A stretch of 64,000 bases of DNA from Siphonodentalium dalli (lineage: Eukaryota; Mollusca; Scaphopoda; Gadilida; Siphonodentaliidae), in NCBI GenBank assembly GCA_032622095.1, contig CP136062.1:144788351-144852350 (forward strand). Reading direction: 5' to 3'. The position numbers and the translations under genes are program-made. Of this stretch, positions 1 through 64,000 are shown piece after piece. Below the pieces are notes generated by a model that ran no database searches, had not been told where the DNA came from, and saw only the letters and a program-made list of their open reading frames with translations. Each line of letters starts with the position of its first letter. The stretch's first letter is position 1.

Positions 1-115
1 AACACTGGATCAGTTTGAAATTCGCAAGATTTTAAAGTTAAGTCCCAGTAATGTATGCCTTTTACATATCCTCCTCGTGCTGTGTGTGTTATGCTTTGAC
101 GTCGTTCTTTTTCAG

Positions 116-170
116 TTGTTCGGTGCTGATGTTTCCCATATCTGCTCACTTCAATTATCGAACTCGACAG
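116..170 (+). CDS. PDXK: PDXK exon (ADVSHICSLQLSNST segment)
   Basis: A TTTTTCAG acceptor ends at 115 and a GTGAGT donor starts at 171. The 55-nt exon encodes LFGADVSHICSLQLSNST plus one base, matching the pyridoxal kinase stretch that reads VLGFEIDAVNSVQFSNHT in vertebrates. The Thr in this motif contributes to the pyridoxal site in known structures. It enters in phase 0 and leaves in phase 1. Confidence 0.85.
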
Positions 171-3100
171 GTGAGTGAGGATACACGTTCGCAGGGGCTG
201 TTGTATTAACATTGCTCCAATTTTGCATTGCCAAGATATTTATGATAATTGATTAATCTTTCACCAACTGGCAACTTTGTTCTGTTTGTTGTCTACTCAA
301 GAATCTTGTCATAGTTTGTTAACTCAAACATCTACCTGTTTCTGAGAGACAAAACATTTGGCCGATTTTGGTTTTTGTCAACATATTTAACATGAGTAGA
401 TTTTGTGGTAGCAACTGGCTCCACTTGAGTAGATTGTTATGCAGCAACTGTCTCAACTTCGGTAGATGTGTCCATGGCTTGTGATACAGGTTCTGGAACA
501 GAATCAATAAGTAGTTCTCAGCTGTCAATTTTTAATCTTGAATTCATGGGACATGAACGATCCATTGCAGGATGTTGCATCTTGACAATTTAAACAAAAT
601 TTCGTTTCGTTCAATCCTTATGATCATGACCAGAAATAGATCACCATGCACATATGTGGTCCGCCATATCAAATCCAATCGTAAGTCGGGATTTTTTTTA
701 CCCTGTGCCAATGCATTCTCTTATATATGCGAGTCGACCATAGGTCGCCTCGCATATATAAGAGAATGCATTGGCCTAACAATTTTAATAATTTTTTCTT
801 GTATTCTTTAACAATTTTATAATTTCACCCATACAGAGCCCCAGACAAACATGAGCAGACGACACTCTTCTATATGCTTCTATATATGTGTGGGGCTCCC
901 TGCAGGGTAATGGATGTTTTTTATTTTATGTCCTAAACATTGTTAGAAACATTTTATTTTAAAAAAATGATAAAAAATTGTTAGGCCATTCTCTTGTATA
1001 TGCGAGGCGACCTATGATCGACTCGAATATATAAGAGAATGCATTGGCACAGGGTAAAAAAAATCCCGACTTACGACTGGATTTGATATGGCGGGTCACA
1101 TATGATTGTTTACTTTTACACTGTGACTGATCTGGACATATGTATTTAAATCTATCTTGATATATCTAACGCTCAAGGTCGAAAAATATAATTAATGGCT
1201 AAATGCGTGACAGCCAATTGTTTTGTATGGTGTTCCGTGGATTGACCGCTTATGATCAAATCATAAACAAATATGTGACCCGCCATATCAAATCCAGTCG
1301 TAAGTCGGGATTTTTTTACCCTGTGCCAATGCATTCTCTTATATATGCGAGTCGACCATAGGTCGCCTCGCATATATAAGAGAACGCATTGGCCTAACAA
1401 TTTTTTATCATTTTTTTTAAAAATAAATGTTTCTTACAATTTTTAGGACATAAAATAAAAAAACATCCATACCCTGCAGGGAGCCCCACACATATATAGA
1501 AGCATATAGAAGAGTGTCGTCTGCTCATGTTTGTCTGGGGCTCTGTATGGGTGAAATTATAAAATTGTTAAAGAATACAAGAAAAATTTATTAAAATTGT
1601 AAAATATTGTTAGGCCAATGCTTATATATGCGAGGCGACCTATGGTCGACTCGCATATATAAGAGAATGCATTGGCACAGGGTAAAAAAATCCCGACTTA
1701 CGACTGGATTTTATATGGCGGGTCACATATTGTTAAAACCTTACTTTTCAAAAGTAGAATTCCTACATGTTTGTTTTTGTCATCATACGGTATGTATGAT
1801 CTGAGGCTTCAAACTGTCACGTAGCAGTTTATCACTGTTTTATTTGTTCATTACTTTTTAATTGTTTATATGACATACTTTTATGTGAGCACTGTATGTC
1901 TAAAAAAAATCATTGAGGTCATAGAATTTATCGCATCAGAAGGAAGAAAGGGTCCATTATCTCTTCTGCATGGAACAGTAATGAAGTTCCGTGTAGGAAG
2001 TCCTTTCCGTATATCGTAAACAATAAAAAGCGTTTCTTCTATATTTGTGTGTGATATGTCGATCACAGGTGACTTCGACCATGTTAAAACTTACTTGTAA
2101 AAAGTAGAATTCCTACACTGTTGTTGCTTTTTTTAGCGTAGGGTATGATTTGAGGCTTCAAACTGTCATGTGGCAATTTTGTGTTAATTAATTTTTAATC
2201 GTTTATATGACAAACTTATATGTGACCCGCCATATCAAATCCAGTCGTAAGTCGGGATTTTTTTTACCCTGTGCCAATGCATTCTCTTATATATGCGAGT
2301 CGACCATATGTCGCCTCGCATATATAAGAGAATGCATTGGCCTAACAATTTTTTACAATTTTAATAATTTTTTCTTGTATTCTTTAACAATTTTATAATT
2401 TCACCCATACACAGCCCCGACAAACATGAGTAGACGACACTCTTCTATATGCTTCTATATATGTGTGGGGCTCCATGCAGGGTAATGGATGTTTTATATT
2501 TTATTTCCTAAAAAATTGCAAGAAACATTTATTTTAAAAAAATGATAAAAAATTGTTAGGCCAATGCGTATATAAGAGAATGCATTGGCACAGGGTAAAA
2601 AAATCCCGACTTACGACTGGATTTGATATGGCGGGTCACATATGTGGGAACTGTATGTGTCTAAAAAATTATCATTGAGGTCATAGCATTCATCGCATTA
2701 GAAGGAAGAAAGGGTTCATTTGTCTTCTGCGTGGAACAGCAATGGAGTCCTTTCATTATATCATAAACAATAAAGAGCGTCTCTTCTATATTTGTGTGCG
2801 ATATGCCGAACACAGCTGACTTCGGCAATTCTCTTCAGAATAAGCGAAGCCTGAAAATTGATATTTGATCTATTTTGATAACCGGATCGTGACAAAGGCA
2901 AGATATTAAAGATGCCCTATCCGATTTGACACCATATTTTATAAGCAGATTATAATTATCTGGGACAAATGAATCCATTAATTGGTTTTGATGACCAGAT
3001 ATCGACTTTCAAAAGGGAAATTTGTCAGCATATAACATAAATGATGATGACCGTCGCGTAGAACGAGAGTCCATGCTTCTGTTAAAGGCACGTGAGGCCT

Positions 3101-6100
3101 TAGTTGTCGAAAATATTCATATTTGTTCCAATCACCGTAAACAGAAAAACATTAAAACGCATACAGTTTCGTTCATATATACCATGACCATCGCGTAAAC
3201 AGCATGTTATCATAAAGACCTACTATATTTTACCTAAGCAAGAGCCTGATTGTGTTACAGAAGACAGCACAATGCTTACTGGCTAATCACACACAAATGA
3301 CATAAACGCTTATCAGGAATTCACCAACAAAGAACGCTCGTTATGTTTACCATCATAATATAAACAAACACTAGAAAAGTAACTTTTTTTGCTTTTGTTT
3401 ACATAACAATGGTCAAACATATGACAATAACATACTGCGATATTTCGTATTTGTGTACGGACAAAGTCTGTCTACATTTTGATGTTCTTTCTGTTTGTGG
3501 CGGTTTTTGACGGGTGGAAATATTTTCACAGGATACCCACCGCCAAGGCCAACCGTACCTTTAACCAAGAGCGGTCAATGATACAGAACGTTCTCAACTA
3601 AATTTTGCGCTCCTTAATGATGTTTTCTTTTGTTAATTTTCGAGATACTTGTGCCATACGAATGGCGGCGGTTGCAATTATTTTTCATTTTTCTTGTGCA
3701 TAGTAAATTGAAGATTAACATACACATTATTGACTAATTTAGTGCCATATCAACATGGTATCTTTAATATGACAACTTTGAGAGTCTATTTTAGAAAAGA
3801 CATCGCGAATTATCGCAAATGAACCGAATCAATATGACCTTTTCGATCTTTCCCTAAACCAACTCGGCCATCATTAATTATTTGTCAATAAATAGGTTCT
3901 TCAATATTTCCATACAAGTGAATTTCGTTTTGGCTCAGCATAATTTGTGACAATGATAATTTGAGATAAATAACGCTAGTTTTTTAAAAACACCACTTCC
4001 ATCCACAAATATCATACTATATATAAGTCGGTAGGACCCACCAACGCCATATATAGCGTTGTGTCAGTACCGCTTAACCAGGAGCGATATTTTATTTCCT
4101 AATTCAGACGAGTTCGAGAACAAAGATCTAATTAGGAAAGAAACGTCAGATGCAGGTGAGTTATATCATAACGTATTAGTCACACCTTGTCATTTATTAT
4201 TTAAGGTACAGTATTCGTTTCCTAATGTAATTACTCATATTAAAGGCATTATGCCGAATCACAAACTTATAAATCGCCAAGGAACCGAGATTATTACTTA
4301 TAATTACATATCAGTGAAACATACCACCATGAACATGCATCTTTAATTGGAACTAAGTTTAATATTTGGAACATTATAAAGACGTTGCCGCGAAGTCGCG
4401 TGGTGACGTGTCTGAAGAAATTCATACGACCAATGTTCACTATCGGCCTAATATATTATCCTATCCAATATTTATTACCATTATGGAAGCCAATGGCGAA
4501 ATGCTAAATACAACTAGAGGTGTGACTGTCCCAATGGGACTACGGATACCCCCCTGTTTTTAAAATACTAAGATGTTTCACATGTCAGTAAACATTTAGT
4601 TAAAATAATAAAATAACAGTTCCCATTGCAGGTGTACAACCATAACCCTAACCTATTGACCGAAAAATGTAGGAATAAAAGCTTGGACAAAATTATGTAT
4701 GTTGCGAAAAAATTTCTAAGTTGTAAAAGGGGAATAACTCAGACGTCATAATCGCAGGTGCACAGGTTCCCATGGTACTAAATATCAGTGCCAAGATTAA
4801 AAAACATTGACCGAAAAATGTAGGAATAAAAGCTCGGACAAAATTATGAATGTTGCAAAAAAAGTTTATAAATTAAAAAAGGGGAATAACTCCACCAAAA
4901 AATGTCGGACAGACGTCATAATCGCAAGTGCACAAGTTCCCATGGTACTAAATATCTGTGCCACGTTTTTAAAAAATTGACTGAAAAATGTAGGAATAAA
5001 AGCTCGGACAAAAGTATACATGTTGTGAAAATTTTCTAAGTCGAAAAAGGGGGGATAACTCCACTAAAAAAATTCCAACAGACGTCATAATCGCAGGTGC
5101 ACAGGTTCCCATGGTGGTTGATGTATGTGCCAAGTTTCACGGACATTGATAAAAAAACGACTGAGAAAAACTCCGGACAAATTTGTGTCCACGGACGGAC
5201 GACGCCGACGGACGACGGACGGACGGACGGACAAGCTGACTCCAGTATACCCCCCTAACTTCGTTACGGGGGGTATAATTAAGTGGGTGTAATTACATGT
5301 ACATTGCTAACGATACATATTTAAGTTGGCGGTCAATTTTGAATGGGAATTTCCATGAAAATCTCACGAGCAAATGTTAGCGGTATATGAAGCAGTTGTC
5401 TGGGAACTAAAGCAGATATATATCATTACATTCATAAAATAATAACTGGCGGGTGGGGTAGGTACATTATTACTTTTGCTGTTGGTGTATTGAGAATGTT
5501 TTTTTCCCCTGCAATTACAACACTCCATACATTTGAACAATCTGTATAAAATTATAAAATAAATACACGAGCATGCATTATAATGGAACAATTAAGTTCC
5601 AAGTCGACCCGACAGCTACAGCCACATGGCGGTTTGCACTCCAAAATACACATACTATTATTCGCTTTTGAATTTTTCTCAGTATCGAAATAGGTCGATA
5701 AATATCTGAACTACCTTTCTACGAGCATTATGTAACCCAAAAAGACGCATTGAAATAATTAAAAATACAACTGTGAAAACGGTGCTTGGGTCCCAACACA
5801 AAACAGCCATTTGCACAACATGGAACAGAAACGAGCGTTTCGTGGTAGTGTGTTCTTTATACGGTAGCAATAAAGAGCGTTTGTCTGACTTCTGGCAAAT
5901 GGCTGAATAATTGTCTGTGACTTTGGCAAGTGTTTTTCAGTGCATATGAAGCCGGTATATCAATAGTTCGTTTATTTATCGACCTACCGTATCCGTCGCT
6001 CCAAATTACGCAGACAAAAATTGGAAGTTCGAATGAACCATGACCGTTTAAATGTATTGTTTTCAATACCGCATCAAGTCAAACTCAGAATAATTGGCAA

Positions 6101-9100
6101 CTGCAGATTTTTCTCCGGAGAACTGAATGCAAATGCCGATTCCATTGTGTTTACTTGAAGGCCCCACCCCATAAGGATGTATTATGACCGCTGGCAAAAT
6201 TTTATTACTAAATCGATATTACTTTTTAAATATAATATAAAATACTTTTGGAACAATGCACGTGTTAGTGGCTCTACGAGAACTGCACTATTTTGTTTGA
6301 TATATAACTTCTTGCCATTTAATCCATATAATAGAGTTTCTATGATTTACAGAAAAAGCGACTTGTATTAGTTTTCATTAACAAAATAGCAAATATTGCA
6401 GTTTTGCATTGGTAACTCTAATTTGTTTGGCACGTTTGAATATCAACAATATTCAATGGAACAATATAGTGATGAGAGTATGGTTTTCTATTTTGTTGTA
6501 AAAAGAGGTCGGGGACCCCGCTTTCATCTCCACGGTCAGTCTGTTCTCCCGATAACCCGCACGTTATCTTTATTTTAGGTAGATAATCTGCTTAAAATTA
6601 CCTCATTTTGAGTCGATAATGTGCTGAAAATTAGACCAATTTAGTCACATTATCGACTCATAATGAGGCGATTCTAAGCAGATTATGCGCGGGCAATGAC
6701 ACAAATAAGCCAACCCACGACTTGTCATGTGTACGCACGCTCTTTAACATGAGTTTTTACCAGCGCCACAAAACGAAATAACGGCTATGACTCCATTATC
6801 TGCTTATTTCAGAATCATGTAATCACATTATGTACCTATTTCATAATACAGGTCGATTATGTGCGTATTTGCGCGAGGATATGTTGCCACTGTCCAGACG
6901 CATCAATGATACAAACGGTCTTTATTTCTACCGACCATAGCACGAATAAATAACGACAAAGGCCCGATTAATCTTCTAGAGGTAATACTCAGGTCCGAAT
7001 CGGCATCTCCAGTTTAAACTGGGTTTTAGTAGTAAAACCAAGTTTTACTCGACCGCGGGGACGACATGCATTTGGTCGACTGCGTTACATGTGGGTCACA
7101 ATTGTTCAATTACAAGAATAGGAGGCGTGGTATATGTCTTTTATGGATACTTTCCAATACATTGTTGGATCACGCGCCCGGCGGTCGCTATCTGATCTCC
7201 TATAATAGGCGAAGAACCCTTGTGCTTCGTGAAATCACGACGAATTCACGGACTGTTGTATAGCAGTTAGTTATTATCTAGTATCATGAATGAACTTGAT
7301 TTTTGGAACTTATTCCCTCAACATTATTCACAAAAATATATATTTCGGTCAATTTTAAACACCCATAGAAACACACCACCCCTCCCCTCACCGGGGGTAC
7401 CACCGAGGGGGTGAACATGGGGTATGGAGCATTTTCGAGAACGGTAAGGATTTCGGTGAATTTGACGGCATGGGTGGGTACCGGCCCCAAACACCGCCTA
7501 GAAACATCCCCACCCGGGGTTACAACACCGAGGTGGAGAAATCTTGTATGGACCATTTTCGAGAACGGCAATGATTTAGGTGAAATTTTTGACAGGAGTG
7601 GGTGCCCTCACCGGGGGGTACCACATGAGGGGTGGAAATGGGGAATGGACCATGTTAGAGAACGGTAAGGATTTCGTCCAATTTGGGTTATGGATGGGGG
7701 GCCCGCCTTCAAATACCCCATATAAACCCCACCACACCACTCACCCGGGCCACTCACACATGCTGTCAAATTGGCCAAAACCCTTACCGTTCTCGAAAAT
7801 TGTCCATACACAATTTTCACCCCCTCGGGTTGGTACCCCCGGGGTTAGGTGTGTGTTTCTATGGGGTATATGGGGCGGGGCCCCACCCATTCCGTCAGAT
7901 TGACCGAACGAGACATTTTGCGAATAAGGAATACAATGGTCCGTACTCCATTTTCACCCCCTCGGGTGGTACCCCCGGGTTGAGTGGTGGGTGTTTCTAT
8001 GGGATATTTTGGCGGACTTCAGTACCAGTCAAAAGAAGTTGTACATTAAGCGCGCTATTTCGCGCAATATCGCAATAATATTGCAAGTGGAAACGCTTAT
8101 AAGCGCGGCGCTTGCGATGTTATTGCAATATTTTGCGCTAATATTGCGATATCTTGCGGTAAAAATTGTGAAATTAAAGCAAATTATTGCTTCTTCTATA
8201 CTGTTTATTGCATAAATAGAGACAATGTTTTAGATTTGTAATTTTGCGCGCTTAATATTGCAATATTTTGCGCTCAATGTCGCAATAATAAGCGCGACAG
8301 TATTTTTGGTATTGCGCTATAATCGCGCCTTTTTCAAAAGTAAGCGCGCACAATATCGCAATAAAGGCGCGCCTAAATATACCATTTCTTCTGACTGGTA
8401 CTGTACCAACCCATGCCGTCAAATTGACCGAAAGAGACATGTTTGCGAATAAGGAATATGACATAAGTTCCAAATCTAATGTTCGTATCGAACTTGTCAA
8501 ACGGATCAGTCCAATCCAATCCATCCATGCTCTGTCGCCAAAGCGAGCGAACGAGCCCATTGCAAAATAATATATAGCAAGAAAGTATCCATCACATTGG
8601 CATATTTGTTAGAAGTTATCTCATAAGTACCGACATTAACGCCTCACCCAATTCCACTGAGACTCTGCTATATGTATATAAACTGCACAGGAATATTGAG
8701 TGACAAACGTCACGAGCATAAACACCTCCCCCAATTCAAAAGAAACACTCGAATATACGCGAAGAAACAACATTAATACTGGGCGAAAAAACTTGACCGA
8801 ATAATAAAACCCGCAAACTAGGTTTTAGTAAAACCTGGGGTAGGGTGGTTTTACTTTTATGTTTTTTCAAAGTATATTTAAAGATATGTTTTCGAGACGA
8901 GACGTATGGTACGGATAAATCAGATATAAATAATCGTCTCCTGGTGATTATATCGCCAATTCACCACAAACAATTAGCAATATTATCTTTTCTTTATCAT
9001 GACAATAAAACCTTGTTTTAATTGAGATTGAATTCAAAAAACTAAAACTGAGTTTATCACAAAACTGGGTTTAACTACACTAAAACCTAGTTTTACTCTC

Positions 9101-11668
9101 GTAAAACCTAGTTTTACTCCCGTAAAACCTAGTTTTACTACAGTAAAACCTAGTTTTACTACAGTAAAACCAAGTTTTTAATCCTACTAAAACCTAGTTT
9201 AAACTAGAGTAAAATTAGGTCTATAATAAAACCTAGTTTAAACCAGAGATGCCGATTCGGACATGGAATTGAATAAGTGCGACACTGAATTTGAATATTT
9301 GTGTGTGAAATATGAATTTGGATTATCCGTCTTTTATTGAATTCACAAAAACGGCAATATCCGTATTCAACTATTAACGTTAACTATACTAGTTTATTTA
9401 GGATGAGCCTAACCTAATAATAGCATCCACTCTAATTACAAAATAGGCATTTGAAATGTGATCTAGTTAATCTGAGACATGAGGACTATTCGTCGCCTTC
9501 CACATTTCTAAGTCTTTCAGAAATAAAAAAGAAGTTAAATCATGTTCATCGTTTTTTTTTTGCAGATCCTGACGCGAGCCCTATGCTTATGGTAAACCGA
9601 ATGGACCTAAATGATACGGATCGTTTATACAGATCGATGAAGCGGGCCGGGAGAAAATACGACTTCATCTTTTGCGGTACGTATATATGAGAGGCAATTC
9701 GACACAATAATGTCAATAGTGGCTTCTCTTCCGCACATGGTACTAACTCCTCGACCGTGATTATTTGGCTTTTCCGTGGACGATTCGCCCACCTCGCGGT
9801 TATGTTGCCACTCTGAGAACACCAAAATATGGTTCGATGTTGCTCATGTGCGGTCCCTTCTGCCCGCGGCCAATCCCACGGGAATGTTGCTCCTCGGTGG
9901 ATACTTCCACCCAAACCCCACATGATGAGCAACTATGCCAACGCCTCGTGGTGCGGTTGCTTCTATGCGAACACTTCCGTATACATCCTGCGACAACGAA
10001 TGGTCAGTTAAGAACATTGTTGCAAATCCCGAAACCAATGAGTCATTCATATGAGTCATATATGCATGTTGAGACATATAAGCTGCCCAACTCTGAATGG
10101 AAATGTTTCATTTTAAGGAGGTCCCCGTAGGTGGTTAGGTCGTTAATAATACCACAGAATCACGATTTCCAAGCTTGATCTGAGTTGAGGGACATCGCAA
10201 TGTGCCACTCTGATCGATATGGCCATTTCGACACAATGAGAATTGTTCATTCTCACTGAAACAAGCATATTTGAAGCAATGTACACTCATACTGAGTCCG
10301 TATACATCTCACATATATACAATGTATGATCCTTATGTTACGGCTAGTGCAGTTATATCGAATATACACTGCAATAGTACACAATGTCCACAGCTATCAT
10401 GTTTCTTCCTCGTAACCATTGCAGGGTACGTTGGTGAAGGAGAATCCAAAATAAGATGGGGCGAGATTATAAAGGAAATCAAGAGCAACCAAAATGATGT
10501 TATATATAGTAAGTACTCTTTGTAGTTAAAGTATATATGCATAAACCTTAAGGGTTAAGTAGGATTGTACTGAGTGAAGTTGTGGATTGCGATATAGGAA
10601 ACCAATTTTATTGAACCGTGCAAATCATGCAGTTGGGACAACTTAAATTGTTACATTTAAAAGTAAAGGAATAATTATTAATACATACCTGTGAATGCAT
10701 TATTAATTAGTCTTTTAACGCACCTAGAATGCGTGCGTATAGTACGGTATGATGGGAATTCGGTATCTTAAGTTTTTCTATATTTAATGGTATGCATGCA
10801 ATTGTAGTTGTTGGGAGAAAGATGCTACTGGTGGTTTTAAAACAAGTGGGTTATTTTGCCGGGTGGCTGGTCCGGTTGTTCGCTTGGTAAATATATCGGT
10901 GAATGATTCTTGCAAGCGTATATAATATCAATCATGCATGAAAACCGCAGTGTGGACTATATGGATATCATAGATATCGAGTATATTTTCTTTTTGAAAA
11001 AGAAGCTCGGTATATCTCTGATTACATACAACTCATATCGTGCTTTTTTAAGCATGAACATTGATTTTGACCGCAGGGACGTGTCCCCATATCTGAACCC
11101 TGTAAACTAGATGGCTTTACGGTAGAGAGCACAATATGTTTCAAATTCACAACCAGGAAAGAAATGTTCAACCTTGTTGATGTGTTATATGGCGTTGACA
11201 ATTTTGGAACAAACAGCAAATGTATTTTGAAAGTCAGGTTTTCATGTGTATGGATTACTAAGAATTTTGCTGAGGATTCAAGCCCAAAATTTACCATTTT
11301 TGTATAGCTTCGTTTTATATAAGTATACATTAATATAGTTCCATTTGTCATTATTCTCTTAATGTATTGGCGTATAGTTGTGTTTTTTCAGTTTTGATTG
11401 CTAGCTTATTGCTACAGCACCAAGCATATCAGTTGCGTAACTCGTTTTCACAAAACATTATTGTCCGCATGTGTTGAGATATCCATGGTTGCCGAATTTG
11501 ACATTCTCTGATCGAATGTAAGTAATGGATAATTAGAAATAGAAATGGAGATAGTACATCGACTCTCCGGTTGACGTGCAGCCTGTTATATCAATCTGAC
11601 TGGGTATACATACTTATAGTGACTTCAGCAAACATCTTCTTGTTCACGACCAACAGCATGATCATGTT

Positions 11669-11708
<40 letters not shown>

Positions 11709-11715
11709 GCTACTG

Positions 11716-11757
<42 letters not shown>

Positions 11758-14700
11758 TCGTCATCTCAATCATCACCATCAACATCATGATGATGATGAT
11801 GATCATCACCATCATCAACATCACCATCATCGTCATCATCATCATCATCGGTGTCGTTGTCGTCATCATCCCCATCGTCATCATCACCATCAACAACAAC
11901 CACCATAGCAACAAAAATAACAAAAACAACAACAGTAATGACAAAGTTTAACATCACGTTAGGGAACCCCCTGATTAATAAAACGGTTAAAAGCGCATAA
12001 CATTCGCAAGGGAGCTAAATCCGTCATGTTCAGAATATATACGAGTATTGTATTTGGTCGACCCAAACACTCTCGTCAAATATCTTGTACGTTGTTCGGT
12101 AATTTGTTTACATTCAAACAAATAATGAAATTCGTCACTGGTTCTCCCATCACAGCAAATTATACATATATCGCACCAGTGTCGAATGACCATCGGTTGG
12201 TTTCAATTGGTAATCTCTCATTACTTGTGGGAAATCTACACAATGTTGTTCTATTTCTGTTGTCCATTTCGTTAACGTCAACACACAAAAAATATCGGCC
12301 CGAGAAACAAGCCCTGAGGCACTCCACACGTCATTTCCGTTAAATTGGATTTGGTGTCATAGAATTCAACAAATTGCCGACAATATTTCTTGCAGCGAGC
12401 TCTGCATCGTATGCCGTATAGTGATCTAGTTTATGAAGTAAAACTCGTGATTTGTCGCGTCAAATGCTTTTGATGGGCCAAGAAACAGCTAATGTAGAAT
12501 CTCTTGTCGTTTTGTGATTATTTGAGGCAAAATTATTCATGAGTTATAAGAAAGGGTGGAATGTGGAATCATTAGGACGGAAGCCGTATTAGCTTTTACA
12601 GAGAATGTTTTGTTTAAAAAGTCTAGTAATCGTTTATGCATTTTTCAAAGAGAAATTTAGAGAAAGCCAGGGGGCCCGGTCGGCAAAAAGTGAGATGACA
12701 GTAGGCTGAATTTTTTTTTTCCGGCTCTTGGGTACCCACCACCCCCCTATTTGAAGGAATATATATTTTTTCTAATTTCATGCGGGGTACCCACCCCCCC
12801 TTTTTTTTTACCCCCAAAGCTATTGTCTCACCATTTAAGCTTGATGGTCAGTATTACAGTTACCCTATTTCCGTTTCTGGTTATTTTAAGTCATTCCAAC
12901 TTTTGTAATAACACGAAACAGGAAGTGATCTAAAAAAACCTGGAAAACCCCAAAATAACACACAGAATACATGTGCTGATCAGTAAATTATTGAATGTTT
13001 CGTCTGGTTTCGTCCCCAAATATTGTCTGAGGTAGCTCTTTATACAAGTAAACAAGTATAAAAGCATTAGTATAACTTTAGATGTGTCCCATAGTATCAC
13101 ATGAATTTATGTCAATTATGATTTTTGAAAAAATATTAGGGAAACACCACCTGAAATCCACCATGTATCACAAATCAAAATTTCATTTCCATGAGCTGAG
13201 TTCTTGGGATAGGTACTGTGCTAAGGCCAGACCCAGGTCAATCATTCAGACACATACATGTACGTGTAAATAGAAACTTGAAAATAAGCAGTCTGCAGAA
13301 TAAGCTCCAAGGAGGGTGAGTTTAGTGATGCTACCCAGCATAGTGGGCTATAGCATTACCAAATTCACCATATGTGACCCTCATCCTGTAGCTAGTTATC
13401 CATGGTTAATCGAGACCAAAATAGAATGAGGTATAATGCAGCTGTATAATGAGTAAATATTAATGCTTTAAATGAATAGCTTTTTTCATTTTATTACACT
13501 AAAGTTTATTAACTGTCCATTTTCATCTGGAACCAGTAGCATTGGTACATGGCAATCAGATCGGATGTAAATGGCGAATTCCTGAGAGTTGGTTCGTAAT
13601 CTGGATTTATGAGAAGTATCATACCTATATCCATACTAACTACCCCATAATCACTGCCCTAAGTGTCATACACCTTAGCAATGATGCTGAACACTTAGAG
13701 GCAATTATATTGCAGAAATGTTGAAAGAGGAAATAATTGTGACCACTTGGAAAAAAGTGACTTTTTTTCGCGGGTGAACCACCCACACACCCCGGCCTAC
13801 TGTATGGAAAAAGTGAATGACCCCCCCCCCCCCCGAGAAAGCTGGAAGAATGCGGACATGTCTGCAGTTGGGCAGTTGGTGAATATTATTTTTAGAATTT
13901 TCAATTGTAGAGAATATTCCATGCTCGAATGACAAGATAAAAATATGCAATAATGCTGGGAATATCTTCTCAATTGTTTCCGTAAGGATATCCTAAACGT
14001 GACAGTGTTGAAATTTCTTCCAATATGGCCGAAAATAAAAAAAAGGTAATGAGCTCTAATTCACAATAGGGTTTTTTATTATGGAACAATTGTTGTTTTC
14101 AATTTTACACTTTGCTACAGTACTAAAATCTGTACAATTACTGCATGTTTTTAGTATACTAGTTTACCGATAGGTCCCATGGTATTCCCATATATTTAGA
14201 GGGACTTTGCCTTTTCGTTATGTTTCTTGTGTCATAAATTCACTGTGTAAACTGTGGTCGTATCCACTCGGTATGATAAATCAACAACGACACTCGAAAA
14301 TAGGGAACTTAAAATTTTAGTTAACAAATACTAAAATCTGAGAATTTATAATCACCACTAATTGGCATATTTAAGTACTGTATGGCCAAAAGTTACCTCA
14401 GAATATCGCCGATTTAAATGACAATTTACTAGAAAAGAGATATTTGAAGGCAAACGTGGACAAAATGGATTGTAAACATCACGTGACTAAAAACTCGGAA
14501 TACCCTCCAAACGAAATTTGTCACAAGTATGGAGAAATTCACTCTTTAAATATTTTTTGTCTTTACACAAGGCAACACACCTGAATATACATTAGATTGA
14601 CAACCTAATATACTGTATATATAAACAGAACTTATGAACTGATATGTATATATATATTAAGTACTATTTTGTAAGAAGGTAGTAATTACCGGTCTTTCCC

Positions 14701-17700
14701 GAATCTATTTTTAGTGTCGCATGCATTTTCCTCTTCATAGAGCTTTGCAGATGCGAATTATTCTTATTGAAAGCAACCAACACAAGGTTACACGCATCAT
14801 ACACAGCGGAATTAATCTACAATTCATGCATTCAGTTTTAGGGCTGTTGTTTTGTTTGGTCAACTTTCTCAGAAAAACAAAAACATGTCGAAATCTCGTT
14901 TTGTTTTCGGTTTGATGGATGACTAAATGAGTTAAAAATATATATTTTTTGAATATTAGGGTTAATTATACTATACTTATGTAAAATTATAATATATGCT
15001 AGCTTCTTAGTGTTGTTTATCAACTCTATGTGGTAATGTCAGTTAGAAGATGTCTGAAGTATGAATGTATGCCAGGCCATTTGTGTCAAAATGCAACAGT
15101 ATCACAATATATGATGCATCTGATATATTAGGGAATGTTGGATTATAGCTTATAATGTTATTTTGTGCGTAAATATAAATATGTTACAAAGTATCAGTTT
15201 TGAATGAGATATTGGTGAAATAGGGCAAACTAGACAGCGTCTTACATCCTTATGGTCCAGCTCACTTCATTGCCAACTTGGCTTCCCACACACAAAATAG
15301 TCCCAACAAGCAAATGGCCACATATTTGTGTTCAACTGGTGGAGGGTGCCTTGAACTCAATGGAGTTGTAGTTAAAACAGTGAGTTATTTGATAAAATGA
15401 AGGTCCCTCTCCTCGTCCTGGAATCATAATCTATAAAATGCCACAATAATTATATTGTTGTCCTTTATTAGTTTTGACTTCTGGTGATTGGGGTACTTTC
15501 GCTTATTTTCCGGTTAATTTTCTCAATAAAATATATGTTTTAAAACTATGGATGTGCTTCCAAAATTGTTTCAATCATAATCCCATTCCCTTGTGAAATT
15601 TCATGTAAATTGGAGTCATAGTCTTGCAATGGCTGGCATTCTTCGGAGTGAGGAGTATAACAACTCATTCGGCCACCTTTGTGATATCCTTAATAAGCTT
15701 AATTGATATTACCATTGATATCCCTAGATATATATACTTTCCCAGTCATAGAGAAAAGCGTGAGGGTCATTTCCTGAATAAAAGTAGGAATCTATCAAAA
15801 TTAGATCGTCTAGTTTGCGGTTATGGAAAAAATCTGTAAAATGAGAATCAGTTTAATTTGCTATGGGTTGGCTAGTTAGCCGTCCACTATTTGAAAACGT
15901 CATTGAATTTGTCCGATATGAGACTAGGAATTTATGGTTCTGTTCCGATTTCGGTAAAGTATGACTATGATTATTTATTAATAACTCATTCATATGATAT
16001 ATACAATTATATACACAGTGTAATAGTATAACATTCAATGAGCTATCGGGGACAGCATAACCAAGAAGGTTGTCTACCTGTCGTCTCCGTTGAAAAGTAA
16101 TATAACTATACATGTAATAATAATTTTAATTTATCTTGGTTTTGTCTTGTTAACATTAAACATTGGTATATAAATGTCTGTTTTTTAATAAATAATAGTA
16201 TAATTCGTCTGTCGTTCACCGTTCATCGCTCAGTTTGTGATATGGTTTGTAAAGTACAAGCATGTGGAATATGGATATGTGGATGAGGCCATACAGTATA
16301 TAACTATATGTAGTTGCGACAGTCATACCTGTATATGACACACATAATGAGTTTTCTATCTTGATTTATTTGCTTTCTACAGTGTGCGATCCGATACTGG
16401 GAGATGAGAATACTATGGCAAGTATAACGTTACCTAATTATACAATAAAAGTTGCAACGTTCACCTGAGTTAGCTTATTTTATTTCATGAGTGTCATTTT
16501 GTTACGTTTGGGCAGTAAAATATGTAATAGAAAACAACATCGCATATATATATATATATAGAGCCAAATTGTTAAATTATTGGTTTAGAAGCCCTTGGTT
16601 TCTGATTAGACAAAGACGATCCTATGTGTTCCGTATAAGATGTGATAACATCCATTGTTTTATTATCTTAATAACAGTAGAGATTCGACACGCAGTACCA
16701 TGGCGATATATGGAATTCAAGCGTTTTCCACCGAGTTCGTCCAGATGAATTCTTCATTAAACACGACTTTCAGTTCTTCCTGGATTTATCCAATACGTGA
16801 TTCTATGTCTGGCATTGATGATAACTGTTGAGATAAACACATTGAATGCGTATTATCCACGTCTGAGCTCTGTCTACCAATAACGCCAAAAATAGTTACC
16901 AACTTTACTAAATTACAATGGTCTATTTTTAATTTGGATGGGCATTCAGGAAGTTTAAGAATAATTTGTTGAGCAGTTTAACATTTCCTAATGGATATAG
17001 TCCTCATTGCTCTAATACAGAAAGGGTTGAATATTGCATATTGGCTTTACCGGATCGTGTATGTTCTGTAACGTGGAAGGGTAGGGGGTCTTAAATGATA
17101 TTTAAGACTGATAATTGATATAGGTCGAGCGGATTTATGACGTTCCCAACCTGTTACAAATTTAATAGAGCGCCTTAATTGACCATTCTTGGGTACTAGA
17201 TCCGGACTTGTCTTGAGTTCTTGTCGGGGCGTGATCAATCAACGTGACTAGATATGAAAATGAAATGCTCCAATTTATTGGATAACAATAACATGTCGAA
17301 TTGTAGTATCATATTCATAGGCCATTGGTATAAGTATTGTAGTTATTGCATCTGTTGGAGGTATGCCTCTGGATAGACTGGGCTTTCACTTGAGTCTTGG
17401 CTTGTTTATTTAATTAATCTCTGTAATTCATCACCTTTCTACTCTAGTCTAGCACCTTAGATTGTAATTCCGTATCACGGTCACCAACGTCTATTCAAAG
17501 ATTACTTCCGGTTGGCTGATCCCCAAATGTGGGTAGTAGTGGCTTAAATACTACTCCCCACAACTACCTACAAAATACCCACAAGTGAACGTGCAGTGCT
17601 ACCCACAAATCATACCTTACCTACAACTGCTAACTACAAGGTATTTTGACGAGCGCTGTTGACAGCGATGGGCGGGGCTACGAAGGAATCCGCCAATCGC

Positions 17701-20700
17701 GCAACAGTGCTCTCTGACATGTAAACAAATGAGGTGAATGAAGTGATGAAAACAATGAATAAATATCGCGATATAGCACGGATGGGTTATGAGATGATAC
17801 AAACATAGAAGTGATTTAATTTATGATATTTACGGACTAATATATATCTTGACGCGAATGAAGTGGACGAACTTTTACAAATGTACGGAAAGCCGCGAAT
17901 GTACCGATGAATGATACAAAGAAAAGTATGGAATGAATCAATGTTAAAACATGAGAAATACAATAATACGTAATGCATAATAACCAAAGAGAGTGCCTGT
18001 AGCTATGCTACATCACCCCCTCCTAAAGAAAACATCGGATCACCGGATCCGTTAACCTTAATCCAACAACTACCATAGTAAATTTAACCTTATGAAACTA
18101 TATAACAAACATTTGCAAGGTAAGTTATCAACAATATAGTCTTCTACTATTCTTCTGCTCTCCTCCGATTGGGCAAGCATAAGTCCAAGGGACCATCGTC
18201 CATGTCCTTGATGACCTCTTCAGATTCCTCGGTGGACGTACTGGCGTCTACTGTCTGTATTATCTTCTCTTCTGTATGAGTACTGGCCTCCGTACTCTGA
18301 ACCTGGTTCTTTGTCTGCGTCTCCTGATCCATCTTGGTAACCATCTCTGTCTCCGTCCCCTTATCAAGAACCCTCGTGGTTCTATCCTCCGTCTGGATTC
18401 CTCGATGTTGTCCTTCCTTGAGCTGAGGTGCACGCCTCCAGTGATCGATAAGCTCATATATTTTTCCATTAGGCAGCGTCACCCTCTCAATCCGGGTGAG
18501 ACCTTCGAAACCGTCTGGGACGAATCTTCGTCGATAATATTGCAGGTGCTCCCTCGCCTCTCTCAAACCTGCTCTGAATATTTCACCTCGGTGACTCTCA
18601 ATGTATTCCGAAGGTGCACCCATCAGAAAAAACCGTGGGTCAGCAGATAGCTGTCGCAGGTGGGTGATAGGATGTGGCAATTTAAGCATGCCAGCGATGT
18701 CCAGCGATCTCAGCCGATCGACTTTATAACCTGGCACATACTCTTCCACCGTGTTCATGGACGATTCCTTCGTTACCATAGCATCTGTCTGCATCTCTGA
18801 ATCCTTCACCTCTACCCCGTCCGTCTGCATCTCTGTATCCACTAGAGACTTCTTCACCTCTGACTCATCAGCCTGAACTTCCGAACCACAAACCACTAAC
18901 TCAGGCATCACTTCCGCCACTATTTCTGCTAGAATATCTTGATCTCCATAACGAACAATGGGTGAGGCCTCCTCGAATATGTCATCGGGGGGTAACTCGA
19001 GAACTGGTTCCACTGACAGCCAGTCAGCCGCCGGCAGATCGAATATATCACACCTGACTGTATCCTTGACTTTTGCTTTTTGAACATTATCACATCCTCT
19101 CATGACCTTGACCACTTTTGATTTCACTGTGGGAACTGACTCTCCTGATGAATGTCTCCTTTTTATATGGAGATCTAGATGCTCCCGTCGTCCAGCCTCA
19201 TACTTGCATGAATCACAATTGTATTTCTTCTCCTCATGTACCTCCCGTTCATGTCGATTTCGCCGTGTCTTGGTGTCAAAGACTTTGAAACAATCATGGC
19301 AGTAAAATCTGTCGTCTTTGAAGTTTCGATCCGCCATCTGAAGTGACAGAAATAGAGGACACTAAGTAATGGACATAGTCTACCATTCTCGGAGGTTTAC
19401 ATATTTTTATCTTTAATCTCGATCCTTACTTCTCGTGGTCACGCCCACAGGTACGAACCATCTCTTGACTTTGCCAGAGTAGGGCTTGAGACGGTCTATG
19501 TGAACCACTTTGGATAATTTCTTTGGACCTCTCTTTATACGAACTAAAACAGTTGACAATCTGTCGGTCACGATATAAGGGCCCTCAAATTTTGGAACTA
19601 GCTTCCTGGACAAGCCTTTACCCACACTTGTGACTCGCAGCAGCACTGCATCCCCCACATTCATTTCCTCTGTCTTTCGCACTTTAACATCGTAATTTCT
19701 CTTCTGCCTATTACTTGCGGCTTTCGTTCTCGCCCTCGCTACCTCATGTACTTTCAGAAACGTTTCCAACAGGTCCCCAACATATCTCGCTATTTTCTCA
19801 GACTCTCCGCTTTCTCGTTCACGCTCAAGGTAAGAGTACATGCAATCAATAGGAAGGTTCATTTCGCGACCAAGCATCATTAGACTCGGTGAGAAACCTG
19901 TGCTGTCGTGAACAGTTGATCGGTATGCCCACATGATCATAGGCAGCCAATCATCCCAGTTTTTCTGTGACCTTTCGATGTGTTTACGCAGCATCTCCTT
20001 TATCGATCTCATCATTCTCTCTGCTAAACCGTCACTCTGTGGATGAAAGGCAGTCGTCCTGGTCTTATCTATACTAAAAGTTTCACACAGAGACTGAAAC
20101 AGTTTACTGTCGAACTGTCGACCTTGGTCCGTATGAATCTGAAGTGGGACTCCCCATCGTGTTATATACTCTCTTGCCAAGACACCTACAACTGTTTCAG
20201 CTTCTTGGTTTGGCATAGGGAAAGCTTCCACCCAACGGGTGAAGTAGTCGACCACAACCAAGATATATCGGTTCCCATCATGTGACTTTGGCAATGGCCC
20301 AGTTATATCTATTCCTACTCTTTCCAGTGGAGCTCCCACCAAGTATTGTTGCATGAGCCCTGTCTTCTTAGGTGAAGGTCTCTGTTTCTGACATTCTGGA
20401 CATTGTTGCACGAAGATGTAGGCTGATGTATAGTACCCGGTCCAATAGAACCGAGCTCTCACTTGGTCTATTAGCCTATTCACTCCCATATGACCGCCGC
20501 CAGGGCTGCTATGAAGCATCTTGAGGGCTTCCTTTTGCCAGCACCCAGGTAGCACCAACTGCCAAACCTCCAAATCAGTATCTGGGTTTATCCACTTCCT
20601 GTAAAGGATTTCCTCTTTCATATGTAATCTGTCCCACTGAGCCCAATACGTTTTCACTTTACTGGAGTACTCAGATAGGTGCTTCCATCGAGGCTTTTCC

Positions 20701-23700
20701 TGGGATTCCTCTAAAAATTTGATGATGATGCTGATATCCTTGTCCTTGTGTTGGGCTTCTCGGATTTCTGTTTTACTTCTCGGGATAATCCATTGTAAGC
20801 TCACTGGTTCATCATTCGTCTCAGTTGTACTCGGTTCCATCGTCTTAACTTCAGCCACAGTCATTGCTGGTACATCTGACAGATCACATGGAGCTTCTTT
20901 CTCTAAATCTACCTTAGCCTGTTGTCTATCGCAGTGGTCACATTCTTCACACGGTCTCCTCGATAGCCCATCTGCATTATTATGAAGCCTTCCTGGTCTA
21001 TGCTCGATCTTAAAGTCATACATTTCCAATAAGTTTATCCATCGAGCAAGTTGGCCTTCTTGGTTCTTAAATCGATGGAGCCAGGTCAGTGCTCCGTGAT
21101 CACTTCTCACAAGGAACTTGGTGTTGAACAGGTATGTATGGAAGTGTTTAACTGATTCAACTACTGCCAGCAATTCCTTCCGTGTGATGCAGTAATTGCG
21201 TTCTGGTTTTGATAGCGTTCTACTAAAGTAGGCTATGGCATGCTCCCCATCATCAAATTTCTGCGTCAACACGGCCCCCGAACTATTATGACTCGCATCC
21301 GTGTCCAGGATAAAGGACTTCTGAAAATCCGGATATTTCAGGACAGCATCTTTCATTAATGCTTCTTTCAATTTCATGAATGCATCTTGGCATTCGTCGG
21401 ACCACACAAATGGGTTTTTCTTCTCCGTCAACTTGTGAAGTGGCTTGGCGATTTTGGCGAAGTTCTTTATGAACTTCCTATAATAGGAACACGTCCCTAA
21501 GAAACTCCGTACATCCTTCACATTTCTAAGTTGACCCCATGACTGTATGGCTTGGACATTTGCTGGGTCCGGCTCTACTCCTTTCTCCGACACTATGTGC
21601 CCAAGAAAATGGCATTTGTCTTGGAAAAGGTGGCATTTCTTGGGCGACACTTTAAGACCTGCATCACTAATCCTTTCCAACACCTCATCCAACCTTGAAC
21701 AATGCTCTTCAAAATTCTTTGAAAATACCAATACGTCATCTATATAGAGGACACAGGTGTGCCACTGCAACCCAGCCAACACCATCTCCATCATTCGCTC
21801 AAATGTCGCACCTGCATTGCAGAGGCCGAATGGCATAGACCGGAATTGATACTGCGAATTTGCTGTGATGTTAGATGTAACAAATGCCGTCTTAGGTCGG
21901 TCTTTCTCGGCCAGAGGAATCTGCCAATATCCAGCAACCAGATCAATCCCAGAGTAGTACTTAGACCCCCGCAATGCCTCTATACTTTCATCAATTCTGG
22001 GTAGAGGGTATGAATCCTTTACCGTCACATCATTGACCTTCCGGAAGTCTATACAAAATCGAATGCTGGTTGGTTTGCCATCTTCAGGCTTCCCTTTTCG
22101 AACTAGGACTACAGGGCTAGCCCAGCTTGACTTCGCTTCCTCTATCACCCCAGCTGCCAGCATTCGTTCTATTTCTTGCTCCCCCTGGCCTCGCAATGCA
22201 TATGGTACCCGGCGAGGTGGTTGCCTGATTGGTCTCGCATCTCCTGTCTCGATGGTATGTTCTACTAAATGGGTACGACCAAGGTCTTCTTTACTCTTTG
22301 AAAATATTTTTCTGTGTTTTATCAACAACTCTACAACCATTTTCTTCTGCACTCGGGGGCCTCGGTGGCTCAATCGGTTAGGGGTACAACTCCAAGCCGT
22401 TTCGCCTTCCAGCGCTGGCGATAAGGGTTCAAATCCACATGTTTCCACCGTGGACTTTGTAACTCGAAATCGTTATCTGGGAATGTTGTCAGTTACTTGC
22501 CGATGGCCGGTGGTTTGCCGCACATGGTCGACGAGTTTATCAGCCATCGAAATCACTGTTAGATTAGCCGTAAGTGTGCGGATTTCCTCCACCATTAAAA
22601 CTGGCAATGTCGTGATATGGCCTTAGTGGCTAAAGCGACATAAAACCCCAATCAATCAATCAATCAATCTTCTGCACTCCATTTAACTCCCCACATTGTT
22701 CCATTAGAATTTCCATATGTTCCGGCAAGCTTGGTGGTTCATGACCAGATATGTCAGTCTCTGTTATTCTGACCTCTTCAGTACTTGAAAATTCTTTGTG
22801 TTGTACTTGGGATATACAATGAGTCCTGATGAGTTCGCCTTCAGCTACATGTGTCTGTGCATATAGCTTTCTGGTCAGTGAACCCAGGTTCATTATCCGT
22901 ATTGGAACCACGCTATGGTTCGTGTCAAAGATACTGTGTGCTATCAAGAGTCCTTTGTCTGATAATCCCTGACTAGCTGTTGTTATCATGGCATGTCTCC
23001 CAACCTGATCTGCCTTCTCAATAACGGCCGCCACAACCATCTCCGATGCTGGAGGAATGATGATATCTTCCTGTAAAGTTAGCTTGAACAGAGTTTCTAT
23101 TTGGCTCTCCAATGAACATTTAAATGGCACTCCTTTCAGTTTGAGTACAGATGCTTTGAAGTCAAGCTCACACTCGTTTTGACTCAGAAAATCATATCCC
23201 AATATAGCAGGAGTATCAAGGTTGGCCACAATCATACGGCTATAACAATCAATCTGCCCAACTTGAATAGGAAAAGTGGCCAAACCACATGGCGTCACTT
23301 TCTCCCCATCAGCCATCTTGAGTAGGCAGTTGTTTTTAAGCAGCGTTGGCCTCAGGCTCCTGTCTAATTGGTCATATATCTTGGAGTGGAGTACAGACAC
23401 AGAGGCACCTGTATCAATAAGGCAATTTGTTTCAAAGCCACAAATGTTAACTTTCAAAAGTATCATTGGTTGCTGTTTCCTGACCCGCGGAAACAGCACA
23501 AATTAGTTTTCCGAAGTCTTATTCTCAGTTTCATTGGAATCCTGTCTTCTCATGTTATTTGCCCTCTTCATTTTTAAATCTCGCTGTTTCTTGAAGCACT
23601 TGTCTTCCGTATGGTTAGTACGTTTGCAATAATTGCAGTGTTTTCTTGGGTATCTATCTCTTCTCATAACGCCCTCTACCGCATCAGTCACGATATTTCT

Positions 23701-26700
23701 CAAATGTTCAGTCTCTTGTGGACTACTTGAACCTTCACTGTTTGATTCTATATCGTATTCATCAATTTGTCTTACTCTGTGTCGGCTGGCTGAGTGTCTC
23801 TTGTTCATACTCATTTGAAAAGCCTCATACTTGAGTGCTAGCGACAATGCTAGGTCAATGCTTTCTACTCCCGCACCTTGACAAATTGCCCACTCCATTT
23901 CGGAGTCTTGGAGCGCATCTCGAAAAGCCTTATATGCCAGACTATCACGTATTTCCATACTGGCAGCTGGGTATGCCATCCTCACAAGGCGTTTAATTTC
24001 CTGTGCTAGCTCTGGTAGACCCTCTCGTTCTCTTCTACGCCTGGCTCCCAGCTGAGCACGATACATTTCGCATTGATTTTTAGGCTCAAAGCGCGAAGTA
24101 AGCACAGCTAAAAGTTCTTCATAATCACCTAACTGGTATGGACTCAAGTCGGCCAACACCCCTCTTGCTGAGCCCTTCAGATGAATTCCCAGCTGTATTA
24201 GTTTCTCATTCTGTGTCCAATTATTTCCCTTTGCCACCAGGTTGAAATGGGCCATATAGTCTGTCCAGCTGCTTCTCCCATCATATACGTCGGGTCTATG
24301 CATATGGCTCTCTCTATTCAATTTCTGTTCATAAGTATTACGTGGATAGACAGTGTTTCTATCATTACTCTGATTCATCCTATCCGAAGATATAGCATGA
24401 TAATTTGCCTGCATTTCGGCCAAATCCCCATATGGCACATCTCTTTGGGACCTCGCTGTACGGTCCTGTTCACACATAGGATATCCTTCCCTGACCTGTG
24501 CTATGGGTTCTCCATAATGTGGCCTTGCTCCACAGCCATAATTTGACTGCATCAAATTATCTGACTGCTGTCTATGGGGTGTCATGTCTGGAGAATAACT
24601 ATCTCTTTCAACGTGTCGACCCGTATATATACTATAATCATCATTGTGGACAGGATACCTTCTGTATTCGCTTCCTGAATTGTCTTTAAAGCATTCAAAA
24701 TGATTGCTTTTCTCTCTACTATTTTCCACTCTATTCGGCCCGCCATGTGTGCTACAATGCATTCTATTGTCCTCTGGTGCCATCGTGGAACACCTCCTAT
24801 TATCATTCTCTGCAATATCTCTCTGTAACATAGTATTTTCTCTCCTCTGGAATTTGTCGGCGCTATTAGCCACTCCACCGCTACTAGCATTCCTCAATTC
24901 GCTGCTATCAGCCGTCCAATTTCCGCACTTCCTGTTTATATGTGAAAGTTCATGGCGGTCATTTTGAACATCCTCCCGGAATTCGGGATCATAATATTGC
25001 GAATTATTCGCCAGCGAGCGTCTGTCATGACTTGTCTTTTTGTGAAGAGGATCTTCGAGTTCCACTGCAGCCGGGACGTGTCTTCTATACCCTGGACTTG
25101 ACACAACACCCCCGAGGTGAGTGTAGGTTACCGACGTCGAATTTTTTTTTTCTCCCCAATGGCAATATTTTGTATTGACATTTGAATGACAATATCCATT
25201 GGTGTTTTCTGTGCATGATAAATCATTAGTGGCATTGAATTTTGGGGAATGCGATCTGTTATCTCTATGCGTTATGTCCGTAACTCCGTTCTTTTCTTGG
25301 CCGAATCTGATGTTTTGGTCATTTATGTGACCACCATCAAATGACCGATCATGCCTCTGATTTTGAACCTGATTCCGGTTTGCTTGGACTCGATTAATAT
25401 CGTGCCCGGTGTTCATTACAATGAAATAAGTCATTCTAGCATCACCACCAGATACATCTTGTTGTCCCCTGTGGTCTCTCATTCTGCGTTCATGAGAGAC
25501 ATGACTTTCAAAATTATCGACACCTCGCCTTCCTTGACAACTTTCGTTTCTCATTCTATCTGAGCCATTGTACATGTTAACAAAGCTCTGCCCTTGTACA
25601 GCATCGCCCTTGCATACATTGTGACTGTGGATTACATTCACCTCTCTCTCATTCTCAAATCTCCGGCCTCTCAATTCTCTACTATCAAATCTATCAGCCG
25701 CTAGCTCTCGTCTTTCTCTATCACCATGTTCCCTACTTTCTCTCTCTCGATTTCTGCTATGCAAACCTCTGTGAACTTCCATCTGCATTTCTGCCTCATT
25801 CTGTCTTGCGTAAGTAGTGTTCTCGTCATGCTCATCGCTACTTGCATCAACCTCTCTTTCTCGTGCACCAATCTCAACCGTGTTCTCTTCTACCACAGAT
25901 GCATTCAGACCATTGTGATTATTGGTGTCAGTTCGTTCTCTCATCTGACATCTCTCCATCTCAAGTAACCTATTCTCTAACTCTAACGCTCTCTGTCGTT
26001 CTTTCTCCAATGTCTGTAATACTTTCTCGAGCTCTGACTTACTCACTGTTTCTGTCTCTATCGCTCTCTCTTTCGCCTTTCTTTCAATTTGCTCTGTTCC
26101 CGCATCTGAATTCACTGACACATCTCTGCGTTTCTTATTTCGGGGTTTAGTCATTTTCCCAAAATGTGTGGAGGGGTACCCAGGAATAAATCTGTGCTCT
26201 CCGATAATCTTTGACTTGATTTTGTCTGGTTTACAAACTAAAATCCCAGCCGCATGCCACCACTTTTGTAACGTGGAAGGGTAGGGGGTCTTAAATGATA
26301 TTTAAGACTGATAATTGATATAGGTCGAGCGGATTTATGACGTTCCCAACCTGTTACAAATTTAATAGAGCGCCTTAATCGACTATTCTTGGGTACTAGA
26401 TCCGGACTTGTCTTGAGTTCTTGTCGGGGCGTGATCAATCAACGTGACTAGATATGAAAATGAAATGCTCCAATTTATTGGATAACAATAACATGTCGAA
26501 TTGTAGTATCATATTCATAGGCCATTGGTATAAGTATTGTAGTTATTGCATCTGTTGGAGGTATGCCTCTGGATAGACTGGGCGTTCACTTGAGTCTTGG
26601 CTTGTTTATTTAATTAATCTCTGTAATTCATCACCTTTCTACTCTAGTCTAGCACCTTAGATTGTAATTCCGTATCACGGCCACCAACGTCTATTCAAAG

Positions 26701-28825
26701 ATTACTTCCGGTTGACTGATCCCCAAATGTGGGTAGTAGTGGCTTAAATACTACTCCCCACAACTACCTACAAAATACCCACAAGTGAACGTGCAGTGCT
26801 ACCCACAAATCATACCTTACCTACAACTGCTAACTACAAGGTATTTTGACGAGCGCTGTTGACAGCGATGGGCGGGGCTACGAAGGAATCCGCCAATCGC
26901 GCAACAGTGCTCTCTGACATGTAAACAAATGAGGTGAATGAAGTGATGAAAACAATGAATAAATATCGCGATATCGTGCTATTAATTACATGAAATGTGT
27001 TATTTATACATAGCACGGATGGGTTATGAGATGATACAAACATAGAAGTGATTTAATTTATGATATTTACGGACTAATGTATATTTTGACGCGAATGAAG
27101 TGGACGAACTTTTACAAATGTACGGAAAGCCGCGAATGTACCGATGAATGATACAAAGAAAAGTATGGAATGAATCAATGTTAAAACATGAGAAATACAA
27201 TAATACGTAATGCATAATAACCAAAGAGAGTGCCTGTAGCTATGCTACAGTTCCATGCCATCACGATGAGTTTTTGCTGTATGTATTTCAGTATGAAGTG
27301 CCAGAGTCAGTTGACCTATTCAAGGAACACCTACTTCCACAGGCTGATATCGCTACTCCAAACGGATACGAACTTGGGTAGGTATATTTAACAAGTCAGG
27401 ATATTATAGATATCACATCCTATCCGTGTCAATTATTTTGGAGACACTGACTCAGTATGAGTGATAATTGCTCCATTATCCGTTAATAAATTATCATTTT
27501 CTGATCGTATGGTCATGTATCGATCGGTACTGCGCACTGGGATGTCCCTGAACTCAGATCAGCATTGAACTATCCTCAAAACTTAATCTGATTGGTGTAT
27601 ATTATGTTTAGCCCTTCAATATTGAACATCCCAGACACACGACTTCAAAGAGCTCTTTCGGTACGTGCAATTCACGCAATTTCATGTGGTACGCCGGATT
27701 AATTTCCCAATTTAGCCGGTATTCGGGATTCAACACGAAATGCTGTTAAGTAGATTTTATAGCGTAAAAAATTACACAATTTTTTGTATTATGTTCCAGC
27801 CCAAATGACATATTCTGATCTAATACTTATTGATATATTGTTGTTATGGACACCACTTCAACTGTGTGAAATACATAACATGGTACGCTGTTAATTGGTA
27901 ATAAGTGTACATGGGAGTGGGGGTAACATTGTATGTCATGATAAGTTGTATACTCACGGAGCAGCATGAATGGAACAATATTCGAATGTAACTGGTTTTG
28001 TCCATTAATTTCGTCTGACGGTATAGCCATTATGGTGCAAAAACGTCCATCCATGTATCTCAGTCATCTGAGATCGGATGAGAAAGATCTATGGTATTCA
28101 TGATTACGGTGGGGTGAAAGATATCCAAATACAACAGGTTTTGTTCATTCATCGCATTAGGGAACCTCATCAAATTGTGTTGCACTTGTTGAAAGGAGTG
28201 TCACTTTCAGCTGTAACATTATGCATTGAGATGCTCTGTATATTTATAGTGCATACTGTTCGGCTACTATATAGTGAGTAGCCTGTCATTTGTACAAAAA
28301 ATGGGTTTCTTAAAAAATTTGGGGGATTTTTGGCAACATATTGTTTTCTTAAAGTCCATGTACTGGAGAAATTGGAAACCAATATTGACAAGCTTCTTGT
28401 CGCTTAGTTGCCTCAACAATGGTGTTACTATAGCAACAGTATGTGTTTTCTGGAAAATGAACACATATGAAGCATCAAAGTTGGCTCATATGTATATCAC
28501 ATGAATGTAAGTCACTTTGGAAATGATCCCAATCTGGAAAATGTATACCGTTGCCATGGCCACCATTTTGGTGAAAACACCTGTTTTTGCCAAAATCTAG
28601 CATTTGTGGAAAACTGTTCATTGTGCATCTATTTTTATTGGACATGTATCGGACCATATAACTATTAAAACATATACCTTTTGCATATGGGTACATTCAA
28701 AACAAAAAACCCTTTATGTAATGTGTGTATCGCCTTTTTGGGTGGAATTTGTGTACATTGTTTGATTTGAAAAAATAAAATTGGTTTAGACAAAACAATG
28801 CTTGGTGATTCTGATTATATATGTG

Positions 28826-28880
<55 letters not shown>

Positions 28881-31800
28881 TATGGCATAATTAACTCCCA
28901 CCCACACAATTCTCAAATAAGTTCATACCATTGACCTAAAAATGTTGGCATATAATTTCAAAAGGCCATGACAGCGAACAAAAAACATGGCCTACTTTAA
29001 AAAACGTTTTATGAAGTAAAATACTGACATTTTGACAGACATTTGCTGACATTAGCAACATTATGAAGTTTGATATCGCAGATGCAAAATGGACTTTCAG
29101 CTATTATTTTGGCATCTGATGCATTTTGAAATACATATTATTACAAAAATGAACACTTGATCATAGCAGCAATATTAAAACATGTTGATACAATTTTCCA
29201 TGTGTCTAATGTCATCAATTTGACAGACACGGTCGTTGCTAATGTCATTGTTTGACGGACATCACTGTTGCTAATGTCATTTTTGACGGACATCACTTTT
29301 GCTAATATCATCTTTGACAGACCCACTTTTTTAATTTCTCTTCTTATGGAGTGTATATGACCATTTGAGAGTAACATGATTTTTCTCATGAATGTGTGCG
29401 TGAAATTTGTATTTTCAGCCAAGCTGTAAGAGAAAATATGTTATTTCTCTTGATAAGTCCTGCGGATGTGTTTGCATATGATGAAAGTGTCAATGCCACT
29501 GTATCTCAACTTATGTGATATCGTGTAATTAATTTGGATGAGAGACGTAAAGCATGCCAACAAGTTTAGTGATGCAAAGACGGCTGCTGATGGCCATGCT
29601 TTTTATAACAAAAACTACTTTACCCCCTGGCCATTACGGTGAGTTACAAGTTGAGCTGTTATAAATGCTATTAACACTTCCATAATGTCTAGCATGTCCA
29701 CTGTTGTTGAAGTTAGTTATGTCGTACATACACACAATGTAATGTTTGTTGGAATCGAAGAGTGTTTTACATAATGAGTTGGAATGGGGTAGGAATATTT
29801 CATGAGAGCCGGTAGGATGACTGCGTCATTCAACAAGTTATGTAAAACACTCCTCGATTACAACACAAATTCAGCTTAAAACATTCTTAACACAAATTTA
29901 TGTGACATTCCTTATTTCAGTACTCTAGATTTCAGTAACAAATGTTCGACCCCCACCCCAGCTTAAGCTTCAGTTTTAAAGATATACAAAACAAAACTTG
30001 TTTCAAAATGATTCATTTATTTGATGAGGTAGAACAATTTGTCATACAATGAAACTACATACCCTGGGCCATGTGTGGAGATCAATTAAAGTGATATGAA
30101 ACACTCCGATAGGGTGAAGACATCGAAATGGAGAATACTCTTGCTCAAAGTAGTTATTTTGACAAATAGTATATCCAAATTGAGAACACACGCCGTCATT
30201 CTTACATATTAATTAAATGCAGTGACTCTCGATGACGAAATCGTTTGCGTTAGTTTATCGCCGATATTTGCGTCCCGAATCGAGAAGTAAATATTTGCAA
30301 TTGAACGTATTTCAGACGATGGTTTCTATGTAGTGGTACGGCCGATTTGCTTGCTATTTCCGGCGATGATAGTAGAATGCCACATTACTCCAGTTGGCAT
30401 AGTGCCTGAATACTAACTGGTCAGTTTCACACACCCGAACAAGTACATAATATGTCTTTAAGAAAAAAACTTCTGGGCTTTAAATTAATTAATAATTATA
30501 CGGTAATTAAATGCAAAATCCATAGAAATTGAGAGCAGATGCTTCATTCTCACTATCAATTTACCTGAACAGAAAGTTAAAAAATTTCATATTAAAGTTC
30601 TGATAAAAAAAAACTCAGGATGATCAGAGAGGATAAAAACTCAATTGACATCGACACATGTCACAAGGTTTGACAATCATATTTTTTATATTAAAATAAC
30701 ACAAATAACGTGAAATACGTACACATGCAAATCTAATAAAGTCGTCATGAGATAAATATATATTATGATATACTTGACCGTGATTTATTGAAAAGTATCT
30801 ATCAAATATTTAGCACTATATAGCGAGTCACCAAGCTCGTGAAAATACTTATTTCTCTCGCCAACTTGTGAGATATTTCCTGTATCAACTCAAAAACACT
30901 AGATATCTGAATAGTTATCTTTTCGTTAAAAGTTATGACGTTACAACTGGTTAACTGGGGGGGGGGGGGTAGCAAACTAATCAGAACATGGGGGCTGATG
31001 TTAGCGTCACGTACTGTGACAAAATTGATGTTAAAAGTCTTTACTATATATAATACTGGATCATGAACATTGGAAAAATATACATGAACACTAACAACAT
31101 CTTGCAACTTTATTAGGAAAATTTACCTAGAAAATGTCAGAAGCTTGCATGATATTTTTGATTCTTATCATTACATGCATTTGTACAGTTGCGAAAAGGA
31201 GGATTAATGCATTTTGGTCTAAAAAGTTGCTTGCCTCACACAAAAATGTCCAGACAAAAAGCATTAATATTCTTTGAAAATACAGAAAACAAACATCCAT
31301 TTCTTAAATCATTCACATATTAAAAGCATTATTTGTAAAGTTTAAAAACTCGTAAAATTATTTCAACTAGCTTATAGGACCATTTAGACTTGTAGAATTT
31401 CTTTTAATTCTAAATTGCCGCAGCTTTTAAGTGTCATGAGTTGAGCACACAGGCTGACGATGTTACTCAGCAGCGAAGAGGTTAAGATGCAAAATATTTC
31501 CAACAATATTTAGCATATAGAGCATCGATTTCTGCATTGGATGAAAGTGATTCATCCAGCACCCATCGGCGCATGGATAAATCATTTGGCATGACTTGTA
31601 AGTTTGTTTATATATATGCTGTTAATGCATTTTTTATCACATTTGGGTGGCCATTTGAAGACCTTCCCTGTGCACCTATGCATAAAGTCAATTTTGGCTT
31701 CGTTTGTTGAGTTTAGACATTCAACTCTCCCTAGGTACAAGGAATCTTCATACGCAATAGCAAGGCAGCTGCCGACACCACTTTCTTGGAACATGGTCAT

Positions 31801-34800
31801 CTGAGGGCTACAAGAAAATAACAAACCGATACTATCAGCTGATACTATAAGATTCAAATTATAATGTAACGAGATTGTGATGATGAACTGAATTAATTTA
31901 ACGTGAAATTCTGTTTAGGTTCATTCAGATTGCGCCAATGCGATGCATGCATCCAATACTAACTATACCAAACTCTGCGACACGGCAATTGCTTTCAATG
32001 CACTCCCCCTATATTTGTTGCAGAAGACATATACCTTATATGGAGAATCTTACGTCACTTGTCCCGTTTACGTCGGATGTGTAGTGAGTAATGTCTCCGG
32101 TGAAGTCGGCTCTGTGTAAATTTATTCATTTAAATCCGGCTCCGGTTGGCAAAATAAATGTTCTCTTGTTGCTTGTGGGATAAGATATGGAAGTGTGTGG
32201 TTTGTTTTTATCAATTAGATGTTGTGTATTAATAAAAGTTGGGCACATCGTGCATATAGAGTGGATAATTGCAAGGAAGATTTTTGTGGGCGAATTCGTA
32301 ACCATCGCCAGATGACATTGCAGAAATCGCGTTGCGGGCCCGTCTGATTGTTGTCGTATCAGTCGTGTCGGCACAAACTGAATGGCCATTATTCATATAA
32401 TTTAAGGCCTACATCAGTACCATCGGGAAGAGTTTTAGCCCATATAATTTACAACATGCATGATGTAGACATTTAACATCATACAGACAAATTAATGTGT
32501 AGAGGATTTCACATCATGTAAATATTCCTCACTGTACAATACTAGTATGAATCTGACATCAAGTAAAATATCAGACAACAAAACCCACCCTACACCGCTG
32601 TTAAGTGGTAACATTTATGTTCATGCCAGTTTACTTTTATATTTACCTGTCATCATTCCGTACATCTGCAACTGGTTCAAGCAACTGTTCAGCAGTACTC
32701 TGTCTTAATGGTTCATGGCAGATACCTCTGATGGTACCGGTATTGACGCTGAAAGCAAATCAGTATCAATAGAAAATACTTATTTATAGATGCAGTGTGT
32801 ATGAACACTGAAAGTTGTAGTATTACACATGATATACCTTGTTGTAAAATATGCATCAACCCATCAACATGTGAACTATCAGAGACGACAACCTAACACG
32901 AAGGTTCTAAACAGTAATATTTCATGTTTGGTTCGAACATATTATTTATTGAAATTGTGAAATTTTCAGCCCTGTTCAGCTTTAGATTAAGGGATTCAAA
33001 TGTATTTTGTATGTGGCTTCTTTATCAGCCTGACATCAGAGACAACAAACCACCATACAACAAGGTTGTAGATGGTACATATATTGTAACATTAAAATGT
33101 CATGTTCATGTCATATACATGTTCTTTATATTTACCTGTCATCAGTCTGTGTATCTCCAACCGGTTCAAGCAACTGATCAGCTGTACTTTGTGTTGGTCC
33201 AGAGGTATAAGTATTGATGCTGAAAGCAAATCAGTAAAATAGAAAATATCTGTATATGTATATGCATGTAGTGTGTATATTACTAAAAGTTGTATTATTA
33301 CAAATGTTAATTTCTATAAATAAGAACTAGATACCGGTACATGTAGCCTTGTTGTGCAAATATTTATCTGTATGGTGCAAGGTAAATTCAGTCAAAGGTA
33401 CATAAACATGTTTGCATTGCAGTTTGTGAATATATATTTCCAAGATGAATATTTAAAGGCACGTGAGGCCTTAGTTGTCGAAAATATTCATATTTGTTCC
33501 AATCACCGTAAACAGAAAAACATTAAAACGCATACAGTTTCGTTCATATATACCATGACCATCGCGTAAACAGCATGTTATCATAAAGGCCTACTATATT
33601 TTACCTAAGCAAGAGCCTGATTGTGTTACAGAAGACAGCACAATGCTACTGGCTAATCGCACAAATGACATAAACGCTCTTTATTACTTCCATATCAGGA
33701 GAACGCTCTTTATGTTTACCATCATAATATAAACAAACACCAGAAAAGTAACTTTTGATGCTTTTGTTTACATAACAATGGTCAAACATATGACAATAAC
33801 ATACTGTTTACGTGATATTTCTTATTTGTATCCGGACAAAGTCTGTCTACATTTTGATGTTCTTTCTGTTTGTGGGGGTTTTTGACGGGTGGAAATATTT
33901 TCACAGGATACCCACCGCCAAGGCCAACCGTACCTTTAATTTTTCAACTGACATACAAATATTCATAATTAGTTTAATAATTTTATTAAAATGGATTACT
34001 ATGGGCTCAATATGTATGCGTTATATCTTCAGATATCTTGAGGAAATTATAAAGGTTATGAATTTATAAAGTTGATAAATTTATAAAAAAAAATAATTTT
34101 AAAAAACCTGAAAGAAATGGTATAAACATAAAATATCAAATACGAATACATCAATGAACCAGAATACAAATTGAAGAACACTGTAAAATATAAAAATAAT
34201 TTAAAATTAAAAATATCCTGAACGAACAAGTACAAGAACATGATTCGCCTTTACCTAGACATATCCAGAGTGTTGTATATGTCATAAACTTGATTCTTGT
34301 TCATCACATCAGATAGATTAAAACTCAAGTCATCGACAAGAAATAAATCGCTAATTCCGACACATTAGCGTTATTCATCTGAATTTCTGGGTTTGCCTTG
34401 GTGGACAGAGGTGACAGAATTTTCCTTGAAAATTTGTGGACATACTGGCTGTTGACACATTGGCGTTCAGAATTACCGATGCAGCTCGCACAGAAACATG
34501 ACAAATGCATAGCGTCTAAGGTGTATGTTTTGTCTGGAATATTTAGCAGCTGATGGAACTTCCTAGTACCTTGCACAGTTTTGACATCTGTTTCTGGTCG
34601 TTCTCGGTTAATATCACATTCCTTGACTAACAGAAAAGTCCGCTTAACAAACCTTTCATTTAAGCAATAAGTTCTGGTGGAAAATTGGTACATGTCATTG
34701 GCGTTGTTGACTACTACCTGATTTCCAATGATGGCCATATCTATCATTTTGTTCAATTGTCCGATTTCGGCATCGCAACAGCATTTACCATGTTCTGATC

Positions 34801-37800
34801 CAAAGTAATTTCTGTTCACTGCCTTACCTTCTAATGACAAATCAGCAAATGGGCCCTTTGATTTAAACTGAGAACTACAACCATCACTCCAGATGACCCA
34901 CTGATGGTCATGTAGAGATCTTCCAATCAAGGACTCGACTTCGGAAGAGACAAGTTGCATGTAGTAGTTGACGCTGTGGTAATCATGTGAATTGTCGTCT
35001 GTAAGGACAATTGTACTCAGTTTTACTTGACCATGTTCGGTATCGAAATAAGAATCAATTGGTATCATTGTAACCTGTAGATTTTCATAAAATGCTGCCT
35101 TGATCTCATTTTGATATTTAATTTCACGATTTTTGGCGAAATCAACCACTTGCAGAATGACGTTCTTCGGCAAATTTTCTTTGAAATCTGCAAACTGGCA
35201 CCCTTGCCACTTGGCGGTGAACATGTGAGTGGGAAAATTGTAGCTAACAGTTGGGTGGTCAATATCAATAATGTGAATTCTGTCATCAGTTCTTTCTTAC
35301 TACCAGATTTCACTTTCAACACTCCTCTTCTTCCCATAAGCACAATCAGCTCTCTCCCATCTCGTCCACGTCATCTTTGTAGCATCTGGTGTTTCCTTGT
35401 AGAAACTCTCTAAATTCTACTTATGCTTGTCCTGTCCGCATTTCTTGCAAGTCCCACTGATACATTCTGGATTATCAGATTTTGGACAAAGAATTATTTC
35501 AAGAATGTCATTTTCGTTAAGTTTTTTGAGCTTTAGATTTTTAGTGTGTCGGCTCAATGTTAATAATTTGAACCGTATATTTATGCAATAGGCACACACA
35601 CAGTATTCTCGATGTTTGATTGAAAGTTTTCTGACCTCACGAGGCCTCAGCAAGGCAAGTTTTGAATAACTTAATTGGATACCCTTTTCCCTCACAAATT
35701 TCTTATGTGCTGCCTTCATACTGATCTGCATCAGAAAACCAGGTCCTTTCTTTGTGGCATAACGCCATTGTGGAGTTACCTGTGACACATCTTCTTCCTT
35801 ATAGAAGTTTATCACCTCATCATGAAATTTCTTTTTCTTTTTGGATTAATGTAAGGCTGGCTTCTACCTCTGAATTGTGCAGCTTTTTTCGCAATGGATT
35901 TGTAAGCAATTACAGCAGGACTTTCAGTCTTTTTTGAATCCTTGGATGATACAGGCAACTAAATGAAGAAATGAGCATAAAGGGTAGTGAGTGGATGAAT
36001 GAGGAAATAGTAGAGACATTTAGAATAGCTTGAAAAATATACTAGGCCTTCAACAATGAAGGCACTATATATGTACATGTATAGCTTTTCTTCACAATTT
36101 AGATGATGTACGTAGGTAGCTGGATATGAATAGAAGAGAGAGTGAGAAAGAGAGAGAGAAAGAGAGAGAGTGAAGAATGAGTATGAAAGGAGAATATTAA
36201 ACAAAGTTTGACCACACAATATACTAGTATTAAATAAGATGTATCATGAACCCAACCGATCATTTCCCCAATGTAATCCATATGCATTCTGTTGATCTTA
36301 TTACTAGTATCTGAACATTCCCATTCAAATTCTGAATGAAAATCCCATGTTTTGCAATTTTATTTTCCTAACACCCCTCCAAAATAAATATAAGATAATT
36401 CCAATGTAAATGTTAAATCTGAATTGGAGAGTTAATTCAGTCAAGAAATGGCTACTAGTAAGGAGTTTGAATTTGCTAAGAGTTATATCACAGTTCATCG
36501 AATTGAACATTTAGGTCAGAAAAAAACTCTTCTCCGAGAGTTGAGAGGTTAATAGTATAAAACGCCTACATGTTCAATGTAAATTGCAAAACATATAAAG
36601 TATGGTCGCTGTTGAATCTGTATTGGAAATGAAACAGAAGTTGCTATTCGATGGCCCGTTCAGCTCTAATTATGGAACATAAAATGTGTATACTTGTAAA
36701 AATGAAATATATGATTACATCTTTATTGTTGTCGCCAGTACAATCCATGGTAGCAGCCCTTTTCTGATTAATTTTTTCGAGGATGATTTTAAATCTGTCA
36801 GTCCTCTTTGGCATTGCTGCACGTGCTTTTGAAACATCATTCCATAATGACTTCTTTGATGTATAAGGGGGCTCTTCCTGATTTGGTTCTTGTATGGTAC
36901 TAGTACTTTTCCTTGTTTTCTTTTTTCTTTCCCGATCCTTCGTTCGCTACCAAGCCTTTTTCTGCGACGACATATTCAACCTCTGTTTCTGCTTCATTCG
37001 CCTATTATATTCCATTTTCTTATCCAAACTATGACGTGTTGATGCACCCAGTCGCTTTACTCTTGTATTACATGTAGACTTGACTCGGTCGCAGACAATC
37101 TCATGCATTATTTCTTTTCTTTCTCTGTTTGGAAAGACAAAATTTTGCATTGGACGACACACCTTATCTGTTACATGTATGTTTATGTCCTGTGGACTTT
37201 CAGAAGAGAGATGTGACCGGTATCTTTGTAGATGTAAGAGTGTCATAAGAGAACTGTGTAACAGTATCCTCAATGCCATCAATAATTAAGAAATGGATGT
37301 TGATTTGCTTGTGTTCCATAGAGTATGGATGCAAGTTGGTCTGACATTTTGTGTGGAGCGCAAAAGTGTTCCACACATAAAAATGTCAGACCAACTTGCA
37401 TCCATACGATATGGAACGCAACGAAATCAACATCCGTTACTTATATTTACACTCAACCAAGTCAACTGGCAGATTAAAAGAGTTTTAAGCGCCCATTTCC
37501 AACGTTATTATCGTGGCTCGGTGCAAGTTGCGTCTACACAAAAATGGATGCAAGTCGGGGTCATCATGCGACGTCATGTGACGTAATGTCGACCAACCAA
37601 CGTCTTGCATTCATGTTACACAATGCGAATGCATGTGTGAGTGTAAATATTTATTAGTGATTTAGTTATTATATATTGCACTGGAAACATCTTCCTTACA
37701 TGTATATTGAATTAAATCATGAAATTGTGCATGTAAATTATATATTGAACTGCTATAAGGCAAATATTTTTACATCCCCTCCCAACCCTGCTTTAGTTCC

Positions 37801-40800
37801 TTTATGTATACATGTATGAACATTTTATTCTTGCCTTAACCGTCAAATTAGATTTCAACTACCCATTAATCAGTCTAGTTTTATCAAATTGGACGATCTA
37901 AATCACCTTGTATATGTATGATATAAGTTAGGATGCTGCGATGTTGCTTAAAAATCCAGAAGACTATAACTGTCCATGACCATATAAACAGATTATAAAG
38001 AGTAGCAAGTTACCTTTTATACCGGTGTTATGACAAGAACAAATTGATTGTGGAGTGTGGGATTTCATCAACTAATAATGTATATTACATGTGTTAGATA
38101 CAATACTAATGTGCTAGTCCTGTCATTTGTATCAGATTATCGGTAGTGTCTAATCATGATACTTAAATTCAACATTCTCAGGATGTCATTGTGAGCTGTA
38201 ACAGCTATACTGAGTTAAATCATGTTGGCGGGGGGTGTGTTCTGTACCATGCTGTACCAGCTAGAAACATAGGGATTGATGTTTTTACTTTGTGAGCCGT
38301 ACCTCGCTAGCACTCACTGCCATTGATACAAAGGAAATTAATGTTTGAATAACTGGGAGGTAAGAGTATTGTCTCACTGCCCTGAACACGAAATACAAGG
38401 TTAACTTTATTCCAATCATGATACCAAATTCAAATATAAATTCAATCAATTTTCTAAATCATGATGACATTTTTCACCAACTGTTGCCACAATCATAATC
38501 ATTACTCAGTTGATGGGCAATTGTCAATGGAAGAAGAATATTGGGATCGCAACTCGCTGGTAAAACAGCTCGTTTCAATATCAATTTAGACTTTATTTAA
38601 TACCTCAAATATGATACGGGTCACAATAAATGCACATAATCACGTTAAAGCGGGTCATGTGGAATAAATAAATATATATATGTTTGTGATATTTTACCTG
38701 CAAATATGCCCTCTGGTTTTTCTTGTGAATTTCACGCTGCTGCTTTTTCTTAACAACATCTTGTGGATCTGGATTCCTTTTTTTCAATGCCATCTTCAGA
38801 ATTTCTCTCTTCTTTTTCCCTCGAGCTATCTGTTTTTCTAAGTAGTCAGCATACTTTTGGGGATCTGTTTTTTCAGTCTCTTTCTATAGGTTGTCGATCT
38901 TGCCATTATTAATCTCTAAAAAATAAACCGAGATCTACAGTGAGCACATACATGTAGTATTGAGTGTGCTGTCTAAAATGGTTAGTACTACTACTATTAT
39001 TACCTATAATAACTTAGATAAGATCATTCTTTTTTCTCAATTACCTGTTTATCAAAATTTAATATCTCGTAGTCTCGGTCTAATTAATTAGTGTTACATA
39101 TACTGTTATACATGTAACCTCAATTTCTAGAATCCAGACCAGAATAAATGTTTACAATTTACATTGAAAATTGGCAACTAGAAAATATTAACTGCCCAAA
39201 ATTATAAACATAATTAATTATTTTATTAATTATGCAATCAATTATTATAGGCCTACTACTAGTAGTAATTTGTATCCTTCAGCTTCACAAATCAAATTAT
39301 ATTATTACATTTTAACAAAATTAAAATGCACCATGTAGCATTTTTATGGTGAAAACAATTTAAATAGTTGTTGTTAGTGTGGGACTGACTTGAAAATTGC
39401 CATATTTCTTACTTACAGGAGTGATAACGGTTGCTAGGGACATACCCGAAAACAAAAAATGTACATATGACTGATATTATGGCAATTTCAACAAACTAAA
39501 CTGCACATTTTAGCATTTTGTTGATGAAAACAATTATAGTAGTTGTTGTTAGGTTGGGTATGGCTGTAAAATTACTATATTTCATACTTACATGGGTGGT
39601 AACAGTTGCTAGCGACATACCCACCATTGAAAAATATTCCATTTGTATGATATTCTGGCAATTTAACTGATATGACTGTTTGAGTATGCTTATTTTGGAA
39701 AATATTGCATAACTAAAGGTCGATGGGCTGTACTGATGGAAATATAAATGCCTTTCAGATTGATATTGGAGTTGATAGTTTTGCTAGGGAACAGCATGTC
39801 ACTGAAAACCAGTTGATTGACCTGACAGGATATTAAGTTATTCAGCTTATTCTTCATCAGTGTGACATATAATGCAATATGATTCATTTTTGCCATAAAT
39901 CGACTGATGTGATGTATTATAATGAGTAACAGGACATGCATTGACAATTGACCCATGTTTATATCGGGAATGTTTAGAGATTGTCACACTCTTTGATACC
40001 ACGAGATAAGATCCAAGTAACGCATAGTTAGAAACGATTATTTTTTTGTCAATGAAAACATTGGGAAATTCCACAAATTGAACTCAATCTACTGTTCGGT
40101 TATTTAATGTCTGAGACAGTCACTTAGACATTATCGCAACCAGCTCTGCAAATGCACAGCTGTGTGCATCTCATATCCATCCGAGAACACACACAGTCAG
40201 AACATAGCTTCCGGCACCTGTACTTGGTCAGCTCGGGGCACTCTTCATTCGCTGTTGTTTGTTGTATCCAAATGGGCTCCAACTTTTCTGGGTTTGTCCA
40301 ACCCCAACTGCTAGGAGAAGGAAGCGCTCGGTTTCTCTCAGTAGGACATCACCAATGGAAGCCAGCCTGGAGGGCTGAACACAACACGTGTTGTTTCAGT
40401 GCATCCTGTGTCGGTGGGAGTGACGATAGAGGTCTTCCGTTCCATGTAAATAAAAGCCTTCTGGTATCATTTACACACAGCAATGCACTCGTCCTGTCAT
40501 ACAGCAGGACAACAAATCTCTCTAGTGTCGAGAATACTCCATCAATATTTTGTGGGTCACAATGTAGTGTCTTAAAGGCATCAGTGAACTCTTCGTTGTT
40601 ACTATCCCAGATTTTCCATGCTGTTTTCTTTCCAATATGTGCGAAACTGTGTCACACCCAGTAAAAGCATGAAATCCAGACAGTGCCAGTGATCTTTCCG
40701 GACCAAGACTTTAAATATATCATGTACCGCTATATACCGAAAGTCTTTTCCTACACCAAAAGCCACCCATAACTCGGAAGTCTCCCAACGTTTGCACAAC

Positions 40801-43800
40801 CGAACAAGCCAATACAACTACATCCGTATCAATAGTCCTTATCGACTGTTTAGTATATCCTCTACTCAATGAATATGCCACATGCACCATGATTCTGGAA
40901 TCGTCCTCTTCATGGTTGCATGGAGCCAAACCATTTACATCTCTGATCGGATTACATAAAACTCGATCGCCCAATGTAACAACAATTTCCTATCACCAAT
41001 GGCTGCAATTAACTGGTTTGTCAAAAAATCGAACAACTTTGCCTTGTTCTCTGAACTCCACTTTCTTTCTTTGAACAGACCCGATGGTTGATCTGCGTTC
41101 CCTTGTTTGTGTTTTCAGGCTGTTATCAAGGTAAGAGTCCCATACAATGTCGACACGACAGGCTTGTTCATATTGTGATATGATGTATGGTATGAACACT
41201 TTAATGGCATATTGTCGGAAGTTCTTGCATTCTCTTGGTTGAAGTAGGTTGACAAGTGCGGCACCATCAATTGCTACATGATCAGAGGTTTAATTGGGGG
41301 TGGGGTATATATATGCATATACCGGTACCATATCTACTAAATGGTGACATTGTCCCTATTTTGAATGTGTACACATTTTGTCAGAATACAGTAACCATAT
41401 TTTATCAACCATTTTGCCCATTTCGGCCCTATAGATAGGCCTACCACAGAATAGACAGAGTTAGTCTGATAGCAACCCTGTCCTAAAGACAGAACATACC
41501 ATACATGTGTGTTGATCACATGGAAATTGAACTCTATATATTTATGTCGAGGAGTTCGAATTATCCGTGGTGCACAAATAAACACCACAAGTGACGCAAT
41601 GCCATGTGATTTGACCAATGTGCTTGTTTCGACCATACAAGTAGGGCACACCGGTCGTTTGAATATTCGCACAATCAAGTTATATCATTGCGTTAGAATC
41701 GTGTTCTTTTTTCTATCCCACTGTATTTCTGGAATTTCTGTGATGTTCTGGCCATGTACTCTATTTTATGAGCTAAAAAAACTAGAAATGAATGTGTTAA
41801 TTAGATAGTTAATATATGAAAAGAATAAATAAGCATGTTAATCGGAAACCAACTAGTAACAGGAAATGTATTTCAAATGGGAACTCTTCTAATAGTAATT
41901 CAAAAATTCTAAATTTCGGGTTTATTGTCACTCTGGCTTTCCACAGTTTTTTTTTGGCTGATGCAGTAACCTTTACTGAGGCATGAAGTGGTACTTGTCA
42001 CCTATTTTCACTGTATAATTAATTAACTCATAATAACATAAATATTACTTTTTGTTACAAACAAAGTATGCCCCATGAGCCTTAGATAGAGAAAATATAA
42101 TTTATATTTGTTTAAGACATTTACCTTTTAATAACATTATTTGATGATAAAGTTGACAAATCTTCACAATCAAATTTCCCGCCGCTTCAACTTCAAAACA
42201 TCATGTAGATGTAAGTATGGAGGACCAGTTATTTCACAATCAGCATATGGTTTACATGTTTGGAAACGGGCCAGAACGTGTTAATAATCGAGATTAAAGT
42301 ACGACCTCACGTGCATCAAATAGTAATTTAATATGCGTGAGAAACTCCAGAGATAGTGAAATGAACTCAGAGAATAAGAGAAACATTAATATCCAGAATG
42401 TGAAAACAGTTCATTATTGTTATTTATGAATTCGCCGGTTCGTCGTTCAAACCAACTTGTGTGATATACTAACAAACGTGCCTAAAATAATCTAAATGTC
42501 AAAATTGATGGACATAACTCTGAAATATCATAATCTGAACTTAAGAAATTAATATATAAATATATATTATCTTATTTACAACTTTAATACAAATGTAATA
42601 CCAGGGCCAACTCGCCCCTGAAAGCTGGGCCAGCTCGCCCCAAAAATTGCCTGGGCGAGTGGGCCCTGGGGCGAATGGGCCCGGATCCTATTTGTTTATT
42701 GATTGCAAATTCTCATCCATCGACATTCTATGGTATATGGTGTATATCAGAGAGCTATGTTACTAATTACCAGCATTTCAGAGCTATATATAGGCTATTT
42801 TTTCAAAGGGTGTGGCTTACCTTAGCAACCACTACTACCCACATAAGAACTATATTTTGGTCATTATAACATAACAACTATTAATGATTTGTTCACCATA
42901 GATATGCTACAAGAGTCAGTTTAGTTGGTTAAAATTATCATAATATTCAGTCATATGAACATTTCTTCGATGCTGGGTATGTCGCTAGCAACCGTTGCTA
43001 CCAACATAACTACTAAATTGTGCTATATTCTATCCAGGCTTACCAAAACAACAAGTATTATGGATTTGTAGACCATATATTTTCTACATGAGTCAGTACA
43101 TTCGTTAAAATTGTCATAATATCAGCGATATATCAATTTATTCAATGCCGGGTAGTTGCCTAACCGTTGCTAAAGAAGGTCATGTCGCGAATGCCTCCAT
43201 ATCTGAAAATTGTCAGTAGGGCGTGAGGAACATATGTGCCTGATTGTATCACCTTTTGCACAATTGTTACACCAAGCGCCTGGACTATTCGAAATATCCA
43301 GTAGCACAATAGTCTTATGTTTTGTCGATGATTCTTTCATTCTAACTACCAGATGAAGATGAAATGTCACGTGTTGAAAAAACATCTTATGACCTAATTT
43401 TTACTGGGGAGGTATCCCATTTGTTGCGAAAGTCATTGTTCTGGTTTGACAGAAATGACTATCGCAACATCTCCCGACCTGCTAATCATTTGATTGTTTA
43501 CGAGAGCGTCAACGGATTGAAAATAAATGTTCAACTGATAGTTAGATGGAGTATATCATCGAATTTTGCAGAACAATTACTCTAGAAACAATTATTTTGC
43601 TCGTGTATTGATCGTGTTGCGAGCGTCATTTTTGTTGACGGACGCAATGCTGGACGAAACAATGAAACAGTCCGTTCTGTACCAAAAACAGAAACAGTAT
43701 AAAATAAAAATAACGACAAGTTTCATTAGTTCTAGTTACATGCTATATGCATACAAGTATAATGCCTTCGTGAAACAAAGTGGACGTTTATTTCTTTGCG

Positions 43801-46800
43801 CCCAGAATATACAGTGAAATAACTGGGAGTTTTTTCTGTCAACAAATGTTGCGATTTCACAACATAGAAGGTCATAAAATTCCACAAACATAAAATTTTT
43901 GAGAATTGCTGATTTTCTAGTTTCCAATGGGATATATTATTGTAAAAATACATAGGCTAATCATTTCATCATTTTATTCTATAAAATGCATTTTAGAGCA
44001 TACTAACAACTCGATTATAGGCCAGGGAATGCTGCGATAGCTCTCACATATATAGTTCAACTACACGCCTCATTTTGTACACATACTAATATATTGTTTA
44101 ATGATCATAAATTATGCAACATAATAAACATGTTCATGATACGAAATTATTTGAGTGTTTATACTCGGTCTCCCAGCCATGATATATCCTCCAGCGATAT
44201 TAGCAAGGATGCATTTATTGTGATGAACTTTTATCTAACTTAAAACTAATGTCTCCAGTATTAGTTGACTGATATACTTTTGTGTTGTTTTCCTGGCATC
44301 TCCAGCATAGATCAGTCATTGGTCTTGTGACAACGATAAATGGCAGTAGCTGCCTCCACAGGGAAAGGAAGCTGATAACTTTGCTGTCCTGTGGCATGAA
44401 TTTTAAACATAAGATCTAATAAGCTAAAAAAAACATTCCCATGCAAGGATACACATACGTATACATGTAAAATCCAAATTATTTGTTTTAATTGAACATC
44501 ATGCACATATACCATTAGTAAATTGACTGTTTATCTTTTTAATGTGATATAGTTTCCTCTCTACTTTAGTCAGACTGAATACATGCATGGAATTTCATAG
44601 TTATAAAGCAAATTAGATACAGCTAGCATCAAAAACATCTTTGAAATATGTTATCAATAAAATTTTAAGTGTAAATGCAATTCCCTATAGTATACATGTA
44701 TACATGTGCTCATACATGTGACATTATTAAGTGGATTGGGACAGAAGAACAATTTTGCTCACTAAAATTCATCTAATATTATGACAATGTACCTTCAGTT
44801 TTAGTGGTTGATTGATATATGCGCCATATGGAAGCCTTCGTATCTGAAGATGGCAGTAACTTTATGTCGCTTCGTTTGTAGCCTGGGACTCGACCTGGAA
44901 GTACGAGCGCATTTTCTTCCGCATAGTTGGTGATGAAATTCACGATCCGGCTGACGTCCTCGGATGAAAGCGCCCGCGTTTTCACCCTTCCACCAGACTT
45001 GCATCTTTTTGGAATCATAGCATTCGCTTTATACCATTTTATCAAGCTTGTCAGTTTGTCTTGGCTGATGCTGCAAGAGAAATGAACAACAATATTACTT
45101 TATGGGAAGCAATTAGGCAATAAAATATAATAAATATAAGCAAAAACATTTATTTTATATGCTGTACATCTACATGTATCTGCAATTAAAATTACCTAAA
45201 TCACAAGCTAAGTGTTTGTTGCATTTTCCATTATATATTGTAATTGTACGTACATACACATGCACATGCGTCGCAATTAATACGGCAATTAAATGAAGTA
45301 GATTTATAATTACCTGTGAAAGAACTTGAACATTTCCCTGCATATCGCTCGGCCATCATGGAAGTAGAGAATACGCTGGCGGGCATTCTGGTTCTTTCGC
45401 TGTGAACACTGCGTATCCTCTGATCGTTGGATATGGGCAGCAACTTGAACCAATATCACCAGATCTTTTTCAGTTCTTTCCAATTCAAACATACTGAGCA
45501 TGTAGCTACGAATGTCTTCCTGCACAAATCGGCTATAACACGGAAGTCCATTATTATATTTGCAAGAACACCGGAATGTCTTGATTAAATCACATCTTTT
45601 TGGGTATCGTCGGATATCAGATTCAATCCTGCGTTCTGGATAATCTTATGTCCATCATCAACAGTCAGAGCAGCTGACTCAGACTCTGTGTCTGCTGAAC
45701 ATTCATCACCATTCTCCACAGGATAGTCTACTTTTGAAATTGAATCAGTTGTTTTTTTCTGTGGAATCACTCTCAGAATCACACTCAGAATCACTCTCAG
45801 AATAATCGATCCGGCCATTGTCGGTTGTAAAATACTCGTGTATCAGATTGTCCCACGACTCTGCGTTGACAATATTGGATAAATTGGAACTTTTAACCGA
45901 TTCATTCAGTCGTTTTGCGATGTCTTCAGGCGAGATGGAGCTCATTGTTCAATTTGTTGTGAAACAAAAAACATCGCCGGAAAAGTCAGCTTAAATAGTT
46001 CAATAGCGCACGCTTTTGGTGAATAAAAGTAACTTATTGCGTCTCTATTTTACGAACAAGTATTAAGCTAATTTGAGGATAATATAGTAGACAACCTCAG
46101 ACTGATTTATCGATAAAAATCATTGAATTACCACGGTATTTGAGAAGAAATTTGTGTACACATGAAAACAGGAATTAGATTTTCTTCTGTCTAAACACCA
46201 AGTGACGCGCTATTAGCCAATGGCAACTCTGCTTAGTTTATTTCAAGAAAATACGTCATTTCAATTGCTCTGATTGGTCAGTATTTTCGATTGTTCTATT
46301 CTCAAAATAGGCCATGTGGAACTACGTCATCTGCGCTTTGCATTCGTACCAAATATGTTGGGTACACCTCGACCATGCCTGGCATAATAACGCCTAAATT
46401 TGATGAAAACAAGCAAACTGTGATGGGAATTAGCTAAATTCTTATTAAACATACGCATAGAATGGATGCTTAAAAGCATAAGAAGAGGTCAAATCTTAAC
46501 ACTATGCGACATTATATCGATAGAGTGGATACTGGTCTATCAATATGGATAATAAACAAAACAAGTTAAAGTTTTCAATTTGTCAATAATGCGTGTTTAC
46601 TCAGTAATAAAAATCCCGACTTACGACTGGTTTCGATATGGCGGGTCACATATGGGCTTTAAGAAAATATATGTTGCCAAACACCCCCAAACATTTTTAC
46701 GAAACCCATTATTTTTTTTACAAATGTCAGGCTACTAATAAACATATATATATTTATAATTAGGTGATGTGCAGAGAGATGATGTTACGATTGTTTTGCA

Positions 46801-49800
46801 GGAATGTTATGCACTGGTCCATAACGACATGTACGTGCACGAATATAGTTTCCCAGACCAGAGGTATTGCGAATTGCGACCTTTTTGTGATTTATTCTTG
46901 CAGTTGGCTTCTTGGTCGAGACATTGTCACAGAAAATGACGTCTTTGACGGAATTAACCTGCTTCACGATGTAGGAGTGAAGATTGTCTTTGTGACGAGT
47001 ACCACAACGGGCAACCCCGAAAAACTGTCGAGCTACGTCAGTGTTCTTGGCGGTACGTACATGTATGTATGTCGTCCGATCTTTATATTAATTTTGCTGC
47101 ACAATATCTTCTTCGGGCACGCCACTTCATCAATCGATGCGTACATCGTATTGGGGTCATTATTTTTTACAAACATTCAACATTATTACGACATCAGATG
47201 GCGTTCTCTAGCAGATTGACTGTATTTTATTTAGTAATTTTCAGGCGAAGTTGACCGGAAGCGTTAATCAACCTTTGTTTTCGTTAGCGCCCGGGGCCCG
47301 CTGCCAGTTAATTCTTCTAAGTCAGTCTAATTGTCTCGACCACAAATTGAGTGACAGAAGACATACATTTATAACAAGAGTCTATACTTCCTGATGGCAT
47401 GGTTTGTCCATACAACATGTCCATCTACCTACAATTTGAACCACAAATTAATATTTTAATTATTTACAGATAAAAACATGTGCTATAAGATAGAATTTGA
47501 CAAACTTCCAGCCTCATTCCTTGGACCTGGGGATCTGACAGCAGCCCTCTTCGGTTGCTGGTACATGATCGACGGCGACGTTAAGGTAACATGTGTTCAA
47601 TAACGCGACATTCGCGTGTTGTAGATCCTTGTCTGCTATTCCGACTGCCATATATATATTTATCTGAGTATATATAGTCGAAATAGTATAATCAAGCAAT
47701 AGCATCAAGACATAGCGAACCTGATGTACGCATCGTATATTAAATCTGCTCGATATAATCGCAGTACTGAAATCTGGATAATCTCAACCGTTCCACCCGT
47801 ATCACAGTCGGTCATATTTAAGCTATCAACTCCCTACCTCCTGAAGACCGTGTGTTCAATATTGGCGAACGTTTCACACAAAGGGATGTTCACAAATATA
47901 TATTTACATACACCTGATATCTCTTCCGATTTCCCCATAGCGTTACGGTAGACACGCCCCCTTATTCAATGCGTTCATCAACCTATAAACGTAACGTGAC
48001 GTCACTTTCAATGTCGTTCATAGTTTTATGAACACATTGGTCCCGGAAATCACCGGGGATTGTCGGACATTACCGACTGCTTGAGTATCTAGTCAGCCAA
48101 TACGTCAAGGATTTGATAGCAAACAATATGTAATCGAGCTTCACGATTGGATGGCTAGTGGCATCTAATCGCGAGCACGGGTGGCACGAGATGTTCGATT
48201 GACTATCAGAATGTTGGTTATCATATAATCACATATCCCATAATATATAAAATATAGCGAATTATCGAAATATGAAATACAACGAAAAAGCGAAATATGA
48301 AAATACAGCGAAATAGCACGAAAAATCGAAATAAGAAAATACAGCGAAATAGCGAAATAGGGCGAAATATAGAAATAGGATATTATTTTTATAAACGAAA
48401 TAACGGAGATATTTGAAAAAGTATTTTTGACGAAATAACGGACATATATGGAGAAGTGTTTTAAAGAGCGTAAGTATATAAATATAAATAATAAACGGCG
48501 GATTCAACATGGTCATGGGTTTTGACCGCGATAAAAAATCAGCAAACTCCGCATGAACCCTTCGGGGTTCATGCAGTTTGCTGAATTTCTCTCGCGGTCA
48601 AAATCCCATGACCACATTGAAATCGCCGTTCATTTCTGATATAAATCGTTCATTTAATAGCATTTAATGTACATACTACTTGTGAAAATGACACTGAGTC
48701 ACTGAAGTCTTAGCCTATTATCATATACATGTATGGCTGTTAGGAATTACGCGGGCAAAGAAAATGTGCATATGCAAGCGAAACACTCCTTGTTGTGTGT
48801 CGTATATACATGCACCAGAGTGAATACCAACAGTTACATGCATGCCATAGACTGTCTGCTCACGTCGAAAATGATCTAGATCACAACAACCAAGATATCC
48901 ACACACAACACTTATTTATATCATGTTTCGTCAACAGAACGCATTCGAGAAAACACTATCGACGATGAACCAGATCATAGAGAGAACCTACAAACATGCT
49001 GTCGGTGAGTGAAGTTTCATGAACGCCGTTCATAGACTCTATTCCACAAAAAAATCGGCAAGCGGTCTTAGTGGCAAGGAATGTCAGCTAAAGGTCAATC
49101 CACACCGGACGCGAGGGAGCGATTTTTACGCCCGTTTTCTGTCGTCCGTAGCGGTTCTAAGCGCGCGATTTTTATATTCACACCGAACGCGACTGGATCG
49201 CTTCGTAGCGCGCGATGGTTTGTGTAGATAATCGATTGAGTGCATCATTTACATGCAGGTCACAAATACAATGTATACGGACATTTTAATCAGAATTTGC
49301 TAAACATATACATGTAAGAGTTTTTCAAACTCATTTAATTGTCAAATATAGTATGTCAAGTGGATATGGTGCACGGGCTTCCTAAATTCTCACATCAATT
49401 GCGTTTAATTGAATTTAATTCTATAATTCCAGCTTGTGATTTTTTTTATCCGGGTGGGGGATGCAAATTGTGGATAAAGTTACTTCACACGCTTGGAATG
49501 GATTGGGACCAACAATTAACCAGACGATCCTGTTATTACGTCGATCTCTTGCCAGGCATTTTCTCGTCTCATCCACCACCTTTGTTATCGCGACGATTAA
49601 TGAATCTGTCGCCTTCAGATAGGATGAATACGGCCGTATAAATATTCTATTTGACAGCGACCCAATTATCCCGCTGGTTCGCCACCAAGCAAGAAATCGA
49701 CGAAGCATAAAATCACTACTGTGATCGCCTCGTGGTCAGCGATTAAGTCGCTTGCGGTGTGAATATAAAAATCGCGCGCTTAGAACTGCTACGGACGACA

Positions 49801-51907: not shown

Positions 51908-51911
51908 TAAA
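51906..51911 (+). terminator. AATAAA overlapping the PDXK stop codon
   Basis: AATAAA begins with the last two bases of the TAA stop. If used, cleavage would give a 3' UTR of only about 20-30 bases. A downstream signal is not obvious in the next 100 bp. Confidence 0.4.
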
Positions 51912-52440
51912 ATTTGATGTGACTGTATTTCACTGAGACAACAGTTATTCTAGTTTTATTTACTCCATAGCTTTAATCTATAGCTTAATGGCATCTCCAC
52001 GTAGGCCCATATGATATACCAGTAACATAAATATGGTGTTTTTAGATATTTTTACCAGTTATGTTTTAAACTGTTGCTAATGTCAAATATGGACACAAAA
52101 GGTCTTTAGTAAAAAGTTTGCACGAGGTGGTAAAAAATACCCAGCCCGACATACCTTCCTGGAAATGTTTTATTAGCCCCAGCCGATTAGTTGATTATCT
52201 TTGAGGGAACAGAAAGTCACACGTAAATATGGAGATATTTTTTGTTTAGTTGTCAGTAAGAGACTGGTGTGGTCCCGAAGTAATGGAGGGGATCTGGGTA
52301 TTTTTATGCTGCTGATTTTTTGCAGTGAATGGGGTTGATGTGGAAAAGCAAGATGTTTAGTATTAAAAAGTGTGCGTTTATTGTCACCGTATGGTGTATC
52401 GGATGACGTTCTAAGCGAAAATTGGCCACTTGAAGTTCAA
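51912..52440. other. Sequence after PDXK, no feature recognised
   Basis: No coding or RNA signal seen. Confidence 0.5.
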
Positions 52441-52446
52441 CTACAC

Positions 52447-52735
52447 TGAAAAAAGCCTTAGTCAAAGTGACTAAGATTGCTCTGTCACTACCCTTGTCTC
52501 AAATTAAACTAAGATTGGGTAGTCATTCTGAATAATGGCCGAATCTTAGTCATGATTACTGATTGAGACATAGTCATTCTGACAAGCCAAGGCAATTAAA
52601 TTAATCATCATGACTATGCTAGTCAGTTTGACTAAATATGTCACTACTTAGTCAATTTTACTAGGATAATACGGCATAGTCACTAATTGATACTATGTTT
52701 ACTATTATCATGGTATAAATTAGTCATTATTCAAA
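52447..52735. repeat. Cluster of TAGTCA/TGACTA motifs
   Basis: About a dozen TAGTCA or TGACTA hexamers in 290 bp, several as TGACTAAG or CTTAGTCA and some in palindromic pairs (CTTAGTCAAAGTGACTAAG at the left edge). This could be a decayed short tandem repeat or a cluster of AP-1-like sites. Confidence 0.55.
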
Positions 52736-52852
52736 AACTATTAAGATATCAATTTAATGTATTAGAATATATATATAAAATGTAAATAAAAACACGAGTA
52801 ATTGTGGTGATTGAATGATAAATTGACCTTGCATACACCTACTATCGCTGAA

Positions 52853-53245
52853 GGGGTCACTATCATCACACGACGTGCGGTTAAGCTAGTACCAAAATTA
52901 ATATTTCGTGCGGTCGAGTACCTCGCTTAACGAATCAGTGCGGTTGAGTACCCGCTTTACGAAATCTCAGACTGGAATGTACTACTACTAGGATATTTTA
53001 TATAGGCCTACTATCGAACGATTTAATTGTAAGGATTTTATTTAGACTATGTCACAGCAGCTTTCATTTTCATTTTGATTTGGACATTGGAATTCAACAA
53101 AAATAAAAGCAATTTGTCAAACGATATCTGGATCTCGTTTAGCAGTGATATTTCGTAAAGAGAGATACTCAAACACACTGACTCGTTAAGCAAGAGAAAT
53201 GTTAAACCGGCTACTCAACTGCACGTCGCGTGATGATAGCGCCCC
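52853..53245. mobile_element. ~393-bp inverted-repeat element
   Basis: Ends GGGGTCACTATCATCACACG and its inverse CGCGTGATGATAGCGCCCC, continuing with ACGTGC(G/A)GTT(A/G)AG; repeats of TGCGGT(C/T)GAGTACC and CGCTTAACGAA lie inside. No ORF. A probable MITE. Confidence 0.65.
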
Positions 53246-53895
53246 ATTCAGCCCTACTATTTTAAAACATTTATTTCAAGTGTCATGATGTGAACTTTTC
53301 AATTACGAGTAATTCTATTTTCGACCAATCTAAAATACAAGAATTGAGCCTCCCTTTTATTTCCCAAAGGAACAAAGTCTTTACCTATCACATTTATAAC
53401 TCAAATTTATGTTATTTTTTAATGGTAAAACATTTGTTGTGATTTCACTTTGTACTAGTCCTTTAATTTTCCAACTCCAATGAATACAAAATGTTCATAC
53501 CCTACTCCTGTGTGAGGGAACTGATGCTATTGTCTGTCAGTTGGTTTAGGGTTATCATTTTGAGCAAATGTTATCAGTGCGAGCTTGATTACTGAGTCAC
53601 ACGATGAGAGCGAACCACACTTCCCGAAGATAACGTGAAAAATGTCTCGGTCGCCACATTTTGGACAGTTTAGGCTTTAGCCATAAATTGTCCAAGCGTA
53701 GTTAGCGTACTCTTGGGTTGCGTTGATTCATACGAGAATATCTTATTGTCTGACTTCTTAAGAGTTAGTTGTTGAGACAGGTTCTCTTAAATGGATACTG
53801 TACACTAAATCCGGCCATTTTTGGAACCATCTCAACAGAATATATGCAACAAATGAATGAATTTGAGAACTCATGAGTGCAAAATACACCCATAT

Positions 53896-53997
53896 ATGAA
53901 CGATACAAAGAACATGGCAATTATAACGAAAATGAATTTATGACTCCGGCCATAAATTCATTTTCATTGTAACTACCATGTTGTTTGCATCATTCAT
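53896..53997. repeat. ~100-bp hairpin
   Basis: ATGAACGATACAAAGAACATGG...GAATTTATG on the left pairs with CATAAATTC...CATGTTGTTTGCATCATTCAT on the right, loop about 7 bp, roughly 8 mismatches over 46 bp. Confidence 0.7.
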
Positions 53998-53999
53998 AG

Positions 54000-55360
54000 A
54001 GGGCATGAGCGACAAAAAAAATGAAGTTGATTAATATTCATTGAAATTGAAAGTTAATTTGCTGAACAGAGCTTGGAAAAACAATTAAAATGATATGTGG
54101 GTTTTTCTCAATGTTAAAATATTAAACAAGTTATGACCATTTTTGTGTCGGAAATTTTAGCGTTTTTTTTCCGCCGGGCTGGCCATATACTTAGCATTGC
54201 GGCTCTGTGACCGAAAAACACGCTTTTTGACACCAAATTTCACTTCAAAATGGCTTATTTCAACTAATAAGTGATGAATCCACATTCTGTTTGTAATAGA
54301 ATAAAGCTTAGAGTAGTATGTGATTGATTGTCACATTTTAATCTATCAATATATATGCCAAAATTAATTAATTGATTTATTAATTAACTAATTGCTAATT
54401 AACAAAGTAACCACCACCCGAGAGTTACTCTCGTGCAGCCTGATCAGATGACGAATTACATTCCTAATCATACATTTCAATTTATTTGAATATGTTGTGT
54501 TATATATCATTTGAAAGGACATGTCATTTTGAATACAAATCTGAAAGAATCTGAAAGATTGCCCTTCTTGTTCAAGAGTTATGGCCCTTTAAATGTTTTA
54601 AAAATCAGATTCTTTTTCGGCTGGGCCAAGGTTTGAACCCCATCGGTCGAGGTAAAATTCCATGGACTTCACTCAGCAAAAATTTCAGACAACTGATACA
54701 TACAAGTGATATATTATTTTAATGGGTGTTTCATCATGAAAAATAATTTGGGTAAACTGAGAAGATTTACCCCTTTTGCGTACAGCCCTTAACATAATGA
54801 ACATGTATATGTTTTATTCACACAAGACCGAAAACTTCAAAAGTTTGAATTACAATGAAGTAATATCATTTGTATTGCCTAAAGAAAACTGTCCAAGACA
54901 TTTATATATATGTCATATATCATTTTTAAGGGATATTGTTTTTGCTAATTACAAATTTGAAAAATCTTGGAAGATAACCATTGTTATGGCCTTTGAATTA
55001 CAACGTAGTTATCAGAATTAAATAGGATAGTATATATGCTCTAATTATAATCTTATATTTAGTAGCAAGCTCTCCCCTTTTATTGGAGGGACACTACAAC
55101 TCAACCCCCATAGTACATGATGGGTAGTTGAATTGAAGTAGGCTCTAGTATTTGGCGAATCGAAATTAGCATTTGATGGATGTTTCGCTTTACCAAACAT
55201 AAGCGGTATTCCTGCTACACAGAAATTTATAGGGATCAGTGCTCACTTATTTGGAAATGACCATGGATGAAATTTTATGTTTTCTATATATCAACTTCAT
55301 GAGCTCAATCTCACTGCAATGAAACAGCTTAGTTTTGTTTACTGTTTAATTCGTGGTGAA
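54000..55360. other. No feature recognised
   Basis: AT-rich, including a TTAATTAATT-rich stretch at 54360-54410. The small ORF at 54776-55021 has no recognisable motif. Confidence 0.5.
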
Positions 55361-55363
55361 ACA

Positions 55364-55849
55364 ATTAAGAGCTACAATTTACATTAATTTAAACAAAACA
55401 GTTCTGCAGAATTAGTATATTATTCCACATTTTAAAACCAGTATTATAATAATTAATATTTTCACATGATGGCTGATCATTTTTGAAGTATAACACTGAC
55501 CCCTGTTGGTATTGAAATATTTAGCATAATTTAAACTCCAATAATCTTGGAACTAATTGAATTGTACATATCAGAACTCAGTAAAATTCATTTTTAAAGT
55601 TAGAACTTCAGCTGTAAAATTATGTTTGCAGCAAATTTTACTATACCAATAGGCCTATTTTGTTATTCCCGCATTTTGAAATGATTTTTTATAGAATGAA
55701 AGTTTGTCAGCTCTCTTTATATAACTAAAATGTGTGCTGAATACCACTTGTGACTAGAGAACTAGCAAACAGTAATCAATGAGAACCAGTAAGAGCCAGA
55801 ATTACAAACTAAAATATTAACTACTATTTAGTCACCCATAGTACTTAAT
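55364..55849 (+). repeat. Inverted repeat of ~490 bp, left arm
   Basis: From ATTAAGAGCTACAAT to CCATAGTACTTAAT this segment is the near-identical reverse complement of 58862-59356. The arms are about 3 kb apart. Confidence 0.88.
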
Positions 55850-55856
55850 CGAAATT

Positions 55857-55985
55857 TAAAACTTGAAACAGGAAGGAATCATGCAAAGTTTGTTTTATTT
55901 ACTCAGACTATTTACTCACCCATGGTACTTATTAAAAATACAAAACTTGAAACAGGAAGGAATCATGCAAACTTTTTTTTTACTT
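55857..55985. repeat. ~82-bp tandem duplication
   Basis: AAACTTGAAACAGGAAGGAA then TCATGCAAA occurs twice (about 55859 and 55941), with TTTACTCACCCATGGTACTT between, itself a variant of the inner end of the adjacent inverted repeat. Confidence 0.75.
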
Positions 55986-56198
55986 ACTCAGTCTGACTTC
56001 AGACTTGCTCTTACTGGCAGCTATTATATGTCTATAATTTGTCCAGATGTATGCGTGTCCGTCCATATATCTTAATTGCCTGCGTGATGTGCGTGTACAT
56101 GTTGATGTCTGCATATCGTGCATGTCTCTGTTGAGGTCTGCGTAGCGTGCGTGTCCGTGTTGATGTCTGCGTATCGTGCGTGTCCGTAACATGCTTAC

Positions 56199-56522
56199 TT
56201 ATGCAAAGACCAAATCACCAAACATGAAATCTGCAGCTAAGGCAAATTTAGACATGTCATAATCTACACTGTCCTCGTAAGTTTCTGTATCATCCCAGTA
56301 TCCAACTCTATACGTTCCACTGGCCTTCTTTTTAAGCTTCTCGATGCGTCCGTGGTACATGGTTCTCGCCATGCTCGCTTCATCATACCAAACATGAATG
56401 CTTTCAATCTTTGCACAATCTTCGGCTTCAATCGCAACAAACTCCCATTCACCTGCCTTCAGCTTTTTCTCAATCTTCCTCTCTGCTATGTCTTTCTTCT
56501 CTTGCTTACTTCTCGATCTCAC
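56199..56522 (-). pseudogene. C-terminal Tudor-like segment of the fourth family
   Basis: A 107-codon open stretch: a basic helix (MRSRSKQEKKDIAERKIEKK) followed by WYDEASMARTMYHGRIEKL, TYRVGYWDDTETYEDSVDYD and MSKFALAADF. The W/Y-rich beta pattern with an acidic YWDD turn resembles Tudor/SH3-like barrels. It is open in itself but cut off from the rest by the inserted segment at 56.55-57.7 kb. Confidence 0.6.
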
Positions 56523-56599
56523 TCACACGCATCCTCGACATACTCACTGACTTTCTACCAAGTCTTATGCTTTCGCTGTTAACAGATGAGCACAAGTCA

Positions 56600-57490
56600 A
56601 TATCCAGTGCATCTAGATACTCAGAGGTGTTGAGCGGGCAGGTTGTACATGCTCTGCGCTCTATGACTTGTCGCTGTTCCGGCCGGCTGAGCGGGATCGC
56701 TTGTGAGTTGTGTGGCCGATTTGAAAAGATCTTAGCCGCCCGAGCGATTCCGGTGTGAGCTGATTTGGACTTGGCAGGGGATTATGTTGCTAATCCCATC
56801 TGTCGCTGTCGCTGCCTTGGATAAACTGCGCATTGTGGATATCCTTAGCTGGACACTTACCCAGGCTAAGGGAGGCAATGTGCGTTTATCCATGGAGTAC
56901 CGGACTGTTCCAGTAGTACCCTCTGCTGGCGGTACATCGGAAGCTGGATTCCACCAGCGACCTACCATCCGGTACGGGGATCTGGACCTCTGGGATCAGA
57001 AGAGAAAGAAGAGGCGGAAGAAGACCCCCTCCAGGAAGAGAAGGGACGCCGAGAGAAGAGCCAAGTGGATACAGAGGCGAGCTGAGAGACGCCCAGCTCC
57101 CCCCACTTGGTTGCTGACCCGGTCGTCGGTGACGTCACACCAGCTAGCAGGGACTCCGTTGATCTGCCGGAGATCCCTGCTGTCATCGTCGAGGCGAGCG
57201 GAGTAAGGGAGCAGGATACCACCCCTGCTGTTCCTGCCGCCAGCTTCGAGGTGGAGTTGGACAGTTTTCCACCAAGGACACCGGATTACCAAAACATCCC
57301 GGTGTCCCCCAGCTCCGCCAGTAACAACAACAACATTAGCACAGACACCACTCTGTCTGTAGAAGACACTATCGCTATGCAAAAAATGATAGCCGATACC
57401 AAAAGAGAGTTGGAAGAATCCCGAATATTGCAGCAAAAATGGAAAGATGAAGATAAGGCAAAAAGATTACAACTTCTGACAGAATAGCAC
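56600..57490 (+). pseudogene. GC-rich retroelement-like ORF fragment, opposite strand
   Basis: The + strand here is clearly more GC-rich than its surroundings. Two overlapping frames read as one protein with a shift near the C-run at 57097: LRIVDILSWTLTQAKGGNVR, RYGDLDLWDQKRKKRRKKTP and SRKRRDAERRAKWIQRRAER, then an acidic/Pro-Ser-rich part, NNNNIST, and a coiled-coil end KRELEESRILQQKWKDEDKA before a stop at 57485-57487. A-rich DNA follows (57540-57575). It looks like a gag/ORF1-type protein of a retroelement inserted into the minus-strand gene. No RT or zinc knuckle seen. Confidence 0.45.
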
Positions 57491-58392
57491 CCACAGAAAA
57501 CTCCTCCTACTCCAGAATCTTCAGCAAAAAAATCCAATCCAAAGAAAAAAAGAAAGAAGAGAAAATAAATAACATCATTAAATTGCTTATTTTTTTTTTT
57601 TTTATATGTTCTTCAAATAAAGGCATAAAAATGAGGGGTTAAGGAAAGGGTCTTTCGACCCTTTCGAGAATCCCGGGGTTAGCCCCCCCAAATCACATTC
57701 CCGCGCCCGCTTTAGCGCTGCACTGAACACACCGACCACTTCTTCAGCATCGATATTGTGCTGACGAGCAGATGACGTCTCCTTCATCAAGGTTTCAGTA
57801 ACGTTCAGATCAAAATACCTTGAGTATTGCCGTTGAAGGACATCCACAAAACCTACCAGACTTGCCGTTACCATACATTGCACATCAAGCCCTAACTCAT
57901 TCCCAAACATATATGAGGCGCGCCACAGGAAACAACTTGGATTGATGATGGCATACTTGATTTCTGAGATAATGTCTTTAACAGTTGATATTCCTTCAAT
58001 ATTAGATTTCTCAGTATCTGCAGCAGTATAGAAATGGATGGCCCTGTCAATAATTTTCCAATCAATCCGATGACCTGCATCTGAATTTTAGTGACGGCCA
58101 TTTTAAAGTCAATCAGTAAGAATTTCGTGAATCCTCCACATGAAACAGTGCCAGTTTCAAGAAATTTGAGAAACTTATCATAATGGATTATAAACTTACC
58201 ACATATGTGAAATAAAATGTGGAGTCTGTTTCCCCTATATCTTGGTAAAATTCCCTTTGGAAGCCCTTCCTCCTTTAAGAAGCATACAAAGCCCTTCGGG
58301 TCCCATCTTTGTATATCATTTTGTTAAATTGTAAGACGACATTTCCTGCTAAGCAATCCTTGCAAAACAGGAAACCTTTATCGGATTCATTT

Positions 58393-58860
58393 TCACTGTT
58401 TCAGTGCTGACTTCACAGTAGTAGCAACTGTATCCAGAGAATGCAAATGGCAATTTAACTCATTCAACTTCTTGTTCCACATCTTTTCAGGCTTCACGAT
58501 GGTGGCATGATTTACAGCGATTCTGTCCGTCATGGTGTTTGAGATGTTGCAAATGATCTTATGTCTTGTTTGCTGGAAGTCATTCTTCATTACTTTTGAA
58601 TATGATAGTGCCACTCTGTCAATAGACTCCTCTATGTGTCTTGAGTAATCGTCAGCAGTTCCACCAGACAGAGAGTCAACTGCTATCACATAACATGATG
58701 ATTTTGTGGTGACACGAATCGTGTTGATATGGACACCTTCTTGTGTGGTATCATCAAAGCCTAATGTTAAGTTTTCATTGTGAAGTAGAATCTCAGCAAC
58801 TTGAATATCTGAGATAACACCCAGCTCGCGTGCCATCATCTCGACAGTGTTTCGATGTTC
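58393..58860 (-). pseudogene. Central exon of the fourth family
   Basis: 149 uninterrupted codons with GVISDIQVAEILLHNENLTL, GFDDTTQEGVHINTIRVTT, GGTADDYSRHIEESIDRVAL, NISNTMTDRIAVNHA and LNCHLHSLDTVATT. Acidic and His positions are conserved with family members as I recall them, but no catalytic role is known to me. A possible acceptor (CACCCATAG) lies just upstream inside the inverted repeat arm. Confidence 0.62.
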
Positions 58861-58861
58861 A

Positions 58862-59356
58862 ATTAAGTACTATGGGTGACTAAATAGTAGTTAATATTTT
58901 AGTTTGTTAGTTTGTAATTCTGGTTCTTACTGGTTCTCATTGATTACTGTTTGCTAGTTTTCTAGTCACAAGTGGTATTCAGCACACATTTTAATTATAT
59001 AAAGAGAGCTGACAAACTTTCATTCTATAAAAAATCATTTCAAAATGCGGGAATAACAAAATAGGCCTATTGGTACAGTAAAATGTGCTGCAAACATAAT
59101 TTTACAGCTGAAGTTCTAACTTTAAAAATGAATTTTACTGAGTTCTGATATGTACAATTCAATTATTTCCAAGATTATTGGAGTCTAAATTATGCTAAAT
59201 ATTTCAATACCAACAGGGGTCAGTGTTATACTTCAAAAATGATCAGCCATCATGTGAAAATATTAATTTATTATAATACTGGTTTTAAAATGTGGAATAA
59301 TATACTAATTCTGCAAAACTGTTTTGTTTAAATTAATGTACATTGTAGCTCTTAAT
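58862..59356 (-). repeat. Inverted repeat of ~490 bp, right arm
   Basis: Reverse complement of 55364-55849, about 95 percent identical by eye. It falls between two coding blocks of the broken fourth-family gene, that is, in an apparent intron. Confidence 0.88.
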
Positions 59357-60444
59357 ATTATTAACATCCATACCTGTCCGTTTGAAAAACGCTGAGAGCA
59401 AAGCTGAGATTTTTTGTTGGCACTTGGTTAATTATTTAATCATAAACCAGTAGTCTCATGTTTTCAGGAAACATTTCCTTTCATCTACATTTATGTTCAT
59501 TTCATTTGTTTTATCAGGCATGTCTATATCATTTGTGTTGCAATTGTATTCAAGTGTTTCTATTTGTTCATTCTTACATTTGAGTTCATCCTTTAGGTCT
59601 GATATATGATATTCTTTGTCTAGATTGACTTTCCTGGAATGATAATACCGAATGGACTGATTGTTTTTCTTTAATCTCTTTATGGTAATGTTCATATATA
59701 CTGTGGAAGTTCTGAGACTGTTCACTTTTCATCTTGGCAATCATTACATTTCTACGCCATAGTTTCTGATTTATTACTCTAACTGACTTGTTGCACAACT
59801 GTTTCAGTAGCTTCTTTCTTATAATTATATTTTTCTTTCTCATGATTGCTTTCTCCTTTTGGACTTAATGTGTTTTTTCCTTCCACTTTAGACAACAGTT
59901 ATCATTATTTGATGCACTCTTCTCAGTTAACTGAGGATTTAGACGTCTGCAAGCAGTACTTTTTTTTACCAGCTTTTGGTATTTGGAATCCTTCATCACA
60001 GAAATATTTAAACTGATTTAGTTGGTTAGCGTCGGTCAATTGTCTGAATTTCTGCATTTTAGAACACAATCTCATTATTGAGAATTGCGAGAAACATTCA
60101 CCCGGAAACAATGTATTGAGATGTTTTATCAACTTAGTAACCACACACTCATTGCTGAAGAACATATAGAGAATATGGCCATTCTTTAGGTCGCCAAAAA
60201 CTTTAGGAATCACACCATATGTTTCTTCAATGACTGACTTCCCAACTCCACATTTAGTTGGTGTCTTTCTTTGTTTCCTCTTTGGACGTGGCATGATTGA
60301 TCTAAGAACAAAAATAACACCCTCAGGCTCAGATTGAGTACGGGAAAATGATGAAAACTTAAAAAGTGTGGACTCTGGATAATACACTGTGAAGCACCCA
60401 TTGAAATAGATAAATGTGAAACATTCGACATTTATGAGCATTTG

Positions 60445-63400
60445 AAGTTACTGAGAAAAAGTTTACAAGAAAGATAATGAGAACACTTGATAACTAATTG
60501 ATCTACACATAAGGGGACAGACAAAGGATATAATAAACTTTACAACAGGAAGCACTTCCTACATAAGTTACTAAACAGATGAAGAACAGCCAAATTCATA
60601 AAAAGTATTAAGTTTGAATGAAAATAAAACACAAACAATCGAACAGGCAAAAAAAAAACAGAAACACAAGTTAGTAAAGACAAAGAAGTAAGAAATTAAC
60701 TTTGAACTTAACAGTCTAAAATTAAGAATTCTGTGAAAGTCAAACTCATGACTAATCTCCATACTCATTGAGTACCGGTACATACCAAGGAAAATCCAAC
60801 AGTCCAGTTGGATAAACAGTTGAAGAAAAGTTTATTCAATGACACACATCTGTACAAACATGACAATATTTTAAACCTGGAAATGAATAGAAGGATCATT
60901 CATACCTCAAGAAGTAGAACTAAACTTGATATTAAAACTGCATGAAAGAGTGTTACAGCAACCCATTCCAATAGCACAATTACTTCTCTCTATTACTAAT
61001 AAAAGAAAACCTCAGAAATCTCGAAATAAAAAAGATAAAGTTTTAAGGAATGCAGCTGCCTACCAAAATTGTGAAGATTTTATTGAATGAGCCGTATCCA
61101 GATAGCATTATCATTACTTCTCTGTCGATTGCAGAAAGCCATAGAAATCTCTAAATAGAAAGTCGAAGAAGATTAACCAGTTAATAAAACAATATGAATT
61201 AAAATTGAGAAGCTGTCGAGTCTTTAAACGCGTTAAGAGGAGCACAATGATATACTGGTATTTCAATTGTCATCTAAGAAATATACTAGCAGAAATCTGG
61301 AAAGCATTCAACATGAAGTAAGGAAATTCAGGTCATGCAGATGAAATCTTGCATCAAAATTGTGCAACATAGACGAAGAAGAAAACACGTCTCCAATAAC
61401 ATGAAACATGAAACATATCAACAACAATGAACTTCCGAAACAGTAAGATAAAGAGAAAAACATATTTTACAAAACCATTATTATATACCATATCTCAAAC
61501 AATAACTAGTGATCAAACACAACATAAATGAATCTGAATGGTCATTTATCTGATGAAGTGAAACCTGGAATTAAAGATTCCAGAAAACGTAGAGAAACTG
61601 AAAAAAACATGCAATATGTGTGTGGAGCCAGAGCCCTACATAGCCATGTGAGATTACAGGTGTTAAAGATGCATTATCCGAATTAACACACCAAAATTAC
61701 TATTCCTTTGGCTTGGGGGTAAAAAATATTTGATTCGTGTCGAGGATCAGATATCAATTTTTGAAGTTTGTTATTTTTCTCAAGATGCAATTATTTGTGG
61801 CCCAGAAAACAATTGCCAAACCGACGGTCTCGGACAAAATTGCGGATGAAGATGGATAACTCTAAAAAATCAAGTGGTAATACGGCAAAAAAATTTGATA
61901 CTCAAGTGATAATACTGCCATATTTCGTTGAATAAAATGATGATAAATAACACGTTTTGGGAAATTTAATACCATAGTAGACAGTGGTTAGCAATATTTT
62001 GTTGCAATTAATCGATTCTGATAACTAAAGCATATTTTGAAGAAATGTTGTGTCTTGATCCTATGTGGACAACCTGATCGGATTGAGTACCTTCAAATTT
62101 TTTCAATATTCCTTGACTTTTCAACTTCAGCATACTTGAGGGCAGGGGTGGCCAGGGGACATTTCTAAAGTTCTGGGAATGGAATAATTTGGTAGGCGCA
62201 ATGTTAATATCCATTATTGCAACAAATAATTTTTTTTATATAAATGTACTAGTACATGCACACCTAGCTATACACTGCTACACAACGTACTCACAAGGGG
62301 TGGGTGTATATGGGATAACAAATTTAAAAAAAAAGGTCAGTGACCAAAATGTCCCCTGGTGGGAGGTAATGGGAGGGAGTTGGAAATTAGGTTTGCAAAA
62401 AAAAAAAAAATTGGTGTTATGCAACACAGTAGGCCTGCTATCGCGTCCATAATTCATAAATCGATCACCATAATCGTTCGTTAATATAACATTCAATGTT
62501 TTATCAAATAAATAATAATAATAAATTGTATCAGTAAAGTACATCCTAGTTAACTTTGGATCACAGCCAAAGCGTAATCCCTTCACACCTCCTACAGTCC
62601 CTCCTCAATTATTATGATTTTAGGCGCTGGGTTGTACCTGGGCGGGTTCGCCAGGGCTGAAATAGGAAGGTTAATTCATGTGTGAATAGGCTTGTTCCCA
62701 GAAGGAAATAATATGGACCATTAACATTTGGATTACATACCTCTTGCTGTATGGTCCTTATTGTGGTAATCACCAACCATTCGGTTTGAACACTCAACAA
62801 TTAGGATTCTCTGCTTACCAAATAAATGGACATAAACTATTTAAATGCGCTAGGTAGTAATGATCGGAAATTTGTGAGATAATTATCGGAAAATAGTATA
62901 GCACTAGTAGCAGGGTGCAGTAAACTGAATGACCAAACTTAAAAAAAAGATCCGGAGATGATTAACAAAATTTAAAAAAAAATGTTTATCGACGAAAAAG
63001 GTTATAATCAATAAAATTATTTTGGGCGCAGTGTTTTAGATTGGGGCGGGCGGGTACCGGAAACACACATTGAATTTATTTTGGCCTGAACTTGTCTTAA
63101 GGCATTTAACTTTTAAGCTTTAACTTTAGTTTAACTTTAAGGTAGCAACAACAACAATTTAACTGTTGCTATATATGGTATTTGATCATATTTGAAAAAG
63201 AAGTCCCCCCTCAATTCAGGCAGTTTAAAAACAATGAATCATGTGTTATGGTCCAGCTCTCCGGTACAGAGAAGTGTTCAGTATTTATTTAAAATTACAA
63301 GGAAGAAAAGGTTTTGAACTTTTGTTCTCTGGACAATATGACTCATTATTATTATATTAACTGAATATTATTATGTGAAACTATTTTAATATATCATTGG

Positions 63401-64000
63401 CATCAACAGATCAATAACCAAGAAAATCATGGCTCAGTTGTCCGGAAATATTTAGCATACGTCGCAACGTTATCAACAATAACAATTTACATTCATTTCC
63501 TGATTACGTAGAAATTAGATGACTGGTTTAGCGGTTTTGCGGGTTGACCTATTTTTTCGGCGCGTTATAAAAATATGTTGTCCACGACAGAATTTGACGA
63601 AACTCACCATGAATATACTAGACTAACATATTTTGACTTTAATTTATGTTTGGTCGACTTTGAAATAATATTTCTTGCGATTGCAGCTCGCTGAAGTTGT
63701 CAAATTTTCGATTTTGTTTGTACTTACCGCGTACTTTGACCTTGCGAGAAAAAAATCGAAAGCGAGGCTACAAATGATGATGCAATATTTATAAATAGGA
63801 TAAACTGGAATTTCCGATGAGACAATACACACGACAACAATTTCGCAGACTACAACTGACAAAATAAAAAAGGCAAAAGCGCGTCACACAAAAAGCGCCA
63901 AAATTGGCAACGTCATTACGTTCATTCTGTCACGTACCTACAACAAATGCGTAATTTGAAGAAATGTTGTTGCTGTTGTAACTGGATGATATGGGGACCG
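60445..64000. other. No gene recognised
   Basis: AT-rich DNA with homopolymers (A runs near 62324, 62399, 62941). A stretch near 61665 (GTTAAAGATGC(A)TTATCCGA) resembles one near 2908, suggesting a diverged dispersed repeat. Nothing else supported. Confidence 0.5.

What the first reader, a model, noticed from the sequence alone, without database searches (positions are those of the whole stretch)
18147..19337. A young Gypsy element carries an intact C2H2 zinc-finger ORF in the env position
Seen: a 396-codon ORF lies between pol and the polypurine tract, inside the LTRs and on the element's coding strand, with two perfect C2H2 fingers and no signal peptide or membrane segment. Known: the third ORF of Ty3/Gypsy elements, when present, is usually env-like. 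Inference: the element has captured or evolved a nuclear regulatory protein, perhaps to control its own LTR, target integration or counter silencing. I do not know a described element with this layout.
Basis: partly seen in the sequence, partly recalled or inferred. Interest (0 to 1): 0.88.

Follow-up and report, generated by a model that had tools for sequence, protein, structure and literature searches.

The report
Zinc-finger gene inside Gypsy retrotransposons

Summary
The ORF is real: a Ty3/Gypsy element on the minus strand (LTRs 26267-27249 and 17067-18012, 4-bp target duplication) has a 396-codon ORF3 between pol and the polypurine tract. It is no chance passenger. In the host genome (2.23 Gb) ORF3 has 103 matches; it lies within 6 kb downstream of pol in 21 of 24 pol rows at 50% identity or more and in 0 of 21 more distant ones. 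Seven ORF3 families (24-35% identity to the window's) share an N-terminal C2H2 finger (a second in six), an undescribed ~100-aa central domain and, in six, a C-terminal [PA]LDL[STC] motif like those that dock the corepressor CtBP; five have LC8-type QT motifs. A splice-acceptor-like CAG precedes the ATG. dN/dS is 0.19-0.32 in four of six window pairs. The element itself is not intact: a young SINE splits pol. Another Gypsy group has a different two-finger ORF after pol in 4 of 14 rows. Best reading: an accessory nuclear adaptor that tunes transcription or silencing; binding partners are inferred. New variant of a known kind.

The parts
26267..27249 (-). 5' LTR (983 bp), TG..CA
   Evidence: direct repeat and ends
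23503..26154 (-). gag ORF, 883 aa, one CCHC knuckle near the C-terminus
   Evidence: CCHC read by eye (CX2CX4HX4C); no Pfam gag hit
22660..23499 (-). protease part of pol (open frame 279 aa)
   Evidence: Pfam gag-asp_proteas E 2.3e-7
22353..22665 (-). SINE insertion that splits pol of this copy
   Evidence: 40 of 40 scored genome matches (itself included) at 98-100%; absent from L012-L014, where protease and RT share one frame
19413..22352 (-). RT, RNase H, integrase part of pol (the listed ORF starts at 22448, inside the SINE)
   Evidence: Pfam RVT_1, RT_RNaseH, rve, Integrase_H2C2
19338..19360 (-). 3' splice-site-like tract, ctctatttctgtcacttCAG directly before the ORF3 ATG
   Evidence: same kind of site in five other ORF3 families; splicing itself not observed
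18147..19337 (-). ORF3, 396 aa
19140..19307 (-). ORF3 residues 11-66: two C2H2 fingers
18384..18722 (-). ORF3 residues 206-318: conserved central domain, no known family
   Evidence: 13-row alignment with 15 invariant columns; no Pfam, PDB or protein-collection (10, 57) match to it
18246..18836 (-). stretch with five QT motifs (MQT, MQT, IQT, TQT, IQT; residues 168-364), LC8-type
18177..18191 (-). PLDLC motif, residues 383-387 (CtBP-type PxDLS)
18013..18024 (-). polypurine tract AGGAGGGGGTGA
   Evidence: 14 of 15 printed relatives have a like tract with TGTA after it (not L031)
17067..18012 (-). 3' LTR (946 bp)
17063..17066 (.). target-site duplication GTTC (other copy 27250-27253)

Best explanation
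ORF3 is a kept accessory gene of one Ty3/Gypsy clade. SHOWN: position, clade-wide presence in this genome, conserved module order (finger or fingers, low-complexity stretch with QT motifs in most families, central domain, C-terminal [PA]LDL[STC] motif), purifying selection in several pairs. INFERRED: it is translated from a spliced subgenomic mRNA whose 3' exon starts at the CAG before the ATG, as env is in retroviruses. The product enters the nucleus, is dimerised or oligomerised by host LC8 through the QT motifs, contacts DNA (or nascent RNA) through the fingers, and docks host CtBP through the C-terminal motif. The net effect most likely is control of transcription at the element's own LTRs or at host silencing loci: a self-limiting or chromatin-tuning regulator rather than an envelope.
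For: Co-occurrence with the pol clade 21/24 v 0/21. Module order kept across families with 24-35% identity. [PA]LDL[STC] in the last 20 residues in 6 of 7 families, 0 of 5000 shuffle sets reach it; [TVIMC]QT 15 v shuffle mean 2.2, 0 of 5000 reach 15. Fingers match PDB DNA-binding proteins. AG directly before ATG in 6 of 8 families looked at. dN/dS 0.19-0.21 at dS 0.07-0.08 (window v L012-L014), 0.32 (v L011), 0.20 at dS 1.1 over 205 codons (L017/L031). PLDLS-like motifs dock CtBP (PMC2749851 passages) and QT motifs dock LC8 in ASCIZ, itself an N-terminal zinc-finger factor (PMC5963919 passages).
Against: No binding, expression or splicing data. The motifs are short; L017 and L034 have no QT motif, L034 no C-terminal motif. 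The window has PLDLC, L011 SLDLC, L017 ALDLT, departures from PLDLS. The second finger passes the strict pattern in only 4 of 7 families and is missing in L038. Two fingers alone bind DNA weakly as a rule (recalled). Other pairs have higher dN/dS (window-L010 0.85 on 12 changes, window-L015 0.46, family 2 from 0.32 to 1.25). Donor-like sites near the 5' end are modest. LC8 and CtBP genes of this host were not looked at.
Confidence: 0.5

Rival explanations
1. ORF3 is an RNA-binding nuclear export or RNA-fate factor, like Cer1 CERV or retroviral Rev: the fingers hold unspliced genomic RNA and bring it out of the nucleus or to Gag.
For: A splice-acceptor-like site before ORF3 implies that spliced and unspliced RNA must both be handled. 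CERV sits in the same place, comes from a spliced mRNA, is nuclear, and is needed for genomic RNA export (PMC10309623 passages). C2H2 fingers can bind RNA (recalled).
Against: The C-terminal motif points to corepressor docking. Likeness to CERV was not tested by sequence; no RNA-export family appears among the Pfam hits.
Confidence: 0.2
2. ORF3 acts after reverse transcription: it travels with the integration complex, uses LC8 for transport on microtubules and the fingers/CtBP to choose chromatin for integration.
For: QT motifs in 5 of 7 families; LC8 was first found as a part of dynein (PMC7861614 passages).
Against: LC8 works as a dimerising hub in many dynein-independent complexes (same passages). 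Integration sites were not compared here. Two of seven families lack QT motifs.
Confidence: 0.12
3. ORF3 is a decoy that ties up host CtBP and LC8, as E1A does for CtBP (recalled), and so weakens silencing of the element; the fingers serve folding or localisation.
For: Docking-type motif at the very C-terminus, up to two PLDL and several QT motifs per protein. LC8 is needed for piRNA-guided silencing in Drosophila through two motifs in Panoramix (PMC7861614 passages).
Against: Clear Panoramix homologues are not known outside insects (same passages). A decoy need not keep fingers, yet the first finger is conserved beyond its metal ligands.
Confidence: 0.15
4. Chance passenger or captured host gene without a role for the element.
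For: No homologue was found in the protein collection, so the origin is not traced; some pairs have dN/dS near 1.
Against: Clade-wide co-occurrence, dN/dS 0.19-0.32 in four of six window pairs, same place before the polypurine tract in 14 of 15 printed relatives.
Confidence: 0.03

Closest known systems
Non-env ORF3s of bdelloid rotifer LTR retrotransposons (Juno, Vesta; PMC5408684, abstract and passages)
   Same: Clade-specific extra gene between pol and 3' LTR, not an envelope; ORF3s are said there to be typically expressed from spliced messages
   Different: Those are DEDDy exonucleases and GDSL esterases; 'zinc' does not occur in the main text; no significant departure from neutrality was seen there, here dN/dS is 0.19-0.32 for several pairs
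Cer1 CERV of C. elegans (PMC10309623, abstract and passages)
   Same: 3' ORF, spliced mRNA with TTTCAG acceptor, nuclear, candidate cysteine finger
   Different: CERV has a possible C4 finger and exons in the gag frame; no C2H2 pair, PLDL or QT motifs in the passages seen
Retand TRP28 antisense ORFs in plants (PMC11963269, abstract and passages)
   Same: Extra ORF between pol and 3' LTR with predicted DNA binding and a proposed regulatory role
   Different: Antisense with TRP28 domain; here sense strand and C2H2
sORF2 of Drosophila MDG1-group elements (PMC11952523, abstract and passages)
   Same: Non-env accessory ORF of Metaviridae
   Different: Short transmembrane fusogen-like protein; ORF3 here has no hydrophobic segment
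ASCIZ/ATMIN (PMC5963919, passages)
   Same: Order: N-terminal zinc fingers, then a disordered stretch with many LC8 QT motifs
   Different: Four fingers predicted in the fly protein; a host gene; no sequence homology tested
CtBP-docking repressors and adenovirus E1A (PMC2749851, passages)
   Same: PLDLS-like short motif
   Different: Core here PLDLS, PLDLT, PLDLC or ALDLT; binding untested

Membership tests
Ty3/Gypsy (Metaviridae) | LTRs TG..CA with short target duplication, polypurine tract | tested here: met
Ty3/Gypsy (Metaviridae) | PR-RT-RNaseH-INT order in pol | tested here: met
   order read from coordinates
Ty3/Gypsy (Metaviridae) | place in a named clade (Mag, CsRn1, MolGy and so on) | not tested
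   no named reference set at hand; named protein hits include Pinctada 57%, Holothuria 55%, Ruditapes 54% over pol residues 20-520
env-bearing errantivirus-like element | third ORF with signal peptide or transmembrane segment | tested here: not met
   max hydropathy 1.29 for the window and 0.43-1.19 for six relatives; no Pfam env; no signal-peptide program run
sORF2/FAST-like accessory protein | 63-107 aa with transmembrane segment | tested here: not met
   396 aa, no such segment
Retand TRP28 aORF | antisense ORF with TRP28 (PF04195) | tested here: not met
   sense strand; no PF04195 hit
Bdelloid DEDDy/GDSL ORF3 | exonuclease or esterase domain | tested here: not met
   no such Pfam hit
C2H2 zinc-finger proteins | C-x2-C-x12-H-x3-5-H repeats | tested here: met
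   window: two; homology; Pfam below gathering score. Relatives: two by the strict pattern in 4 of 7 families
CtBP-docking proteins | PxDLS-type motif | tested here: inconclusive
   [PA]LDL[STC] at the C-terminus in 6 of 7 families; window form is PLDLC
CtBP-docking proteins | physical binding to CtBP | not testable with these tools
   needs bench work
LC8 clients | QT anchor motifs in disordered region | tested here: inconclusive
   5 of 7 families, 15 motifs against 2.2 in shuffles; LC8Pred and disorder prediction not run
ASCIZ/ATMIN | sequence homology to ASCIZ | not tested
   no ASCIZ sequence was compared; no such name among the 60 PDB rows shown

The most novel reading that the evidence does not exclude
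ORF3 is the first seen member of a family of retrotransposon-encoded chromatin regulators: an E1A-like adaptor that joins nucleic-acid binding (fingers), LC8-driven oligomerisation and CtBP docking in one protein, expressed from a spliced mRNA, and used by a whole Gypsy clade to set its own transcription or to blunt host silencing. A second Gypsy group with a different two-finger ORF3 (4 of 14 pol rows) would make zinc-finger ORF3s a recurrent strategy.
Probability: 0.25. Interest if true: 0.9.

Novelty: new variant of a known kind. Interest (0 to 1): 0.72.

Why it matters
Retroviruses have dedicated regulators (Tat, Rev, Tas; recalled); [quoted passage not shown] A clade-wide ORF3 with fingers and host-docking motifs, free of any membrane segment, makes the question 'do plain retrotransposons encode their own transcription regulators?' directly testable with pull-downs and reporter assays. 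It also gives a protein family with many natural variants and a defined central domain without a known relative.

Tried and rejected
Chance ORF: rejected. Single captured host gene: rejected. env: rejected. Protein collection, first with ORF3 alone (4833 candidates, none at E<=1), then with the seven-family alignment (7996 candidates, none at E<=0.1): nothing; the method needs shared 5-residue words, so distant kin can be missed. Viral contigs with ORF3, pol, a pol alignment and the central-domain alignment: only one distant pol (L001, 39%; no ORF3 seen among its listed ORFs). Genome contigs with the central domain: nothing. Fold of the central domain from the single sequence: mean pLDDT 37.6, not usable, so no fold search was made. 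PHROG hit 'replication initiation' E 0.0076: taken as chance. Weak ORF3-gag likeness (E 0.27): taken as chance. L041 is an ordinary-looking many-finger ORF hit through its fingers alone: left out of the family. Host species: not identified. A first reading, that ORF3 and the whole LTR move as one 3' block, was dropped on recheck: only the gag-side part of the LTR is divergent. Literature: ten searches (listings, with passages of some papers) showed no Gypsy element with a C2H2 ORF3; the library lacks most subscription papers, and Repbase/Dfam were not at hand.

Fisher p-values used site numbers that I rounded by hand.

Full report
1. What is in the window. The element is on the minus strand. 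LTRs 26267-27249 and 17067-18012 begin TG and end CA, are flanked by GTTC on the outside, and agree at 943 of 951 aligned bases apart from one 37-nt indel. Between them lie a gag ORF, a protease frame, an RT-RNase H-integrase frame and ORF3, then a polypurine tract. ORF3 is 396 aa from ATG to stop; its open frame (404 codons) compares with at most 164 in 1000 shuffles.

2. About 313 bp at 22353-22665 is a SINE: 40 of 40 scored genome matches, itself included, are 98-100% identical, out of 1768 first-look candidates. It separates the protease frame from the RT frame. In L012-L014 the protease and RT matches run on in one frame with 9 bases of overlap in the window's two parts, which fits an insertion with a target duplication in the window copy. 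So the window copy is a broken element with an intact ORF3.

3. ORF3 belongs to the element. A search of the host assembly G000 (2.23 Gb, 9 contigs) gave 103 matches: the window, seven further full-length matches at 90-98% (one with an inner stop), one copy in two pieces, and the rest distant or partial. I compared 45 of 53 pol rows (the other 8 are second pieces of the same elements) with 65 of the 103 ORF3 rows (the other 38 I read by eye and saw none near the distant pol rows). Of 24 pol rows at 50% identity or more, the window and a three-copy tandem array included, 21 have an ORF3 match on the same strand within 6 kb downstream. Of the other three, C8:183671974 has a broken ORF3 of the L038 type (L042), and two have their nearest ORF3 at 11.4 and 18.7 kb, where an insertion is possible but was not checked. 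Of 21 rows at 41-44% (14), or matched in the RT piece at 51-55% with a weaker integrase piece (7), none has this ORF3. Only the best-scored candidates are listed, so totals are lower bounds.

4. What is conserved. Seven ORF3 families were aligned (24-35% identity to the window protein). The first finger has its ligands in all seven; a second is recognisable by eye in six, passes the strict pattern in four, and is missing in L038. Then come a low-complexity stretch, a central domain (..EQLSADPRFFFIGAPSEYMEGH..YKRRF.P.GYLCIKK.E....G..Y.L.E.W.RDP) and, close to the end, [PA]LDL[STC]. Thirteen rows of the central domain have 15 invariant columns. [PA]LDL[STC] lies in the last 20 residues in 6 of 7 families (PLDL in five, ALDLT in L017, none in L034); 0 of 5000 shuffle sets reach this. 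[TVIMC]QT: 15 in total (window 5, L025 4, L022 3, L038 2, L036 1, L017 and L034 none); shuffle mean 2.2, 0 of 5000 reach 15. Outside the fingers nothing convincing matched Pfam or, among the rows shown, PDB sequences; the protein collection gave nothing.

5. Expression. The ORF3 ATG of the window directly follows ctctatttctgtcacttCAG. Families F2 (L022-L024), F3 (L025, L026, L040), L029, L036 and L038 show the same arrangement, AG then ATG after a pyrimidine-rich tract; L017 and L031 (one family) have the tract and AG but no ATG there, so an upstream exon would have to give it; L034 shows none that I could see. That is 6 of 8 families with AG|ATG. The best donor-like site near the 5' end is at 26820 (5.9 bits with a matrix recalled from memory). 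Splicing is inferred.

6. Selection. Nei-Gojobori counts for ORF3: window against L012, L013, L014 dN/dS 0.19-0.21 (dS 0.069-0.077; Fisher p 3e-5 for L012 and 4e-6 for L014; L012 and L013 are near-identical array copies, so not independent); against L011 0.32 (p 0.004); against L015, which has a stop, 0.46; against L010 0.85 on 12 changes. Family 2 pairs run from 0.32 to 1.25; L025/L026 0.99 on 9 changes, L025 and L026 against L027 0.63 and 0.71; L036/L037 0.49; L038/L039 0.37; L017/L031 0.20 at dS 1.1 over 205 codons. For the same window-L012/13/14 pairs pol gave 0.46-0.57 and (L012, L013) gag 0.79. The spread is what one expects when constraint acts while elements replicate and insertions then decay neutrally; no likelihood test was run.

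7. The element is a mosaic. Window against L012 and L014: most gag-pol pieces agree at 98-100%, while ORF3 pieces agree at 94-98% (lowest at 18850-19249) and the gag-side part of the LTR at about 86%; the other part of the LTR is at 97-98%. Synonymous divergence of ORF3 is about five to seven times that of pol for these pairs. L010 is near 99% to the window in most of the ORF3 and LTR pieces. ORF3 form (396 v 392 aa) and LTR form go together in the copies compared, which hints at exchange between subfamilies, but the two divergent blocks are not contiguous and the sample is small. Finger residues are identical between the two forms, so this is no evidence that the fingers follow LTR sequence.

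8. A second zinc-finger ORF3. Downstream of a 43% pol (C9:108408225) L043 holds a 533-codon open frame with two C2H2-like fingers after a TTTTTGCAG site; a search for PxDL or PxNL found none and its only QT is at that site. Pfam scores its fingers below cut-off (E 0.0077). It has 87 matches, which lie downstream of four of the 14 pol rows at 41-44% (C9:108408225, C1:206926949, C2:128237790, C2:115827152; read by eye). L044 (C1:50648950) has no such ORF. Whether the two types are homologous is open: the only link is a finger-region match at E 2e-4 within one 3-kb locus.

9. Mechanism. From papers (passages only): PLDLS-like motifs dock CtBP, and CtBP-bound repressors bring in histone deacetylase (PMC2749851); multiple QT motifs bind LC8 in the zinc-finger factor ASCIZ and tune its activity (PMC5963919); LC8 dimerises the Panoramix complex that silences transposons in flies (PMC7861614). 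From the anatomy I infer a nuclear adaptor that binds nucleic acid, is oligomerised by LC8 and docks CtBP. The direction of effect (self-repression or counter-silencing) cannot be told from sequence. Rivals: RNA export as for CERV, integration or transport, pure decoy.

10. Novelty. Non-env accessory ORFs in LTR retrotransposons are known (bdelloid rotifers, Cer1, Retand, MDG1 group). I found no report of a C2H2 ORF3 with CtBP- and LC8-type motifs in ten searches (listed under Tried and rejected). Hence a new variant of a known kind, with a protein family not met in the collections searched.

Noticed in passing
G000:C6:61714657-61733932 (L012, L013): Three copies of the element stand head to tail at an exact 9,050-bp period, each with one TAA inside pol: a tandem array that probably arose by LTR recombination or local duplication.
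   Followed up: partly
window 22353-22665: Very young SINE family: 40 of 40 scored matches (itself included) at 98-100%.
   Followed up: partly
G000:C7:159691847-159700401: Six ORF3 central-domain matches about 1.6-1.7 kb apart on one strand: a local tandem amplification of an ORF3 fragment.
   Followed up: no
G000:C9:209149147-209151060 (L031): One ORF3 with internal duplication of its finger-to-central-domain part in a single 703-codon open frame.
   Followed up: no
window 34325-35815 (-): Two neighbouring ORFs (299 and 132 aa) that may be pieces of one gene or transposon; the 299-aa one has no Pfam family at cut-off, the other was not scanned.
   Followed up: no
L001: A 9,984-bp IMG/VR contig is a Gypsy-like element whose two ends encode the same gag stretch, which suggests a circular form.
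   Followed up: no
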